NCBI GenBank assembly: GCA_017475265.1
Contig: JAFVFY010000063.1
Coordinates: forward strand, 1-57,283
Origin: Prevotella sp.
GTDB taxonomy: Bacteria; Bacteroidota; Bacteroidia; Bacteroidales; Bacteroidaceae
Length of the DNA stretch: 57,283 nucleotides
Direction of reading: 5' to 3'
Below the pieces are notes generated by a model that was given only the letters and a program-made list of their open reading frames with translations, was not told the origin of the DNA and ran no database searches. Positions 1-57,283 of the stretch are shown in pieces. The position numbers were made by a program, and so were the translations under genes. Numbering within the stretch: position 1 is the stretch's first letter; every line of letters begins with the position of its first letter.

Positions 1-60
1 AAGGTACTGCTCACAAGATTCCTCGTCCTGGAATCGCTTGCCAAACTCTATAAGTTTCAT
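1..60 (-). CDS. IS1595-family transposase, N-terminal 20 codons (partial)
   Basis: The minus strand opens with ATG at 58-60 and reads MKLIEFGKRFQDEESCEQYL before the window edge. This matches the N-terminus I know from ISXO2-like/IS1595-family transposases, where a zinc ribbon normally follows. Only 20 residues are visible, so intactness and the IS ends cannot be judged. A well-formed promoter lies directly upstream, so this is the true start of the gene. Confidence 0.62.
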   Translation of the reverse strand, partial: MKLIEFGKRFQDEESCEQYL

Positions 61-78
61 GACTGTCGTATTTTTGTG

Positions 79-110
79 CAAAGGTAGTGATTCTACGGGA
101 AACTACCAAA
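79..110 (-). promoter_or_regulatory. Bacteroidota-type promoter for the transposase
   Basis: Read on the minus strand, a -33 TTTG (107-110) is followed after 20 nt by a -7 box TACCTTTG (79-86). This fits the TTTG / TAnnTTTG consensus of the phylum. The transposase ATG lies about 19 nt beyond the -7 box. Confidence 0.7.
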
Positions 111-149
111 TTATTTGTCGGAAAAATGCGGATAATCATAAAGTTTAAA

Positions 150-202
150 TCACGTCGGTATTTGATAAAATCACGTCGGTACTTGTTAAAATCACGTCGG
201 TA
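150..202 (+). repeat. Three 21-bp phased direct repeats upstream of the sigma-barrel gene
   Basis: TCACGTCGGTA occurs at 150-160, 171-181 and 192-202, exactly 21 bp apart, each followed by an AT-rich spacer of the type tTTgaTAAAA. The array ends 24 bp before the ATG of the sigma-barrel gene. Two helical turns per unit put all copies on one face of the helix, as expected for an iterated operator. The role is inferred from spacing and position; I do not recognise the motif. Confidence 0.75.
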
Positions 203-226
203 TTTAATAGAAATCGCCTAGATAAT

Positions 227-1735
227 ATGAATCAAGAAGAGCAAATCATACTCCGCTGTCAGCAGGGCGACCGGCAGGCTATGGGCCAGCTATACACCGC
301 CATGCACGACGAGCTGCTTGGTGTCTGCCGTCGCTATGTGAACGATGGTAATACCGCCGAGGATTTGCTCCACGATGCTTTCCTGCTCATATTCAGCAAG
401 ATAGGCGAGCTGCGCTCTCCACGCAAAGCGCGAGGCTGGATGCGCAAAGTGGTGAAGAACGTTTCCCTGCTCTATGCGGAGAACCAGGACAAATTACCCA
501 CCGTCTCACTTGACCAGGTTAGCGAAAAAGTGGATGAGGTGGCGCAGACTCCCCTTCGGGCAGAGGTTGGAGAGAGCCTACCTCTTACTTACGACGAACT
601 GATGAACATTATCGACACACTTCCAGAGGGCTACCGTCGTGTGTTCCGCTTGTCGGTGCTCGAAGGACTGAGCCATCAGGAGATAGCAGCCCTGCTCAAC
701 ATCGAACCCCACTCATCGTCCTCCCAGCTCTACCGCGCCAAGACCATCCTGCGCCAGTCCCTGGCTGTGCTGCTGTTCTCGCTGCTGTTCGTCGTGGTTA
801 TGCTCTTCAGGAGAACCACGCCCCCGAATGACTCTGTAGTAGGTAACGCTTCCCAGCGTTACAATCCCTCCACCGTAGTAGGCAACGCTTCCCAGCGTTA
901 CAATTCCTCCACCGTAGTAGGCGACGCTTCTAAGCGTTGCAATCCCTCTATCGAGAACTCTTCCAATATCAGTCAGGCAGTGCCAGAGTCTAAGCATGAT
1001 AGTTTACAGAAACATGCTGAGACTGCAACGCATGGAAGCGTTGCCCACTACGGTACAGATGAGATTGCAACGCTTGGAAGCGTTGCCCACTACGATGCCG
1101 ATGAGACTGCAACGCTTGGAAGCGTTGCCCACTACCACCTCGACCTCGCATACAGCGGTCTGCCAAACCCCGACCGCAGCACGCTGCCCTACGGCGCAGA
1201 TGGCATGAACGGCGAGATAGACTCCACCGCCCATCACCGTATGCCAATGACCATCAGTCTGAACCTGAGCTACCAGCTCACGAAGCAACTCTCGCTCACC
1301 GCAGGCCTGCAGCACACTTGGCTCTCGTCGGAGTTCAAGACAGGAAACACCTTCTCCTTCACCAACCGCGAGCAGAAGCTGCGCTATCTCGGTCTGAGGC
1401 TAGGCGCCGACTACCGTCTGCTGACTGGACGGCATTGGCATCTCTATGGTTCGGCATCGGCAGTCTGCAACCTGCCCCTGCATGGTTCTTCGCGTACATT
1501 ATATATTTATAACGGACAGCAGATAGGTCAGGAGGACACCCGTCTGCATCCAAAGGCACAGTGGTCAGTAGGAGCTGGAATGGGTCTACAGTACGACCTC
1601 ACGCCCACCGTCGGCTTCTTCCTGGAGCCTAGCCTGCAATACCACTTCCGCAACGGCGACGGCATTGAGACTTGGTACTCCGACCACCGTCTCTCGCCTA
1701 CCCTTCCCCTTGGTGTCAGAATCACAATTAAATGA
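227..1735 (+). CDS. ECF sigma factor fused via a membrane helix to an outer-membrane beta-barrel
   Basis: 502 aa. Residues about 1-95 carry sigma-70 region 2 (AEDLLHDAFLLIF, then the RGWMRKVVKN stretch). Residues 125-178 carry region 4 with a helix-turn-helix (GLSHQEIAALLNIEP). One hydrophobic helix follows at 180-194. The linker at 204-303 is built from two sets of palindromic DNA repeats. The last 200 residues look like an OmpA/PorT-type barrel (alternating aromatic strands such as HLYGSASAVCNL, ending in VRITIK). In other Bacteroidales an ECF sigma gene is often followed by a separate membrane/barrel gene; here a single frame runs through both. The inferred topology is a cytoplasmic sigma domain, inner-membrane helix, periplasmic linker and outer-membrane barrel. 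Release of the sigma domain would then need proteolysis, or the protein works tethered. The domain calls are firm; the mechanism is inference. Confidence 0.82.
   Translation: MNQEEQIILRCQQGDRQAMGQLYTAMHDELLGVCRRYVNDGNTAEDLLHDAFLLIFSKIGELRSPRKARGWMRKVVKNVSLLYAENQDKLPTVSLDQVSEKVDEVAQTPLRAEVGESLPLTYDELMNIIDTLPEGYRRVFRLSVLEGLSHQEIAALLNIEPHSSSSQLYRAKTILRQSLAVLLFSLLFVVVMLFRRTTPPNDSVVGNASQRYNPSTVVGNASQRYNSSTVVGDASKRCNPSIENSSNISQAVPESKHDSLQKHAETATHGSVAHYGTDEIATLGSVAHYDADETATLGSVAHYHLDLAYSGLPNPDRSTLPYGADGMNGEIDSTAHHRMPMTISLNLSYQLTKQLSLTAGLQHTWLSSEFKTGNTFSFTNREQKLRYLGLRLGADYRLLTGRHWHLYGSASAVCNLPLHGSSRTLYIYNGQQIGQEDTRLHPKAQWSVGAGMGLQYDLTPTVGFFLEPSLQYHFRNGDGIETWYSDHRLSPTLPLGVRITIK
836..943 (+). repeat. 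Three in-frame copies of a 30-bp palindromic element (VVGNAS orientation)
   Basis: Copies lie at 836-865, 875-904 and 914-943, period 39 bp. Each has the core AACGCTTcccAGCGTT or a near variant, with 6-bp arms, and is preceded by GTAGTAGG. They translate in frame as VVGNASQRY or VVGDASKRC within the linker of the sigma-barrel protein. Confidence 0.9.
1022..1135 (-). repeat. Three in-frame copies of the same element, inverted (TLGSVAHY orientation)
   Basis: Copies lie at 1022-1051, 1064-1093 and 1106-1135, period 42 bp, and are the reverse complement of the 836-943 set. On the plus strand they encode ATLGSVAHY-type units. The 3+3 arrangement in opposite orientations could fold into a large hairpin in DNA or mRNA. 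Confidence 0.9.
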
Positions 1736-1743
1736 TGAAAATA

Positions 1744-1775
1744 TTTGGAGTTTATCATAATTAATCGTATATTTG
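1744..1775 (+). promoter_or_regulatory. Promoter of the serpin operon
   Basis: TTTG at 1744-1747 and TATATTTG at 1768-1775 are separated by 20 nt, a textbook match to the Bacteroidota housekeeping promoter. The ATG of the first serpin is 19 nt beyond the -7 box. Confidence 0.78.
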
Positions 1776-1794
1776 CAACCAAAATTCAAAACTT

Positions 1795-3681
1795 ATGAAA
1801 AAGAACATTTTACTGATGAGCCTTCTGCTGATGACCATCTCAGCAGCGGCCTACGAGAACCGCAGACCCATGCTGGTACAGGGAAAGACATGGTGGTATA
1901 TCTGTCATCATGTTGATTACGCGGAAAACTCTGAGTCAGCATGGGAAGTGAGCTACAGGCTACAGGGCGACACCGTCATTGAAGGACGGCAATACATGAA
2001 GATGTACCGCGAGGACAGGTTTGGACGTAAATATCATGGGGCCTTGCGCGAAGACGAGGACGGACGCGTGTGGCAGTATGACTACGAGGGCGACAAGAAA
2101 GACTTTATGCTCTGCGACTACACCTGCTTGCACTATCCAGGCTCATGGCCAGAAGTTGGCGACGTTGTCGATGTGGTCAAAGTTTTCGGGAAGTTGCTTC
2201 ACCGCCATAGTTGGAACGGGATGCTCGGCGTAGAGGGCGTGGGTATGGAAGGAAAGGGACTGGTGCACTATCTGTTTGAGCCTGTCCTCGATCCCAATCC
2301 CAACGGCTCCTACGAAGAAGAGAAGTTTGCATTTGTACAGGGCGATGGCGTCTACTTTACTGCTGCCGACTTCTCGGCTCCCAAGTATATCGAACTGACG
2401 CAGGACGAGAAGCAGCTGGTGAAGCAGAACAACGACTTCGCCTTCCGGCTTTTCAGCACGGCACGCAGCATTGAGCCATCGTCAATGATCCTCTCGCCGC
2501 TGAGCATCACCTACGCCCTGGGTATGCTCAATAACGGTGCCGCCGGACAAACGCAGCAGGAGATTAGCAAAGTGCTGGGCTTTGGTGACGTTGATGCGCA
2601 GAATGAGTTCTGCCAAAAGATGAAACTCGAACTGGCAGGAACGGCATGGTATGACCCCACAAGGTTAAACATCGCCAATACCATATTCGTGAACAAGGGC
2701 ATGGGATGGCAGGTGAAGGATGACTTTGCGCAAAAGGCCAGCCAGTATTATATGGCTAATCCTCAGAACCGTGACTTCAGAGATGGTGAGACGCGCGACG
2801 TCATCAACCAGTGGGCCAGCGACCACACTGAGGGCATGATCAAGGAGGTGCTCAGCGAACCGGAGTTCAACCCTCGGGCAGTAAGCTATCTGCTCAACGC
2901 CATCTACTTCAAGGGAATGTGGAGCAACCCGTTTGAAGCCGAAAACACACGGGAGGAGTCTTTCAACGGCGGCGATGCTGTACCGATGATGAACAAACAG
3001 GAAATGCTGGCATATACCGAGAACGATGTCTTCCAAGAAGTGGTCCTGCCCTACGGCAGCGGCTCCTACCAGATGCAGGTGTTCCTGCCCCGCGTAGGCA
3101 AGACGATAGACAATGTGCTGGAAAACCTCGCCTCCGACAACTCGCTCCTCACCTCTAACCTCCCGTCATACGAGGTTGACCTGAAGCTGCCACGATTTGA
3201 AACTAATACGAACATCGGCCTGAAGAACATCATGTCGGAGCTGGGCATGCCCACGGCCTTCGATCCTTACAATGCTGACTTCTCAAACCTCTGCGTCGAA
3301 AACTTCGACCAAAACATATACATAGGTCTGATGAAGCAGGTGGCCAAGATTGAAGTGAACGAGCAGGGTACCGAGGCTGCCGCCGTCACCATCATAGGTG
3401 AATATACGTCTGGCATTCCTGAGACGGCCACCTTCTATGCCAACCGTCCGTTCCTCTACGTCATCAGGGAACAGTCAACAGGCATCATTATTTTCATGGG
3501 TCAGTATACGGGGAATACTTCTTTTGTTGACGGCATCAGCGCTACGCTAAATGATAAAGGAGAAATGATAAATGAAAAATGCTATGACTTGCAGGGCCGA
3601 CAATTGTCAAATAGTAAATGGTCAAATAATCAAATAAAGAAGGGTATCTACATTATAAATGGTAAGAAAATAATCAGATAA
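1795..3681 (+). CDS. Secreted serpin with N-terminal extension and C-terminal sorting tail
   Basis: 628 aa. Residues 1-19 form a signal peptide. Residues 20-195 are a Bacteroidales-type extracytoplasmic domain (GDTVIEGRQYMKMY, ALREDEDGRVW). Residues about 200-580 are a full serpin fold: SPLSITYALGMLNNGAAGQT, NAIYFKGMWSNPF, and the hinge GTEAAAVTIIG before the reactive loop. The alanine-rich hinge is the signature of inhibitory serpins, so this is probably a protease inhibitor acting outside the cell. The scissile bond is near the T-S-G stretch of the loop and cannot be fixed exactly. The last 35 residues (YDLQGRQL ... GIYIINGKKIIR) resemble the short C-terminal sorting tails of secreted Bacteroidales proteins. 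The next serpin gene starts 2 nt after the stop, so the two form an operon. Confidence 0.88.
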   Translation: MKKNILLMSLLLMTISAAAYENRRPMLVQGKTWWYICHHVDYAENSESAWEVSYRLQGDTVIEGRQYMKMYREDRFGRKYHGALREDEDGRVWQYDYEGDKKDFMLCDYTCLHYPGSWPEVGDVVDVVKVFGKLLHRHSWNGMLGVEGVGMEGKGLVHYLFEPVLDPNPNGSYEEEKFAFVQGDGVYFTAADFSAPKYIELTQDEKQLVKQNNDFAFRLFSTARSIEPSSMILSPLSITYALGMLNNGAAGQTQQEISKVLGFGDVDAQNEFCQKMKLELAGTAWYDPTRLNIANTIFVNKGMGWQVKDDFAQKASQYYMANPQNRDFRDGETRDVINQWASDHTEGMIKEVLSEPEFNPRAVSYLLNAIYFKGMWSNPFEAENTREESFNGGDAVPMMNKQEMLAYTENDVFQEVVLPYGSGSYQMQVFLPRVGKTIDNVLENLASDNSLLTSNLPSYEVDLKLPRFETNTNIGLKNIMSELGMPTAFDPYNADFSNLCVENFDQNIYIGLMKQVAKIEVNEQGTEAAAVTIIGEYTSGIPETATFYANRPFLYVIREQSTGIIIFMGQYTGNTSFVDGISATLNDKGEMINEKCYDLQGRQLSNSKWSNNQIKKGIYIINGKKIIR

Positions 3682-3683
3682 CT

Positions 3684-6221
3684 ATGAAAAAGCTATTCTT
3701 TCTTCTATTAGTCATGACGGCTTCGTTCTCGGCCTCTGCCCAAGAGAACGAGCCGAAGGAAATCAAGCTGACCAACGACGAGCGGCAGCTGGTGGAGAAC
3801 AACAATGCCTTTGCTCTGCGTCTGTTCCAAAAGGCTCGTGGCGATGAGAGCCTACTGCTCTCACCCCTGAGCATTACCGTCGACCTGGGAATGCTGAACA
3901 ACGGTGCCGACGGCATCACCCGCGAAGAGATTGACGCCGTACTGGGCAGTAAGGACGTAGGCGGTGCCAATGTCATCAACCAGTTCTGCCGAAAGCTTCT
4001 TGACGAGAGCGGTACCCTTGACGAGAAGACCCGCGTGGCCATTGCCAACAACATCTACGTCAACACCGCCGCAGGCTACGAGTTGCTCCCTGCCTTTGTG
4101 GAGACAGCCCAGAACTATTACGACGCCACGCCTGAGAGCCGCGACTTTGGCGACGGCAAGACCCGCGAAGTTATTAACAAGTGGGGCAGCGACCACACCG
4201 AGGGCATGATTGAGGAGGCCATCAAGGAGGACGAATTCAATCCCCAGGCCGTCAGCTACCTGCTCAACGCCCTTTATTTCAAGGGCGAGTGGACCCACAA
4301 ATTCAATGCCAAGGAAACCCGCCGCCATGTGTTTGACGAAGGACGAAAGGAGGTACAGATGATGCATCAAGAGAGCGACTTCTCTTACGCCGAAAACAAG
4401 GTCTACCAGTCGGTCATCCTGCCCTACGGCAACATGGCCTACCAGATGACTGTCTTCCTGCCCCGCGAAGGCAAGACCATCGACGACGTGCTGAATGAAC
4501 TGGAAACCAGCAAGGATGCAACGCTTGGAAGCGTTGCCCACTACAATCCCTGCACGGTAGACCTCTACCTTCCCAGCTTCGAGACTGAGACCGACATGCA
4601 CTTAGAAGACATCATGAAGTCGCTCGGCATGCCTAACTCTTTTGAGGGCGGCTATGGCTTCAACGAGTTCTGCAACGGCAATGTCTTCATCGGCATGATG
4701 AAACAGGTGGCCAAGATAAAGCTCGACGAGGAAGGTACCGAGGCCGCCGCCGTGACGATCATTGAGATGGACAAGTCCATGAGCGGTCCAAGCTATGCCA
4801 CATTCATTGCCGACCGTCCTTTCCTCTACGTCATCAGCGAGCGTAGCACGGATGCCATCTTCTTCATCGGCCAGTACATGGGCGAGGAGCTGAAGAACGT
4901 TCGCAAGGACATCACCCTGACCGACGAGGAGGAAGAGCTGGTGGAGAGCAACAACGACTTCGCCTTCCGTCTTTTCCAGAAGGCACGTGGCGATGAGAAC
5001 AGCATCATGTCGCCCCTGAGCATCACTTACGCCCTCGGTATGATGAACAATGGTGCAGCAGGCCAGACGCAGCAGGAAATCAACGATGTGCTGGGCTTCG
5101 GCCAGGCTGGTGCCGACGGCATCAACAACTTCTGCCGAAAGCTGCTCACGGAGGCTCCGACACTCGACGCGGAGACCAAGGCCGAGATTGCCAACACCAT
5201 CTACGTTAATAGCGGCAAGGGCTACGAACTACAGCAGGGCTTTGTCGATAAAGCCAACGAGTTCTACGACGCACAACCCGAGGCCCGCAACTTCTACGAC
5301 GGCGAGACATGGGAAGTCATTAACCAATGGGCCAACGACCATACGCACGGCATGATTCCCAAGGTGTTCGAAGAAGAGGAAGCTTTCAATCAGGAAGCCA
5401 TCAGCTATCTGCTCAACGCCCTCTATTTTAAGGGAGCCTGGACCAACAAGTTCGACAAGGATAACACCCGCGACGAGGCCTTCAACGGTGGTGCTACCGT
5501 GCCGATGATGCATCAGGAGGAGCAGTTCGTCTACTCCGAGAACGACCTCTACCAGGCTATTCGTCTGCCCTACGGTAATGAAGCCTACCAGATGACCGTA
5601 TTCCTTCCCCGCGAGGGCAAGACCATCGGCGAGGTGCTCAGCCAGATGAACGGAAAGAACTGGAGGGATAAGTACGCAAGCTCAAGCTTGGTTGACCTGA
5701 AGCTGCCGCGTCTGAAGACCAACAGTAACATTAATCTGGTGAACATCATGAAGGAACTGGGCATGCCTACGGCCTTCACTCCAGCAGCAGAATTCCCCTA
5801 CTTCGGTAATCGTGATGGTATATGCATAGGCAACATGTTCCAGACTGCTGCCATCAAACTTGACGAGGAGGGCACCGAGGCTGCAGCCGTCACCGTTATC
5901 GAAATGGTTGAAAGCGCTATACCTGATAGGATAGTCTTCCACGCCAACCGCCCCTTCTTCTACATCATTAGCGAGCAGAGCACGGGTGCCATCTTCTTCA
6001 TGGGCCAGTATGTAGGCGAAAGTTCCGTCACAGACCCCACCCAAGACCCCTGCGACATTAACCGTGACGGAGTTATCGACGTGGCTGATATTGGCTACAT
6101 CATCGACGTAATGACCGGAAACGCAAGTGGTTCGCTTACGGGAAATACCGACGTGAATGGTGATGGAGTTGTTGACGTGGCCGACATTTCTGCCGTCATA
6201 ACTGCTATGGCAGAGAAATAG
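3684..6221 (+). CDS. Tandem double serpin with C-terminal dockerin repeats
   Basis: 845 aa. A signal peptide (MKKLFFLLLVMTASFSASAQ) is followed by two complete serpin domains (about 25-410 and 415-780). Each has its own SPLSIT helix, ALYFKG strand and inhibitory hinge EEGTEAAAVT; the loops then read IIEMDKSMSG and VIEMVESAIP, so the two domains should have different protease targets. The last 60 residues hold two EF-hand-like dockerin repeats (DINRDGVIDVADI, DVNGDGVVDVADI). In Bacteroidota such repeats usually act as cell-surface or secretion modules and need not mean a cellulosome. The first serpin domain carries one palindromic element (4515-4544), read in frame as ATLGSVAHY in a variable loop between strands. 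Related inhibitors such as Tannerella miropin protect against host or competitor proteases. A similar role is inferred here. Confidence 0.9.
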   Translation: MKKLFFLLLVMTASFSASAQENEPKEIKLTNDERQLVENNNAFALRLFQKARGDESLLLSPLSITVDLGMLNNGADGITREEIDAVLGSKDVGGANVINQFCRKLLDESGTLDEKTRVAIANNIYVNTAAGYELLPAFVETAQNYYDATPESRDFGDGKTREVINKWGSDHTEGMIEEAIKEDEFNPQAVSYLLNALYFKGEWTHKFNAKETRRHVFDEGRKEVQMMHQESDFSYAENKVYQSVILPYGNMAYQMTVFLPREGKTIDDVLNELETSKDATLGSVAHYNPCTVDLYLPSFETETDMHLEDIMKSLGMPNSFEGGYGFNEFCNGNVFIGMMKQVAKIKLDEEGTEAAAVTIIEMDKSMSGPSYATFIADRPFLYVISERSTDAIFFIGQYMGEELKNVRKDITLTDEEEELVESNNDFAFRLFQKARGDENSIMSPLSITYALGMMNNGAAGQTQQEINDVLGFGQAGADGINNFCRKLLTEAPTLDAETKAEIANTIYVNSGKGYELQQGFVDKANEFYDAQPEARNFYDGETWEVINQWANDHTHGMIPKVFEEEEAFNQEAISYLLNALYFKGAWTNKFDKDNTRDEAFNGGATVPMMHQEEQFVYSENDLYQAIRLPYGNEAYQMTVFLPREGKTIGEVLSQMNGKNWRDKYASSSLVDLKLPRLKTNSNINLVNIMKELGMPTAFTPAAEFPYFGNRDGICIGNMFQTAAIKLDEEGTEAAAVTVIEMVESAIPDRIVFHANRPFFYIISEQSTGAIFFMGQYVGESSVTDPTQDPCDINRDGVIDVADIGYIIDVMTGNASGSLTGNTDVNGDGVVDVADISAVITAMAEK
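4515..4544 (-). repeat. Single in-frame palindromic element inside the double serpin gene
   Basis: The 30-bp unit is nearly identical to the copies at 1022-1135 and has the core AACGCTtggAAGCGTT. It reads DATLGSVAHY between the domain's ELETSK and NPCTVDLYLP stretches. The other two serpin domains of this locus have no such insertion at the equivalent place. Confidence 0.88.
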
Positions 6222-6226
6222 CGGGC

Positions 6227-6850
6227 CTAAGAGTCCATCGGAAATAGTCCGTAGAGCTTCGCGTCTATCATGTCGGTGACCTTCTTGAAGTCCTCGGTAT
6301 TCTCGCCGAACTTGCAGTTATCGCCGTCGATAATGATGAGCTGCCCCTTGTACGTCCCTATCCACTCTTCGTAGCGGCGGCTCAAGCCCTCCAGATAGTC
6401 CAGACGCATGGTTTGCTCATAGTCACGTCCACGCTTTTGTATCTGCGCCACCAGCGTAGGTATGGAAGCACGGATGTAAATCATAAGGTCGGGAAGGCGC
6501 ACGAGCGACATCATCAGGTCGAAGAGCTCGCGGTAGTTCTGGAAGTCTCGGTCGCTCATCATGCCCTGCCCGTGGAGGTTGGGGGCAAAGATACAGGCAT
6601 CCTCGAAGATGGTGCGGTCCTGGATGATGGTGTCCTCAGATTTCAGAATCTCCACCACCTCCTTGAAGCGCTTGCTCAGGAAATAGACCTGGAGATTGAA
6701 CGACCACCGCTTCATGTCGGCGTAGAAGTCGGCCAGGTAGGGGTTGTTGTCTACGGGTTCATAGCGCGGCGTCCAACCGTAGCGGTGGGCCAGCATACGT
6801 GTGAGCGTGGTCTTGCCACAGCCAATGTTTCCTGCTACTGCGATGTGCAT
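6227..6850 (-). CDS. Deoxynucleoside kinase (copy 1)
   Basis: 207 aa, the normal length for the dNK family (deoxyadenosine/deoxyguanosine/deoxycytidine kinases of nucleotide salvage). Visible features are the P-loop GNIGCGKTTL at residues 7-16, the substrate-site motif DRTIFED near residue 80, and the lid arginines in QKRGRDYEQ. It lies directly after its paralogue (6945-7562) on the same strand with a 94-nt gap. Its stop is 5 nt from the convergent serpin stop. Base specificity cannot be told from sequence alone. Confidence 0.9.
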   Translation of the reverse strand: MHIAVAGNIGCGKTTLTRMLAHRYGWTPRYEPVDNNPYLADFYADMKRWSFNLQVYFLSKRFKEVVEILKSEDTIIQDRTIFEDACIFAPNLHGQGMMSDRDFQNYRELFDLMMSLVRLPDLMIYIRASIPTLVAQIQKRGRDYEQTMRLDYLEGLSRRYEEWIGTYKGQLIIIDGDNCKFGENTEDFKKVTDMIDAKLYGLFPMDS

Positions 6851-6856
6851 CTCTTT

Positions 6857-6944
6857 TATTTACGATTTACGAATTTACGATTTACGATTTGCTGCGCACA
6901 AGGGACTAAATTATCAATTGTCAATTCTCAATTGTCAATTCTCA
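6857..6944. repeat. AT-rich intergenic repeats between the two kinases
   Basis: The gap holds TTTACGATTTACGAATTTACG-type tandem units followed by a doubled TCAATTsTCAATT stretch. The first type recurs at 7571-7660 and, inverted, at 29142-29208. These are dispersed low-complexity repeats common in Bacteroidales; no gene is seen here. Confidence 0.6.
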
Positions 6945-7562
6945 TCACTCAGGGAAGAGACCAAACAAGGTGCGGTCGATTTGGTCAACAATCTTGGCGA
7001 AGTCCTTGGGGTTGTTCTTGAAGTCCAGCGGGTCTTTGTCGATAATCATGAGGCGACCCTTGTAGTCGCGAATGAACTTCTCATAGCGGCGATTCAGGTT
7101 CTCCAGATACTCCAGTTGAATGGTTTGCTCGTAGTTGCGACCTCGCTGCTGGATGTTGCCCACGAGATGGGGCACGGAGGCCCGCAGGTAAATGAGCAGG
7201 TCGGGCAGCTTGACCACAGACATCATCTGCTGGAACAACTCCATGAAGGTCTCGTAGTCGCGGTCGGAGAGGTTACCCATGTCGCGGTTGTTCTCCATGA
7301 AAACGTAGACACCCTCAAAGATGCTGCGGTCTTGGATGATGGTGTGCTGGGCCTGCGAGATGGCAATGAGGTCGCGGAAACGCTCCTTCAGGAAGAACAC
7401 TTCCATGTTGAACGACCAGCGGGGTATGTCGCGGTAGTAGTCCTCCAGGTACGGGTTCGTAGCCACAGCCTCATAACGTGGCTCCCACCCGTAGTGACGG
7501 GCCAAGAGCTGCGTGAGCGTGGACTTTCCGCTGCCTATGTTTCCTGCTATCGCTATGTGCAC
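6945..7562 (-). CDS. Deoxynucleoside kinase (copy 2)
   Basis: 205 aa and paralogous to the 6227-6850 product over its whole length: P-loop GNIGSGKSTL, EPRYEAV, DRSIFEG and the lid QQRGRNYEQT. Paired dNK subunits are known in lactobacilli, where dAK and dGK form a heterodimer. Adjacent genes here suggest either two specificities or a heteromer, which is inference. A small secreted protein gene lies upstream on the same strand with a 113-nt repeat-containing gap. Confidence 0.9.
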   Translation of the reverse strand: MHIAIAGNIGSGKSTLTQLLARHYGWEPRYEAVATNPYLEDYYRDIPRWSFNMEVFFLKERFRDLIAISQAQHTIIQDRSIFEGVYVFMENNRDMGNLSDRDYETFMELFQQMMSVVKLPDLLIYLRASVPHLVGNIQQRGRNYEQTIQLEYLENLNRRYEKFIRDYKGRLMIIDKDPLDFKNNPKDFAKIVDQIDRTLFGLFPE

Positions 7563-7607
7563 CGTTTTTATTTACAATTTACGAATTTCTTCGTGATTAT
7601 TATTTTT

Positions 7608-7637
7608 TATAGGTACTCAGGCGAGCAAAGCTCGGAG
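7608..7637 (+). repeat. Dispersed repeat with CGAGC/GCTCG hairpin (copy 1)
   Basis: TATAGGTACTCAGGCGAGCAA continues into AGCTCGGAG; the core CGAGCaaaGCTCG folds into a small hairpin. The reverse complement with few changes lies at 16119-16147 after the transketolase gene. Both copies are intergenic. Confidence 0.7.
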
Positions 7638-7675
7638 TCCGATTTACGATTTGCTGCGCGAAGTATTCTCCGGGA

Positions 7676-8062
7676 CTACTTTTTGATGGCCTCTGTGGGT
7701 ACTATTTGCACGCCGATGACAAAGTTGCTGGGGTCGAGGATGACGAGTGCACCCATCTGACCATTTTCGAACTCAATGGTGCTGGTACACGTCTTGCTGC
7801 CCGACATTTCCTTTACCGTCCAGTCGCCGTGGCCCTTGTATTTTCCGGCAACATCTTCTTTCTTTTTCAGAATGCCGTCCAACTGTTCCTTGGACATGAT
7901 GAGCCTCATCTGGCGTGTGTGATACAGGTAGAGACTGTCGGTCTGATTATTGATGACGAAGCCGAAAATCTTCTCGGCAAGCTGAGCCGGCGAACCGGAA
8001 CGGTCCTGGGCCGACGATGTGAGTGCGGCGCACAGGAATAAGGAAAGGAATAACTTTTTCAT
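7676..8062 (-). CDS. Small secreted protein, DUF3887-like
   Basis: 128 aa. Residues 1-18 (MKKLFLSLFLCAALTSSA) are a signal peptide cleaved before QDRSG. The mature part resembles the DUF3887 family of small exported domains (a helix with LAEKIFGFVINNQTDSLY, then a strand-rich half with TSTIEFENGQMGALVIL). No catalytic residues stand out. The HD hydrolase gene upstream on the same strand ends 17 nt before this start. The family assignment is tentative. Confidence 0.68.
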   Translation of the reverse strand: MKKLFLSLFLCAALTSSAQDRSGSPAQLAEKIFGFVINNQTDSLYLYHTRQMRLIMSKEQLDGILKKKEDVAGKYKGHGDWTVKEMSGSKTCTSTIEFENGQMGALVILDPSNFVIGVQIVPTEAIKK

Positions 8063-8065
8063 TTT

Positions 8066-8090
8066 TTAGCCCCCTAAGTTAGGGGGCTAA
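8066..8090. repeat. Palindromic TAGCCCCCTAA element forming the 3' end of the HD gene
   Basis: TTAGCCCCCTAA at 8066-8077 and its exact inverse TTAGGGGGCTAA at 8079-8090 flank a single base. The right arm supplies the last three codons (L-A-P) and the stop of the HD protein on the minus strand. No U-tract follows on that strand, so it is not an ordinary intrinsic terminator. Related copies lie at 16006 and 27108-27271. Confidence 0.85.
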
Positions 8091-8717
8091 TTCCTCCTCG
8101 TAATACTTATCGAATTGCTGTCTCAATAGCGTCGTATTGGCAATGATGTTCCGCAGCTCCGCCAACTGCTTCTCGTTCTGCGAACCGGGAATCCAGAGAC
8201 GTATATATCCGTTGGCGGAATACTTATTGTCCATGTGCTCCCGGAAACGCTGCCAGTGTTCCTCGCGGTTCATCTCAGGATAGTTGGCAAGACCGAACTG
8301 CACGGTACGGCGGAACACCGTCTCGGGCGAGATGTCACGGTCGGCTTCGGCAACTATCTTCCCGTAGATGCTTCGTGGTGCCCGCGATGCTGAAGCACGG
8401 TGGTCCTCAACAGCCTCACGCATGATGCGCAACTGCTCTTCGTTGAACCATCGCCTGAGCCGACGGTCTTCCGACAGGATGCGGCCACCCGTGATGTGAT
8501 GTACGGCACGCGGGCCTGACATTCCCAAATCGTGGTAAGCGGCGATAGCATAGACCATATCCACATCTGCTCCAGTTTGGGCGGCAAGCTCTAATGACCG
8601 GCGTATAACCCGCGTGACGTGCTCCATGTTGTGTGCACGGTCGAACTGGGCATATTGCGGCAGAATCTGGGTCTCTATGAACTCCACCAAGTCAAGGCTT
8701 GCTATCGTACTTTTCAT
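8079..8717 (-). CDS. HD-domain metal-dependent phosphohydrolase
   Basis: 212 aa. The HD signature is complete: His29/His33 (AHNMEH), His62-Asp63 (AYHDLGM), later histidines (VHHITGG, EDHRASA) and an Asp in AEADRDIS. Such proteins hydrolyse phosphoesters of nucleotides or related metabolites; the exact substrate is not predictable. The C-terminal residues LAP and the stop come from an inserted palindromic repeat, so the native end was probably different. It has its own promoter just upstream. Confidence 0.85.
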   Translation of the reverse strand: MKSTIASLDLVEFIETQILPQYAQFDRAHNMEHVTRVIRRSLELAAQTGADVDMVYAIAAYHDLGMSGPRAVHHITGGRILSEDRRLRRWFNEEQLRIMREAVEDHRASASRAPRSIYGKIVAEADRDISPETVFRRTVQFGLANYPEMNREEHWQRFREHMDNKYSANGYIRLWIPGSQNEKQLAELRNIIANTTLLRQQFDKYYEEELAP

Positions 8718-8752
8718 CTACTATCGCAAATTAGATTCGGAAATTTGTTCTG

Positions 8753-8784
8753 CAAAGTTAAGTAAATTTCCATACCCCCACAAA
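8753..8784 (-). promoter_or_regulatory. Promoter of the HD hydrolase gene
   Basis: On the minus strand TTTG (8781-8784) and TAACTTTG (8753-8760) are separated by exactly 20 nt. The start codon lies 36 nt downstream of the -7 box. Confidence 0.72.
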
Positions 8785-8831
8785 AGTTTTAATCATTTTT
8801 CTCACAACAAAACATAATTTTCCGCTATTTC

Positions 8832-8863
8832 TTTGGCCGTATGGATGAAAAGCATTACTTTTG
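8832..8863 (+). promoter_or_regulatory. Promoter of pheA; decides its start codon
   Basis: TTTG at 8832-8835 and TACTTTTG at 8856-8863 are 20 nt apart. Transcription should start near 8870, so the upstream in-frame ATG at 8841 lies before the transcript and the ATG at 8880 is the real start. Confidence 0.75.
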
Positions 8864-8879
8864 CACGAAAACTAGACTT

Positions 8880-9710
8880 ATGAAAAGAATAGCTATACAA
8901 GGCGAGATAGGTTCGTTTCACGACATCGCCGCCCACCAGTACTTCAAGGGCGAGCAGCTTCAACTGCTCTGCTGTCAGACGTTTGAGCAAGTATACGAAA
9001 GCATTCACCAAGACCCTACGGTGATTGGTATGGCTGCCATTGAGAACACCATCGCTGGTAGCCTGCTCCACAACTATGAGCTGCTGCGAGACTCGGGCAC
9101 CACCGTTGTCGGCGAGCATAAGCTTCACATTACCCATTGCATCTGTTGTCTGCCCGACGACTCATGGGATACCATCACCGAGGTACACTCTCATCCCGTA
9201 GCCCTTATGCAGACTCGCCACTACTTGGAGCATCACCCTAATCTGCGCATCGTAGAAGGTGATGACACCGCTGGCTCGGCGAAGATGATTGCGGAAGGTC
9301 AGCACAAGGGATGGGCCGCCATCTGTCATGCCGACGCAGCACGGCTCTACGGCATGAAGGTGCTGGAGGACGGTATCGAGGACAACAAGCACAACTACAC
9401 CCGCTTCCTTGTCTGCTCTATGCCGCAGAAGGCCGACATGCTTCGTCCGCTGGTGGAGACTAACAAGTCGAGCATTGTCTTCTCCCTGCCACACGAAGAG
9501 GGAAGTCTCTCGGCAGTCCTCGCCATTCTTTCGTTTTACAAGATTAACCTCACGAAGATTCAGTCGCTTCCCATCATCGGGCGCGAGTGGGAATACCTCT
9601 TCTATGTCGACGTAACCTACAATGACCTGACCCGCTACCGTCAGTCCATCGATGCCATCATTCCCTTGACCCGCGACCTGAAGATTCTAGGTGAATACCG
9701 GGGGAAGTAA
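8880..9710 (+). CDS. pheA: Prephenate dehydratase
   Basis: 276 aa from the ATG at 8880. It converts prephenate to phenylpyruvate in phenylalanine synthesis. The N-terminal catalytic domain starts KRIAIQGEIGSFHDIAA and holds the IENTIAGSLL and NYTRFLV motifs; the Thr-Arg-Phe triplet is the catalytic signature of the family. The last 80 residues are an ACT domain (SLSAVLAILSFYKINLTKIQS), which normally binds phenylalanine for feedback inhibition. No chorismate mutase domain is fused, as is usual in Bacteroidales. The gene stands alone, convergent with the radical SAM gene 5 nt away. Confidence 0.92.
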   Translation: MKRIAIQGEIGSFHDIAAHQYFKGEQLQLLCCQTFEQVYESIHQDPTVIGMAAIENTIAGSLLHNYELLRDSGTTVVGEHKLHITHCICCLPDDSWDTITEVHSHPVALMQTRHYLEHHPNLRIVEGDDTAGSAKMIAEGQHKGWAAICHADAARLYGMKVLEDGIEDNKHNYTRFLVCSMPQKADMLRPLVETNKSSIVFSLPHEEGSLSAVLAILSFYKINLTKIQSLPIIGREWEYLFYVDVTYNDLTRYRQSIDAIIPLTRDLKILGEYRGK

Positions 9711-9715
9711 AAAAC

Positions 9716-10492
9716 TTAGTAACTGGCCTGGCAACGTATACCCATCGCCTCCACACGTGCACAAATGCCGTCGAGCTGTTCGTGCGTGGCTTTTAACAAT
9801 CCCTTTGTGGGTGTCTCTCGGTCAATGGTATAGACCATCACCTGGCTGGGGCTAATCTCTCGTACGGCATCCAGCCAAGGCAATACATATTCATCGCCCG
9901 TATTGTCTACTGACTCACCATTGCACTCCCCACGCATGAACATGGTCTGAATAATGACATGACCATGAAAGTCCTTCATCCCCTCAATAATATCACGTAC
10001 ATTGTAGTGACAGGAAGGGCGGTCTACATTATTTATATAAGTAGGGTTGACGGTGTCTAGTTTCAGGATATTGTTGTCAACACGCATCAGCGCCTCCTTC
10101 ACCTGAGGGCGATGGATGAACGTGGCATTGCTCAATACACTCACCTTAGCCTCCGCGCAGTATTTGTTGCGCAATTTAAGTGTATCATCCATGATTTCAG
10201 CGAAATACGGATGGCTCGTCGGTTCCCCATTCCCAGCGAAAGTGAGTACATCAGGTAGCCGTCCTTCGTCTGTCATCTGACGCAACCGCTCTTCCAGCTT
10301 GTCGGCTACCTCTTTACGTGTAGGCAACGGCAAAGCAGGACGATGGTCTTTATTGAAACCACATTCGCAATATATGCAGTCAAACGTACACACCTTACCA
10401 TCGGCCGGCATGAGGTTGATTCCAAGCGAAAGACCCAGACGGCGACTGTGCACCGGGCCAAAGATGGGGGAGGGATAGATAATGGTCGACAT
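9716..10492 (-). CDS. Radical SAM protein
   Basis: 258 aa. The cluster motif CTFDCIYCECGF (Cys-x3-Cys-x2-Cys) sits near residue 35. The SAM-binding region FAGNGEPTSHP follows near residue 84. The HSRRLGLSLGINLMP start is typical of a conserved bacterial family of stand-alone radical SAM proteins annotated without a known reaction. No operon partner is seen. The class is certain; the substrate is unknown. Confidence 0.88.
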   Translation of the reverse strand: MSTIIYPSPIFGPVHSRRLGLSLGINLMPADGKVCTFDCIYCECGFNKDHRPALPLPTRKEVADKLEERLRQMTDEGRLPDVLTFAGNGEPTSHPYFAEIMDDTLKLRNKYCAEAKVSVLSNATFIHRPQVKEALMRVDNNILKLDTVNPTYINNVDRPSCHYNVRDIIEGMKDFHGHVIIQTMFMRGECNGESVDNTGDEYVLPWLDAVREISPSQVMVYTIDRETPTKGLLKATHEQLDGICARVEAMGIRCQASY

Positions 10493-10683
10493 AAATTGAT
10501 ACCGTTTCCTTCTAAACAGGGCGCGAAATTAATCATTAATTTCCAATCCGCGCAACAATTTAACAAAGATTTGTAAAGTTTGCATGGAAGTCCAAAGTGT
10601 GCTATTTGTGATGAAAGAATGAAATAATTCATTATTATTGTTTTTTTTTGTTATAATGAAATGATTATTCCGATAATTATTAT

Positions 10684-10691
10684 TACTTTTG
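10684..10691 (+). promoter_or_regulatory. -7 box upstream of recJ
   Basis: TACTTTTG fits TAnnTTTG and lies 54 nt before the recJ ATG. No TTTG is seen at the usual 19-21 nt spacing, so only the -7 element is supported. Confidence 0.5.
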
Positions 10692-10745
10692 CAAATTGGT
10701 ATACTATTACCATGTTGTGTTCCGAAACAAATAGAAAACTATATA

Positions 10746-12473
10746 ATGAATTTTAAATGGAATTACGAACAACCCACACCCGAGCGAGAGCAGCAGGCTA
10801 AAGAGCTGGCGGACAAGATAGGCATGAGTCCTATCATGGCCGAGCTTCTCTTTCAGCGCGGCATTCGCACGGAGTCAGCGGCGAAGAGGTTTTTCCGCCC
10901 GATGTTGAGCGAGCTGATAGACCCCTTCCTGATGAACGACATGGACGTGGCTGTTGACAGGCTTAACGATGCTATGGGCCGCAAGGAGCGCATCATGGTC
11001 TATGGTGACTACGATGTTGACGGCTGTACCGCCGTTGCATTGGTCTTCAAGTTTCTTCAGCAGTTCTACTCCAACATCGAGTACTACATCCCTGACCGCT
11101 ACGAGGAGGGTTACGGCATCAGCAAGAAAGGCCTTGACTATGCCGCCTCGCACAATGTGAAACTCATCATCGTGCTCGACTGCGGCATTAAGGCTGTCGA
11201 CGAGATTGCCTACGCCAAGAGCCTGGGTATTGACTTTATTGTCTGCGACCACCACGTGCCTGACGACGAGTTACCCAATGCGGTGGCCATCCTGAACCCG
11301 AAGCGTAAGGACTCTACCTACCCCTTTAAGGAGCTATGTGGCTGTGGCGTGGGCTTCAAGTTCATGCAGGCGTTTGCCAAGAACAACGGCATCCCCTTCT
11401 CTCAGCTCATTCCCCTGCTCGATTTCTGCGCCGTCAGTATTGCTGCCGACATCGTCTCCATCATGGGTGAGAACCGCATCTTGGCCTTCCACGGGCTGAA
11501 GCAGTTGAACCAGAACCCCTCGATAGGCATGAAGGCCATTATTGAGACTTGCGGACTGACGGGGCGTGAGATTACGATGAACGACATCATCTTCCGCATT
11601 GGCCCTCGCATCAATGCCAGCGGTCGTGTGCAGAACGGTACGGAGACGGTTGACCTTCTCGTGGAGAAGGATATCAAGAAAGCCGTCGCGCTGGCTATGC
11701 ACATCAACGAATACAACGACCAGCGCCGTGACATCGATAAGCAGATGACCGAGGAGGCCAACCAGATTGTGGAGCGCCTGGAGAGTCAGGAGCATCAGCC
11801 TGCCATCGTGCTTTACGACGACTCGTGGAAGAAAGGTGTGGTGGGCATCGTTGCCTCCCGCATGACGGAAATGTACTTCCGGCCTACGGTGGTGCTCTCC
11901 TGCAACCGTGAGAAAGGACTGGCTACGGGGTCTGCCCGTAGTGTTTCCGGCTATGACATCTACGATGCCATCAAGTCGTGCCGCGACCTGTTGGAGAACT
12001 TCGGCGGCCATCCCTACGCCGTCGGCCTGACCCTGAAAATAGAGAATATCCCGGAGTTCAAGCAACGCTTCCAACAGTATGTGGAGGAGAATATCCACAT
12101 TGAGCAGACAGAGGCATCGCTCGACATCGAGGCCGTTATCGATTTCAAGGACATCACGAAGAAGATGCATAACGACCTGAAGAGGTTTGCACCTCATGGT
12201 CCCGACAACCCCAAGCCCATGTTCTGCACAAAGGGTGTCTACGACTACGGAACGTCGAAGGTGGTTGGCAAACAGCAGGAGCACATCAAGCTGGAGCTCG
12301 TCGATTCCCGTTCTTCGAATGTGATGAACGGTATTGCCTTCGGACAGAGTGAAGCAGCACGATACATCAAGTCGAAGCGCTCGTTCAATATCGTCTACAC
12401 CATTGAGGACAACATCTACAAGCGTAGCGAGGTGCAGCTACAGATAGAGGACATTAAACCTATGGAGATTTGA
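10746..12473 (+). CDS. recJ: Single-stranded-DNA-specific exonuclease RecJ
   Basis: 575 aa starting MNFKWNYEQP at the ATG at 10746; the frame continues upstream only through a TTG that overlaps the -7 box. RecJ is a 5'-3' ssDNA exonuclease of recombination and mismatch repair. DHH-family motifs are present: YGDYDVDGCTA, LDCGIKA, CDHHVPD and a DHHA1-type half with GVVGIVASRM and FGGHPYAVGL. A C-terminal OB-like domain (about 450-575) completes the usual architecture. The stop is followed 2 nt later by the next ATG, so the DUF1846 gene is probably co-transcribed. Confidence 0.93.
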   Translation: MNFKWNYEQPTPEREQQAKELADKIGMSPIMAELLFQRGIRTESAAKRFFRPMLSELIDPFLMNDMDVAVDRLNDAMGRKERIMVYGDYDVDGCTAVALVFKFLQQFYSNIEYYIPDRYEEGYGISKKGLDYAASHNVKLIIVLDCGIKAVDEIAYAKSLGIDFIVCDHHVPDDELPNAVAILNPKRKDSTYPFKELCGCGVGFKFMQAFAKNNGIPFSQLIPLLDFCAVSIAADIVSIMGENRILAFHGLKQLNQNPSIGMKAIIETCGLTGREITMNDIIFRIGPRINASGRVQNGTETVDLLVEKDIKKAVALAMHINEYNDQRRDIDKQMTEEANQIVERLESQEHQPAIVLYDDSWKKGVVGIVASRMTEMYFRPTVVLSCNREKGLATGSARSVSGYDIYDAIKSCRDLLENFGGHPYAVGLTLKIENIPEFKQRFQQYVEENIHIEQTEASLDIEAVIDFKDITKKMHNDLKRFAPHGPDNPKPMFCTKGVYDYGTSKVVGKQQEHIKLELVDSRSSNVMNGIAFGQSEAARYIKSKRSFNIVYTIEDNIYKRSEVQLQIEDIKPMEI

Positions 12474-12475
12474 GA

Positions 12476-13939
12476 ATGAAGATAGGTTTTGACAACGACA
12501 AGTATCTAAGGATACAGTCTGAACATATTCAGGAGCGTATTGCCGAGTTCGACGGCAAGCTCTACCTTGAGCTGGGAGGCAAGCTCTTCGACGACCATCA
12601 TGCCTCACGTGTACTTCCGGGTTTCAAGCCCGATTCAAAGCTGCGTATGCTTGCCAAGCTTCGTGACCAGCTGGAGATAATCATCGTTATTAGTGCGGAG
12701 GACATTGAGAAGAACAAGGTGCGTGCCGACCTGGGCATCACCTACGACGAGGACGTGCTTCGTCTGCGCGAGGAGTTCCAGAAGCGCGACTTCCTCGTTA
12801 CTTCCGTCGTCATCACCCACTACGACGGTCAGCGTGCCGCCGACCATTATCGTCACCGTCTGGAGCGTATGGGCATCCGCTCCTATATACATTATCTTAT
12901 AGATGGCTATCCTCACGACGTGGGCCTGATTGCCTCCGACGAGGGTTTTGGCAAGAACGACTATGTGGAGACCGACCGTCCCTTGGTCATCGTCACCGCT
13001 CCAGGTCCTGGCAGCGGTAAGATGGCCGTCTGTCTCAGCCAGCTCTACAACGAGCAGAAACGCGGCATACGTGCTGGTTATGCCAAGTTTGAGACCTTCC
13101 CCGTATGGAGCCTGCCCCTGAAGCATCCCGTGAACATCGCTTACGAGGCCGCTACTGCCGACCTCAACGACGTGAACATGATTGACCCCTTCCATCTGGA
13201 AGCCTACGGAAAGATGGCCGTGAACTACAATCGTGACATAGAAATCTTCCCTGTGCTCAACGCGCTCTTCGAGGGTATCTACGGAGGGAGTCCCTACAAG
13301 AGCCCGACGGATATGGGGGTCAACATGGTGGGCTTTTGCATCAGCGACGATGAGGCCTGCTGCAATGCCAGCCTTAACGAGATTGTACGTCGTTACTATG
13401 CCGCCACGAACAAACTTGCCGACGGGGCCGACAATGAGAATGAGGTGCACAAGATTCAGATGCTCTTCTCGCAGGCAAAGATTACTACCGCCTTCCGTCG
13501 CGTCACCGTTGCTGCCAACGAGAAGAAGCTTGAGACGGGACATACTTCTGCCGCCATCGAACTGCAAGACGGAACCATCATTACCTCAAAGTCAAGTCCG
13601 CTGCTGGGATGCAGCGCGGCCCTCTTGCTCAACGCTATGAAGTATCTGGCTGGTATTGACCATGAGGTGAAGCTCATCCCGCAGAGCATGATTGAACCTA
13701 TTCAGAAGACAAAGATAGAATACCTCGGAGGCCACAATCCTCGTCTACATACTGACGAGGTGCTCGTGGCACTCAGCGTGCTTTCACAGCATGATGATAA
13801 CTGCCGACAGGCACTTGAACAGCTTCCGCAACTGCAAGGCTGCCAAGTGCATAGCACCGTTATGCTGAGCGAGGTAGACCGTAAGATATTCAAGAAACTG
13901 GGTTGCGAACTCACCTGTGACCCCGTCAAGAAGAAGTGA
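12476..13939 (+). CDS. DUF1846 (UPF0371) family protein
   Basis: 487 aa starting MKIGFDNDKYL; a TTG-initiated form two codons longer overlaps the recJ stop and is less likely. The sequence is a full-length DUF1846 protein: GGKLFDDHHASRVLPGF near residue 40, APGPGSGKMAVCLSQLYN near residue 180 (P-loop-like), and LGGHNPRLHTDEVLVALS near residue 420. Members are cytosolic, conserved in anaerobes and firmicutes, and have no established reaction. Its place behind recJ suggests co-expression, which by itself gives no function. Confidence 0.88.
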   Translation: MKIGFDNDKYLRIQSEHIQERIAEFDGKLYLELGGKLFDDHHASRVLPGFKPDSKLRMLAKLRDQLEIIIVISAEDIEKNKVRADLGITYDEDVLRLREEFQKRDFLVTSVVITHYDGQRAADHYRHRLERMGIRSYIHYLIDGYPHDVGLIASDEGFGKNDYVETDRPLVIVTAPGPGSGKMAVCLSQLYNEQKRGIRAGYAKFETFPVWSLPLKHPVNIAYEAATADLNDVNMIDPFHLEAYGKMAVNYNRDIEIFPVLNALFEGIYGGSPYKSPTDMGVNMVGFCISDDEACCNASLNEIVRRYYAATNKLADGADNENEVHKIQMLFSQAKITTAFRRVTVAANEKKLETGHTSAAIELQDGTIITSKSSPLLGCSAALLLNAMKYLAGIDHEVKLIPQSMIEPIQKTKIEYLGGHNPRLHTDEVLVALSVLSQHDDNCRQALEQLPQLQGCQVHSTVMLSEVDRKIFKKLGCELTCDPVKKK

Positions 13940-13995
13940 ACATTTTTTCAGAGATAAACAAATCACATTTTATTAACTCTTTAATCCATATTGTT

Positions 13996-16005
13996 ATGAA
14001 TGACAACAAAGTGATGAACCGCGCAGCCGATAATATCCGTATCCTGGCTGCTGCGATGGTAGAAAAAGCAAAGAGCGGTCACCCCGGTGGAGCTATGGGT
14101 GGTGCTGACTTTATCAACACGCTATACTCCGAGTTCCTGGTCTATGATCCCGAGAACCCCAGCTGGGAGGGCCGCGACCGCTTCTTCCTCGACCCCGGAC
14201 ACATGGCTCCGATGCTCTATAGCCAGCTCGCTCTTATCGGCAAGTACACGCTGGAAGACCTGAAGAACCTGCGCCAGTGGGGCAGCGTCACTCCTGGTCA
14301 CCCCGAGCGTGAGATTGAGCGCGGCATCGAGAACACCTCTGGTCCTCTCGGACAGGGTCATACATTCGCCGTAGGTGCTGCCATCGCCGCCAAGTTCCTG
14401 AAGGCTCGTCTCGGCAACGTGATGAACCAGACCATCTATGCCTACATCTCGGATGGTGGCGTGCAGGAGGAGATTTCTCAGGGTGCTGGTCGTATTGCCG
14501 GTAACCTGGGTCTTGACAACCTCATCATGTTCTACGATGCCAACGACATCCAGCTCTCTACCCGTACCGAGATTGTGACCTGTGAGGACACCGCCAAGAA
14601 GTATGAGGCATGGGGCTGGTACGTGCAGAAGATCGACGGCAACGACGTGGACCAGATTCGCGAGGCCATCAAGAAGGCACAGGCCGAGAAGGAGCGTCCC
14701 AGCCTCATCATCGGTCATTGCATCATGGGTAAGGGTGCCCGCAAGGCCGACGGCTCCAGCTATGAGAGCAACTGCGCTACGCATGGTGCTCCTCTTGGTG
14801 GCGACAACTTCGTGCAGACTATGAAGAACCTTGGTGCCGACCCCGAGAATCCCTTCCAGATTTTCCCCGAGGTGCAGGATCTTTATGCAAAGCGGGCCAA
14901 GGAGCTTCGCAAGATTTGCGACGAGCGTTATGCTGAGAAGGCTGAGTGGGCCAAGGGTCATCCCGTACAGGCCAAGCAGCTGGAGGAGTGGTTCAGCGGC
15001 AAGGCTCCCGTCATCGACTGGTCGAAGGTGGAGCAGAAGGCTGGTTCGGCTACCCGTAGTGCCTCTGCAGCCGTTTTGGGTCAACTCGCTGAGCAAGTGC
15101 CAAATATGATTTGTGCTTCTGCCGACCTGAGTAATTCTGATAACACCAATGGCTTCCTGAAGAAGACCAAGGACCTGGTGAAGGGTGACTTCACTGGTGC
15201 TTTCTTCGAGGCAGGCGTGGCCGAGCTGACGATGGCTTGCTGCTGTATCGGTATGGCTCTGCATGGTGGTGTCATCCCCGCCTGCGGCACCTTCTTCGTG
15301 TTCAGCGATTATATGAAGCCCGCCGTCCGCATGGCTGCCCTGATGGAGCTGCCCGTGAAGTTCATCTGGACGCACGATGCCTTCCGCGTGGGTGAGGACG
15401 GTCCTACCCATGAGCCAGTTGAGCAGGAGGCACAGATTCGTCTGATGGAGAAGCTGAAGAACCACCACGGCAAGAACAGCGTGCTCGTTGTCCGTCCCGC
15501 CGATGCCGAGGAGACCACCGTCTGCTGGCGCATGGCCATGGAGAACGTCGACACCCCGACGGCTCTTATCTTCTCTCGTCAGAACATCGAGATGCTGCCC
15601 GAGGGCAACGACTACAGCCAGGCCACCAAGGGTGCCTACGTTGTCGCCGGCTCTGCTGAGGACTACGATGTCATCCTGCTTGCCTCCGGTTCTGAGGTCT
15701 CGACACTTGAGGCCGGTGCCAAGCTGCTTGCTGCCGACGGCATCAAGACGCGCGTGGTCAGCGTACCCTCTGAGGGCCTCTTCCGCGCCCAGCCGAAGGA
15801 GTATCAGCAGGCCGTCCTGCCCGCTGGCAAGAAGAAGTTCGGTCTCACCGCTGGCCTTCCCGTGAACCTCGAAGGCCTGGTAGGTGCCGACGGCACCGTC
15901 TGGGGTCTTGAGTCCTTCGGCTTCTCCGCTCCCTACAAGGTGCTTGATGAGAAGCTTGGCTTCACCGGCCAGAACGTCTACGAGCAAGTGAAGAAGCTAC
16001 TCTAA
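13996..16005 (+). CDS. tkt: Transketolase
   Basis: 669 aa from the ATG at 13996; an upstream GTG in frame overlaps the previous stop and is unlikely. It transfers two-carbon ketol units in the non-oxidative pentose phosphate pathway, using thiamine diphosphate. Family motifs in order: KSGHPGGAMGG, GHPEREIERGIENTSGPLGQG, a TPP-binding region around YDANDIQLST, and the pyrimidine-domain motif FRVGEDGPTHEPVEQ. Length and codon use are normal. The stop codon is immediately followed by a dispersed GCCCCCTAAG repeat. Confidence 0.95.
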   Translation: MNDNKVMNRAADNIRILAAAMVEKAKSGHPGGAMGGADFINTLYSEFLVYDPENPSWEGRDRFFLDPGHMAPMLYSQLALIGKYTLEDLKNLRQWGSVTPGHPEREIERGIENTSGPLGQGHTFAVGAAIAAKFLKARLGNVMNQTIYAYISDGGVQEEISQGAGRIAGNLGLDNLIMFYDANDIQLSTRTEIVTCEDTAKKYEAWGWYVQKIDGNDVDQIREAIKKAQAEKERPSLIIGHCIMGKGARKADGSSYESNCATHGAPLGGDNFVQTMKNLGADPENPFQIFPEVQDLYAKRAKELRKICDERYAEKAEWAKGHPVQAKQLEEWFSGKAPVIDWSKVEQKAGSATRSASAAVLGQLAEQVPNMICASADLSNSDNTNGFLKKTKDLVKGDFTGAFFEAGVAELTMACCCIGMALHGGVIPACGTFFVFSDYMKPAVRMAALMELPVKFIWTHDAFRVGEDGPTHEPVEQEAQIRLMEKLKNHHGKNSVLVVRPADAEETTVCWRMAMENVDTPTALIFSRQNIEMLPEGNDYSQATKGAYVVAGSAEDYDVILLASGSEVSTLEAGAKLLAADGIKTRVVSVPSEGLFRAQPKEYQQAVLPAGKKKFGLTAGLPVNLEGLVGADGTVWGLESFGFSAPYKVLDEKLGFTGQNVYEQVKKLL

Positions 16006-16067
16006 GCCCCCTAAGTTCTTGCTAAGGCAAGCGTCCTTCGGCCGAGCGAGGGGATGGGGGTCTGAAC
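16006..16067. repeat. CCCCCTAAGTT...GGGGTCTGAAC repeat directly after the tkt stop
   Basis: The element starts at the base after the stop codon and runs through a GC-rich middle (GCGTCCTTCGGCCGAGCG) to GGGGGTCTGAAC. Its reverse complement lies at 27207-27271, and shorter relatives lie at 27108-27141 and 8066-8090. Confidence 0.82.
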
Positions 16068-16118
16068 AGCCACCAATTAGTAGCCTTCTCTAACACGAAT
16101 TGCCACAAATTGACCATG

Positions 16119-16147
16119 CTCCGAGCTTGCTCGCCTGAGCACCTATA
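16119..16147 (-). repeat. Dispersed CGAGC/GCTCG hairpin repeat (copy 2)
   Basis: This is the reverse complement of the 7608-7637 unit with two small changes (CTCCGAGCTTGCTCGCCTGA, then GCACCTATA). It lies between tkt and the DUF3791 cassette. Confidence 0.7.
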
Positions 16148-16191
16148 AAAGTAAGCAATGAGCGAAGAATTATCATTAATTCTAATAGCAA

Positions 16192-16226
16192 AAGAAGCGG
16201 AACCGTAAGGGTTTCGCTTCTTTTTT
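16192..16226 (+). terminator. Intrinsic terminator
   Basis: AAGAAGCGGAACC and GGTTTCGCTTCTT pair over 13 bp with one G-T wobble around a GTAAG loop, followed by a run of T. It closes the tkt transcript and isolates the following cassette. Confidence 0.82.
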
Positions 16227-16260
16227 CGTCCAGATCTATGGCTATATCAAAAAAGTTGTG

Positions 16261-16268
16261 TAACTTTG
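16261..16268 (+). promoter_or_regulatory. -7 box of the DUF3791/DUF3990 cassette
   Basis: TAACTTTG matches TAnnTTTG and lies 21 nt before the first ATG. A clear TTTG at the expected distance is missing. Confidence 0.5.
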
Positions 16269-16289
16269 CAGCGTTGAAACATTACAGCT

Positions 16290-16517
16290 ATGTCGAAAGA
16301 GCAGTCAAACATCATCGAATATCTGGTTTGCGTCATCGGCGCGTTCGCCAGGCAGTTCTCGCTGACCAATGCCAAGGCATACAAGTATCTGCGTCAGTAC
16401 AAGGGCCTGGAGTTCCTGACCAAGCACTATGGCGTAGAGCACACGCAGTCCATAGAGGATGCCGTGGAAGACATCACCATCATCTGCAACCGCCACGGAG
16501 GGGCGCTGGCACTATGA
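16290..16517 (+). CDS. DUF3791 protein (first of the cassette)
   Basis: 75 aa, small and all-helical in appearance, starting MSKEQSNIIEYLVCVIGAFA. It matches my recollection of the DUF3791 family, typically encoded next to DUF3990 genes in Firmicutes and Bacteroidota. The stop overlaps the next start as ATGA, indicating translational coupling. No catalytic residues are evident. A role as antidote or accessory to the DUF3990 protein is inferred from context only. Confidence 0.75.
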   Translation: MSKEQSNIIEYLVCVIGAFARQFSLTNAKAYKYLRQYKGLEFLTKHYGVEHTQSIEDAVEDITIICNRHGGALAL

Positions 16518-17002
16518 AACTATACCACGGCTCGAACATGAGCATCGACGAGATTGATCTGAAACGCGGACGGCGTGGCAAGGACTTCGGTCAGGGCTTC
16601 TACCTGAGTGCCGACCGCAGCCAGGCTCAAATGATGGCCGAGCGGACGGTGGACCGCGAGGAATCGGGCGAGGCCACAGTGACCACCTACCTGTTTGATG
16701 ACAGCATACTCTTCAAACCGTCAGACCTAAAGGTGAAAGTTTTCGAGGGCTACAGCATAGAGTGGGCTGAGTTCATCTTGATGAACCGCCGTAACAAGAC
16801 CTACGAACCCGTGCACGACTACGATATAGTCTATGGCCCGATAGCTGATGACAAGGTGGGGCTGCAAATCAGCCGCTACCAGTTGCAGTATATCCCCATG
16901 GATGAACTTATCCGTCAACTGTCATTCATCCGCCCCACGTTCCAGTATTTCTTCGGAACTGAGCGGGCCATCCGTTTACTCCATAAAATTGATACGAAAT
17001 GA
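16514..17002 (+). CDS. DUF3990 protein, ADP-ribosyltransferase-like
   Basis: 162 aa starting MKLYHGSNMSIDEIDL. The LYHGS opening (His5) and FGQGFYLS (Tyr30) fit the first two positions of the H-Y-E type of ADP-ribosyltransferase fold, to which DUF3990 has been linked. A later glutamate (IEWAEF) is a candidate third position. Such enzymes would modify a cytosolic target with NAD. It is flanked by DUF3791-like genes with 4-bp ATGA overlaps on both sides, an arrangement typical of toxin-antidote modules. Start choice is fixed by the overlap. The fold assignment comes from family knowledge; the toxin role is inference. Confidence 0.75.
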   Translation: MKLYHGSNMSIDEIDLKRGRRGKDFGQGFYLSADRSQAQMMAERTVDREESGEATVTTYLFDDSILFKPSDLKVKVFEGYSIEWAEFILMNRRNKTYEPVHDYDIVYGPIADDKVGLQISRYQLQYIPMDELIRQLSFIRPTFQYFFGTERAIRLLHKIDTK

Positions 17003-17223
17003 ACGCAAGAGAAGAACAAGACCGTCAGTTCCAAATAGAGTGTCTGACAAACGAGCTAATCGCCATGCTAATGGACGAGCGAGGCTTCACAATGGAGCAG
17101 GCCATGGATGCAGTCTATAGTTCGCACACTTTCGAGAAGGTCGAGCGTCCCAGTACCGGGTTGTATTACCAAGGTGCTGTCTATGTCATGGACATGCTGC
17201 GCGAAGAGTTGAACGCAGCATAA
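16999..17223 (+). CDS. DUF3791-like protein (third of the cassette)
   Basis: 74 aa, starting MNAREEQDRQFQIECLTNEL and ending near MDMLREELNAA. It is helical and acidic, and similar in size and style to other DUF3791 members, though divergent from the first cassette protein. It overlaps the DUF3990 stop by 4 bp. It has no recognisable catalytic motif. Confidence 0.65.
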   Translation: MNAREEQDRQFQIECLTNELIAMLMDERGFTMEQAMDAVYSSHTFEKVERPSTGLYYQGAVYVMDMLREELNAA

Positions 17224-17293
17224 CAACTATTGCCTGACATAAGAATCCTGCGTGTCTAATAACTGCTTGTTTATTATTAATTTTTCCTTATTT

Positions 17294-17326
17294 TTTGTGT
17301 CATATCGGGAAAAATGTGTAATTTTG
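17294..17326 (+). promoter_or_regulatory. Promoter of the EIIC-like gene
   Basis: TTTG at 17294-17297 and TAATTTTG at 17319-17326 are separated by 21 nt. The ATG lies 36 nt after the -7 box. Confidence 0.68.
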
Positions 17327-17362
17327 CGGCTGACTACGCTAAAACTACAAAAATCATACTAA

Positions 17363-18805
17363 ATGGAACAAGTTTTTTCTTACATCATCTCACTGGGTGC
17401 ATCCGTTATGATGCCTATCCTCTTTACCATTATCGGCCTGTGTATCGGCATGAAGTTCGGCAAGTCGCTCAAAAGCGGCCTCTATGTCGGCGTGGGCTTC
17501 GTCGGCCTGGGTATCGTCACTGCCCTGCTCACCACTAACTTCAACACCCCGCTCGATGCCATTTCGAAAATTTTCAACCTTGACCTGAAGGTTTTCGACA
17601 TGGGATGGCCTGCTGCCGCCGCCGTAGCCTATAACACAGCTGTCGGAGCACTTATCATCCCGATTTGTCTGGGTGTGAACTTCCTGTTACTTGTTATGAA
17701 ATGTACGCGAACCGTTAATATAGATTTGTGGAACTACTGGCACTTCGCCTTTATTGGTGCCGTTGCCTATTTCGTCATGGACCAGAGCTTGTTGTGGGGC
17801 TATTTTGCCGCTATCTCATGTTACATCGTCACCCTCGTCATGGCCGACCTTACCGCCGACCGCTTCCAGGGCTATTACGACAATATGGACGGCATCAGCA
17901 TCCCGCAGCCCTTCTGTCAGAGTTTTACTCCCTTTGCCATAGCTATTAACTGGGTACTCGACAAGATTCCTGGTTTCTCGAAGCTTGACATTGATGCTGA
18001 GGGACTGAAGCAGAAGTTCGGTGTCCTGGGTGAGCCGCTCGTGCTTGGCGTCATCGTTGGAGCGCTGATAGGAGCCGCTGCCCACTTCGACCATTTTACC
18101 GATTTTGCTGCATACGCCGCTACCTTCGACTCCACTACCGATGCCGTGATGAGCATCGTCAAGAGCGTGCTCTTCCTCGGTGTCACCATGGGGGCCGTCA
18201 TGGAGCTTATCCCCCGCATCACCCGACTGTTCATCGACGGTCTGATGCCTATCTCGGAAAAGACACAGGAGGTCGTCAAGCGCAAGTTCAAGGGCAAGAA
18301 AATCTACATCGGTATGTCGCCAGCCCTCGTCATTGGTCATCCTACGACGCTCGTTGTCTCCCTGCTCCTCATTCCCGTCACGCTGGTGCTTGCCATCGCT
18401 CTTTCCAAGGGAGGCAACCAGTTCCTGCCGTTGGCATCGCTGGCCGGAATGTTCTACGTGTTTGTCATGGTGCTGCCTTTCACCAAGGGCAACGTCATCA
18501 AGACTTTCATCGTAGGTCTTGTGGCCGTCACCATAGGTTTGTACTTCGTCACCGACATGGCCCCTGCGTTCACCCAGGCCGCTAATACCGTCTACGAGGC
18601 CACCCAGGACAAGGCTGCGAAGATTCCCGACGGCTTCCAGGCCGGAGCTATGGACTTCGCATCCTCCCTCTTCGGCTATGTTGTTTACGCCTGTGTGAAC
18701 TACCTGCGATGGATTGGCATGGGTATCCTCACACTAATCACCATCGCCTTGGTCGTCTGGAACCGTATGCGCATCGTTCGTGAAGAAAATAATTTGCAAG
18801 AATGA
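17363..18805 (+). CDS. Galactitol-type PTS EIIC-like membrane transporter
   Basis: 480 aa with about ten to twelve hydrophobic segments. It belongs to the GatC/EIIC family: MMPILFTIIGLCIGMKFGKSLKSGLYVGVGFVGL at the N-terminus, then YYDNMDGISIPQPFCQSFTPFAIAI, and GMSPALVIGHPTTL in the C-terminal half. Bacteroidota generally lack a classical sugar PTS, and no EI, HPr, EIIA or EIIB is in this window, so PTS-dependent transport is doubtful. The genes downstream (kduI, an exuT-like gene) point to a uronate or related sugar as cargo. An inserted GxxExxY element now separates it from them. Family is firm; substrate and energy coupling are inferred. Confidence 0.85.
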   Translation: MEQVFSYIISLGASVMMPILFTIIGLCIGMKFGKSLKSGLYVGVGFVGLGIVTALLTTNFNTPLDAISKIFNLDLKVFDMGWPAAAAVAYNTAVGALIIPICLGVNFLLLVMKCTRTVNIDLWNYWHFAFIGAVAYFVMDQSLLWGYFAAISCYIVTLVMADLTADRFQGYYDNMDGISIPQPFCQSFTPFAIAINWVLDKIPGFSKLDIDAEGLKQKFGVLGEPLVLGVIVGALIGAAAHFDHFTDFAAYAATFDSTTDAVMSIVKSVLFLGVTMGAVMELIPRITRLFIDGLMPISEKTQEVVKRKFKGKKIYIGMSPALVIGHPTTLVVSLLLIPVTLVLAIALSKGGNQFLPLASLAGMFYVFVMVLPFTKGNVIKTFIVGLVAVTIGLYFVTDMAPAFTQAANTVYEATQDKAAKIPDGFQAGAMDFASSLFGYVVYACVNYLRWIGMGILTLITIALVVWNRMRIVREENNLQE

Positions 18806-18826
18806 GGATTGCAATATTTGCTTTTT

Positions 18827-18930
18827 GAAAGAAATATGAAAGAATTAGAATAATTGGAATCAACAATTAGAAAAAAACATAATTAGAAAAAAAACATAAT
18901 TAGAAATAACCAATTAGGTTTTTTAATTGT
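18827..18930 (+). repeat. MITE-like repeat arm upstream of the GxxExxY gene
   Basis: GAAAGAAATATGAAAGAATT continues into AGAATAATTGGAATCAACAATTAG and matches the left arm of the intact element at 19397-19545. The inner part (ACATAATTAGAAA repeated) runs to TTTTTTAATTGTTG, the inner part of the right arm. That arm then stops and the GxxExxY start codon follows at once. Confidence 0.8.
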
Positions 18931-18933
18931 TGT

Positions 18934-19368
18934 ATGACAAAACAGGAGTATAAAGATATTTATAATGTCATTGGGGCTGCCATGGAGGTGCATAAGACCT
19001 TAGGACGAGGAATGGAAGAACCTATCTACCAAGAGGCACTGGCCGTGGAGATGGCAAAGCGGGGCATGATAGCAGAGCGGGAAAAAAACCTGCGATTGCA
19101 TTATAAGGATGTACTGCTGGAAAAGACCTACTTTGCCGACTTCTATTATAAAGGAATCATCATTGAACTAAAGTCTGTCAGCGAGATTATATCTGACCAT
19201 CGTGCCCAGCTCTTCAACTACATGCGTATTACTGGCATAGACCGTGGTATACTCTTTAATTTCGGCGAGAAATTCTTGAGGTCAGAGCGCTATCTCTATC
19301 TGCCAGAGGATGACGATTTCGAACTACTTACGCAGGAAAACTATATGAACTATATCACCGACAGATAA
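18934..19368 (+). CDS. GxxExxY family protein
   Basis: 144 aa. The namesake region reads GRGMEEPIYQEAL (residues about 24-36), followed by LHYKDVLLEKTYFADFYYKGIIIELKSVSEI; the spacing of D, E and K resembles the PD-(D/E)xK nuclease fold this family is related to. Function is unproven. The gene sits between MITE-like arms (18827-18930 and 19397-19545) and splits the EIIC gene from kduI, so it looks like cargo of a small mobile repeat. Its ATG abuts the truncated right arm of the upstream repeat. Low-GC, repeat-rich surroundings contrast with the neighbours. Confidence 0.88.
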   Translation: MTKQEYKDIYNVIGAAMEVHKTLGRGMEEPIYQEALAVEMAKRGMIAEREKNLRLHYKDVLLEKTYFADFYYKGIIIELKSVSEIISDHRAQLFNYMRITGIDRGILFNFGEKFLRSERYLYLPEDDDFELLTQENYMNYITDR

Positions 19369-19396
19369 TAGGTAATATTTGGGGAAGTTTTTCATT

Positions 19397-19545
19397 GGAA
19401 AGAAATAGGAAAGAATTAGAATAATTGGAATCAACAATGAGAAATAATAATTTGGGTTGGCAATGAATGGTAATAATACAATTGGGAAATATTATTTTTT
19501 CTAATTGTTGGAATGAATTATTCTAATTCTTTCTTATTTCTTTCC
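19397..19545. repeat. Intact MITE-like element with 45-bp terminal inverted repeats
   Basis: 149 bp. The left end GGAAAGAAATAGGAAAGAAT and the inverse of the right end GGAAAGAAATAAGAAAGAAT differ at one base in 30. Both continue into AATAATT and CAACAAT blocks. Another copy lies at 31309-31415 and an arm at 18827. No transposase gene is inside. Confidence 0.85.
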
Positions 19546-19583
19546 AAATAAAATATCAGATAATTATTTTAATACTATAAGAT

Positions 19584-20564
19584 ATGAATAAAAAAGTATT
19601 TCTTTCAATGGCTCTGCTGGCAGGTGCTTTCCTTTCGATGAGTGCTCAGCAGACAGTGAATTTCCAGACGGCTTGCCATCCGCAGGACGTGAAAGGTTAT
19701 GACACGAAGACACTTCGTGAGCGATTTGTGATGGAGAAGGTGATGGAGGCCGACAAGATTAACTTGACGTACTCCCATTATGACCGCTTCATCTTTGGTG
19801 GCGCCATGCCTGTGACGAAGGACTTGAAGTTGGAGAACTTCCTGGAGCTGGGTCTCGATGTTGACCCTGGCATCAAGGAGAAGTATTTCCTTTACAACCG
19901 CGAGCTTGGCGTGGTGAACTGCGGCGAGGGCGACGGCTGGGTCATCGTAGACGGTAAGGAGTATGCCCTCTCTCCGAAGGAGGCTCTCTACATTGGCCGA
20001 GGCCACATCGCCAAGGACAACGACGTGAACAAGGAGGTGCTCTTCCGCTCGAAGGATGCTGCAAAGCCCGCGAAGTTCTACCTGAACTCTGCCACCGCAC
20101 ACCAGCACTACAAGACACAGTGGATTACTCTCGACGGACGTAAAGGCTCATTGAAGGCCTCTGTCTGGGGGCCTGTCGGCTCACTGGAGGAGTGTAACAA
20201 CCGTACGGTCTACAAGCTCATCGTCAACGATGTGCTGGAGGAAGGCCCCTGCCAGCTGCAGCTTGGACTGACGCAGCTGAATCCCGGTGCCGCCTGGAAC
20301 ACCATGCCGCCCCACACCCACGGCCGTCGCATTGAGGCTTATTATTACTTCAACCTGCCCGAGGGTCAGACCATTGCCCACATCATGGGCGAGCCGCAGG
20401 AGAGTAGGGTAGTGTGGCTGCACAACGAGCAGGCCATCATGTCGCCCGAGTGGTCGATGCACGCCGCCGCCGGCACTTACTACTACACCTTCATCTGGGG
20501 CATGGCCGGCGAGAACCTCTACTATAACGACAAGGATAATATTCCAGTCATCGACATTAAATAG
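19584..20564 (+). CDS. kduI: 5-dehydro-4-deoxy-D-glucuronate isomerase with a signal peptide
   Basis: 326 aa. Residues 1-21 ([21 protein letters not shown]) are a clear signal peptide; the remaining 305 residues are a complete KduI. It isomerises 5-keto-4-deoxyuronate, the product of unsaturated uronyl hydrolases, to 2,5-diketo-3-deoxygluconate. Cupin metal ligands are visible in [16 protein letters not shown] and the later MHAAAGT; the ATAHQHYKT segment is another conserved KduI stretch. The textbook enzyme is cytosolic, so export to the periplasm is notable. With the ExuT-like transporter downstream (45 nt), it suggests isomerisation before uptake during pectin or glycosaminoglycan use. Confidence 0.92.
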
Positions 20565-20608
20565 CCGTAATAACGAAATAACGTGATAACGTAATAACGA
20601 AATAACAA

Positions 20609-22057
20609 ATGACACCAATACAAACTACCAAAATGTCCAACTTCCGTTGGGTCATCTGTGCGCTGCTCTTCCTGGCAACCACCGTCAACTACATGGACCG
20701 TCAGGTCTTGTCTCTAACCTGGAAAGACTTTATCGCCGTAGACTTCCACTGGACTGATGCCGACTACGGTCTCATTACCGGTGCTTTCTCACTCTTTTAT
20801 GCCGTTGCCAACCTCTTCGCAGGTAAGTTCATCGACTGGATGGGCACCAAGAAGGGTTACCTTATTGCTATCTTCGTATGGTCGCTTGGTGCCTGTCTGC
20901 ATGCGGGCTGTGGTTGGGTGGCTATGGAGACGCAGGGCTACAGCTCTGTGGCCGAGCTTGGCCAGCTCACCGGCGATGCTGCCGTTGCCATTGCCACCAT
21001 TTCGGTATGGCTTTTCCTCTCCTGCCGTCTGATTCTTGCCGTTGGTGAGGCAGGTAACTTCCCCGCTGCCATCAAGGCCACGGCTGAGTATTTCCCGAAG
21101 AAAGACCGCGCTTTCTCCACCTCCATATTTAATAGTGGTGCATCAGTGGGTGCCCTCGCAGCTCCCGCTACCATTCCCCTCTTGGCACGTGCCTGGGGAT
21201 GGGAGATGGCATTCATTATCATCGGCGCCCTGGGCTTCGTCTGGATGGGCCTGTGGTCATGGCTCTACGAGAAGCCGCGTCAGAATAAGCGAGTGAATCA
21301 GGCCGAGCTAAACTATATTGAGCAGGACAATGACTTGGCCGAGGTACAAGACCGTGAGACTGAGAAGGAGGAAAAGACCATCCCATTCATGCAGTGTTTC
21401 ACTTTCAAGCAGACATGGTCGTTCCTCGTGGGTAAATTTATGACCGACGGCGTATGGTGGTTCTTCCTCTTCTGGGCACCCGCCTATTTCTCCGACCAGT
21501 ATGGCTACACCAGCGACTCCGGCATGGGTATTGCGCTCATCTTTACACTCTATGCCATTGTCACCGTGCTCAGCATCGGTGGTGGCTATCTGCCAAAATA
21601 CTTTGTCGAGAAGCGCGGCATGAACCCCTATCTAGGCCGCATGCGTGCCATGTTCATCTTTGCCTGTTTCCCCGTACTGGGCCTTCTTGCTCAGCCCCTC
21701 GGCGTCTATAGTGCCTGGTGGCCCGCCATCCTCATCGGTCTGCTCGGTGCTGGCCACCAGGCTTGGTCGGCCAACCTCTTCTCCACCGTAGGTGACATGT
21801 TCCCGAAGAGCACCATCGGCACCCTCGTGGGCCTTGGCACCATGGCCGGCGGTATCGGCTCCATGTCCATCAACTATGGCTCTGGTTACTTCTTCAAGTG
21901 GGCAGCCGAACAAGGTAGCGCATTCTCCTTCTTTGGTTTCGACGGCAAGCCCGCAGCCTATATGGTGGTGTTCTGCATTTGTTCCGTGGCCTACCTCATC
22001 GGCTGGTTCATCATGAAAGCCCTCGTGCCGAAGTACAAGCCCGTCGTTGTAGAGTAA
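20609..22057 (+). CDS. MFS hexuronate transporter, ExuT-like
   Basis: 482 aa (an alternative ATG eight codons inside is also plausible), with 12 membrane segments in two halves. The anion:cation symporter signature is clear: RWVICALLFLATTVNYMDRQVLS at the N-terminus, then GEAGNFPAAIKATAEYFPKKDRAFSTSIFNSGASVGALAAP. This is the ExuT/GudP branch that takes up galacturonate, glucuronate or aldarates. It follows kduI closely, which supports a uronate or ketodeoxyuronate as substrate. The hydrolase-patatin gene starts 15 nt after its stop. Confidence 0.9.
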   Translation: MTPIQTTKMSNFRWVICALLFLATTVNYMDRQVLSLTWKDFIAVDFHWTDADYGLITGAFSLFYAVANLFAGKFIDWMGTKKGYLIAIFVWSLGACLHAGCGWVAMETQGYSSVAELGQLTGDAAVAIATISVWLFLSCRLILAVGEAGNFPAAIKATAEYFPKKDRAFSTSIFNSGASVGALAAPATIPLLARAWGWEMAFIIIGALGFVWMGLWSWLYEKPRQNKRVNQAELNYIEQDNDLAEVQDRETEKEEKTIPFMQCFTFKQTWSFLVGKFMTDGVWWFFLFWAPAYFSDQYGYTSDSGMGIALIFTLYAIVTVLSIGGGYLPKYFVEKRGMNPYLGRMRAMFIFACFPVLGLLAQPLGVYSAWWPAILIGLLGAGHQAWSANLFSTVGDMFPKSTIGTLVGLGTMAGGIGSMSINYGSGYFFKWAAEQGSAFSFFGFDGKPAAYMVVFCICSVAYLIGWFIMKALVPKYKPVVVE

Positions 22058-22072
22058 AAGGTTTTCGTCATA

Positions 22073-25000
22073 ATGGTGCGAAAGTATTTTGCTCTTATTC
22101 TCGTTTTTATGGCACTGGCAGGAAAGGCGCAAGTCAATCCTACCAGTGCCTTACTTGGCTCCTGGACGGGCAAGCTCAATGTCGGCCCTGCGTCGCTGAC
22201 GTTGGTGCTTCATCTGGAGCAGGAGGATGGTTATGTGAAGGTGACGCTTGACAGCCCCGACCAGGGGGCCAAGGGTATTCCTGCGCTGAAGGAATTCCTG
22301 AGCGACGACTCGCTGGCCCTGAAGGTGGAGTCCATCAACATGACCTACCAAGCTCGGCTAAAGGACGGAAAGCTCGTCGGCACTTTCGCTCAGAACGGCA
22401 TCGCCATACCGCTTGTATTAACGAAGGGAGCACCTGAGGTGAAGCGGAGTCAAGTCCCCCAACCGCCCTTTCCCTACAAGACAGAGGAGGTGACTTTCCG
22501 TAACGAGGCCGACGGCGCAACGCTGGCCGGTACGCTGACTTGGCCGGTAAATCCTAAGCCAAAGCCTACGGTCGTTCTTCTCGTTACAGGAAGCGGACAA
22601 CAGAATCGTGACGAGGAGGTGTTCGACCACAAGCCTTTCCTCGTCATCGCCGACTACCTGGCACGTCAGGGCATCGCCACACTTCGTTACGACGACCGTG
22701 GTACGGGTGCTTCCGTTGGGGGCGAAGTAGCAAACGCCACGACAGAAGACTTTATGCGTGATGCTGCTGCCGGGCTTGATTACCTGCGTGGTCGTAAGGA
22801 TTTCGGCAAGGTGGGTATTCTCGGCCACAGCGAGGGAGGTATGATTGCCTTCATGCTCGGAGCGAAAGGAAAGACCGATTTCATCGTCTCTCTGGCAGGA
22901 CCAGGTGCGAAGGGCGATACATTGCTGGCGGCGCAAGGCAACCGTATTTTGGCTTTTTCTGGACAGCCAGCCAATATGACCGTTGAGAAGTATCGCCAGC
23001 AGGATGCCGTCCAGAAAGTTCCCTGGCTGAAATGGTTCATTGACTACGACCCTTCGAATGACATCCGCCAGACGCACTGTCCTGTCTTCGCCTTGAACGG
23101 CTCCCTCGACTGCCAGGTCATTTCGTCGCTGAACCTTGAAGCCATCCGTCGGCTGTTGCCTTCGTCGGAAAAGAACCTTGTAAAGGAATACCCCTCACTC
23201 AATCATCTCTTCCAGCATAGCATCACGGGCCTCGTCGCCGAGTACGGTCAGATAGAAGAGACCATCTCGCCCGAAGTGCTCAACGACATGGCAAAGTGGA
23301 TTCAGAGCCTTGAAGTCGGCCAGAAGCCCCAGCAACCTAAGCGCAAGAAGGTGGCCGTGGTGCTCAGTGGCGGCGGCGCCAAGGGTATGGCGCACATCGG
23401 AGTCCTGAAAGTGCTGGAGCGTGCCGGCATACCCATCGACATCATTACGGGCACCAGCATGGGCAGCCTCATAGGCGGCATCTATGCCTGCGGCCACCGT
23501 GCCAACGAGATTGACTCCCTGGTCAGATGCATGGACTGGGGCTTTGTGCTTACCGACCGTGAAGACCTGCGCCATCAGAGTCTGCGAGAGCGAGAGAAGC
23601 AGAACACCTACGTCATCTCGAAGGACATCACCTTCGGCAAGGCTGCGAAGACTACTGGTGGCGGATTCATCTCTGGCAAGAACGTCGCCTCGCTGATAGA
23701 CACCTATACAAGCCCTTATCTAGACTCCATTGACTTCAACAAGCTGCCCATTCCCTTTGCCTGTGTGGCCACCGACATCGTGGACTACTCCGAACAGGTG
23801 TTCCATAGTGGCATCATAGGTAGGGCCATGCGGGCCAGCATGTCCATACCCGGTGTCTTCGCCCCTGTAAGAACTAACGACCGGGTGCTAGTCGACGGTG
23901 GGCTTACCAACAATTTTCCTGTAGACATTGCCCGTGAGATGGGAGCCGACTACGTCATCGGCGTCGATGTGCAGAGTGAGTTGAGGACCGCTTCGGAACT
24001 GAACTCCACCTCAAGCATCCTCCTGCAAATCGTCGACTATAACTGCCTACGGAAATACCAGGACAATATTAAACTCACCGACACCTATATTTATGTGAAC
24101 CCCAAGGGCTATAGCTCTGCCAGTTTCAATGCGACCGCCGTAGACACCTTGATACGACGAGGCGAGGAGACCGCTATGAAGCACTGGGACGAGCTTATCG
24201 CGCTACGTGAGAAACTGGGCATCGACAGCTCTGATAGTCAGCATATACCGGAGGCTCCTGCTACACCCGTCGTCAACACCTCTACGCGCTACAAGATTGG
24301 TGAGCTGCGGTTCATAGGCATGTCGGGCAGCGACGAGACCTATATCCGACGTAAGTTCCGTCTCCACGTTGGCGACAGCATAGACAGGACACGTGCCGAC
24401 TTCATCACAACGGCCATCCGTCAAGACCTCTATTACCAGACGGCAAGCTTCCGCATCGTCGACAATACTGACCACTCGTCGGCAACCCTCGTCTTCATTG
24501 CCGGCCCCAAGCGCACGAACACCATCAACGTGGGAGCACGCTTCGACAACGAGGAGATGGTGGCCATGCAGGCAAATGCCGAACTGCCCATCCGCTCGAA
24601 GGTGCCCATGGACATGGAGATAACGCTGAGACTGGGGAAACGCCTGAAGGCTCAGCTCGACTGGGCGTTCCACCCCATCAGCTTCTTCCGCCCCACCGTC
24701 TCGTATGCCTTCCACAACAACGACATCGACTTCTACGAGTTTGGCGACAAGCTCTACAACATTACCTACAACCAGCACAACGTTGCGCTGAAGCTTTTCA
24801 ACTTCAACATCCGCAACCTCAACATCAATATCGGAGCCAACTGGGACTACTACGACTTCCATTCCGTGCTCTCCGACCGTAAGTCGAAGCGCAACGACGA
24901 TATTACCAACGAAGACACCGCCGACAAGGGCTATGTGAACTACGAGGTAAGGGCCGACTACAACAGCGAGAACGACTGGTATTTCCCTACTCGTGGTGCA

Positions 25001-25513
25001 CGTTTTCACGGTCGCTTTGCTTACTATAGCGACAACTTCGTCAAGCTCAACGACAAGGTTGGCTTGCGTGAATACACGCTAATTGGGCGTGTGTCGTTTC
25101 CCGTAAGCCGACGGATTTCCGTCCAGCCTACGCTTTACACCCGTTCGCTTTACTATGATGGTGACACTCCCTTCCTGATGTGCAACATGATTGGCGGACA
25201 ATGGCAGGGGCACTATCTGGAGCAACAGATGCCGTTTGCCGGAGTAGGCAATGTGGAACTGACGTGGGAGAGGCTGGTGGTCGCTCAACTTCAGGCGCAG
25301 TACAATCTTTCACAAAACAGCATCATTCAGCTTCGTGTGGCTGGTGGACAGAACGCTCCCACCTTTGAGGAGCTGCTGAAGCACAAGACCATGCTGGGAG
25401 TCTCGGCCAGCTACTATCTGAACACCATGTTCGGCCCTCTTGGAGGCTCCATCGGCTACAGCAACCAAACCAAGAAGTTCTACTACTACATCAATCTCGG
25501 TTTCGTGTTCTAA
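22073..25513 (+). CDS. Four-domain surface hydrolase: alpha/beta-hydrolase + patatin + POTRA + outer-membrane barrel
   Basis: 1146 aa with a signal peptide (1-19). Residues 25-125 are a small beta-rich domain often preceding secreted alpha/beta-hydrolases. Residues 135-412 are an alpha/beta-hydrolase with nucleophile Ser253 in GHSEGG, Asp346 (NGSLDCQ) and His378 (SLNHLF). Residues 425-650 are a patatin lipase with oxyanion loop SGGGAKG (432-438), Ser462 in GTSMG and Asp608 in DGG. About 755-830 is a POTRA-like domain, and the rest is a BamA/Omp85-type barrel ending in YYYINLGFVF. Patatin-POTRA-barrel resembles PlpD-type (type Vd) secretion; the extra N-terminal hydrolase is unusual. Two independent active sites on one polypeptide suggest coupled lipid or ester degradation in the periplasm or at the surface, which is inference. 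Confidence 0.88.
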   Translation: MVRKYFALILVFMALAGKAQVNPTSALLGSWTGKLNVGPASLTLVLHLEQEDGYVKVTLDSPDQGAKGIPALKEFLSDDSLALKVESINMTYQARLKDGKLVGTFAQNGIAIPLVLTKGAPEVKRSQVPQPPFPYKTEEVTFRNEADGATLAGTLTWPVNPKPKPTVVLLVTGSGQQNRDEEVFDHKPFLVIADYLARQGIATLRYDDRGTGASVGGEVANATTEDFMRDAAAGLDYLRGRKDFGKVGILGHSEGGMIAFMLGAKGKTDFIVSLAGPGAKGDTLLAAQGNRILAFSGQPANMTVEKYRQQDAVQKVPWLKWFIDYDPSNDIRQTHCPVFALNGSLDCQVISSLNLEAIRRLLPSSEKNLVKEYPSLNHLFQHSITGLVAEYGQIEETISPEVLNDMAKWIQSLEVGQKPQQPKRKKVAVVLSGGGAKGMAHIGVLKVLERAGIPIDIITGTSMGSLIGGIYACGHRANEIDSLVRCMDWGFVLTDREDLRHQSLREREKQNTYVISKDITFGKAAKTTGGGFISGKNVASLIDTYTSPYLDSIDFNKLPIPFACVATDIVDYSEQVFHSGIIGRAMRASMSIPGVFAPVRTNDRVLVDGGLTNNFPVDIAREMGADYVIGVDVQSELRTASELNSTSSILLQIVDYNCLRKYQDNIKLTDTYIYVNPKGYSSASFNATAVDTLIRRGEETAMKHWDELIALREKLGIDSSDSQHIPEAPATPVVNTSTRYKIGELRFIGMSGSDETYIRRKFRLHVGDSIDRTRADFITTAIRQDLYYQTASFRIVDNTDHSSATLVFIAGPKRTNTINVGARFDNEEMVAMQANAELPIRSKVPMDMEITLRLGKRLKAQLDWAFHPISFFRPTVSYAFHNNDIDFYEFGDKLYNITYNQHNVALKLFNFNIRNLNINIGANWDYYDFHSVLSDRKSKRNDDITNEDTADKGYVNYEVRADYNSENDWYFPTRGARFHGRFAYYSDNFVKLNDKVGLREYTLIGRVSFPVSRRISVQPTLYTRSLYYDGDTPFLMCNMIGGQWQGHYLEQQMPFAGVGNVELTWERLVVAQLQAQYNLSQNSIIQLRVAGGQNAPTFEELLKHKTMLGVSASYYLNTMFGPLGGSIGYSNQTKKFYYYINLGFVF

Positions 25514-25740
25514 CCTACATTATTCAAAAACAAAGGATTGAAACTGATCTAACCAACATTATTCAAAAACAACGGATTGAAACTGATTTCACGGATTTCA
25601 CGGATTATTTTTTTCTCCCCACCGAATCTGAAAGAAATCCGTGGAATCAATTATAATCCGTAAAAGCCGTGTAATCCGTAAAATCCGTTGTTGAAAAGAT
25701 TAAGTTCTGTTTAATCCGTAAAATCCGTTGTTGAAAAACA
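25511..25740. repeat. ACGGATT-family repeats between the patatin gene and pgi
   Basis: A 39-bp unit with TTATTCAAAAACAAmGGATTG is repeated in tandem (25511-25549, 25550-25588). It is followed by direct and inverted copies of ACGGATT/AATCCGT up to AATCCGTTGTTGAAAA just before the pgi stop. The two halves are roughly inverted, so the whole looks like a MITE-type palindrome. The family recurs at 30519-30650. No gene is seen. Confidence 0.7.
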
Positions 25741-27093
25741 TCACTCTGCGGCTAGGCGTTCCTTGATGGCCTTGCTCTCAGCCTCATAGCCGGGTTTGTC
25801 GAGCAGGGCGAACATGTTCTTCTTGTAGGCCTCCACGCCAGGCTGGTTGAAAGGATTCACACCAAGCACGTTGCCGCTGATGCCACAGCCAATCTCGAAG
25901 AAGTAGATGAGCTGGCCGAGGTAATACTCATTCAGACGGGGAACGCTGATGCGCAGGTTGGGAACGCCACCATCGACATGTGCCAGGCGAGTGCCCAGCT
26001 CAGCCATCTTGTTCACCTCGTCCACGCGCTTGCCAGCAAGGAAGTTCAGACCGTCGAGGTTCTCCTCGTCGCTGGGGAAGAGCAGCTTGCGCTCAGGCTC
26101 CTCTATCGAGATGACGGTCTCGAAGATGGTGCGCTCTCCCTCCTGAATCCACTGGCCCATAGAGTGCAGGTCGGTGGTGAAGTCCACGCTGGCGGGGAAG
26201 ATGCCCTTGTTGTCCTTGCCCTCGCTCTCGCCGTAGAGCTGCTTCCACCACTCTGACATGAAGTGGAGCTTCGGCTGGTAGTTCACCATGATTTCAATCT
26301 TCTTGCCGCTCTGGTAGAGGGCGTTGCGCACGGCAGCATACTGCGCAGCTGGGTTTTCCCCAGCTGGAACGTCCTTGCCACAGGCCTTCTCCATGTCCTG
26401 AGCACCGCCCACGAGTGCCTTGATGTCGAATCCAGCACAGGCAATAGGCAGCAGACCCACGGGGGTGAGCACGGAGAAGCGACCGCCCACGTTGTCGGGT
26501 ATAATAAAAGATGTGTAGCCTTCCTTGTCGGCGCAGGTGCGGGCAGCACCACGCTTGGCGTCGGTCACGGCAACGATGACCTTGCGGGCCTCGTCCTTGC
26601 CGCGCTGGGCCTCACATTGCTTCTTCAGCAGACGGAAGGTGAGGGCGGTCTCGGTGGTGGTGCCGCTCTTCGAGATGTTGATGACGCCGAACTTCTTGTC
26701 CTTCAGGTATTCGGTCATCTCCGAGAGATAGTCCTCGCCGATGTTGTTTCCGGCAAAGAGAATGACGGGATTCTTCTTGTCCTGGATGAGCCAGCCGAAC
26801 GAGTTACCCAGGGCCTCGATGACGGCACGAGCTCCGAGGTAGGAGCCACCGATACCGGCTACGACGACCACCTCGCAATTGTCGCGCAGGGTCTTGGCGC
26901 AGGCCTCAATCTGGCCGAGGAACTCAGGAGTGATGCTGCTGGGCAGGTGTAGCCAGCCGAGGAAGTCATTGCCGGGGCAAGTGCCCTCTTCCAAAGCTTT
27001 CTGGGCGGCTTTCACTTGTGGCTCAAGGGCGGCCACGGCACCTTCTGCAAGGAAGCAGGAGGCTTTTGTGATGTCTAGACTGATGTTTTTCAT
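25741..27093 (-). CDS. pgi: Glucose-6-phosphate isomerase
   Basis: 450 aa, the short form typical of Bacteroidales and firmicutes. It interconverts glucose-6-phosphate and fructose-6-phosphate. Motifs: [46 protein letters not shown], the catalytic glutamate region [11 protein letters not shown], and [14 protein letters not shown] near the C-terminus. It is a single gene; a long inverted repeat (27108-27271) separates it from the next minus-strand gene. Confidence 0.95.
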
Positions 27094-27107
27094 TTCGTTG
27101 TTTTTTT

Positions 27108-27271
27108 AGTCCCCTAAGTTAGGGGGTTGGGGGTCTGAACGACCGCCCGTTGTGAATACTATTGTTAATTATCTCTGTTTCTTTTAATCTGTTCAGTTCC
27201 CATATCTGTTCAGACCCCCAACCCCCTCGCTCGGCCGAAGGACGCTTGCCTAGCAAGAACTTAGGGGGCTA
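27108..27271. repeat. Inverted-repeat element (TAGCCCCCTAA/GTCTGAAC family), 164 bp
   Basis: The left arm runs TAGTCCCCTAAGTTAGGGGG, then TTGGGGGTCTGAAC. The right arm is its inverse, GTTCAGACCCCCAACCCCCT, then a 30-bp GC-rich insertion shared with 16006-16067, then AACTTAGGGGGCTA. The right end supplies the last codons (L-A-P) and the stop of the minus-strand gene at 27261. The middle is 60 bp of AT-rich spacer. Confidence 0.85.
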
Positions 27272-28028
27272 GAGTCTTTGCAATTCCTATCATAACGACG
27301 TGGTTATAAATATGTTGCTTCAAGTTGTTCACGCGCTGCTGCTGGTAGTCGCCCAGATAGCCGATGCTCATGGTGAACTTCGGGCTGAAGGCGTAGAACA
27401 ATGATAGTGACTGTCGGAAGTTGGGTGCCGAGACGAAGGTAGTGGGCACGATGTTATGGTCGTAGTTGCCCAGCGAGAACAGCTCGTAGTAGGACTGTCC
27501 GTAGTTGGGGCTGAACACCACGCCGACCAGCGGCAGGTCGACCTGATAACGCAGCATTGCCGCGTGACGGAAGAGTCGTAAGGGGTAGGTGGCTTTTGCC
27601 GACGGCATCACCTGGAGTCCAAGGCGTGCCTGAACGGGATTGTTACCGTTGCGGGTGTCGTAAATCATTCCGATGCCGATGTTCCCCAGCCCTCCAGCAT
27701 GGATTTGGAGGGGCTGGCCAGGGGTGGTCAGTCGGTAGTAGGCACCATAGTAGAACTTATACATCCCCTCCAGCAACGAAGAGTTGTCGGCACGGTCCTT
27801 GGCCGTAGATCCATGTAGCTGGTGTTGCCACTCCCTGCTCCACCGGCAACTATCCTTGAACCGTTCGCTGGTGGTCAAAAAAGAGAGACCCACACCGTGG
27901 AACTTCTCTTGCGAGAGGTAGGTGTCGAGGATGTTCGTCGAGCCAACGCCTAGCTGATAGTGGGTCTGCGCAACGGAGGCCAAGGGGGAGAGTAGTATAT
28001 ATAGTAAGAGGATGAGTTTGTAATTCAT
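27261..28028 (-). CDS. Secreted or outer-membrane protein, DUF3316-like
   Basis: 255 aa from the ATG at 28028; a promoter at 28037-28067 rules out the longer frame. Residues 1-21 (MNYKLILLLYILLSPLASVAQ) are a signal peptide. The rest is strand-rich with repeated G-aromatic patterns (FYYGAYYRLTTPGQPLQIHAGG, IGIGMIYDT, LFYAFSPKFTMSIGYLGDY), as in small outer-membrane barrels. It fits the DUF3316 family as I remember it. The C-terminal LAP and stop come from a repeat element, as in the HD hydrolase gene. Function unknown. Confidence 0.7.
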   Translation of the reverse strand: MNYKLILLLYILLSPLASVAQTHYQLGVGSTNILDTYLSQEKFHGVGLSFLTTSERFKDSCRWSREWQHQLHGSTAKDRADNSSLLEGMYKFYYGAYYRLTTPGQPLQIHAGGLGNIGIGMIYDTRNGNNPVQARLGLQVMPSAKATYPLRLFRHAAMLRYQVDLPLVGVVFSPNYGQSYYELFSLGNYDHNIVPTTFVSAPNFRQSLSLFYAFSPKFTMSIGYLGDYQQQRVNNLKQHIYNHVVMIGIAKTLAP

Positions 28029-28036
28029 AGCGTGTG

Positions 28037-28067
28037 CAAATTTACGGCTTTTTCCGTAAACGGCAAA
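28037..28067 (-). promoter_or_regulatory. Promoter of the DUF3316-like gene
   Basis: On the minus strand TTTG (28064-28067) and TAAATTTG (28037-28044) are 19 nt apart, with the ATG 8 nt beyond the -7 box. It is divergent to the kdsD promoter. Confidence 0.7.
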
Positions 28068-28114
28068 AGAAAAGTGTAAAAATGTTTGACGCCAAGCCTT
28101 TTTTCTCATTTTAT

Positions 28115-28145
28115 TTTGCTATTTCCGTGGCTTTTCGTATCTTTG
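28115..28145 (+). promoter_or_regulatory. Promoter of kdsD
   Basis: TTTG at 28115-28118 and TATCTTTG at 28138-28145 are 19 nt apart. The expected transcript start near 28152 places the first usable ATG at 28155 or 28164. Confidence 0.75.
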
Positions 28146-28163
28146 CAGCAAATTTATGGGAGT

Positions 28164-29123
28164 ATGAAAACCCGAGATTACGGAATACAAGCAATAAGAG
28201 ACGAGGCCGAGGCTTTGCTTGACCTCATTCCGAAGATGGACGATGAGTTCGACCGGGCCGTGGAGCTGATGCTGGAGTGCCGGGGAAAGATTATCGTGAC
28301 GGGTGTGGGCAAGAGCGGACATATCGGCGCGAAGATTGCGGCCACGCTGTCATCGACAGGCACGCCCTCGTTCTTCGTCAACCCCCTAGATGCCTACCAC
28401 GGCGACCTGGGCGTGATGACCAAGGATGACGTGGTGCTTGCCCTCTCCAACTCCGGGCAGACCGACGAGTTGCTGCGCTTCATCCCCATGGTGCTTCAGA
28501 TGAACATTCCCATCATCGCCATGAGTGGCAATCCGCAATCGCTCCTGGCAAAATACTCCACCTGCCACATCAACGTGGGCGTCGCACGAGAGGCCTGTCC
28601 GCTGAACCTCGCTCCCACGAGCAGCACCACGGCGGCACTGGCTATGGGCGATGCGTTGGCCATAGCACTCATGCGCCTACGACACTTTGAGCCACAGGAC
28701 TTTGCTCACTACCATCCCGGCGGCGAACTGGGACGGCGCTTGCTCACCACGGCGCAGGACGTGATGCACAAGGACAACCTGCCCGTCATACCGCCACAGA
28801 TGCACCTCGGCGAGGCCATCATCCTCGTCAGCAAGGGCAAGCTGGGACTGGGCGTCGCCGTGGAGGATGGGCGCATCGTGGGCCTCATTACCGATGGCGA
28901 CATACGTCGTGCCACGGAGCGTTGGCAAGCCGAGTTCTTCGACCACACCGTGAGCGACATCATGACTCGCAACCCGAAGACTGTCAGCCCTGACACGAAA
29001 ATCGCCGACATACAACGCATACAGCAACGATACAAGATTCACTCCCTGCTCGTAGTAGATGCCGACCGTCACCTCCTCGGCGTTGTGGACCACTATTGCG
29101 CTTCGCTAATGAATAATGAATAA
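28164..29123 (+). CDS. kdsD: Arabinose-5-phosphate isomerase (KpsF/GutQ/KdsD family)
   Basis: 319 aa starting MKTRDYGIQAI. It converts ribulose-5-phosphate to arabinose-5-phosphate, the first step toward Kdo for lipopolysaccharide. The N-terminal SIS domain holds GVGKSGHIGAKIAATLSSTGTP and SNSGQTDELL. APTSSTTAALAMGDALA and FAHYHPGGELGRRL are family signatures. Two CBS domains occupy about residues 200-319 (DVMHKDNLPVI, DIMTRNPKTV). Start is chosen from the promoter position. Downstream DJ-1 and ispD genes run in the same direction after a 91-nt repeat-filled gap. Confidence 0.92.
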   Translation: MKTRDYGIQAIRDEAEALLDLIPKMDDEFDRAVELMLECRGKIIVTGVGKSGHIGAKIAATLSSTGTPSFFVNPLDAYHGDLGVMTKDDVVLALSNSGQTDELLRFIPMVLQMNIPIIAMSGNPQSLLAKYSTCHINVGVAREACPLNLAPTSSTTAALAMGDALAIALMRLRHFEPQDFAHYHPGGELGRRLLTTAQDVMHKDNLPVIPPQMHLGEAIILVSKGKLGLGVAVEDGRIVGLITDGDIRRATERWQAEFFDHTVSDIMTRNPKTVSPDTKIADIQRIQQRYKIHSLLVVDADRHLLGVVDHYCASLMNNE

Positions 29124-29141
29124 CTGAAAGTAACAAATCGA

Positions 29142-29208
29142 AAATCGAAAATTCGTAAATCGTAAATAGATAACTAAATCGCAAATCGAAAATTCGTAAA
29201 TCGTAAAT
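29142..29208 (+). repeat. Tandem AT-rich repeat between kdsD and the DJ-1 gene
   Basis: AAATCGAAAATTCGTAAATC followed by GTAAAT occurs at 29142-29167 and 29183-29208, period 41 bp. It is the inverse of the TTTACGAATTT family at 6857 and 7571. Confidence 0.7.
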
Positions 29209-29214
29209 CAAATT

Positions 29215-29784
29215 ATGGTAAGAGTTTATGTATTTCTTGCAAACGGCTTCGAGGATGTCGAGGCCCTGATTCCCATTGACGTGCTTCGTCGCGGGGGTGT
29301 TGATGTAACCACAGTAAGTGTCGTAGAAGACTCTCAGCTTGTAGAGTCGGCCCACGGCGTGCAGATGTTTGCCGACGCGCTGTTCGACGATTGCGACTTC
29401 AGCGATGCCGACCTGTTGCTGCTTCCCGGCGGTATGCCCGGAGCAAGCAATCTCTATGAGCACGAAGGACTCTGTGCCGCCCTGAAGGCTCATGCCGCCA
29501 AGGGTCGCCGTCTGGCTGCCATTTGTGCCGCCCCAGGCGTGGTGCTCGGTCAGCTCGGTCTGCTACAAGGCCGTCGTGCCACCTGCTACCCGGGCTTCGA
29601 ACAGTTCATGGCCGGAGCCACCTATACCGGCGACCTCTTCACCACCGACGGAACCATCACCACCGGAGAGGGACCGGCAGCTGCCTTCCCCTTCGCCTAC
29701 GAACTGCTCGCCCTGCTCACCAACCGCCAGACCAGCGACCAGATAGCAGAGGGCATGCGTTTCAAACATCTGATGGAGAAGTAG
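29215..29784 (+). CDS. DJ-1/PfpI family protein
   Basis: 189 aa, full length for the YajL/DJ-1 branch. The conserved acidic residue is in NGFEDVEAL and the nucleophilic cysteine in AAICAAPGVVL (near residue 104). Family members are protein or glyoxal deglycases, chaperones or oxidative-stress proteins, so the exact activity is open. Three nucleotides separate its stop from the GTG start of ispD, so the two are co-transcribed. Confidence 0.9.
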   Translation: MVRVYVFLANGFEDVEALIPIDVLRRGGVDVTTVSVVEDSQLVESAHGVQMFADALFDDCDFSDADLLLLPGGMPGASNLYEHEGLCAALKAHAAKGRRLAAICAAPGVVLGQLGLLQGRRATCYPGFEQFMAGATYTGDLFTTDGTITTGEGPAAAFPFAYELLALLTNRQTSDQIAEGMRFKHLMEK

Positions 29785-29787
29785 ATA

Positions 29788-30465
29788 GTGAACGAATACA
29801 TCATCATTGTAGCAGGAGGAAAGGGGCTGCGCATGGGAGGCGACATTCCCAAGCAGTTCCTTCCCATCGGCGGTCGCCCTGTGCTCATGCAGACGATAGA
29901 GCGGTTCCGCGCATACTCCCCCGACCTGAGAATCATCCTTGTGTTGCCACGCGAGCAGCAGGACTACTGGAAGCAGCTATGCAGAGACTATCAATACCCC
30001 CTACCTTCTGAGGAGCCAGGCTCTTACCTTCTGGCCGACGGTGGCGAGACCCGTTTCCACTCCGTCCAGCACGGCCTGGCACTCATCCCCGACGATGCTG
30101 AGGGCGTAGTAGGCGTGCACGATGGTGTCCGTCCCTTTGTCGCCGTAGAAGTCATTCGTCGATGCTTCGAGACCGCCCGTGAGGCCAAGGCCGTCATTCC
30201 CGTAACACCCGTCGTGGAGACCCTTCGCCACATCCCCTCGCAGAAGAACGTGATGCGTAGCGACTATTGTCTTGTTCAGACCCCTCAGACCTTCGACATC
30301 CAACTGCTAAAGGCCGCCAACCGCCAGCCTTATCGCGACGCCTTCACCGATGATGCCAGCGTCGTGGAAGCCTACGGACACCCCGTCACCATGGTCGAGG
30401 GCAACCGTGAGAACATCAAAATCACCACCCCCTTCGACCTGAAGATTGCCGAAACACTGATTTGA
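29788..30465 (+). CDS. ispD: 2-C-methyl-D-erythritol 4-phosphate cytidylyltransferase
   Basis: 225 aa with a GTG start, chosen because the frame begins 3 nt after the DJ-1 stop and the protein opens with the nucleotide-binding loop [20 protein letters not shown]. It makes CDP-methylerythritol in the MEP isoprenoid pathway. Other signatures are [43 protein letters not shown] and [13 protein letters not shown]. No other MEP gene is nearby. Confidence 0.94.
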
Positions 30466-30518
30466 CCGTTTTCTCTACCATCTGCTAAATGACAGACAAT
30501 AAGAAAAGCACGGGTTGG

Positions 30519-30650
30519 CTCATTCGTCCAATCCGTACCTTTCGTGTAATTCGTCCAATTCGTGGTTAAAAAGAATCCGTGCAATCCGTGTAATCCGTTT
30601 TAATCCGTTGTTTAAAAAAATCCGCGTAATCTGTGTAATCTGTGGTAGTA
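30519..30650 (+). repeat. ATTCGT/ATCCGT repeat cluster
   Basis: About ten copies of AATCCGTgtAATCCGT-type words lie between ispD and the HU-like gene. They belong to the same family as 25511-25740 but are mostly in one orientation. The gap 30466-30666 holds no gene. Confidence 0.65.
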
Positions 30651-30666
30651 GATTAGCGGTTCGGTG

Positions 30667-31164
30667 TTACCCGTTGTCGTCGTCGTCTCCGTAGTCCACG
30701 AGTTGTCCGTCCTTGACCCTCTTGGGCACTCCGTGGAGGTCGAAAATCATGTTCTGGCTCAGGATGACCTTCTCCTTCATCTCGCGGCTGGTGATGTCAT
30801 CGTCGTCAGTTCCCTCGGGATAGAAGCGCACGTGCACACCCTTGAGGTACTCGTTGATGTTGTAGCCTACAGGGGTATCGGCTCCGCTGGCCTCCAGCGT
30901 GGGGTAGAACGTTCCCAGACCGTCGAGCTTCACGGCCGTGCCCTCGGTGACCAGCTCAATGAGGCAGGAGGTGAACTTGGTGAGGACACCTATTACCACG
31001 TCGGGGGTGTAGATGGAGCCGTGTCCGGCAATGTGGTCAGACAGGCCTCGGAGGCTCAGCGTGGAGCGACGCACGGCCTTGGGGTACCACTTCCCGTGGG
31101 CACCGCTGGCCTCGTTGTTCAGCTGGCGCAGGTTGTACTGCATCTCAATTTTCTTAGTTGCCAT
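30667..31164 (-). CDS. HU-like DNA-binding protein (Bacteroidales type)
   Basis: 165 aa, starting MATKKIEMQYNLRQLNNEAS. It matches the longer HU-related family of Bacteroidales: a divergent HU fold with GHGSIYTPDVVIGVLTKFTSCLIELVTEGTAVKLDGLGTFYPTLEA and an acidic C-terminus (DYGDDDDNG). From memory such genes often accompany VirE_N/DUF3987 loci, and here that locus lies 4 kb away across an inserted restriction system. It should bind or bend DNA. It has its own promoter. Confidence 0.85.
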   Translation of the reverse strand: MATKKIEMQYNLRQLNNEASGAHGKWYPKAVRRSTLSLRGLSDHIAGHGSIYTPDVVIGVLTKFTSCLIELVTEGTAVKLDGLGTFYPTLEASGADTPVGYNINEYLKGVHVRFYPEGTDDDDITSREMKEKVILSQNMIFDLHGVPKRVKDGQLVDYGDDDDNG

Positions 31165-31232
31165 ACTTTCTTGTGTTTTACATGGTTAAACAAAAATGAT
31201 TAAACTCTCGGTGTAACTCTAGAATTATGGTA

Positions 31233-31264
31233 CAAAGGTACAAAAAAAATCTGAAACCACCAAA
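31233..31264 (-). promoter_or_regulatory. Promoter of the HU-like gene
   Basis: On the minus strand TTTG (31261-31264) and TACCTTTG (31233-31240) are 20 nt apart; the leader to the ATG is about 69 nt. Confidence 0.72.
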
Positions 31265-31308
31265 TATTTCAGCCTTTTTCTTCACACTAATTATCACTAA
31301 TTTTATTT

Positions 31309-31415
31309 GAAAGAAATAGGAAACAATTAGAAATAATTACATCCAGAAATTATAAGAAATAATATTTTTTCTCATTGTTGGAATTAATTCTTTCTAATTC
31401 TTGCTAATTTCTTTC
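31309..31415. repeat. MITE-like element (copy 3)
   Basis: 107 bp. The left end GAAAGAAATAGGAAACAATT and the inverse of the right end GAAAGAAATTAGCAAGAATT continue as partly matching arms. The interior AATAATATTTTTTCTCATTGTTGG-type segment matches the centre of 19397-19545. Confidence 0.75.
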
Positions 31416-31509
31416 ATAGAAAAACGCACTCAATCGGTCTTTAGAAACAAATAACCATAATACGCATAATTCTAACCATAAATTTAAATAATGATGATGA
31501 CAATTTGTG

Positions 31510-31618
31510 GGATAGGTAGAGAAAACGGCTTTCTCTATGAGAAAAAACGTATTTGTCTATAGGAGAAAACGGCTTTCTCTAGTAGACAAAACGGCTTTCT
31601 CTCACCCTTCCCCTATCC
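31510..31618 (+). repeat. Triple hairpin array (GAGAAAACGGCTTTCTC)
   Basis: AGAGAAAacggcTTTCTCT (31518-31536) folds into a 7-bp hairpin. A near copy lies at 31563-31580 and a half-matching one at 31583-31602. The block is framed by GGATAGG (31510-31516) and its inverse CCTATCC (31612-31618). It is not coding. It lies just outside the left inverted repeat of the restriction-modification island. Confidence 0.72.
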
Positions 31619-31643
31619 GAGCTTTTTATGTCTGCCAGAAGCT

Positions 31644-31820
31644 ATATTGCAATATTGCATATTGCATTCATTGTATGGAAGGGTGAAGGAAGAGTAAAAT
31701 AGATACATTTTATATATAATATATTAATAATCAATAAGTTATATAATAATATTATTATATATTAACACTTTCTTTTCCTCCTTCAAAAAAAATTGCATGC
31801 AATATGCAATATTGCAATAT
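31644..31820. repeat. Large inverted repeat at the left boundary of the island
   Basis: 24 bp beginning ATATTGCAATATTGCATATT (31644-31667) are exactly inverted at 31797-31820. Imperfect pairing continues inward (GAAGGGTGAAGGAAGAG against CTTTCTTTTCCTCCTTC) to an AT-only loop of about 70 bp. The inner copy extends to 28 bp (31793-31820), and its perfect inverse lies at 38537-38564. Confidence 0.88.
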
Positions 31821-31833
31821 AACTCACATTTTT

Positions 31834-31864
31834 TTTGCTATCTCAAAAAATCTTCGTATCTTTG
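31834..31864 (+). promoter_or_regulatory. Promoter of the methyltransferase gene
   Basis: TTTG at 31834-31837 and TATCTTTG at 31857-31864 are 19 nt apart. Transcription begins after the in-frame codons upstream of 31905, which fixes the methyltransferase start. Confidence 0.75.
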
Positions 31865-31904
31865 CCGACGATTTATAAATTGGCATTGTGAGCCGCTTTT
31901 TATT

Positions 31905-32891
31905 ATGGCATACACCTCGATAGAAATCTGTGCCGGTGCTGGTGGTCAGGCCCTTGGACTTGAAATGGCGGGGTTTGACCATGTGGTATTGGTAGAGTAT
32001 GAGCCAGACTATTGCAAATGCCTGAAAAGCAACCGCCCAAACTGGAACGTGCAATGTATGGATGTGCGCAAGTTCGATGGGAAGCCATACAGACGGCAGA
32101 TAGATTTGCTGGCAGGTGGTGTTCCCTGTCCCCCTTTCAGTGTGGCAGGCAAACAGTTAGGTGCTGACGATGAGCGCGACCTTTTCCCTCAGATGCTACG
32201 TCTTGTCGGCGAGATAAACCCTCGTGTCATCATGATAGAAAACGTACGTGGATTCCTTGGAAAGCAATTCGACAATTACCGTCAATCTATTATCCGAAGG
32301 TTAAACCAGTTAGGCTATAACGTACATCTGCGACTGCTCAATGCTTCCGACTACGGAGTGCCCCAGCTACGTCCGCGTGCTATTATTATAGGTGTCAGGA
32401 CTGATATTTACGATATGTTCACCTTCCCGTCGCCTAAGCCAACGCTGACCCATGACGTAGGCAGCACGTTATACGACCTGATGGGTGCAAACGGCTGGCA
32501 GGGAGTTGAGCAATGGAAGCAAATGGCCACCAAGGTTGCCCCTACGCTCGTTGGAGGCAGCAAGAAGCATGGAGGCCCCGATTTAGGCCCTACTCGTGCA
32601 CGTGAGGCATGGGCTGAAATGGGGATTGACGGAAGAGGCATAGCGAATGAGGCTCCTGCTGCCGACTTCGAGGGCATGCCCCGTCTTACGCCACGAATGA
32701 TGGCACGCCTGCAAGGATTCCCAGACGACTGGCAGTTTGGCGACAGGAAAACCACGGCTTGCCGGATGATAGGCAATGCTTTCCCGCCACCCGTGGCAAA
32801 AGCAGTAGGACTACAAATAAAACAAGTATTGGATTATGCAAGCATTGATAGCACAAGCACGACGGAAGTATCACTCAGGGCTGTTGGCTAA
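31905..32891 (+). CDS. DNA (cytosine-5-)-methyltransferase of a type II system
   Basis: 328 aa starting MAYTSIEICAGAGGQALGLEMAGF (motif I). C5 motifs follow in order: the catalytic Cys in GGVPCPPFSVAG (IV), MIENVRGF (VI), QLRPRAIIIG (VIII), then LTPRMMARLQGFPDDW and a terminal GNAFPPPVAKAVG (X). The target-recognition region is about 215-265. The endonuclease gene starts inside its last 56 bases, so the pair is translationally linked. The endonuclease type suggests the sequence GCCGGC as target, which is inference. Start chosen from the promoter; longer upstream frames would precede the transcript. Confidence 0.92.
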   Translation: MAYTSIEICAGAGGQALGLEMAGFDHVVLVEYEPDYCKCLKSNRPNWNVQCMDVRKFDGKPYRRQIDLLAGGVPCPPFSVAGKQLGADDERDLFPQMLRLVGEINPRVIMIENVRGFLGKQFDNYRQSIIRRLNQLGYNVHLRLLNASDYGVPQLRPRAIIIGVRTDIYDMFTFPSPKPTLTHDVGSTLYDLMGANGWQGVEQWKQMATKVAPTLVGGSKKHGGPDLGPTRAREAWAEMGIDGRGIANEAPAADFEGMPRLTPRMMARLQGFPDDWQFGDRKTTACRMIGNAFPPPVAKAVGLQIKQVLDYASIDSTSTTEVSLRAVG

Positions 32892-33694
32892 CGGGGTACT
32901 TACGATTGACGCAAAGGGCGTGCCAAGCAACGCCGACCGCTCGTCGAATCTCTCCATCGCCATTGCGCAGGGCATCGCACGCCGCCTGATGGCCTGTGAA
33001 CAGGAGAAAGCCTTGGGGCAGACTGCCGGAGCTAAATTCGAGCAACTGAACATGGAGTTCATCGAGGCCACCTTCCCGCATCTGCAGAACCTGCGCCCCG
33101 GCAAGTGGCACATTGCCAAGCTCGGCAACCGCAACAGCATCAAGACCAGCAGCTTTGCGCAGTATGAGCACCTGGACTATCTTTCGCAGTTGACAAAAGA
33201 AGATGCAAAGTTAGCAGCCAGTATGGGCAATGACTACATGGTGGCTCCCGATGTGGTTGTATATCGTGAGACAGAACCCGACGAGGTGATCAACGAACAG
33301 CAGATGATTGTCGACGATACCGTCAGCAGTCTTTCTGATATCCGTAAGTCACACTGTACTTTACCTATTCTTCACGCTTCCATTTCCGCTAAATGGACTA
33401 TGCGCAGCGACCGTGCACAAAACAGCCGTACAGAGGCTCTTGGCCTTATACGTAACAGGAAGGGCCATCTGCCACACATCGTCGTAGTGACCGGCGAAAC
33501 CGATGCCCGCACGTATTGCCTCTCTTGCACTTGGGACTGGCGACATCGACTGCGTTTACCACTTCGCCCTCAGCGAACTCGTTGAGTCTGTCAATGAAGT
33601 CGAAGCAGAGGATTCCATTGAGATGCTCAATATCCTAATCAACGGAAAGAGACTGAAAGACATTAGTGACTTGCCGCTGGACTTGGCGGTGTAA
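32836..33694 (+). pseudogene. NgoMIV-type restriction endonuclease, single-base frameshift
   Basis: The first frame runs through SNADRSSNLSIAIAQGIARRL, the active-site region ASMGNDYMVAPDVVVYR and HASISAKWTMRSDRAQNSRTEALGLIRNRKGHLPHIVVVTGE. It then goes out of frame, while frame +2 carries the expected C-terminus (PARIASLALGTGDIDCVYHFALSELV to NGKRLKDISDLPLDLAV). Removing one A from the AAA at 33497-33499 joins them as VVVTGEPMPARIASLALG and gives 285 aa, close to the 286 aa of NgoMIV. NgoMIV cuts G^CCGGC, and the resemblance is strong enough to predict that site. Either the nuclease is dead or the base is a sequencing error. Confidence 0.88.
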
Positions 33695-33755
33695 TGCGCA
33701 CAGGATAGCAACCCTTTTGCAATCAGAATAAACAAGCCGACAAATCGTTTGATCT

Positions 33756-34022
33756 ATGAAGTCGATGAAAACCCCATTCAGACAGATGTTGGATGCGGTG
33801 CCAGCCGATATTCAGCAGGAGGTGGACTTGGAGGTAGCTATCTCCAACCGCATCAATGACCTTATGTTGCAGCGAGGATTGTCAAAACTGGAGTTTGCTC
33901 AGGCTCTGGGTAAGCGTCCCAGCGAGGTGACGAAGTGGCTCAGTGGCCAGCACAACTTTACCATCCGCACCTTGTCGCTACTTTCTTCATTCTTCGGAGA
34001 GTCGCTGGTACGCGTCTGTTAG
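33756..34022 (+). CDS. XRE-family helix-turn-helix regulator
   Basis: 88 aa. The helix-turn-helix is LSKLEFAQALGKRPSEVTKWLSGQHNFTIRTLSLLSSFFG (residues about 42-82). Small XRE proteins with a degenerate N-terminal arm (PFRQMLDAVPADIQQEVDLEVAISNRI) are common antitoxin-type regulators. Position after the endonuclease also allows a controller role for the restriction system. A short broken frame follows 1 nt later. Confidence 0.8.
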   Translation: MKSMKTPFRQMLDAVPADIQQEVDLEVAISNRINDLMLQRGLSKLEFAQALGKRPSEVTKWLSGQHNFTIRTLSLLSSFFGESLVRVC

Positions 34023-34023
34023 C

Positions 34024-34142
34024 ATGAATCAAGATAAAACCAACGAGGAATATACCCCAAAGTGTTCAACCTCCACGGACTGACGGAGGAAGAACGAAAG
34101 ATAGTGATGGGGGGCATAGAAGCTATTTTCAAATCATATTAA
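34024..34142 (+). pseudogene. Short frame, probably frameshifted, after the XRE gene
   Basis: ATG at 34024 gives MNQDKTNEEYTPK and then runs out of frame. The next frame from 34059 reads KVFNLHGLTEEERKIVMGG and ends IEAIFKSY-stop at 34142. Adding one A to the AAA at 34059-34061 joins them into about 39 residues. I do not recognise the product. It could be a small partner of the XRE protein or a gene remnant. Confidence 0.5.
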
Positions 34143-34168
34143 TATAACAATATAGAATAAATAATACC

Positions 34169-35005
34169 ATGGCCTATGAAGCTTTAATAGAGAGAATAAA
34201 GAAATTGTCCGAACCGACGATCGAGCAGATGAGCCCTGAAGTAATGGCGAGGTTGACTCATTTTTTCGAGGAGCCCTTGGTCAGACAGTTGTTATATACT
34301 GTTACGACAAACTTTGAACAACGGAAGGTAATTCAAAGTATAATGAAAGCTTACCAATCATGGAAGAAGAATACGAATGCATCATATATCCCAGCAGGAT
34401 TAATGCCTCGAGTTTTTGAGTATCCAGAGTATATGAACGACCTACAGATGGATATTGAGTGCGGGATGGTAATAACGGAGAAAGGGACTTTTTCAGAAAA
34501 TACAACAAGGTTAAAAATTTCTTTAATCCCCCAAGGAGCTGTCCCTATAAAAGCCATTCCCAAAGAATCTCAGCAGGTTCTGGATAAAAAAGATGAAGAA
34601 AAGTCCGCTGCAAACAATCAAAATGCATCTTATATCGAGAATTTAAACAAGCAGTTAGCAGAACTTAAGCAAGAAAACGAAGATTTAAAGAAAAAGGTGG
34701 CAGAACTTCAACAGCCTGTGGAGAATCTTACGGCAAAACAGAAAGTGCGCATGGAACTGGCCCTTCAACTTCTGAAAGCAGCCGGGGCGACAGATGAAGT
34801 ACTTGAACAACAGAGCAACAAACAAAAGGCTGCAACAATAATGTCGGTCTTGTTGGATATTCGCAATAACAATTCCAGAGGAAACGAAGCCCAAACCTGT
34901 GCAACTTACATTTCGGCAAGAGACCTTTCACCAACACGTCATCAAGAGACTATTGATAAGCTCAATCTACTCCTGAAGGAATTAAACATTAATATTCAGC
35001 TTTGA
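34169..35005 (+). CDS. Coiled-coil protein of unknown function
   Basis: 278 aa, cytoplasmic. The N-terminal 130 residues are mixed helix/strand with FFEEPLVRQLLYTVTTNFEQRK and a beta stretch TRLKISLIPQG. Residues about 150-190 are a classical coiled coil (ENLNKQLAELKQENEDLKKKVAELQQ). A helical C-terminal domain follows (KQKVRMELALQLLKAAGATDEVLEQ, ending LLLKELNINIQL). No family recognised. It lies within the TIR-bounded island, between the restriction system and the VirE_N genes, and has AT-rich codons unlike the GC-richer neighbours, which fits recent acquisition. Confidence 0.78.
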   Translation: MAYEALIERIKKLSEPTIEQMSPEVMARLTHFFEEPLVRQLLYTVTTNFEQRKVIQSIMKAYQSWKKNTNASYIPAGLMPRVFEYPEYMNDLQMDIECGMVITEKGTFSENTTRLKISLIPQGAVPIKAIPKESQQVLDKKDEEKSAANNQNASYIENLNKQLAELKQENEDLKKKVAELQQPVENLTAKQKVRMELALQLLKAAGATDEVLEQQSNKQKAATIMSVLLDIRNNNSRGNEAQTCATYISARDLSPTRHQETIDKLNLLLKELNINIQL

Positions 35006-35110
35006 AACTTAGTAGAACACACTACAAGAACTTAGTAGAATTTGTTCTATAACTTAGTAGAATGTACAAAGAATTCTTAAAACAAAATACTAACTCGTAA
35101 CAACTTAGTA
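35006..35110 (+). repeat. AACTTAGTAGAA direct repeats
   Basis: Copies lie at 35006-35017, 35029-35040 and 35051-35062 (spacings 23 and 22 bp), with a partial AACTTAGTA at 35102-35110. They lie between the coiled-coil gene and the VirE_N/DUF3987 operon, upstream of its -7 box at 35149-35156 (TACCTTTG). The arrangement resembles an iterated operator or iteron set. Confidence 0.78.
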
Positions 35111-35148
35111 TTCCAGGAGTTACGCGATTAAATATAACATTTTTTTCT

Positions 35149-35156
35149 TACCTTTG
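35149..35156 (+). promoter_or_regulatory. -7 box of the VirE_N/DUF3987 operon
   Basis: TACCTTTG matches TAnnTTTG; no clear TTTG at the usual distance. The first gene starts 66 nt later. Confidence 0.5.
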
Positions 35157-35221
35157 CAGCGATTTCAGAAATGATTTCGCTGCAATTTTTTATTACACAA
35201 CTAATATATTAAAAGAAAAAA

Positions 35222-35740
35222 ATGAACAAGACAGACAACATTACTTACGTCGCCAGGCCGAAAGGGAAGCCGGACGTGACAACAAAGGGAAAAATGAACG
35301 AATGGGCTAATGGTTACAGGGAGTTTGTGCCGCAGGGCCAGAAGCCGAGTAACAGGACGATGCTGAAGCAGTTGGGCAACAGTTCGTTTTATCGCAGCGA
35401 GGGCGAGAAGGAAAGTTCCTACAGCCTCCACCTGAACGTGGATGCCAAGGACTGCGCCGACCCTGTGGGCGAGTTGTTTGAGCAGTTTCTTCATCTGACA
35501 AAAAGTGAGCGCAAAACGGAGCCGAAAATGCCTGAGGGTTCGGAGGGTCGTATGCTGCAGGACGATGGCCAGACGAAAATCTGGCTCGACACGCAGAAGG
35601 GTGAGGTAGTGGTGATGACCCGCCTGACGTGCTCTCCGCAGATAGAGCGCCAGCTGCTACAGGCACAGGCCACGATGAACGTCTGCGTAGGTCGCCATCG
35701 CACAGAGATTGTAAACTTAGGTATAATTAATAATGTGTAA
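35222..35740 (+). CDS. Unknown protein, first gene of the VirE_N/DUF3987 operon
   Basis: 172 aa, soluble, basic N-terminus (MNKTDNITYVARPKGKPDV). A helix-rich middle contains SSFYRSEGEKESSYSLHLNVDAKDCADPVGELFEQFLHL. No signal peptide and no motif I recognise. It is encoded 6 nt before the VirE_N gene, so it belongs to that operon and may serve the same replication-like process, which is inference only. Confidence 0.65.
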   Translation: MNKTDNITYVARPKGKPDVTTKGKMNEWANGYREFVPQGQKPSNRTMLKQLGNSSFYRSEGEKESSYSLHLNVDAKDCADPVGELFEQFLHLTKSERKTEPKMPEGSEGRMLQDDGQTKIWLDTQKGEVVVMTRLTCSPQIERQLLQAQATMNVCVGRHRTEIVNLGIINNV

Positions 35741-35746
35741 TAGACT

Positions 35747-36514
35747 ATGGAAGCTTACAGATTCACGTGGCAAGAAAACCAATACTGGGGCTCGTGCGAA
35801 CCATGCACGGCCTCGGTGTTCAGCACACAGGTGCGCAGTGGTGTGGTAGACTGGAAGATAGGCACCCGTCAGGCCGTGGAGAAGGCCGTCAGGGAGGGTC
35901 TGCCCCTCGACCGCTTCACACAGATGACCGACTACCAGAAGTGGTGCTTCAAGCAGCAGAGCCGCCCAAAGGCTGGCGAGAAGTTTGCACAGCTGACAAC
36001 GGCAGTAAAGCTGCTGCAGTGGGTGCAAACGCTGAAGAACGGTCTTCCCGACTTTGTATTTGCCGTCAGCGAGTTCGCACTGGTGCCGCGTACAGACAAG
36101 AACGGCAACCCAAGACTTGACAAAGACGGACATCCCATGATGTACCGCCGACGCAAACAGGACAACATCCTCAGCCTCTCAGGGCTCTTTATGAGCGACT
36201 ACGACCATCTGCCCTTCCCTCCGCAGGAACTCTATGAGCGTACCCTCGCAAAGGGGTTTCCCTGGAAGGTCCGCCTGGCACACGTCACGTCGTCGGGCTT
36301 TGGTCTGCGACTGGTATCAGAATGGATTCCAGAAGCAGGACGCATTGCGGACAATCAGTACCTTCAGGCAAAAGAGCTTGGTATGCTCGATGTCATAGGC
36401 ACCACGGGTAAGCACGTAACAGACAACTCATGTGTGAACGCTGACAGACTTTCGTATTGTCCTCGTTTACAGGATATTATCTTTATTGACGAAGAAAATC
36501 TTTTTCATATTTAA
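35747..36514 (+). CDS. VirE N-terminal-domain (BT4734-like) protein
   Basis: 255 aa. The C-terminal half has the typical pattern of this family: RRRKQDNILSLSGLFMSDYDHLP, ELYERTLAKGFPWKVRLAHVTSSGFGLRLV and DNSCVNADRLSYCPRL. These residues resemble the core of archaeo-eukaryotic-type primases (paired acidic residues in SDYDHL, histidine in AHVTSSG). Such genes nearly always precede a DUF3987 gene in Bacteroidales. A primase-like role in replication of a mobile element is inferred. Confidence 0.8.
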   Translation: MEAYRFTWQENQYWGSCEPCTASVFSTQVRSGVVDWKIGTRQAVEKAVREGLPLDRFTQMTDYQKWCFKQQSRPKAGEKFAQLTTAVKLLQWVQTLKNGLPDFVFAVSEFALVPRTDKNGNPRLDKDGHPMMYRRRKQDNILSLSGLFMSDYDHLPFPPQELYERTLAKGFPWKVRLAHVTSSGFGLRLVSEWIPEAGRIADNQYLQAKELGMLDVIGTTGKHVTDNSCVNADRLSYCPRLQDIIFIDEENLFHI

Positions 36515-36536
36515 CCATTTTATTTTTTAATTTATT

Positions 36537-38531
36537 ATGTCAAATAATACTATTAATGATGTTAATCGCCTGTATGGCGATGACTATCGAAATGAGAACA
36601 GTGGTGCCCTGAATCCCGAGCACGTGTTGCCTGGCAATGCGGCGGCTGAGACCAGTGGCGAGTCGTTAACAACCAATGTAGGGACAGACCCTTCTGACAA
36701 CGAGACGGCCAAGGAGCTGGCACGGCAGGTGTTGCAGAACAACCGCGAGCTGACACTAGACGTGTTCGGCTATTCGGTAATGGACTTCGTGAACACGATG
36801 CTGCCTAACGGTGCTCCCGAAGGCTCACGCCACAAGTTTGCGCTGAAGGTGGCCACCGACGCCATTATCCTTTATGACGGCGACATGGAGCGCGTAAGGA
36901 AACTGCTGCTGTCGTTCCAGTGGGTGCAGGACATTGTCACGGAGCGCGGCATGGCCGAGATAGAGCGTATTCTCGCTGCTGCCAAGAAGCGCATGGAGAA
37001 ACGCGAGGCTGAGAACCTCTACGACCCGCAGCCGTCGAAGGAGATGCGCCGTGCCATCAAGACCGTCACAGGACGTGACTACAGCGTCCTGGTGCGTGAG
37101 GAACGCAGCAAGGCCCTGGGACAGGATGCTGCCGCCATCGACAACATCAGCACGATGCTGGAGCGTATAGGCGTGCGACTGGAGCGGCTATTCAAGTATT
37201 TCGTGCTGATGCGCCTGCTGTGCTACGGCCTGAAACGTCGCCACTTTGCATCGGCGGTGTTCGTGGGTGGCGGCTTCGGCATGACGCTGATGACCCGTAT
37301 GTGGTACAGATTTTGGGCAGAGCCTTCGCAAAGGTGCCGCCTCAATAGCATCGTGGAACTCATTGGACGGTCAGGTAGCGGTAAGCACATCGCCGTGTTC
37401 CTTTACCGGCTGATGATGGAACCTGTGAAGAAAGCCGATGCCGCACAGGTGGAGGCTCTGAACCGATGGAATGAGGAACGAGATCAGAAGTCGGGTGGCG
37501 AGAAGAACAAAGCACCAAGACCCAAGGGCATCCTGCGTTGTCTGCCATCGGAGGCAAGTGCAGCTGCTATACGCGAGGCTGAGTTCAATGCCAAGGAGAT
37601 GATTGACGGCGAGGACTGGCCGCTTCATGTAAGCCAGTTCAACAGTGAACTTGATGACCTCTTGGCACAGCAGAAGAAGGGCTACATGAACATTGAGGCG
37701 CTTTTCCTGAAGAGTCTGCATAATGAACCTGCAGGCAGTTTTTTGAAAACCAGCAGCTCGATGGTAGGTGAGTATGACGTGCATTTCAACGGTGTCTATA
37801 CAGGCACTGAGGACGCCTTGGCCAAGCAGAACACCACCTCAAACTTTGCCCGAGGTCTGTTGCAGCGTCTTGCCTGTGTTCCCATGGGCGACACCAACTT
37901 CGAGATGCGCGAGAACCGTATCTATACTGAGGAAGACCGCCAGCGCGAAAAGGAACTTCTGGAATGGAGTTACAGGCTTGACTCGACAAAGGGCGAGATA
38001 CCCTGCAGAGACCTCAGCGATGCCCTGCATGCCTGGACGGAACGCCGCATGATAGACGCGAAGGAAGAGGACAGTAAGGCCCTCGAAGATTTAGTAAAAA
38101 GGCCCTGCTGGATAGCGATTAACCTTGCCCTGCCCTTCATCATCATCCGCCATTGGGATAAGATGGTGGAGGACGGCGGGCGAATGATCTGCGGCCCCGA
38201 CTTCAAGACCGATAAGATTGACCGCGAACTGGTGTTGGCACTTTGTGACGCCCAGTTTGCCTTCCAGCAGCATTTCTTCCTCGCTACGGGCGAGAAACTG
38301 TATGACGACCGTCAGGCCATCGAAGCCTCTAACGTACACCACCAGCAACGCACACTCTTAGCCTACCGTCGTCTGCCCAATCCCTTCACCTCGGATGACG
38401 TGAAGCGCGAGTATGGGTATGAAAGTATTGGCAGCGTCTGCAGCCGACTGAAGCATCTCTGCGACGACGGCCTGGCGCAGAAGATACGTCAGGGCGCGGA
38501 CAAGGGAAAGTACCGCAAGCTACAACCCTAA
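36537..38531 (+). CDS. DUF3987 protein with P-loop (helicase/primase-like)
   Basis: 664 aa. A Walker-A-like GRSGSGKH follows IVELI near residue 280, then the acidic region FNSELDDLLAQQKKGYMNIEALFLKSLHNE near residue 370, as in DUF3987 proteins. A helical N-terminus (1-230) and a winged-helix-like C-terminus (LPNPFTSDDVKREYGYESIGSVCSRLKHLCDDGLAQKI) complete it. Together with the VirE_N gene this resembles a primase-helicase pair from phage, plasmid or satellite replication. Its stop lies 6 nt before the right 28-bp inverted repeat of the island. Confidence 0.8.
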   Translation: MSNNTINDVNRLYGDDYRNENSGALNPEHVLPGNAAAETSGESLTTNVGTDPSDNETAKELARQVLQNNRELTLDVFGYSVMDFVNTMLPNGAPEGSRHKFALKVATDAIILYDGDMERVRKLLLSFQWVQDIVTERGMAEIERILAAAKKRMEKREAENLYDPQPSKEMRRAIKTVTGRDYSVLVREERSKALGQDAAAIDNISTMLERIGVRLERLFKYFVLMRLLCYGLKRRHFASAVFVGGGFGMTLMTRMWYRFWAEPSQRCRLNSIVELIGRSGSGKHIAVFLYRLMMEPVKKADAAQVEALNRWNEERDQKSGGEKNKAPRPKGILRCLPSEASAAAIREAEFNAKEMIDGEDWPLHVSQFNSELDDLLAQQKKGYMNIEALFLKSLHNEPAGSFLKTSSSMVGEYDVHFNGVYTGTEDALAKQNTTSNFARGLLQRLACVPMGDTNFEMRENRIYTEEDRQREKELLEWSYRLDSTKGEIPCRDLSDALHAWTERRMIDAKEEDSKALEDLVKRPCWIAINLALPFIIIRHWDKMVEDGGRMICGPDFKTDKIDRELVLALCDAQFAFQQHFFLATGEKLYDDRQAIEASNVHHQQRTLLAYRRLPNPFTSDDVKREYGYESIGSVCSRLKHLCDDGLAQKIRQGADKGKYRKLQP

Positions 38532-38536
38532 GCGCT

Positions 38537-38564
38537 ATATTGCAATATTGCATATTGCATGCAA
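38537..38564 (+). repeat. Right 28-bp inverted repeat of the island
   Basis: The sequence starting ATATTGCAATATTGCATATT and ending GCATGCAA is the exact reverse complement of 31793-31820. It directly follows the DUF3987 stop. Confidence 0.92.
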
Positions 38565-38604
38565 AAATAATCCCGCAACTCACAAAAGAATCGCGGGATT
38601 ATTT
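38565..38604 (+). terminator. Terminator hairpin after the DUF3987 gene
   Basis: AAATAATCCCGC (38565-38576) pairs perfectly with GCGGGATTATTT (38593-38604) around a 16-nt loop. It is a 12-bp stem ending in T-rich sequence and marks the outer edge of the island. Confidence 0.8.
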
Positions 38605-38609
38605 CTATA

Positions 38610-38702
38610 TTATCTTCTTTCGGACGTATCAACCTCCACTCTCTCTGTCCCCGCCACCATCGGCAGTAGCATCAGAATGAAAAAGGATAGTACTTTCTTC
38701 AT
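38610..38702 (-). CDS. Possible 30-aa peptide with signal-like N-terminus
   Basis: The minus strand reads MKKVLSFFILMLLPMVAGTE, followed by RVEVDTSERR-stop. Two lysines and a long hydrophobic stretch look like a signal peptide or small membrane peptide. It could be the remnant of a truncated secreted-protein gene. No clear promoter is seen, so evidence rests on composition only. Confidence 0.35.
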   Translation of the reverse strand: MKKVLSFFILMLLPMVAGTERVEVDTSERR

Positions 38703-38759
38703 AGTCATTATTGATTATTAGATACCATAAGTTAAAAAGAGATAATTATCCAAGGGATT

Positions 38760-38777
38760 ATTCCCGTTTTTGGGAAT
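38760..38777. promoter_or_regulatory. Inverted repeat (probable operator) of the HigBA operon
   Basis: ATTCCCgtttttGGGAAT lies just upstream of the -7 box TATATTTG at 38785-38792. An operator at the promoter is typical of autoregulated toxin-antitoxin operons with an XRE antitoxin. Confidence 0.62.
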
Positions 38778-38784
38778 TATACCT

Positions 38785-38792
38785 TATATTTG
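38785..38792 (+). promoter_or_regulatory. -7 box of higBA
   Basis: TATATTTG matches TAnnTTTG, 22 nt before the toxin ATG at 38815, and adjoins the inverted repeat. Confidence 0.6.
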
Positions 38793-38814
38793 CAAGCAAA
38801 ATGAGGATATTAAG

Positions 38815-39135
38815 ATGATAATAGTCTTTGAGGACACGGATTTAGAAGAACTGATTACTACGGGGCGTAACAGCAAATACAAGAAGTACACCCGTAATGC
38901 GAAGTTCATGAAGGCACTCGTAACCGCATATAACTACATGCGACTGGTTGACGTGGCAAACGACCTGCGAGCAATCTCGTTCCTTCATTACGAACAACTG
39001 GCAGGAACTAATGGAATGAGTTCCATCAGGGTGATTAATGGAATGGTGGAGCGCATCATTTTTAGAGAATTTGACGGTGGAATAAGTATAACAGTTTTAA
39101 GTTTAGATGATACGCATTATGGCAACAAAAAATGA
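38815..39135 (+). CDS. higB: HigB-like (RelE superfamily) toxin
   Basis: 106 aa starting MIIVFEDTDLEELITTGRNS. The pattern of short helices, YNYMRLVDVANDLRAISFLHYEQLAG and the terminal beta-strand region (RVINGMVERIIFREFDGGISITVLSLDDTHYGNK) match HigB/RelE-type mRNA interferases. Toxin first and antitoxin second, with overlapping frames, is the HigBA order. The predicted action is ribosome-dependent mRNA cleavage. The symbol rests on family resemblance and gene order. Confidence 0.8.
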   Translation: MIIVFEDTDLEELITTGRNSKYKKYTRNAKFMKALVTAYNYMRLVDVANDLRAISFLHYEQLAGTNGMSSIRVINGMVERIIFREFDGGISITVLSLDDTHYGNKK

Positions 39136-39487
39136 GAATCCTGCACCCTTCATGGCAGTGCACCCTGGTATGATGATTAAACCAGAACTGGAGGAACGCG
39201 GAATCAGTCAGAAGGATTACGCCAAGATGGTTGGCATTCAGGCTTCGCATCTGAGTGAGGTGCTGAACGGCAAGCGCGCGCTTACTACAGACTTGGCCGT
39301 AAAGATTGAGTCGACCATCGGCTTGCCAGCAAAAATTCTGTTGTCTGCACAAACGCAGTATGAACTTGAGTCTGCTAGTGCAACAAGTGAGAGCAAGGAG
39401 AAAGAGACTGTTGCAATCACCATTCCTATTGGCGATCGCAATCTGCTTCGTGAGATAGTTCGAAGATTCGGCTGGGTAGGTGTGTAA
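39119..39487 (+). CDS. higA: HigA-like XRE antitoxin
   Basis: 122 aa from the ATG at 39119, which overlaps the toxin end by 17 bp; a start at 39107 is possible. The opening AVHPGMMIKPELEERGISQKDYAKMVGIQASHLSEVLNGKRALTTDLAVKIE is the HigA/VapI-type helix-turn-helix. The C-terminal 40 residues (SESKEKETVAITIPIGDRNLLREIVRRFGW) would wrap the toxin. It should neutralise HigB and repress the operon. recG begins 5 nt after its stop and may be partly co-transcribed. Confidence 0.88.
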   Translation: MATKNENPAPFMAVHPGMMIKPELEERGISQKDYAKMVGIQASHLSEVLNGKRALTTDLAVKIESTIGLPAKILLSAQTQYELESASATSESKEKETVAITIPIGDRNLLREIVRRFGWVGV

Positions 39488-39492
39488 CGAAT

Positions 39493-41661
39493 ATGGACAT
39501 CCTCTCACAGGACATCATGTACTTGACGGGCGTAGGGCCCAATCGAAAGAAACTGCTGAGCAGCGAACTGGAGATTGAGACCTTCGGCGACCTGCTGGAG
39601 TACTATCCCTATAAGTACGTTGACCGCTCGAAGATTTACAAGGTCAGCGAGCTTACGGGCGAGATGCCTTTCGTGCAGGTGGTGGGGCACATACTCAGCT
39701 TCGAGACCTTCGACATGGGACCTCGTAAGGAGCGCGTGGTGGGCCATTTCAGCGACGGTACGGGTATCATGGACTTGGTGTGGTTCAACGGTGGCAGGTA
39801 TGCCAAGGAGCACTACAGGATTGGGCAGGACTACCTCGTCTTTGGCCGCCCGTCGGTGTTCAATAACAGGATTCAGGTGCAGCATCCGGAAATAGAGGAG
39901 AAATCAGAAATGATAAATGATAAATATGATAACCTTCAAGCTCCTGAAAGTAATCATATTTCTAATTTGTCATCTGTCATTTCTCATCTGACGATGCGTC
40001 CCTATTACAACACGACGGAGAAGATGAAGAAGTACAGCCTCACGTCGAGGGGCGTGGAAAAGCTGGTGCGCAACCTGCTGGAGAAGCTGAAGGAACCGTT
40101 GCCTGAGACCATTCCAGACTTCATCACGTCGCGCTTGCACCTGATGAACCGCGACAAGGCCCTGCGAACCATCCACTACCCGCAGGACGCCAAGGAACTG
40201 GAACGGGCACGCGTGAGGCTGAAGTTTGAGGAGCTGTTCTACGTACAACTTAATATATTAAGGTATGCCAGCGACCAGCGACGCAAGTACCGTGGCTTCG
40301 TGTTCAACCGCATCGGAGAGGTGTTCAACACGTTCTACTACGACCACCTGCCCTTCAACCTCACTGGGGCGCAGAAGCGGGTGATGCACGAGATACGCCG
40401 TGACATGGCCTCAGGGCGGCAGATGAACCGCCTGTTGCAGGGTGACGTGGGAAGCGGCAAGACGCTTGTGGCACTCATGGCCATGCTGATTGCCATCGAC
40501 AATGGTTTCCAAGCTTGCATGATGGCTCCCACGGAGATACTGGCCGAGCAACACCTCGCCACCATTGCTGAACTGCTGCAGGGCATGGATGTGCGTGTGG
40601 AACTGCTCACGGGAATGGTGAAGGGGAAGAAGCGGCAGGAGATTCTGGACGGTCTGCTCGACGGCAACGTGCAAATACTCGTGGGCACGCACGCCATCAT
40701 CGAAGACACCGTTCAGTTCCGTCAGCTGGGAATGGTGGTCATCGACGAGCAGCATCGTTTCGGCGTGGCACAGAGGGCGAAGCTGTGGGGGAAGTCTTTC
40801 ACTCCCCCTTCACTCCCCCATGTCCTGGTGATGACCGCTACGCCTATTCCCCGTACATTGGCCATGACACTCTATGGCGACCTTGATGTGAGCGTGATTG
40901 ACGAGCTGCCACCTGGACGCAAACCCATACAGACCACTCATGTCTTTGAAAGCCGCATGGCATCGCTCTACGATGGCATACGGCGACAGATAAACCAAGG
41001 ACGGCAGGTGTACATCGTGTACCCCCTGATAGAGGAGAGCGAGAAGATGGACTTGAAGAACCTGGAGCAGGGCTTCGAGATGCTGCGGCAGGTGTTTCCT
41101 GAGTTCCATCTGAGCAAGGTTCACGGTCGCATGAAACCGAAGGACAAAGAAGAGGAGATGCAACGTTTCGTTCGTGGTGAGACTCAGATACTGGTGGCCA
41201 CGACGGTGATTGAGGTGGGTGTGAATGTGCCCAATGCCTCGGTCATGGTCATCATTGATGCCCAGCGTTTTGGTCTCTCGCAGCTTCACCAGTTGCGGGG
41301 TAGGGTAGGGCGTGGTGCCGACCAGAGCTTCTGTATCTTGGTTACGAACTATAAGCTATCTGAGGTGACACGTAAGCGGATTGACATCATGTGCGAGACG
41401 AACGACGGCTTCCGTATTGCTGAGGCAGACCTGAAGTTGCGCGGCCCCGGCGATCTGGAGGGAACACAGCAGAGCGGCATGGCCTTCGACTTGAAGATTG
41501 CCGACATTGCCCGTGACTGTCAGCTGGTTCAGATGGCCCGTGACGAGGCCCAGCGCATTGTCGATGAAGACCCAACTTGCACCTCCCAGAAATACGAAAT
41601 CTTGTGGAGCCGCCTGAAGCAACTCCACAAGACTAATATCAACTGGTCGGCTATCAGTTAA
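39493..41661 (+). CDS. recG: ATP-dependent DNA helicase RecG
   Basis: 722 aa. RecG remodels stalled forks and Holliday junctions. The wedge/OB domain occupies the first 270 residues (PYKYVDRSKIY, VVGHFSDGTGIMDLVWFN). Helicase motifs follow: QGDVGSGKT (I), MAPTEILAEQH, VIDEQHRFGVAQR (II), MTATPIPRTLAMT (III), VHGRMKPKDKEEEM, ATTVIEVGVNVPNASVM and QLRGRVGRG (VI). An insertion of about 28 residues at 137-165 (KSEMINDKYDNLQ onward) is encoded by AAATGATAAATGATAA-type intergenic repeat sequence, in frame within the wedge domain. It starts 5 nt after higA and ends 2 nt before the convergent glycosidase gene. Confidence 0.94.
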   Translation: MDILSQDIMYLTGVGPNRKKLLSSELEIETFGDLLEYYPYKYVDRSKIYKVSELTGEMPFVQVVGHILSFETFDMGPRKERVVGHFSDGTGIMDLVWFNGGRYAKEHYRIGQDYLVFGRPSVFNNRIQVQHPEIEEKSEMINDKYDNLQAPESNHISNLSSVISHLTMRPYYNTTEKMKKYSLTSRGVEKLVRNLLEKLKEPLPETIPDFITSRLHLMNRDKALRTIHYPQDAKELERARVRLKFEELFYVQLNILRYASDQRRKYRGFVFNRIGEVFNTFYYDHLPFNLTGAQKRVMHEIRRDMASGRQMNRLLQGDVGSGKTLVALMAMLIAIDNGFQACMMAPTEILAEQHLATIAELLQGMDVRVELLTGMVKGKKRQEILDGLLDGNVQILVGTHAIIEDTVQFRQLGMVVIDEQHRFGVAQRAKLWGKSFTPPSLPHVLVMTATPIPRTLAMTLYGDLDVSVIDELPPGRKPIQTTHVFESRMASLYDGIRRQINQGRQVYIVYPLIEESEKMDLKNLEQGFEMLRQVFPEFHLSKVHGRMKPKDKEEEMQRFVRGETQILVATTVIEVGVNVPNASVMVIIDAQRFGLSQLHQLRGRVGRGADQSFCILVTNYKLSEVTRKRIDIMCETNDGFRIAEADLKLRGPGDLEGTQQSGMAFDLKIADIARDCQLVQMARDEAQRIVDEDPTCTSQKYEILWSRLKQLHKTNINWSAIS

Positions 41662-41663
41662 GA

Positions 41664-44600
41664 CTATTCACCTTCAGCCATGATGGTTATTACGGAGGCG
41701 ATGTCGGCCACATCTACAGAACCATCACCATTGACATCGGCACTCTCCTCGGGAATGGTGGAATCGCCAGCCATGTAGGAAATGATACTTGAAATGTCGG
41801 CCACGTCGACGACACTATCACCATTGACATCACCCATCTTGCCCTGGACGATAACCTTGGCAACCGAATCGTTGTACTCTTTTTCCTCTTCGGTGACACC
41901 ATTGATGGGCATGGTGAGTCCCTTCCATCCTTTATAGATAGTCACGGGCTGTGCATTGCTGTCGTTAAAGGGGCGTATCACACCGGTGTAGCTGCTCATA
42001 TAGGGCCTCTCGGCGAATGGCATGGTGCACTTGAGCCACTCTTCATTCTCCAGGTAATAATAGTTCTCATAAACACGGGGCGTGTAATTACTCCTGTTTT
42101 TAAGGTTTCCACGCAGATTACCGTTGCCATCGGTGGCCATGGTGACGACATTCCCACTCTCGTAGAAAATGGCATTGCCAGTAGCAGAACGGTAGATGAA
42201 AGGCACACCGGCCTTGGCATTGTCTATGGTTTCTACGCATAGCTGAGTGTAGTCGCTGGTGATGCCCACAATCTGGTACATGGTCACATCGTCGTTAGAG
42301 GTCACGGCGTAGGGGAGACAGATGACGTTCCATTGGTTTGGCTCCACGGTGGTCTTGTAGAGTGGAATATGCTTTAGGACGAAGTCGGTGGCGCACCACC
42401 ATCCTTCGCGCTTGTCGCCTGTGCTCTTGGTGTTTCCTATCTCGTGCCAGGCATTGTCCACGGCACCCTGCTTGGAACCTACAAAGCCAATGGTGACGGT
42501 TTCGTCTTCACCAACGTATATGGGCATGGTAGAGAGTGTCTGCCAGCGGTCGGCAGTGGTGACGGTGGGCAGGTCGAAGTAGTCGGCGGTAAGGGCGGGC
42601 GTTACGGATGTCTCATTGCCGTTCGAGATATATCCGTGCTGATCGCTGAGACAGTAGTGCTCGGTGGTACTTTTGCACTCCAGGACATAAAGTCCATGAA
42701 TGAGTCCTTTCACGTCCTGCTTCACCTCCATGGTCTTGGCAGTACCTTCTGAGGCATTGATGCCGCTCCACCAGGCGTTCCAGAAGGTCACGCCGTCCTT
42801 GCTGTTGGTGCGCTGGTCGCCGCCGGTGTAGGTTCCGCACTTTGTGGTCCATCCTGTAGCACTGGCAAACTTAGGTTGCTGGGGTTGTGTGGCGGCAGTC
42901 GTCATAGGCAGGTATTCGTCAATGGCGGCTTGGAGCTCGGCGTAGTAGTCGATGAAGAATGATGGCGGTTGAATTCCGCTCACAGCTCTTTCCAGAATCC
43001 TTTTGAGATTGTCGCTGCCTTCAAGCTTCATTGCCTCTAAGGCCATCGCTCTCTCACTGAGAGCCAAGAGCTTGGTCTTGATGTTATATGCCTGGATAGC
43101 CTGTGATACAGCACGTTCTAATGCAAACAAGGCGGTTTGGTCAGTAGCGGTAGTGGTCGTCAACACTTCGTCTAAGTAGGAGTTGAGATCAGGGTAGAGG
43201 GTGTTGTAGTCCTTAAAGGCTTCGGCCTTCAAGCGTGCTTTCTCCACGCCGTCGGCGATGGCTTCCTCCTCGGTATCGAACAGCTGGGCGAGGAGCAGGT
43301 TGTCAAATTGTGTCTTTGAACCCATCATTCGGCAGGACAGAAGCACCTTCGAATAATCGCCAGAGTTGAACGACTCAAAAACCGTAGCCCAGTTGCTGGA
43401 TGTGTTTTGAATGCTTTTGATAGAACTGCCTCTGGTAGTACCGTCGGTGGTGTAACAAAGCTGGGAGAATGTTCCCGAAGTGTTGCAGGCAGAAGCCGAG
43501 AAATAGTAGTCGGTGGAGGGCTTCACGTCGAAGGCTGTCTTGATGGCCGACTCAGAATTTTCTATTCCATTGCCGTAGGTCTGCAGATAGGTTCCACCGT
43601 CATAACCGCCTACTGGCACCACCTGGAACCAGGGCTGACCAAGTGCATTGCCCGTGCCGTTGGTCCATCCGTAGCTTCCCATGTCGAAGTTTCCGTTGGT
43701 GAAGATGTTGCCTCCGATGTATTTCGTCACACCATCCAGCTCTACGGAGTCACCGGCTCCAAGGTCTGCGCTTGCTGCCGTTATGATGTTTGAGTAGCGG
43801 TCCTTGTGGTTGGCATCCACCACGTGTATGCGATACTGGCATCCGTTGGTGGCTTCGCCGTCGGCATAGGTGCATTTTCCTGGGGTCTCCCTCATAGTGG
43901 TCTTGGCAAGTTCTTCCCAGAAGTCTGATGATGACTTGCGCTTTTCAACGCTTACGCTGGTGTTCATCTCGCCGTTGGGGTCATACCAGCTGAGGGTTGC
44001 CGTGTGGGAGTTCTTGTCGAAATCTACGACGAGGTTGCTGGGGTCTCCCTGGGCGGGCACCTTGGGGGCGTAGTTATACTTGCCGTTGTAGGCCAGGCCA
44101 CCATCGAGGTTCGCGTACATCTCTCCCGCTGGGGTGAGCTTTCCGTTCTTATAGAGACGTGACGGGTCGCGTTCACCGTTCCAGTAGTAGTAGCGCTCCA
44201 CGTAGTCGGCGTTGTTCAGGCCTGTGCAAATGCGTTCCAAGACGTCGCGCACCTGGTTCTCGGTCACGCCATCGGCAAAGGCTCCCTTGCTGCTGTTGTT
44301 GCTGCCCCATGATGCTCCCCAGCACCACTCTGAAATCCATACGGGACGCTTGTATTTGTTTGCCCAGTTGGCGATGTTGCCGAAGTTTCCCTCTGGCCAG
44401 TAGCAATGCAGGTCGATGATGTCGCATCGCCAGCCACGGGCATCGATGCTGTCCATGAAGTCGGCGAGGAAACCGGTGGCGTTCCAATAGTCGCTGCCGT
44501 CCCATGAGGATGGCGAGCAGAGACGCATACCTGTGCGCATCATGTTCTCCCAGTTGTTGAGGATGGTGTTGAGGTCTTGTGGGTGGTCGTCGGAAGAGTT

Positions 44601-45455
44601 GAGTGGCTCGTTGTTGTTCTTGGAATGGGGCGACCATGTGGACCTTCCGATGGCAGACGATGATGGGTAGTCCTCATAAATGTGGTTGGGCACACATTCA
44701 TAGTCGGGGGTCATGTCGTGTCCCTCGCTCCAGGTGTAGCTGCTCTGCACGTTGAGGGCGGCCAACGTCGAGGCCGTGAGGTCGTTGGCCAGTTGCTTCT
44801 TTCCAGCGTCGTACCATTTGAACACACGGTACGACGAAATGCTGTTATCCAGTATGCCAGGCAGGGTGGCAACCTCCAAATCGGCATCGGCGGCGATGAA
44901 GCAACGGCTGTAGCCACGACCGCTGGCACGGTTGGCAAAGGTGACCATGTAACCACGCTTCAGCTTGAACGAGCGTATGCGGTTGTTCAGCTTCTCGGTG
45001 GTCAGGGTGTTCATGTAGCCGCCGCTGTTCTCCAGTCCGAAATCGTTACATGATTCTCCCTGGAAGTTCTGCTCAGAGTAGACGGTGAGGGGCTTGATGT
45101 CCTTGGCGTAGGGCATGATGATACTTCCGAGGTTGTAGAGCTTCACCTGGCAGTTGGTGTTGTTCACGGCCTTTTCACCGTTCACTTTCACTCGTGTGGC
45201 CAGCAGCTTGATGGCTGCCGAAGGCTTCACGTTGCTGAGGATGAGCACGGCGTGGTCGGTGTTCTTGATGTCCACCACGCCATTATCGCTGAAGGGTGTG
45301 GCATCAGTAATGATGTAGTCCACGTCGTCGGTAAGGGAAACTTCAGTCGTCACCTTTACCACACTGGTCTTGGTGTTAGCGGCCATTACAGAGCCGATAG
45401 GCAGGAGGGCGATGAGCACAGCTGCGAAATGTTTGTTTAGGTTTGTAAGTTTCAT
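41664..45455 (-). CDS. Secreted GH128-like glycoside hydrolase with dockerin
   Basis: 1263 aa with a signal peptide (1-25). Residues about 230-440 match the Asl1-like/GH128 catalytic core: proposed acid/base Glu283 in NNNEPLNSS and nucleophile Glu376 in VWISEWCWGASWG, with DIIDLHCYWPEGNF between. GH128 enzymes cleave beta-1,3-glucans. An N-terminal beta domain, a fibronectin-like module (about 465-565), carbohydrate-binding-like domains (about 585-700 and 860-1010) and a helical linker surround it. The last 60 residues carry two dockerin repeats (DVNGDSVVDVADIS, DVNGDGSVDVADIA) similar to those of the double serpin. It lies 46 nt downstream of hflX on the same strand. Substrate is inferred from family. 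Confidence 0.78.
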   Translation of the reverse strand: MKLTNLNKHFAAVLIALLPIGSVMAANTKTSVVKVTTEVSLTDDVDYIITDATPFSDNGVVDIKNTDHAVLILSNVKPSAAIKLLATRVKVNGEKAVNNTNCQVKLYNLGSIIMPYAKDIKPLTVYSEQNFQGESCNDFGLENSGGYMNTLTTEKLNNRIRSFKLKRGYMVTFANRASGRGYSRCFIAADADLEVATLPGILDNSISSYRVFKWYDAGKKQLANDLTASTLAALNVQSSYTWSEGHDMTPDYECVPNHIYEDYPSSSAIGRSTWSPHSKNNNEPLNSSDDHPQDLNTILNNWENMMRTGMRLCSPSSWDGSDYWNATGFLADFMDSIDARGWRCDIIDLHCYWPEGNFGNIANWANKYKRPVWISEWCWGASWGSNNSSKGAFADGVTENQVRDVLERICTGLNNADYVERYYYWNGERDPSRLYKNGKLTPAGEMYANLDGGLAYNGKYNYAPKVPAQGDPSNLVVDFDKNSHTATLSWYDPNGEMNTSVSVEKRKSSSDFWEELAKTTMRETPGKCTYADGEATNGCQYRIHVVDANHKDRYSNIITAASADLGAGDSVELDGVTKYIGGNIFTNGNFDMGSYGWTNGTGNALGQPWFQVVPVGGYDGGTYLQTYGNGIENSESAIKTAFDVKPSTDYYFSASACNTSGTFSQLCYTTDGTTRGSSIKSIQNTSSNWATVFESFNSGDYSKVLLSCRMMGSKTQFDNLLLAQLFDTEEEAIADGVEKARLKAEAFKDYNTLYPDLNSYLDEVLTTTTATDQTALFALERAVSQAIQAYNIKTKLLALSERAMALEAMKLEGSDNLKRILERAVSGIQPPSFFIDYYAELQAAIDEYLPMTTAATQPQQPKFASATGWTTKCGTYTGGDQRTNSKDGVTFWNAWWSGINASEGTAKTMEVKQDVKGLIHGLYVLECKSTTEHYCLSDQHGYISNGNETSVTPALTADYFDLPTVTTADRWQTLSTMPIYVGEDETVTIGFVGSKQGAVDNAWHEIGNTKSTGDKREGWWCATDFVLKHIPLYKTTVEPNQWNVICLPYAVTSNDDVTMYQIVGITSDYTQLCVETIDNAKAGVPFIYRSATGNAIFYESGNVVTMATDGNGNLRGNLKNRSNYTPRVYENYYYLENEEWLKCTMPFAERPYMSSYTGVIRPFNDSNAQPVTIYKGWKGLTMPINGVTEEEKEYNDSVAKVIVQGKMGDVNGDSVVDVADISSIISYMAGDSTIPEESADVNGDGSVDVADIASVITIMAEGE

Positions 45456-45501
45456 ATTGTTTAGGTTTTAAGTTATTCGTGTTTTGGAACATCCATCGTG
45501 T

Positions 45502-46749
45502 CTAATCTTCGATATTGTAGAGGAAGTCGTTATATGGGTATTTCTGCACATGCAGCTCCCTCACCCTCTGGTAGAGCACACGCCGCAGCTCGTCGATGTT
45601 CTGCTTCTGCTTTGCCGAGATGAAGAGGCAGTCGCCGTTGAGTCGTGCCATCCATGTTCGCTTCAGGTCGTCGAGTGAAATGTTCTCACGGGTAGGCTCC
45701 GTCAGGTCGTCCTCGTCCTGGGGAGTCCAATGATAGGCATCCACCTTGTTGAACACCACCATCGACGGCGTCTCCTGGCATCCCAGCTCGGCCAGTGTCT
45801 GCTCCACAACTTTTATCTGTTCCTCGAAGCCGGGGTGGGAGATGTCTACCACATGAACCAGCAGGTCGGCTTCGCGCACCTCGTCGAGGGTGCTCTTGAA
45901 CGACTCCACGAGGTCTGAGGGTAGTTTGCGGATGAAGCCCACGGTGTCGGCCAGCAGGAAGGGCAGGTTGTCGATGGTCACTTTTCGTACGGTGGTGTCG
46001 AGCGTGGCAAAGAGCTTGTTCTCGGCAAAGACCTCGCTCTTCGAGAGCAGGTTCATCATCGTCGACTTCCCCACGTTGGTATATCCCACGAGTGCCACTC
46101 GGATGAGTCGTCCTCGGTTTTTCCTCTGGGTGGTCTTCTGTTGGTCAATCTCTGCCAGCCGTTGTTTGAGCAGGGTAATACGGTGTAGGATGATTCGGCG
46201 GTCCATCTCCAGCTGCGTCTCACCAGGACCACGAAGTCCCACGGTTCCCTTGCCGCCACCACCACCAGAGCCACCGCCCTGACGTTCCAGGTGAGTCCAA
46301 AGCCTTTGCAGTCGGGGCAGCATGTAGCGGTGCTGGGCCAGTTCTACTTGTGCCTTTGCCTCTGCCGTCTGGGCACGCATGGCGAAGATATCCAGGATGA
46401 GGCTCGTGCGGTCCAGTATCTTCACCTTCAGCTCGTGCTCTATGTTACGAATTTGTTTGGCCGTCAGCTCGTCGTCGAAGATGACCATACCTATTTCCTC
46501 GTCGGCATCCTCCTGCTGCTTGATGTACTCCTTTATCTCCTGTAGCTTTCCGCTACCAATATAGGTGACGCTACTAGGACCGCCCACTCGTTGTGTGAAG
46601 CGCCTCACGGTACGAGCACCGGCAGTCGTGGCCAGGAACTCCAATTCGTCGAGATATTCTTTTGTCTTGGCCTCGTCCTGGTTTGGCGTGATGAGTCCCA
46701 CCAGCACCGCAGTCTCAGTCTTAGCCTCGGAAATAACAAATTCCTTCAT
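45502..46749 (-). CDS. hflX: Ribosome-associated GTPase HflX
   Basis: 415 aa. HflX binds 50S subunits and rescues or splits stalled ribosomes. The N-terminal HflX domain ends in the glycine-rich RQGGGSGGGGGKGTVGLRGPGETQLEMDRR. The G domain has GYTNVGKSTMMN (G1), LDTTVRKV (G2), DTVGFIRKLPSDLVESF (G3) and VFNKVDAY (G4). Length is normal. The promoter lies at 46780-46811 and is divergent from the S9 peptidase gene. Confidence 0.95.
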   Translation of the reverse strand: MKEFVISEAKTETAVLVGLITPNQDEAKTKEYLDELEFLATTAGARTVRRFTQRVGGPSSVTYIGSGKLQEIKEYIKQQEDADEEIGMVIFDDELTAKQIRNIEHELKVKILDRTSLILDIFAMRAQTAEAKAQVELAQHRYMLPRLQRLWTHLERQGGGSGGGGGKGTVGLRGPGETQLEMDRRIILHRITLLKQRLAEIDQQKTTQRKNRGRLIRVALVGYTNVGKSTMMNLLSKSEVFAENKLFATLDTTVRKVTIDNLPFLLADTVGFIRKLPSDLVESFKSTLDEVREADLLVHVVDISHPGFEEQIKVVEQTLAELGCQETPSMVVFNKVDAYHWTPQDEDDLTEPTRENISLDDLKRTWMARLNGDCLFISAKQKQNIDELRRVLYQRVRELHVQKYPYNDFLYNIED

Positions 46750-46779
46750 TCAAAATTGCAAAATATGTGAATTATGCTG

Positions 46780-46811
46780 CAAAATTAGCAAATCTTTGAG
46801 AAATACGCAAA
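46780..46811 (-). promoter_or_regulatory. Promoter of hflX
   Basis: On the minus strand TTTG (46808-46811) and TAATTTTG (46780-46787) are 20 nt apart, with the ATG 31 nt beyond the -7 box. Confidence 0.72.
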
Positions 46812-46829
46812 CAAATAAAATAAAATGTG

Positions 46830-46837
46830 TAATTTTG
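46830..46837 (+). promoter_or_regulatory. -7 box of the S9 peptidase gene
   Basis: TAATTTTG matches TAnnTTTG and lies 22 nt before the start codon. No TTTG lies at 19-21 nt upstream. Confidence 0.5.
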
Positions 46838-46858
46838 CACCCGAAATAATCCTTTGTT

Positions 46859-49126
46859 ATGATGAAAAAGACTATTATCCTCATTGCATCGTGCCTTCTT
46901 CTGGGCATGACTAGTACAACAAAAGCAGAAGAGAACGTGAACATCGGTAAACAGAACATCAAGGTCAGCGGCGGTCTGATGACTCCCGAGGCGCTCTGGG
47001 CCATGGGTCGCATCGGCGGCTATGCTGCCTCGCCCGACGGTCAGAAAGTCGTCTATCAGGTGGGCTACTACAGCGTGAAGCACAACAAGAGCCATCAGGT
47101 GCTCTATGTCATGAACTGCGACAGCGAAGGCAGTGGCCAACAGTTGCTTACGACGAGCTCCAAGAACGAGACCGACCCCGCATGGCTTCCTGATGGTCGC
47201 ATCGCCTTCATCACCGGCGGTGAGATTTGGGCCATGAAGGCCGACGGCACCGAACGCCAGCAGCTATCGAAGACTGAGGGTGGGGTAGAGGGCTTCAAGT
47301 TCTCCCCCGACGGCAAGAAGGTCATCATCCTCAAGTCCATCCCCTTCTACGAGGTCATCAAGAAGAACCCCGACGACCTGCCCAAGGCCACCGGCCGTCT
47401 TGTCACCGATGCCATGTTCCGCCACTGGGACCACTACGTGGAGTCCATCCAGCATCCCTTCGTGGCTGAAGTGGAAACAGTCAATGGTCAATGGTCAATG
47501 GTCAATGAAAAGGACATCCTCGAAGGCGAGCCCTACGAATGCCCCATGGAGCCTTTCGGCGGCATCGAGCAGCTCGACTGGAGTCCTGATTCAAAGCAGA
47601 TTGCCTACACTTGCCGTAAGAAGACCGGTCTGGAGTACAGCATCTCTACCGACTCCGACATCTTCCTCTACGACGTGGAGACCAAGACCACCCGAAACCT
47701 CTGCAAGCCTGCTGACTACGTGGCTCCGAAGAACGACCCCACTACGACTTTGAAGGTGCAGCCCGTCAACGCCCCTGAGAACTTGAAGAATAATGTGGGC
47801 TACGACCAGAACCCGCAGTTCTCGCCCGACGGCAAGCAGATTGCCTGGCTCTCGATGGAGCGCGACGGCTATGAGTCCGACCTCAACCGCCTCTGCATCT
47901 ACGACCTGGCCACTGGCGAGAAGAGCTACATAGACTGGAAGAGCGACGTGGATGCCTTCTGCTGGGCACCATACCAGGGGAAACAAAACAAGAAACTGAA
48001 CGAGAAGGCAATCTGGTCTTCTCCCCGTTTCTATTTCCTCAGCGTCTGGGAAGGCTGCTGCAACATCTACTCCGTCTTGAACAGCGGCCACATCATCCAA
48101 ATGACAGAGGGATGGCACGACTGGACATCGCTGCAGATGGCAAACAAGGGCAATGTCATGCTGGCTACGTGCCAGAGTCTTAGTCATCCTACAGACATCT
48201 ATTACTTGCTGCCTTCAGGAAAGTTCGCCTTGCGGAAGGACGCTCCCAAGGACAAGGTGTACAAGGCCAATGCCGAGAGATGGCAGATGACCCATGAGAA
48301 CGACCACATCCTCGACCAGCTCTCCCTCGGCAAGATGGAACAGTACTGGGTGCCAACCTCCGACGGCAAGAAGGAACTTGTCTGGGTGATGCTGCCCTCC
48401 AACTACGAGAAAGGCAAGAAATATCCGACGCTGCTCTTCTGCGAGGGTGGCCCGCAGAGCCCCGTATCTCAGTTCTGGAGCTATCGTTGGAACTTCCAGA
48501 TCATGGCCGCTCATGGCTATGTCATCGTTGCTCCTAACCGTCATGGTTTGCCCGGCTTCGGACAGGAGTGGAAAGAGCAAATCTCTGGCGACTGGACTGG
48601 CCAGTGCATGAGCGACTACCTCGCCGCTATCGACTTCGCTGCCGACAGTCTCGACTATGTAGACCGCGACCGCCTCGGTGCCGTCGGCGCCAGCTTCGGC
48701 GGCTTCTCTGTCTATTACCTTGCCGGCATCCACGAGAAGCGCTTCAAGTGCTTCATCGCCCACGACGGAGCCTTCAACCTCGCCTCTATGTACACCGAGA
48801 CCGAGGAAAACTGGTTCTCCAACTGGGAGTACGACGAGGCCTACTGGCACCGTCCGCAGATGCCCAACGCCAAGAAAACCTACCACGACTCGCCCCACAA
48901 GATGGTGGAGAATTGGGACACCCCCATCCTCTGCATCCACGGCGAGAAGGACTACCGCATCAACTACACCCAGGGCATGTCGGCCTTCAACGCTGCCCGC
49001 ATGAAGGGCATCGAGGCCCAGTTCCTCGTCTTCCCCGACGAGAACCACTGGGTGCTCAAACCCCAGAACGGCATCCTCTGGCAGCGCACCTACTTCAACT
49101 GGCTCGACCGCTGGCTGAAGAAATAA
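46859..49126 (+). CDS. S9 family prolyl oligopeptidase (dipeptidyl-peptidase type)
   Basis: 755 aa with a signal peptide (1-23); the start could equally be the second Met. A beta-propeller made of WD-like blades (SPDGQKVVYQV, SPDGKKVIILK, SPDSKQIAYTC, SPDGKQIAWLS) precedes the catalytic domain. The triad is Ser612 in GASFGG, Asp698 in HGEKDYRI and His730 in DENHWV. Such periplasmic enzymes release di- or tripeptides, feeding the peptide-based metabolism common in Bacteroidales. An in-frame run of four GTCAATG units (47480-47507) encodes TVNGQWSMVNEK, an inserted intergenic-type repeat. Confidence 0.92.
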   Translation: MMKKTIILIASCLLLGMTSTTKAEENVNIGKQNIKVSGGLMTPEALWAMGRIGGYAASPDGQKVVYQVGYYSVKHNKSHQVLYVMNCDSEGSGQQLLTTSSKNETDPAWLPDGRIAFITGGEIWAMKADGTERQQLSKTEGGVEGFKFSPDGKKVIILKSIPFYEVIKKNPDDLPKATGRLVTDAMFRHWDHYVESIQHPFVAEVETVNGQWSMVNEKDILEGEPYECPMEPFGGIEQLDWSPDSKQIAYTCRKKTGLEYSISTDSDIFLYDVETKTTRNLCKPADYVAPKNDPTTTLKVQPVNAPENLKNNVGYDQNPQFSPDGKQIAWLSMERDGYESDLNRLCIYDLATGEKSYIDWKSDVDAFCWAPYQGKQNKKLNEKAIWSSPRFYFLSVWEGCCNIYSVLNSGHIIQMTEGWHDWTSLQMANKGNVMLATCQSLSHPTDIYYLLPSGKFALRKDAPKDKVYKANAERWQMTHENDHILDQLSLGKMEQYWVPTSDGKKELVWVMLPSNYEKGKKYPTLLFCEGGPQSPVSQFWSYRWNFQIMAAHGYVIVAPNRHGLPGFGQEWKEQISGDWTGQCMSDYLAAIDFAADSLDYVDRDRLGAVGASFGGFSVYYLAGIHEKRFKCFIAHDGAFNLASMYTETEENWFSNWEYDEAYWHRPQMPNAKKTYHDSPHKMVENWDTPILCIHGEKDYRINYTQGMSAFNAARMKGIEAQFLVFPDENHWVLKPQNGILWQRTYFNWLDRWLKK
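47480..47507 (+). repeat. In-frame GTCAATG tandem repeat in the S9 peptidase gene
   Basis: Four 7-bp GTCAATG units run in tandem within the propeller domain. The same kind of word is a common Bacteroidales intergenic repeat, so it probably arrived by insertion or slippage. 28 bp plus flanks keeps the frame. Confidence 0.75.
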
Positions 49127-49151
49127 TTCGTAACCGGCATGTGATTCAGGA

Positions 49152-49232
49152 TTCCCACCGTGGGAACGTTCTATTCCCACCGTGGGAACACTTTATTCCC
49201 ACCGTGGGAATGTTCTGTTCCCACCGTGGGAA
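49152..49232. repeat. Four phased 15-bp palindromes TTCCCACCGTGGGAA
   Basis: Perfect copies lie at 49152-49166, 49174-49188, 49196-49210 and 49218-49232, exactly 22 bp apart. Each is a perfect dyad (TTCCCAC-C-GTGGGAA); the spacers vary. The array ends 36 bp before the ATG of the kinase-LRR gene and starts 25 bp after the S9 stop. Confidence 0.92.
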
Positions 49233-49268
49233 TCCTTACTCAGAGACTTTTATGTGGATGTGATAGCC

Positions 49269-50885
49269 ATGGGCAATTATAGAAACAACGGCAATGGCGA
49301 TGAAGAGCCGACATCGGGTTTTGTCATGCCCGACGATATACTATGGTCTGACCAGTTCACGGACTTTTCCGACCTGCCAAGCAAGGGGTACAGTATGCTC
49401 GTGCGGGCGAAGCGGCACGGGCGATGGTGGATGTTGAAAGGTTTGGCCGAGCGTTACAGGCAGGACACCGTCTACCGCGTGCTTTTGCAAAAAGAGTATG
49501 AGATCATTTGCCAGTTGCAACACCCAATGGTCGCTTCGGCATCCTCGCTCGAAGAAGTTGAGGGCCTGGGCCTGTGCATCGTCATGGAGTGGATTGACGG
49601 CATGACGCTCAGGGAATGGCTCGCAAAGGGAAACCACACAAGGAAACAGCGACGGCGAGTGGCCGACATGCTCATGGAAGCTTTGGCCTACGTTCACAGC
49701 CGGCAGACGCAGCACCGCGACCTGAAGCCCTCGAACATCATGCTCACCCACAACGGGCAATACCTGAAACTCATCGACTTTGGACTCTCCGACACCGACA
49801 GCCATGCCATCCTGAAAGCCTCAGCTGGCACCGACGGCTACATGGCTCCCGACGGCCCTTCCGACATCTATTCCCTGGGCTGCATCCTCCGCGAGCTGCG
49901 CACGGGTCGGTCGTCACGGATGGTCGTCCGCAAGTGCTGTGCATCACTTGACCGTCGTTACACCAGCGTGGCAAACATCCAAAGAGACTTGCACCGCTGC
50001 TGGCAGTGGACCCCATGGATGCTCCTCATCGTCTGCTTTGTAATAGTGATGACGGCAATCTATCTCCCACCACTCATCTCCCGCTTTATTGCTCAAAATA
50101 CTGTTCAAGGGGATTTGCAATCCCCGCACTCCGAAGAAATCATCAGCTTTGCAGACAAACATGTAAAGGACATTTGTGTGGCTCATTGGGATACGAATGG
50201 CGATGGCGAGCTGAGCATGGGTGAGGCAGCCGCTGTGAGAAACATTAGCGATGCGTTCGTGGAAACCAGTATTACGTCGTTTGATGAATTCCGCTTCTTC
50301 AGCAGAGTGATATTATTGCCAGAATGGACATCCTTCTGTGGGTGCATGGCCCTCAACTCCATTGTCATTCCTGCTAACTTGACAAGCATTAGCGGCCTCT
50401 CTTTCGCCAACTGTTCCAGTTTGAAAAATATTAGCGTGGACTCGGTTAATACGGTGTATGATTCGCGCTCAGACTGCAACGCTATCATCGAAACCGCCAC
50501 CAACAAGCTCGTAGTAGGCTGCAAAACCTCAAATATCCCTGACGGCATCACAGCCATTGGCAATAGTGCTTTTTGGGGAAGATGGGACATGCAGGAGATG
50601 ACTCTTCCCGAAACAATCACGACAATAGAAAAAGATGCTTTTTCTTGTTGTACCAGTTTGAAGGCCATCACCTTGCCGGCATCGATAAGTGAAATTGGCG
50701 ATAGGGCATTTGTCAGGTGCGATGCCTTGACCAGCGTCCGTTGCTATATGGAGACTCCACCCGCCATCGATAAGGATGCGTTCACCAACCGTGCTAATGC
50801 CACGCTCTACGTTCCGAAGGGTTGCAAGGCGGCCTATGAGGCTGCTGACTACTGGAAAGAGTTCAAGGTAATCAAGGAATTCTAA
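49269..50885 (+). CDS. Membrane Ser/Thr kinase fused to EF-hand and BspA-type LRR domain
   Basis: 538 aa starting MGNYRNNGNGDEEP at 49269; longer frames would run through the palindrome array. Residues 40-245 are a Hanks-type kinase: Lys57 (WWMLKGL), alpha-C Glu76, catalytic HRDLKPSN (149-156), DFG 170-172 and MAPDGPSDIYSLG for the APE/F region. The glycine loop is weak and the C-lobe short, so activity needs testing. A membrane helix lies at about 250-270. Outside it come an EF-hand-like DTNGDGELSMGE (308-319) and LRR_5 repeats (ITAIGNSAFWGRWD, ITTIEKDAFSCC, ISEIGDRAFVRC), ending LYVPKGCKAAYEAADYWKEF. The layout mirrors a receptor kinase with the kinase domain inside. The ligand is unknown. 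Confidence 0.85.
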   Translation: MGNYRNNGNGDEEPTSGFVMPDDILWSDQFTDFSDLPSKGYSMLVRAKRHGRWWMLKGLAERYRQDTVYRVLLQKEYEIICQLQHPMVASASSLEEVEGLGLCIVMEWIDGMTLREWLAKGNHTRKQRRRVADMLMEALAYVHSRQTQHRDLKPSNIMLTHNGQYLKLIDFGLSDTDSHAILKASAGTDGYMAPDGPSDIYSLGCILRELRTGRSSRMVVRKCCASLDRRYTSVANIQRDLHRCWQWTPWMLLIVCFVIVMTAIYLPPLISRFIAQNTVQGDLQSPHSEEIISFADKHVKDICVAHWDTNGDGELSMGEAAAVRNISDAFVETSITSFDEFRFFSRVILLPEWTSFCGCMALNSIVIPANLTSISGLSFANCSSLKNISVDSVNTVYDSRSDCNAIIETATNKLVVGCKTSNIPDGITAIGNSAFWGRWDMQEMTLPETITTIEKDAFSCCTSLKAITLPASISEIGDRAFVRCDALTSVRCYMETPPAIDKDAFTNRANATLYVPKGCKAAYEAADYWKEFKVIKEF

Positions 50886-51454
50886 TCGCAAATCATCACA
50901 CTCACACCGTCGCGCCGCCCTGCCACGTATGTCATGGCAGGCTGTCCCAGATGTACGACGTCATCCAAATAGAGCGGCTCGTGCTGAATCATCAGGTGGC
51001 AGCGGAACGTGTCGCCCACATTCAGTTTCGTGTTCTCGGCCTCCACAATCTCAAAACGGCTGTCACCCAAATGTCTCACCACGATTCTGCGGTCAGGCCG
51101 CCAGGTGATGACAAGTCGCTGGCCGCGCCTCATCCCCTCCGTCGTGATGCCCGACTCGGAGAGGATGCCGCTCTGCACCTCGTCCAGCCCGTCTGCCCGC
51201 GCACAGAAATCCTCATAGTCGTGGAAGCCCACCAACCGTGCCAGTACATCCATTGTGTGCGGACGGGTCTCCACCTCCTCGTTCTTCAAGTACCCCCACA
51301 GCCGCTTTAGCGTCGTCGGCGACAGCCGCTCATGTGTATGCGAAATAATCAGGTCGCTCAGTTCCTCGAAGTCGCGGGCCTCCTTCAGCTGCCGCCCCAT
51401 CATCCGCTCCACCTCCTTTTTCAACAGTTCCTGTTTCTTCTGGCCATCAAGCAT
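50882..51454 (-). CDS. Unknown protein convergent with the kinase gene
   Basis: 190 aa, soluble. The N-terminal half is helical (MLDGQKKQELLKKEVERMMG, then LSPTTLKRLWGYLKNEEVETRPHTMDVLARLVGFHDYEDFCARA). It has a helix-turn-helix-like look with a conserved DYxDFC ending. The C-terminal half is a small beta domain (VITWRPDRRIVVRHLGDSRFEIVEA, FRCHLMIQHEPLYLDD). I recognise the style from Prevotella but no named family. Its stop overlaps the kinase stop by 4 bp on the other strand. A regulatory role with the kinase is possible but unsupported. Confidence 0.7.
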   Translation of the reverse strand: MLDGQKKQELLKKEVERMMGRQLKEARDFEELSDLIISHTHERLSPTTLKRLWGYLKNEEVETRPHTMDVLARLVGFHDYEDFCARADGLDEVQSGILSESGITTEGMRRGQRLVITWRPDRRIVVRHLGDSRFEIVEAENTKLNVGDTFRCHLMIQHEPLYLDDVVHLGQPAMTYVAGRRDGVSVMICD

Positions 51455-51493
51455 AACCGATAACGTTTATTATTAACCTTTCCATTTCTATTT

Positions 51494-51581
51494 GGAATTT
51501 TCTGCAAAATTACAACAAATTCCGAATACGTGCAAGTTTCCATTCGGAATTATCTGCCAAATCGCAATAAATTCCGAATAC
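51494..51581. repeat. Duplicated 36-bp unit with inverted GGAATT/AATTCC ends
   Basis: GGAATTTTCTGCAAAATTAC continuing to AATTCCGAATAC (51494-51529) recurs with five changes at 51546-51581, period 52 bp. Each unit starts GGAATT and ends AATTCC. The minus-strand -7 box TAATTTTG (51505-51512) of the 190-aa gene lies inside the first unit, so these may be operators. Confidence 0.72.
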
Positions 51582-51703
51582 AGTTGTTCCGTAACCCATT
51601 TTTTGTACCTTTACGGCACACTTGTGCGACTATCGTTATGGAGATTACACGCCTGCCACATTTAGCACGTATGGTGTAAATTTTGGTTCGTAGCGGACGC
51701 CGT

Positions 51704-51769
51704 GAATGTTTTTGGCGACCGCTACGAATGTTTTTGGCGGCCGCTATGAATGTTTTTGGCGGCCGCTAT
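51704..51769 (+). repeat. Three tandem 22-bp repeats (GAATGTTTTTGGCGGCCGCT)
   Basis: Units lie at 51704-51725, 51726-51747 and 51748-51769, with two substitutions in the first. They contain the palindrome GCGGCCGC. The block lies in a gene-free stretch. Confidence 0.9.
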
Positions 51770-51812
51770 GAATTGCGGGGGTACGGCCTTTCTCCCTCGG
51801 AGAACGGCACTC

Positions 51813-51849
51813 TCTCCCTGATTCCCCTGGCCATTCTCCCTGATTCCCC
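51813..51849 (+). repeat. Two copies of TCTCCCTGATTCCCC, 22 bp apart
   Basis: 15-bp perfect copies lie at 51813-51827 and 51835-51849. The 22-bp period equals that of the neighbouring array at 51704 and of the palindromes at 49152. Confidence 0.78.
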
Positions 51850-51918
51850 GTATTGGCGCAAAAGCGGCAGCAAGATACCAACTTTTTTTCCACTTACGCT
51901 GAAAAGGACAGAAAAGGA

Positions 51919-51950
51919 CTTGCGGGAAAGGTCTTTTTGCACTAATTTTG
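51919..51950 (+). promoter_or_regulatory. Possible upstream promoter of the structured leader
   Basis: CTTG (51919-51922) and TAATTTTG (51943-51950) are 20 nt apart; the -33 box has one mismatch. Confidence 0.45.
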
Positions 51951-51979
51951 CCGCCAAAATGAAAAAAACGGCTCACAAT

Positions 51980-52011
51980 GTTGCATCTTTCAAGTAAAAT
52001 GCTTATCTTTG
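51980..52011 (+). promoter_or_regulatory. Promoter of the structured leader / 344-aa protein
   Basis: GTTG (51980-51983, one mismatch to TTTG) and TATCTTTG (52004-52011) are 20 nt apart. Transcription would start near 52018 and leave a leader of about 270 nt before the ATG at 52289. Confidence 0.6.
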
Positions 52012-52272
52012 CCCCGTCATTCCGCAAGGAGTGGCGACATAGAGGAGAGCGATTAAGCTTTGACCCGTCTGAGAACCTGGAAAATTCGAAGTATAAGGGT
52101 GAGAAGTTTGAAAGCTGCTTCTCCTGTAGTAGCATAGTCACAGCGCGCTCCATTATGGAGTCAGTTCACCTATATACTTACAGGTGTGAGCCGATTTTCA
52201 TTCTTACTTATACGGGTATTCCAGGACCTTCAGACTAAGAATGTCGAGAAGGCTCACACTCGTTGTGTTAAC
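52012..52272 (+). ncRNA. Candidate structured RNA leader, family not recognised
   Basis: Hairpin 1 pairs GTCATTCC (52016-52023) with GGAGTGGC (52028-52035) around a GCAA tetraloop, six Watson-Crick and two G-T pairs. Hairpin 2: GAGAAG (52101-52106) with CTTCTC (52118-52123). Hairpin 3: CTCC (52148-52151) with GGAG (52157-52160). A long helix pairs GTGTGAGCC (52184-52192) with GGCTCACAC (52251-52259), enclosing CATTCTTA (52199-52206) with TAAGAATG (52236-52243). CACCT (52167-52171) can instead pair with AGGTG (52182-52186), overlapping the long helix, so two states are possible. The stretch lacks a protein-like frame. It could be a cis-regulatory leader, a separate small RNA, or an RNA partner of the 344-aa protein. 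Confidence 0.5.
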
Positions 52273-52288
52273 AAAAAAATGAACTATT

Positions 52289-53323
52289 ATGTCAGATTAT
52301 CCTTGTATTGTACAATTTCCTCATCCACAAAAGGAACATGAGTTAACAAGTTGCGAGAAAAAAGCCACTCCACTTGTCAAGGAGTGGAATAATGGACAGC
52401 ACCGTAGAAAATTTCTTCGGGCTAAGGGAATGTGCGTTTCAGACAACAACATTTTGTCTGTAGAAAAAGACATACTTTTCTGGGGCGAATGGGAGCCATA
52501 CTCAGAAGTGGAAATACTACAAGGGAACACTAAGAGTCCTAAATCACCAATGTATGTTCACAAGCCATTTCTGAAAGTGAAGAAAAATGGCAATCTGCAC
52601 TACTACATTCATCATCAGCCCAAGGCAATATCTGAAAGCGACAAGGCAAAACTGTCATGTACTGACAGGAGTTGTATTAAAAGCAACAGGTCTAATACCG
52701 ACCCGTTTGTATTCGGCAATTATTTCATTTACAGTTGTTGCAGACAGTTTACGAAAAACAAGGAGAACGGTAACTTTAAGTATTCATCGATGAAGTCGCT
52801 ACAGAAGGGAAGTCTCATTCTGTTTGGCTCTTCATTTTTGAATCCTCAAGGTGAAGATTCCTATTTTGCTCTCGATACGGTTTTCGTGGTAGGCGAGAGC
52901 CGCCTGTTTCATGTCAAGAGCCATGAAAATGACCTCGCAGGCTTTATTCCTCCCTATTATGCTGAGATTATGGGCTATGGAAACTGGGACGGTAATCCAG
53001 AAATGCGTTGCTATCATGGTGCGACAATTGACGACCCCATTAACGGTATGTACAGTTTTGTGCCATGTAAATCATGCAGTAGCGATACACGCAGTTGGGG
53101 CTTTGAGCGCCCCAAACTGCGTGCTTCTATGTTTGAAAGTATTACTGATGGCTCTAAAGACATCATCAATGTTAACTCATCCCGCAACTTTCGGACATTC
53201 GGTGAACGTCGCTGTGCCTTCTTTGACGAAGAAATGGTTTATCAGGTGTGGCAGACTGTCAGGCAACAAGTCATCAATCAAGGCTATGAGATTGGGGTAA
53301 AAGTAAACTTCGAGATACGTTAA
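52289..53323 (+). CDS. Unknown 344-aa protein behind a structured leader
   Basis: Soluble, no signal peptide, low GC compared with the housekeeping genes. Notable segments are KDILFWGEWEPYSEVEIL (near residue 65), VFGNYFIYSCCRQF (near 145), KGSLILFGSSF, the acidic-aromatic AEIMGYGNWDGNPEMRCYHGATIDDP, and a cysteine pair VPCKSCSSDTRSWGFERPKL near residue 260. Several conserved-looking Trp, Cys and His residues suggest an enzyme or nucleic-acid-binding fold, but I recognise no family. The start at 52289 follows an A-rich stretch. The BspA-like gene begins 22 nt after its stop. Single-copy, accessory-looking; function unknown. Confidence 0.75.
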   Translation: MSDYPCIVQFPHPQKEHELTSCEKKATPLVKEWNNGQHRRKFLRAKGMCVSDNNILSVEKDILFWGEWEPYSEVEILQGNTKSPKSPMYVHKPFLKVKKNGNLHYYIHHQPKAISESDKAKLSCTDRSCIKSNRSNTDPFVFGNYFIYSCCRQFTKNKENGNFKYSSMKSLQKGSLILFGSSFLNPQGEDSYFALDTVFVVGESRLFHVKSHENDLAGFIPPYYAEIMGYGNWDGNPEMRCYHGATIDDPINGMYSFVPCKSCSSDTRSWGFERPKLRASMFESITDGSKDIINVNSSRNFRTFGERRCAFFDEEMVYQVWQTVRQQVINQGYEIGVKVNFEIR

Positions 53324-53345
53324 CAACATAATTAAATATATACCT

Positions 53346-56030
53346 ATGAGTCAACTAAAATTATCATTCTTGCTTATTGTGTTCATGAGCATGATAGGCA
53401 CAAAGGGTTTCGCCTACGACATAGCAGTAGCGAATGCAGATGGCAAAACCATCTTTTATGATTTCATCAATAACGGAACAGCTTTGTCCGTCTGCGCAGG
53501 AGTATATTCTGGTAATATAGTTATTCCCGCATCCATCACTTACGACGGAAACACCTATTCAGTGATGACTATTGGATACGGCGCTTTCATTGGTAGCAGC
53601 CCGACCTCCGTCACGATTCCCAACAGCGTAACGAGCATAGGAGAGTATGCTTTCAAGGGTTGCAGCGGCCTGACCTCCGTCACGATTGGCAACAGCGTGA
53701 CGAGCATAGGATACCAGGCTTTCTATGGTTGCAGCAGCCTGACCTCCGTCACGATTCCCAGCAGCGTGACGAGCATAGAACTGGGTGCTTTCGTGAAATG
53801 CATTGGCCTGGCTTCAATTAAAGTAAATAGTGGTAACACTGTGTATGACTCCCGAGACAATTGTAATGCTATCATCAAGACTGGAACAAATGAACTGATT
53901 TTAGGATGCAAGAACACTATTATTCCCAACAGCGTAACGAGCATAGGAGGCAGTGCTTTCTCTGGTTGCAGCAGCCTGACCTCCGTCACCATTCCAAACA
54001 GCGTGACGAGCATAGGAGAGTGGGGTTTCTATGATTGCAGCGGCCTAACCTCAGTCACGATTGGCAACAGCGTGACGAGCATAGGATACGATGCTTTCTT
54101 TGGCTGTAGCGGTCTGACCTCAATTGAAGTAAATAGTGGTAACACAGTGTATGGCTCCCCTTATAATTGTAATGCAATTATCAAAACCGAAACAAACGAA
54201 CTGTTTTTAGGATGCAAGAACACTATTATTCCCAACAGCGTGACAAGCATAGGAGAGCGTGCTTTCGCTGGTTGCAGCGGCCTGACCTCAGTCACGATTC
54301 CCAACAGCGTGACGAGCATAGGAAACTTTGCTTTCTATGGTTGCAGCGGCCTGACCTCCGTCACGATTCCCAACAGCGTGACGAGCATAGGAGACTATGC
54401 TTTCGCTGGTTGCAGCGGCCTGACCTCCGTCACGATTCCCAACAGCGTGACGAGCATAGGAGACGAGGCTTTCAGGAATTGCCGCAGCCTGACCTCCGTT
54501 ACGATTCCCAACAGCGTGACGAGCATAGGAGACTATGCTTTCGAGGGTTGCAGCGGCCTGACCTCCGTACATATATCAGATTTAGCCGCATGGTGTAAAA
54601 TCTCATTTAGTTACAATTCCAATCCCTTATCGTATGCTCACCATCTATATTTAGGGGGCGATGAAATAACTGATCTGGTAATTCCCAACAGCGTGACGAG
54701 CATAGGAGGATATGCTTTCAATGGTTGCAGCGGCCTGACCTCCGTCACGATTCCCAACAGCGTGACGAGCTTAGGAAGCGCTGCTTTCTCAGGTTGCAGC
54801 GGCCTGACCTCCGTCACGATTCCCAACAGCGTGACGACCATAGGAGAGACTGCTTTCTGTAGATGCAGCGGCCTGACCTCCGTCACAATTCCCAACAGCG
54901 TGACGAGCATAGGGGAAATGGCTTTTATGGAATGCAGTGGCCTGACCTCAGTTACGATTCCCAACAGCGTGACAAGCATAGGAGGAGGTACTTTCTCTAA
55001 TTGTAGCGGCCTGACCTCTGTCACGATTCCTAACAGCGTGACGAGCATAGGAGAGGCTGCTTTCGCTGATTGCAGCAGCCTGACCTCCGTCAGGATACCT
55101 AACAGCGTGACGACCATAGGAGACGCTACTTTCTATTATTGCAGCGGCCTGACCTCCGTAATAGTTGAAGCCAGTACACCTGTCATCATCAATCTTTCTG
55201 CATTTTTTGGTTGTTCCGAAGCTACGCTCTACGTTCCCAAGAACAGCAAGTCGACATACGCGGCCGCCAACTACTGGAAGGAGTTCAAAGCCATCAAGGA
55301 GTATCCTGACTGCGACGTGAACCAGGATGGAGACATTGACGTGGTGGATGTGGTAGATATCGCCCGTTACGTGGTAGACACACCAGCCGAGACCTTCGAC
55401 GTGTTTTTAGCCGACCTGAACAGCGACAAGACAGTGAACGTGGCCGATGCTGTGGTGCTGGTGAACGAGATTGCCGGCGACACCAACTGGTCGCGAAGGA
55501 TGAGGGCACCTCAGAGCGAACATAACGACGTGTTGAAGCTGACAGAGAACGATGATAATAGTCTGTCTTGGCACATTGAGGGCAACGGACGCTATACTGC
55601 TTTCCAGTTCGACCTGTACCTGCCCGAAGACGTGGACGTGACACAGATGAGACTGAACAACCAGCGCAAGCAGAAGCACCAGCTATTATATAATAAGGTT
55701 CGCGAGGGACAGTGGCGTGTGGTGGCCTTGTCAACGTCAAATCGCGAGTTTGAGGGTGTAGCAGGAGAACTGCTGAACATCGGGCTCGACGGCTTCGCCA
55801 CCGCCGACGTGCTGATAGACAACATCCACTTCGTGACTGCACAGGGTGCCGACGTGACGTTTGAGCCCATCGGCCTGAGCAAGGACGGCGTGGTGACAGG
55901 AGTGGACTATGTCTCGTCAGAGGTGGACAGTGACGGCTTACAGACTGTCTACAGCCTGAGCGGACAGCGGCTAAACGCCCCGCAAAAGGGCCTGAACATC
56001 ATTGGTGGAAAGAAAGTAATAATTAAGTAG
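53346..56030 (+). CDS. BspA-like LRR surface protein with dockerin and sorting tail
   Basis: 894 aa. A signal peptide (1-23) precedes about 25 LRR_5 (Treponema pallidum/BspA type) repeats of 23 residues (SVTIPNSVTSIGxxAFxGCSGLT), from about 55 to 640. The LRR block is broken by three non-repeat insertions, two of them near-duplicates (VNSGNTVYDS/GSxxNCNAIIKT). A closing LYVPKNSKSTYAAANYWKEF strand resembles the end of the kinase-LRR protein. Dockerin-like EF-hands follow (DVNQDGDIDVVDVVDI, DLNSDKTVNVADAVV), then a beta-sandwich cohesin-like domain (about 730-850) and a C-terminal tail SLSGQRLNAPQKGLNIIGGKKVIIK of the secretion/sorting type. BspA proteins bind host matrix or other bacteria; that role is inferred. 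Confidence 0.9.
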   Translation: MSQLKLSFLLIVFMSMIGTKGFAYDIAVANADGKTIFYDFINNGTALSVCAGVYSGNIVIPASITYDGNTYSVMTIGYGAFIGSSPTSVTIPNSVTSIGEYAFKGCSGLTSVTIGNSVTSIGYQAFYGCSSLTSVTIPSSVTSIELGAFVKCIGLASIKVNSGNTVYDSRDNCNAIIKTGTNELILGCKNTIIPNSVTSIGGSAFSGCSSLTSVTIPNSVTSIGEWGFYDCSGLTSVTIGNSVTSIGYDAFFGCSGLTSIEVNSGNTVYGSPYNCNAIIKTETNELFLGCKNTIIPNSVTSIGERAFAGCSGLTSVTIPNSVTSIGNFAFYGCSGLTSVTIPNSVTSIGDYAFAGCSGLTSVTIPNSVTSIGDEAFRNCRSLTSVTIPNSVTSIGDYAFEGCSGLTSVHISDLAAWCKISFSYNSNPLSYAHHLYLGGDEITDLVIPNSVTSIGGYAFNGCSGLTSVTIPNSVTSLGSAAFSGCSGLTSVTIPNSVTTIGETAFCRCSGLTSVTIPNSVTSIGEMAFMECSGLTSVTIPNSVTSIGGGTFSNCSGLTSVTIPNSVTSIGEAAFADCSSLTSVRIPNSVTTIGDATFYYCSGLTSVIVEASTPVIINLSAFFGCSEATLYVPKNSKSTYAAANYWKEFKAIKEYPDCDVNQDGDIDVVDVVDIARYVVDTPAETFDVFLADLNSDKTVNVADAVVLVNEIAGDTNWSRRMRAPQSEHNDVLKLTENDDNSLSWHIEGNGRYTAFQFDLYLPEDVDVTQMRLNNQRKQKHQLLYNKVREGQWRVVALSTSNREFEGVAGELLNIGLDGFATADVLIDNIHFVTAQGADVTFEPIGLSKDGVVTGVDYVSSEVDSDGLQTVYSLSGQRLNAPQKGLNIIGGKKVIIK

Positions 56031-56049
56031 AAGTAGGAGGAATCGAGAT

Positions 56050-57283
56050 ATGAAGAAATTGATTTTGTTAAGTCTGGCACTAATCATGGGCTTGACTACC
56101 ATGATGGCTACTGACCATGTCGCCAGCAACGATTTCACTATGGCGATAGGGGAAACCAAGACGTTCGCCATCAGCCTGACCAACGAGCATACAGACTACG
56201 TATCGTTCCAGATGGACCTGACACTGCCAGCAGGTCTCAGCCTGAACAAGGCTGGCTGCAGTCTCACCTCGCGTGTCACTGACGAGGACCAGGAACTGAC
56301 CATCGGTAAGCAGGGCGAGAACACCTATCGCCTGACATCGACCTCGTTCTCGCTAACCCCCATCAGTGGGACAAGTGGTGATCTGATAACCCTCTCGGTG
56401 ACAGGTCAGCAAGGGTTCGCTGGTGGCACGGCGACCATTGCCAACATCCGTTTTGCCACCTCCAACTCTCAGCGAGTCACGTTGGAGAATGCAACATTCA
56501 ACATCACACGTCCGGCAGCAACTGTTGTCACGGCACCCACGGCAAAGACACTGACCTACACAGGGGCGGCACAGCAGTTGGTCAATGCCGGTGTGGCATC
56601 TGGTGGAACGATGCAGTACAGCCTTGACGGCACAAACTACACCAGCGACATCCCAACAGGCACCAATGCCGGTTCCTATAACGTTTACTACAAGGTGGTG
56701 GGCGATGACAACCATACTGACACGACACCCGCGACCGTCAGCGTGACAATCAAAAGGGCCGCTGCCGCCGTCACCACGGCACCCACGGCAAAGACGCTGA
56801 CCTACACAGGGGCAGCCCAACAGTTGGTCAATGCCGGTATGGCTTCCGGCGGCACGATGCAGTATAGCCTTGACGGCACGACTTACGACAGCGACATCCC
56901 AACAAGCACGAATGCCGGTACCTATACCGTTTACTACAAGGTGGTGGGCGATGCCAACCATACGGACGTGACACCCGCGACCGTCGGCGTGACAATCAAA
57001 AGGGCCGCCTCAGCCATCACCACAGCTCCGACAGCTAAAACACTGACCTACACAGGGTCGGCCCAGCAGCTCGTCAATGCCGGCGTGGCATCCGGCGGAA
57101 CGATGCAGTACAGCCTTGACGGCACAAACTACGGCAGCGACATCCCAACAGGCACGAATGCCGGTACCTATACCGTTTACTACAAGGTGGTGGGCGATGA
57201 CAACCATACTGACACGACACCCGCGACCGTCAGCGTGACAATCAAAAGGGCCGCAGCAGCCATCACCACAGCTCCGACAGCTA
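56050..57283 (+). CDS. Secreted protein with 82-residue repeats, partial (runs off the window)
   Basis: ATG at 56050; open to the window end, at least 411 residues. A signal peptide (MKKLILLSLALIMGLTTMMA) is followed by a cohesin-like beta-sandwich (VASNDFTMAIGETKTFAISL ... TATIANIRFATSNSQRVTLENATF). Then come near-identical 82-residue modules, period 246 bp (starts near 56531, 56777, 57023, 57269). Each reads APTAKTLTYTGAAQQLVNAG, then SGGTMQYSLDGTxYxSDIPTxTNAGTYTVYYKVVGDxNHTDTTPATVSVTIKRAA. These are MBG/YDG-like Ig-type adhesin modules. The nucleotide identity of the modules points to recent duplication. It starts 20 nt after the BspA-like gene and probably belongs to the same surface operon. 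Confidence 0.85.
   Translation, partial: MKKLILLSLALIMGLTTMMATDHVASNDFTMAIGETKTFAISLTNEHTDYVSFQMDLTLPAGLSLNKAGCSLTSRVTDEDQELTIGKQGENTYRLTSTSFSLTPISGTSGDLITLSVTGQQGFAGGTATIANIRFATSNSQRVTLENATFNITRPAATVVTAPTAKTLTYTGAAQQLVNAGVASGGTMQYSLDGTNYTSDIPTGTNAGSYNVYYKVVGDDNHTDTTPATVSVTIKRAAAAVTTAPTAKTLTYTGAAQQLVNAGMASGGTMQYSLDGTTYDSDIPTSTNAGTYTVYYKVVGDANHTDVTPATVGVTIKRAASAITTAPTAKTLTYTGSAQQLVNAGVASGGTMQYSLDGTNYGSDIPTGTNAGTYTVYYKVVGDDNHTDTTPATVSVTIKRAAAAITTAPTA

Follow-up and report, generated by a model that had tools for sequence, protein, structure and literature searches.

The window analyzed here, a stretch of 57,283 nucleotides from Prevotella sp., carries at positions 52012-52288 a leader that is one copy of a large and apparently uncatalogued family of folded RNA leaders; as judged by comparison of its copies, the family occurs in Bacteroidales, often several times per genome, and before very different genes. 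We think it rather probable that these leaders form an orphan attenuator-type class of cis-regulatory RNA of Bacteroidales, the fold of which would set read-through into the gene or operon behind it. A leader that holds (in its long-range fold) or frees (through the stem P4) a terminator is the best-supported reading, with the direction of control being the one that we infer. The elements of the leader are as follows.

52004..52011, + strand: promoter P2, -7 box TATCTTTG, presumed leader start, conserved in alignment A1
52015..52036, + strand: hairpin 1, at the leader 5' end, pairing based on the alignment
52037..52268, + strand: core RNA element, covered by covariance models R1 and R2
52044..52065, + strand: hairpin 2, 88.9% paired, both-sided change at five of seven pairs
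52063..52101, + strand: hairpin X, stem 52063-66/52098-101, loop 52067-52097, coevolving in the wider family
52067..52235, + strand: long-range fold (rod), helices a, b and c, then apical helices
52067-73/52229-235, + strand: helix a, part of the long-range fold
52076-82/52219-225, + strand: helix b, CUGGAA with UUCCAG
52091-97/52207-213, + strand: helix c, part of the long-range fold
52162-69/52186-93, + strand: alternative partner of the P4 5' arm (CAGTTCAC/GTGAGCCG), 85.0% paired in alignment A4
52184..52259, + strand: P4, 52184-92/52251-59, terminator-like stem enclosing Y and excluding part of the rod
52199-206/52236-243, + strand: stem of hairpin Y, loop 52207-52235, 94.1% paired

An earlier note made from the letters of the window had proposed a structured leader between a promoter and an unrecognized gene, and most of what it described was recovered. 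The leader 52012-52288 folds with a minimum free energy of -89.3 kcal/mol (z -4.17); none of 200 shuffled sequences, at -68.0 (sd 5.1), is as low. The -7 box TATCTTTG lies before the leader at 52004-52011, the ATG is at 52289 and opens a frame of 344 aa, and the two perfect helices of the note, 9 bp outside (GTGTGAGCC/GGCTCACAC, 52184-52192/52251-52259) and 8 bp inside (CATTCTTA/TAAGAATG, 52199-52206/52236-52243), are where it had placed them and form part of the single-sequence minimum-energy fold. Its GNRA-capped hairpin is real in the window, where a GCAA cap is present at about 52015-52036, but the cap is not kept across relatives; the sequence of this hairpin 1 varies among copies and its pairing is retained in most. 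The note was likewise right that there are competing folds, both of which are conserved, but what it took to be the main helix (P4/Y) is the rival stem, and it is the long-range fold that covaries most. A coding leader was considered, as an 86-aa open frame runs from 51978 to 52238 and similar frames are found in several relatives, and was rejected because element lengths vary by amounts other than multiples of three and the ATG of the frame lies upstream of the P2 start.

Most of the covariation in the alignment sits in the pairing 52067-52097/52207-52235. In alignment A4, which holds 66 of 75 sequences chosen from 95, 36 of the 66 long-range pairs change on both sides, giving 376 such cells against 131 in shuffled columns (0 of 500 shuffles as high, in a control that ignores relatedness), and 91.4% of the cells are paired against 34.5-48.1% in slid controls. 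This excess of compensatory changes over shuffled columns, for which the earlier note had proposed to search and which lies mostly in the long-range fold, is strong and argues for a conserved structured RNA. Mutual information with APC over the 95 sequences places 52070-52232, 52080-52221 and 52093-97/52207-211 at the top, followed by hairpin 1, 52206-52236 and 52125-27/52180-82; non-pairing columns appear from about rank 16, a sign of shared descent. Unconstrained RNAalifold returns one long hairpin, 52067-52235, as the main feature (-105.2, vs -95.9 with the 9+8-bp helix of the earlier note forced), the single-sequence energies for a shorter window stretch being close (-74.6 free vs -73.2 with helices a and c forced). 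The long-range fold lies below the open-loop X/Y fold in energy in 37 of 37 sequences (mean -72.6 vs -46.4 kcal/mol, in a comparison that leaves out the loop-loop contact of the latter), so that the rival fold would form only with the help of folding kinetics or of a partner.

Within the window's subfamily P4 is 99.7% paired in A4, with one pair switching from A-U to G-C in six sequences, and the hairpin Y pair 52206-52236 is altered on both sides in 26 sequences; the hairpin X stem is paired in just 65.4% of A4, and two of the eight pairs between the P4 5' arm and its alternative partner show both-sided changes. For structures with P4 and Y, the numbers of compensating pairs are not above shuffles (7 vs 7.5 and 7 vs 7.7), whereas the compensating cells exceed them (57 vs 31.5 and 55 vs 30.3); subfamily support for the rival fold is thus good, and weaker than that for the long-range fold. 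Diverged copies repeat the plan of X and Y with mutually complementary loops (a, b, c) plus P4. Swap tests on 37 of 41 script-segmented sequences of the wider family, the other four having failed at helix c, gave coevolution scores of 4.51 for the X stem (2.58 swapped; highest of 200 swaps 3.40), 5.92 for the Y stem (3.16 swapped; highest of 200 swaps 4.13) and 8.68 for P4 (highest of 200 swaps 7.46), relatedness being again ignored by the control. The P2 stem (52044-50/52116-23) is weak, with 6.09 vs 5.45 swapped, a highest swap of 5.92 and 57.1% pairing in A4. Since helices a, b and c were placed by complementarity, swap scores are no test of them, and they were tested by the A4 covariation instead. 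Small stems within both loops, GAAAU/AUUUC-like and RGGY/RCCU-like, are 94.4% and 99.6% paired in A4. Loop pairing and the stems X and Y may be mutually exclusive or may occur together, as a pair of joined four-way junctions; equal lengths of helices a and c, the expectation for such a double crossover, were not found (Spearman 0.12, p 0.47). A closing stem at 52037-41/52264-68, 53.7% paired, is not claimed. Two leaders (L055, L126) carry an interruption of about 27 nt after the long-range fold and before the final P4 arm.

The position of the RNA relative to promoters and genes is that of a cis-regulatory leader, on the strand of the nearby gene and with its promoter upstream. In the 140 nt before the RNA the motif TAnnTTTG is present in 12 of 14 copies of the window's own genome, 19 of 20 order copies and 92 of 95 subfamily copies (123/129 in total), and between the RNA and the ATG in 0/14, 1/20 and 2/89 (3/123 in total); a same-strand gene follows within 400 nt in 13/14, 18/20 and 79/91 loci (110/125 in total), the copy C115 being counted in both the own-genome set and the set of 95. 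A U-run marks the 3' end of the RNA in 25 of the 34 own-genome and order copies, a set made up of 33 diverged copies and C115, one of the window's subfamily, against 42 of 340 control windows (Fisher 4.8e-14). It is weak in the window's subfamily (18/95) and in the window itself. By a simple heuristic, a signal-like N-terminus is encoded by 51 of 110 first genes vs 62 of 317 upstream genes, a contrast inflated by the regulators and kinases that the upstream control includes.

By BLAST the leader was found in 18 of 149 related genomes, the window's own included. A pattern scan of GTDB yielded 99 stretches, mostly from Prevotella, Prevotellaceae or other Bacteroidales and one from a MAG titled Erysipelothrix, and the scan and earlier loci together gave 95 distinct elements with near-full-length matches, mostly from rumen Prevotella. 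Model R1, whose training set includes the window copy (E 2.8e-59), finds 14 copies in the own genome at E <= 1e-3 and has matches in 134 of 298 genus genomes, 33 of 295 order genomes (26 of 177 genera) and, in the phylum draw, 1 of 296, the own genome alone; the own genome is included in every R1 and R2 draw, and in draws above 40 genomes just seven or eight candidates were scored per genome. Model R2, built from 31 diverged copies, recognizes the window copy, which lies outside its training set, at E 3.4e-27 and recovers four diverged non-training copies (L182, L186, L187, L208) at E 2.8e-8 to 7.7e-12. Of 39 genus genomes, 36 have R2 matches (19 copies in the own genome and up to 13 in the other 38); matches occur also in 128 of 296 order genomes representing 77 of 170 genera, and in 7 of the 40 genomes of a sensitive phylum draw, namely the own genome, 5/9 others of its class and 1/30 others of the phylum, the 29 of 30 other-class genomes without a match doubling as a negative control. 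Xylanibacter ruminicola D31d and Hoylesella loescheii An865 both carry the family RNA. One exact leader pattern had no match among IMG/VR viral contigs. Two family RNAs stand in tandem before one gene run at L195:3498-4066 (- strand).

The genes behind the leader in the window are the following two.

52289..53323, + strand: 344-aa protein, first gene after the leader
53346..56030, + strand: BspA-type LRR protein, second gene of the run, LRR_5 E 2.5e-150

First genes behind the leaders are unrelated to one another. Among 73 scanned out of 92 first ORFs (19 were omitted as very long, cut off, on the opposite strand or doubtful), 11 encode BspA-type LRR_5 proteins and the others belong to many families or to none, compared with 2 LRR_5 and 19 kinase-domain proteins in a control of 73 of 108 upstream genes; the same-strand gene runs behind the leaders reach nine genes, and no common pathway among the downstream genes would name a ligand. 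Six PADLOC models matched among the 73 first genes, two mREase_II models (7 and 2), PD-T4-3 (2), PDC-S48 (2), DpdF (1) and Cas12f (1). The SRA domain of mREase_II is that of the long regulators described below, five of which are among the 73, so that five of the seven are probably regulators, and PADLOC kinase models match 19 of the 73 upstream control genes; given these matches, we do not claim an enrichment of defense functions among first genes. In one locus pair from a one-contig genome (L020 and L024, G045:C1, about 2.2840 and 2.2796 Mb), near-identical leaders with nearly equal promoter regions lie 4.4 kb apart, one preceding a PvuRts1I-like SRA restriction enzyme and the other a different 160-aa protein, which we read as a cargo exchange or duplication behind one leader.

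The 344-aa protein is, as described earlier, without a known family, as searches of Pfam, PHROGs and PADLOC gave no match within the limits applied. The structure prediction suggested for it was of little help, as AlphaFold gave a poor model (mean pLDDT 42.4, four sequences). By BLAST the protein is found in 2 of 149 related genomes and in 4 of 399, own genome included; peptide patterns gave no match in IMG/VR, and a single weak plasmid match was to Synechocystis sp. B12 (31% over 40%). One homologue (L208, genome G304) belongs to an operon that is preceded by a family RNA, whereas none was found within the stretches examined around two others (L209, L210), and the genome that carries L210 (G024) has no R2 match anywhere. 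In L210 (1350-4976) the homologue follows AbiH-like and PDC-S15 genes, suggestive of a 344-aa family that may belong to a defense island, and that of L209 is beside a PDC-S26 gene. The earlier note had foreseen an RNA-regulated system correctly, but its special pairing of the RNA with the 344-aa protein did not hold, as relatives of the leader precede unrelated genes and the leader accompanies homologues of the protein at one locus of three.

Upstream of the leader, the window presents a further set of features.

49182..50885, + strand: Hanks-type kinase with LRR tail, beside the regulator, Pkinase E 1e-27
50882..51454, - strand: short HTH-like regulator (..LSPTTLKRLWGYL..), HTH-like being our own reading
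51901..51919, + strand: tandem GAAAAGGAC repeats upstream of P1, possible operator
51943..51950, + strand: possible distal promoter P1, -7 like TAATTTTG, predicted from sequence
51969..51980, + strand: box 1, CGGCTCACAATG, 35 bp before the -7 box of P2 and complementary to the P4 5' arm

Leaders of the window's subfamily are often accompanied by a regulator gene upstream and by a promoter box that complements the switching arm. Members of the short HTH-like family, for which no Pfam family above cut-off and no NCBIfam match was found, are present in 53 of 95 loci, with 51 members upstream and 6 downstream of the RNA. The box pattern C[A/G]GCTCACAATG upstream of P2 co-occurs with the upstream regulator. 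In the 64 loci for which over 1500 nt of upstream sequence was available, the strict pattern gave 35 loci with both, 15 with neither, 11 with the regulator only and 3 with the box only, and a relaxed pattern, set after the strict result had been seen, gave 43, 13, 3 and 5, respectively (p 2.7e-7). Box 1 moreover covaries with the P4 5' arm (A-T 50, G-C 10, G-T 7, A-C 0; p 7.8e-8), an arm G being found with box C in 7 of 7 cases and with box T in 4 of 60 (p 3.8e-7), in Fisher tests that ignore relatedness. Box 1 may be a site that a protein recognizes in both the promoter and the leader; alternatively, transcripts begun at a promoter farther upstream may carry it as a competing strand. By eye, a P1-like motif recurs in many box-bearing loci, and AAAAGGAC-like or TGGAAC stretches lie upstream of many relatives. 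A longer form of the regulator, in which an HTH-like domain and a hydrophobic stretch are followed by an SRA-like domain, accounts for 7 of 24 regulators in alignment A3. In at least five loci (L037, L065, L079, L091, L099) a long regulator itself comes first after the leader, which suggests feedback. Short tandem repeats, GAATGTTTTTGGCGGCCGCTAT-like, occupy 51700-51770 between the regulator and the leader. Elsewhere in the own genome, a diverged family RNA is preceded at a distance of about 60 nt by a copy of box 1 that has a single mismatch (G000:C42:2184-2196).

The family itself, the conservation of both folds and the cis position come from comparison of the copies; for mutual exclusion of the folds in one molecule, for termination and for switching, what follows is the mechanism that we infer. 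The RNA would start at P2 and fold and, once Y has been made, the loops of X and Y would pair through a, b and c, where helix b may be a kissing interaction of two small hairpins. This long-range fold would keep the P4 5' arm bound to sequence that lies upstream. The rival fold would have stems X and Y closed, and the P4 5' arm would join the last pre-gene segment to form P4, which in most wider-family copies ends in a terminator-like U-run. Some signal would set the balance of the folds and hence read-through into the gene or operon. For an attenuator with an intrinsic terminator, a U-run is found in 25 of the 34 own-genome and order copies vs 18 of 95 in the window's subfamily, and the rival fold is seen by comparison of copies; as P4 of the window's subfamily is without a good U-run, the output there may be pausing or translation. 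More tentatively, we entertain as a possibility a riboswitch-like class in which the large-loop hairpins, pairing through two helices around a kissing contact, would together act as a compact sensor with a double junction. It would report a single signal, perhaps stress of the envelope or from phage, to a regulon of many surface, secreted and defense-like genes across the class Bacteroidia, to which rumen Prevotella would have added a layer of regulator and kinase.

Mixed cargo and same-strand runs of up to nine genes would also be expected of a leader read by a protein rather than by a small molecule, where binding of the HTH-like regulator or of a processive antiterminator to the leader (or to its DNA) lets polymerase pass, as RfaH and LoaP/EAR do in operons of mixed content. 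The presence of the regulator upstream in 43 of the 48 box-bearing loci with enough sequence, the kinases among 19 of 73 upstream genes and the match of box 1 to the P4 arm all fit such a reader. We nevertheless find it somewhat unlikely, since a regulator-like ORF was seen by eye in 4 of 32 stretches of the wider family (L176, L180, L190, L194) and the elaborate covarying core exceeds what protein hairpin sites usually need. The covariation of box and arm with G-U allowed (p 7.8e-8 and 3.8e-7), together with the P1-like motif and repeats seen by eye upstream of the box, would be accounted for by a choice of promoters, transcripts from P1 carrying box 1 and blocking P4 through its 5' arm, those from P2 being without it, and the drive of P1 thereby setting the fold. 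The near-fixed spacing of about 35 bp between box and P2 equally fits a protein site at P2, however, and leaders without the box exist, the box being found mainly in the window's subfamily; we take a switch of this kind to be unlikely.

The remaining alternatives detach the RNA from control of the genes behind it, or tie it to one of them. The U-run in 25 of 34 copies and the rod shape could be those of an independent small RNA that carries its own terminator and precedes genes by chance, an improbable reading given that in 110 of 125 loci a gene on the same strand follows within 400 nt and that just 3 of 123 have a promoter motif between RNA and gene. That similar leaders precede unrelated genes, and that box 1 and the P4 arm form an inverted match, might point to a mobile or recombining DNA element, such as an attC-like site or an invertible promoter, that shuffles cargo genes, yet compensatory RNA pairing, the promoter and the orientation to the gene are conserved and the one pattern searched in IMG/VR had no match, which leaves such an element very improbable. 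Least credible of all is an RNA partner dedicated to the 344-aa protein: the two are adjacent in the window and the operon of the L208 homologue has a family RNA before it, but the leader is found by BLAST in 18 of 149 genomes against 2 of 149 for the protein, no RNA was seen in the stretches read at L209 and L210, and co-occurrence thus fails to speak for such a pair.

The attenuator-type leader that we favor resembles riboswitch and attenuator leaders in extending from promoter to gene, in its rival folds and terminator-like stem and in its loop-loop contact; such contacts are known from the cobalamin and purine riboswitch classes. It differs from these leaders in that the family RNA has no Rfam match in the stretches scanned, in that its two loops of about 30 nt are complementary almost end-to-end and in that its cargo has no common pathway. 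EAR and JUMPstart-ops are leaders for processive antitermination, and share with the family a common leader before operons of mixed content; the family RNA, in contrast, has a much larger covarying fold and, in many copies, a U-run after P4. No Rfam 15 family matches the leader, which fits the novelty supposed earlier: at gathering score there was no match in the window or in 12 own-genome stretches, an E-value scan of window positions 51950-52320 gave none at E <= 10, and E-value scans of 17 of the 20 order loci gave no family overlapping the RNA. Short stretches of L201 and L179 gave only far-sub-threshold matches (e.g. MIR8562, 31.1 of 211 bits, and MCS4, 29.3 of 56).

Unnamed candidate RNAs are reportedly the subject of a study by Fremin and Bhatt from 2021. 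A search of openly licensed PMC papers found no description of such a leader, and passages of PMC8040213, PMC10994844, PMC7366714 and PMC9723704 contain none. The comparative genomics of PMC8040213 gives unnamed candidate RNAs, Bacteroidetes included, and the family RNA could equal one of those in its supplementary lists. If our reading is true, gut and rumen Bacteroidales hold a numerous leader class for which we found no name, ligand or Rfam model, and the class would offer a handle on how LRR surface proteins, lipoproteins and further genes without known function are controlled. A fold with two loops complementary almost end-to-end, each closing its own stem, would also be an unusual test for RNA structure prediction.

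Sub-threshold copies of another cis-regulatory motif, the DUF805b RNA (RF02914), occur near three family members (L203, L202, L193) and never overlap the family RNA, being located 25-61 nt after it in L203 and, in L202 and L193, a long way downstream in front of later genes. We note that the copy directly 3' of the family RNA (L203:3158-3194, - strand) scores 33.5 bits vs a cut-off of 35.6.
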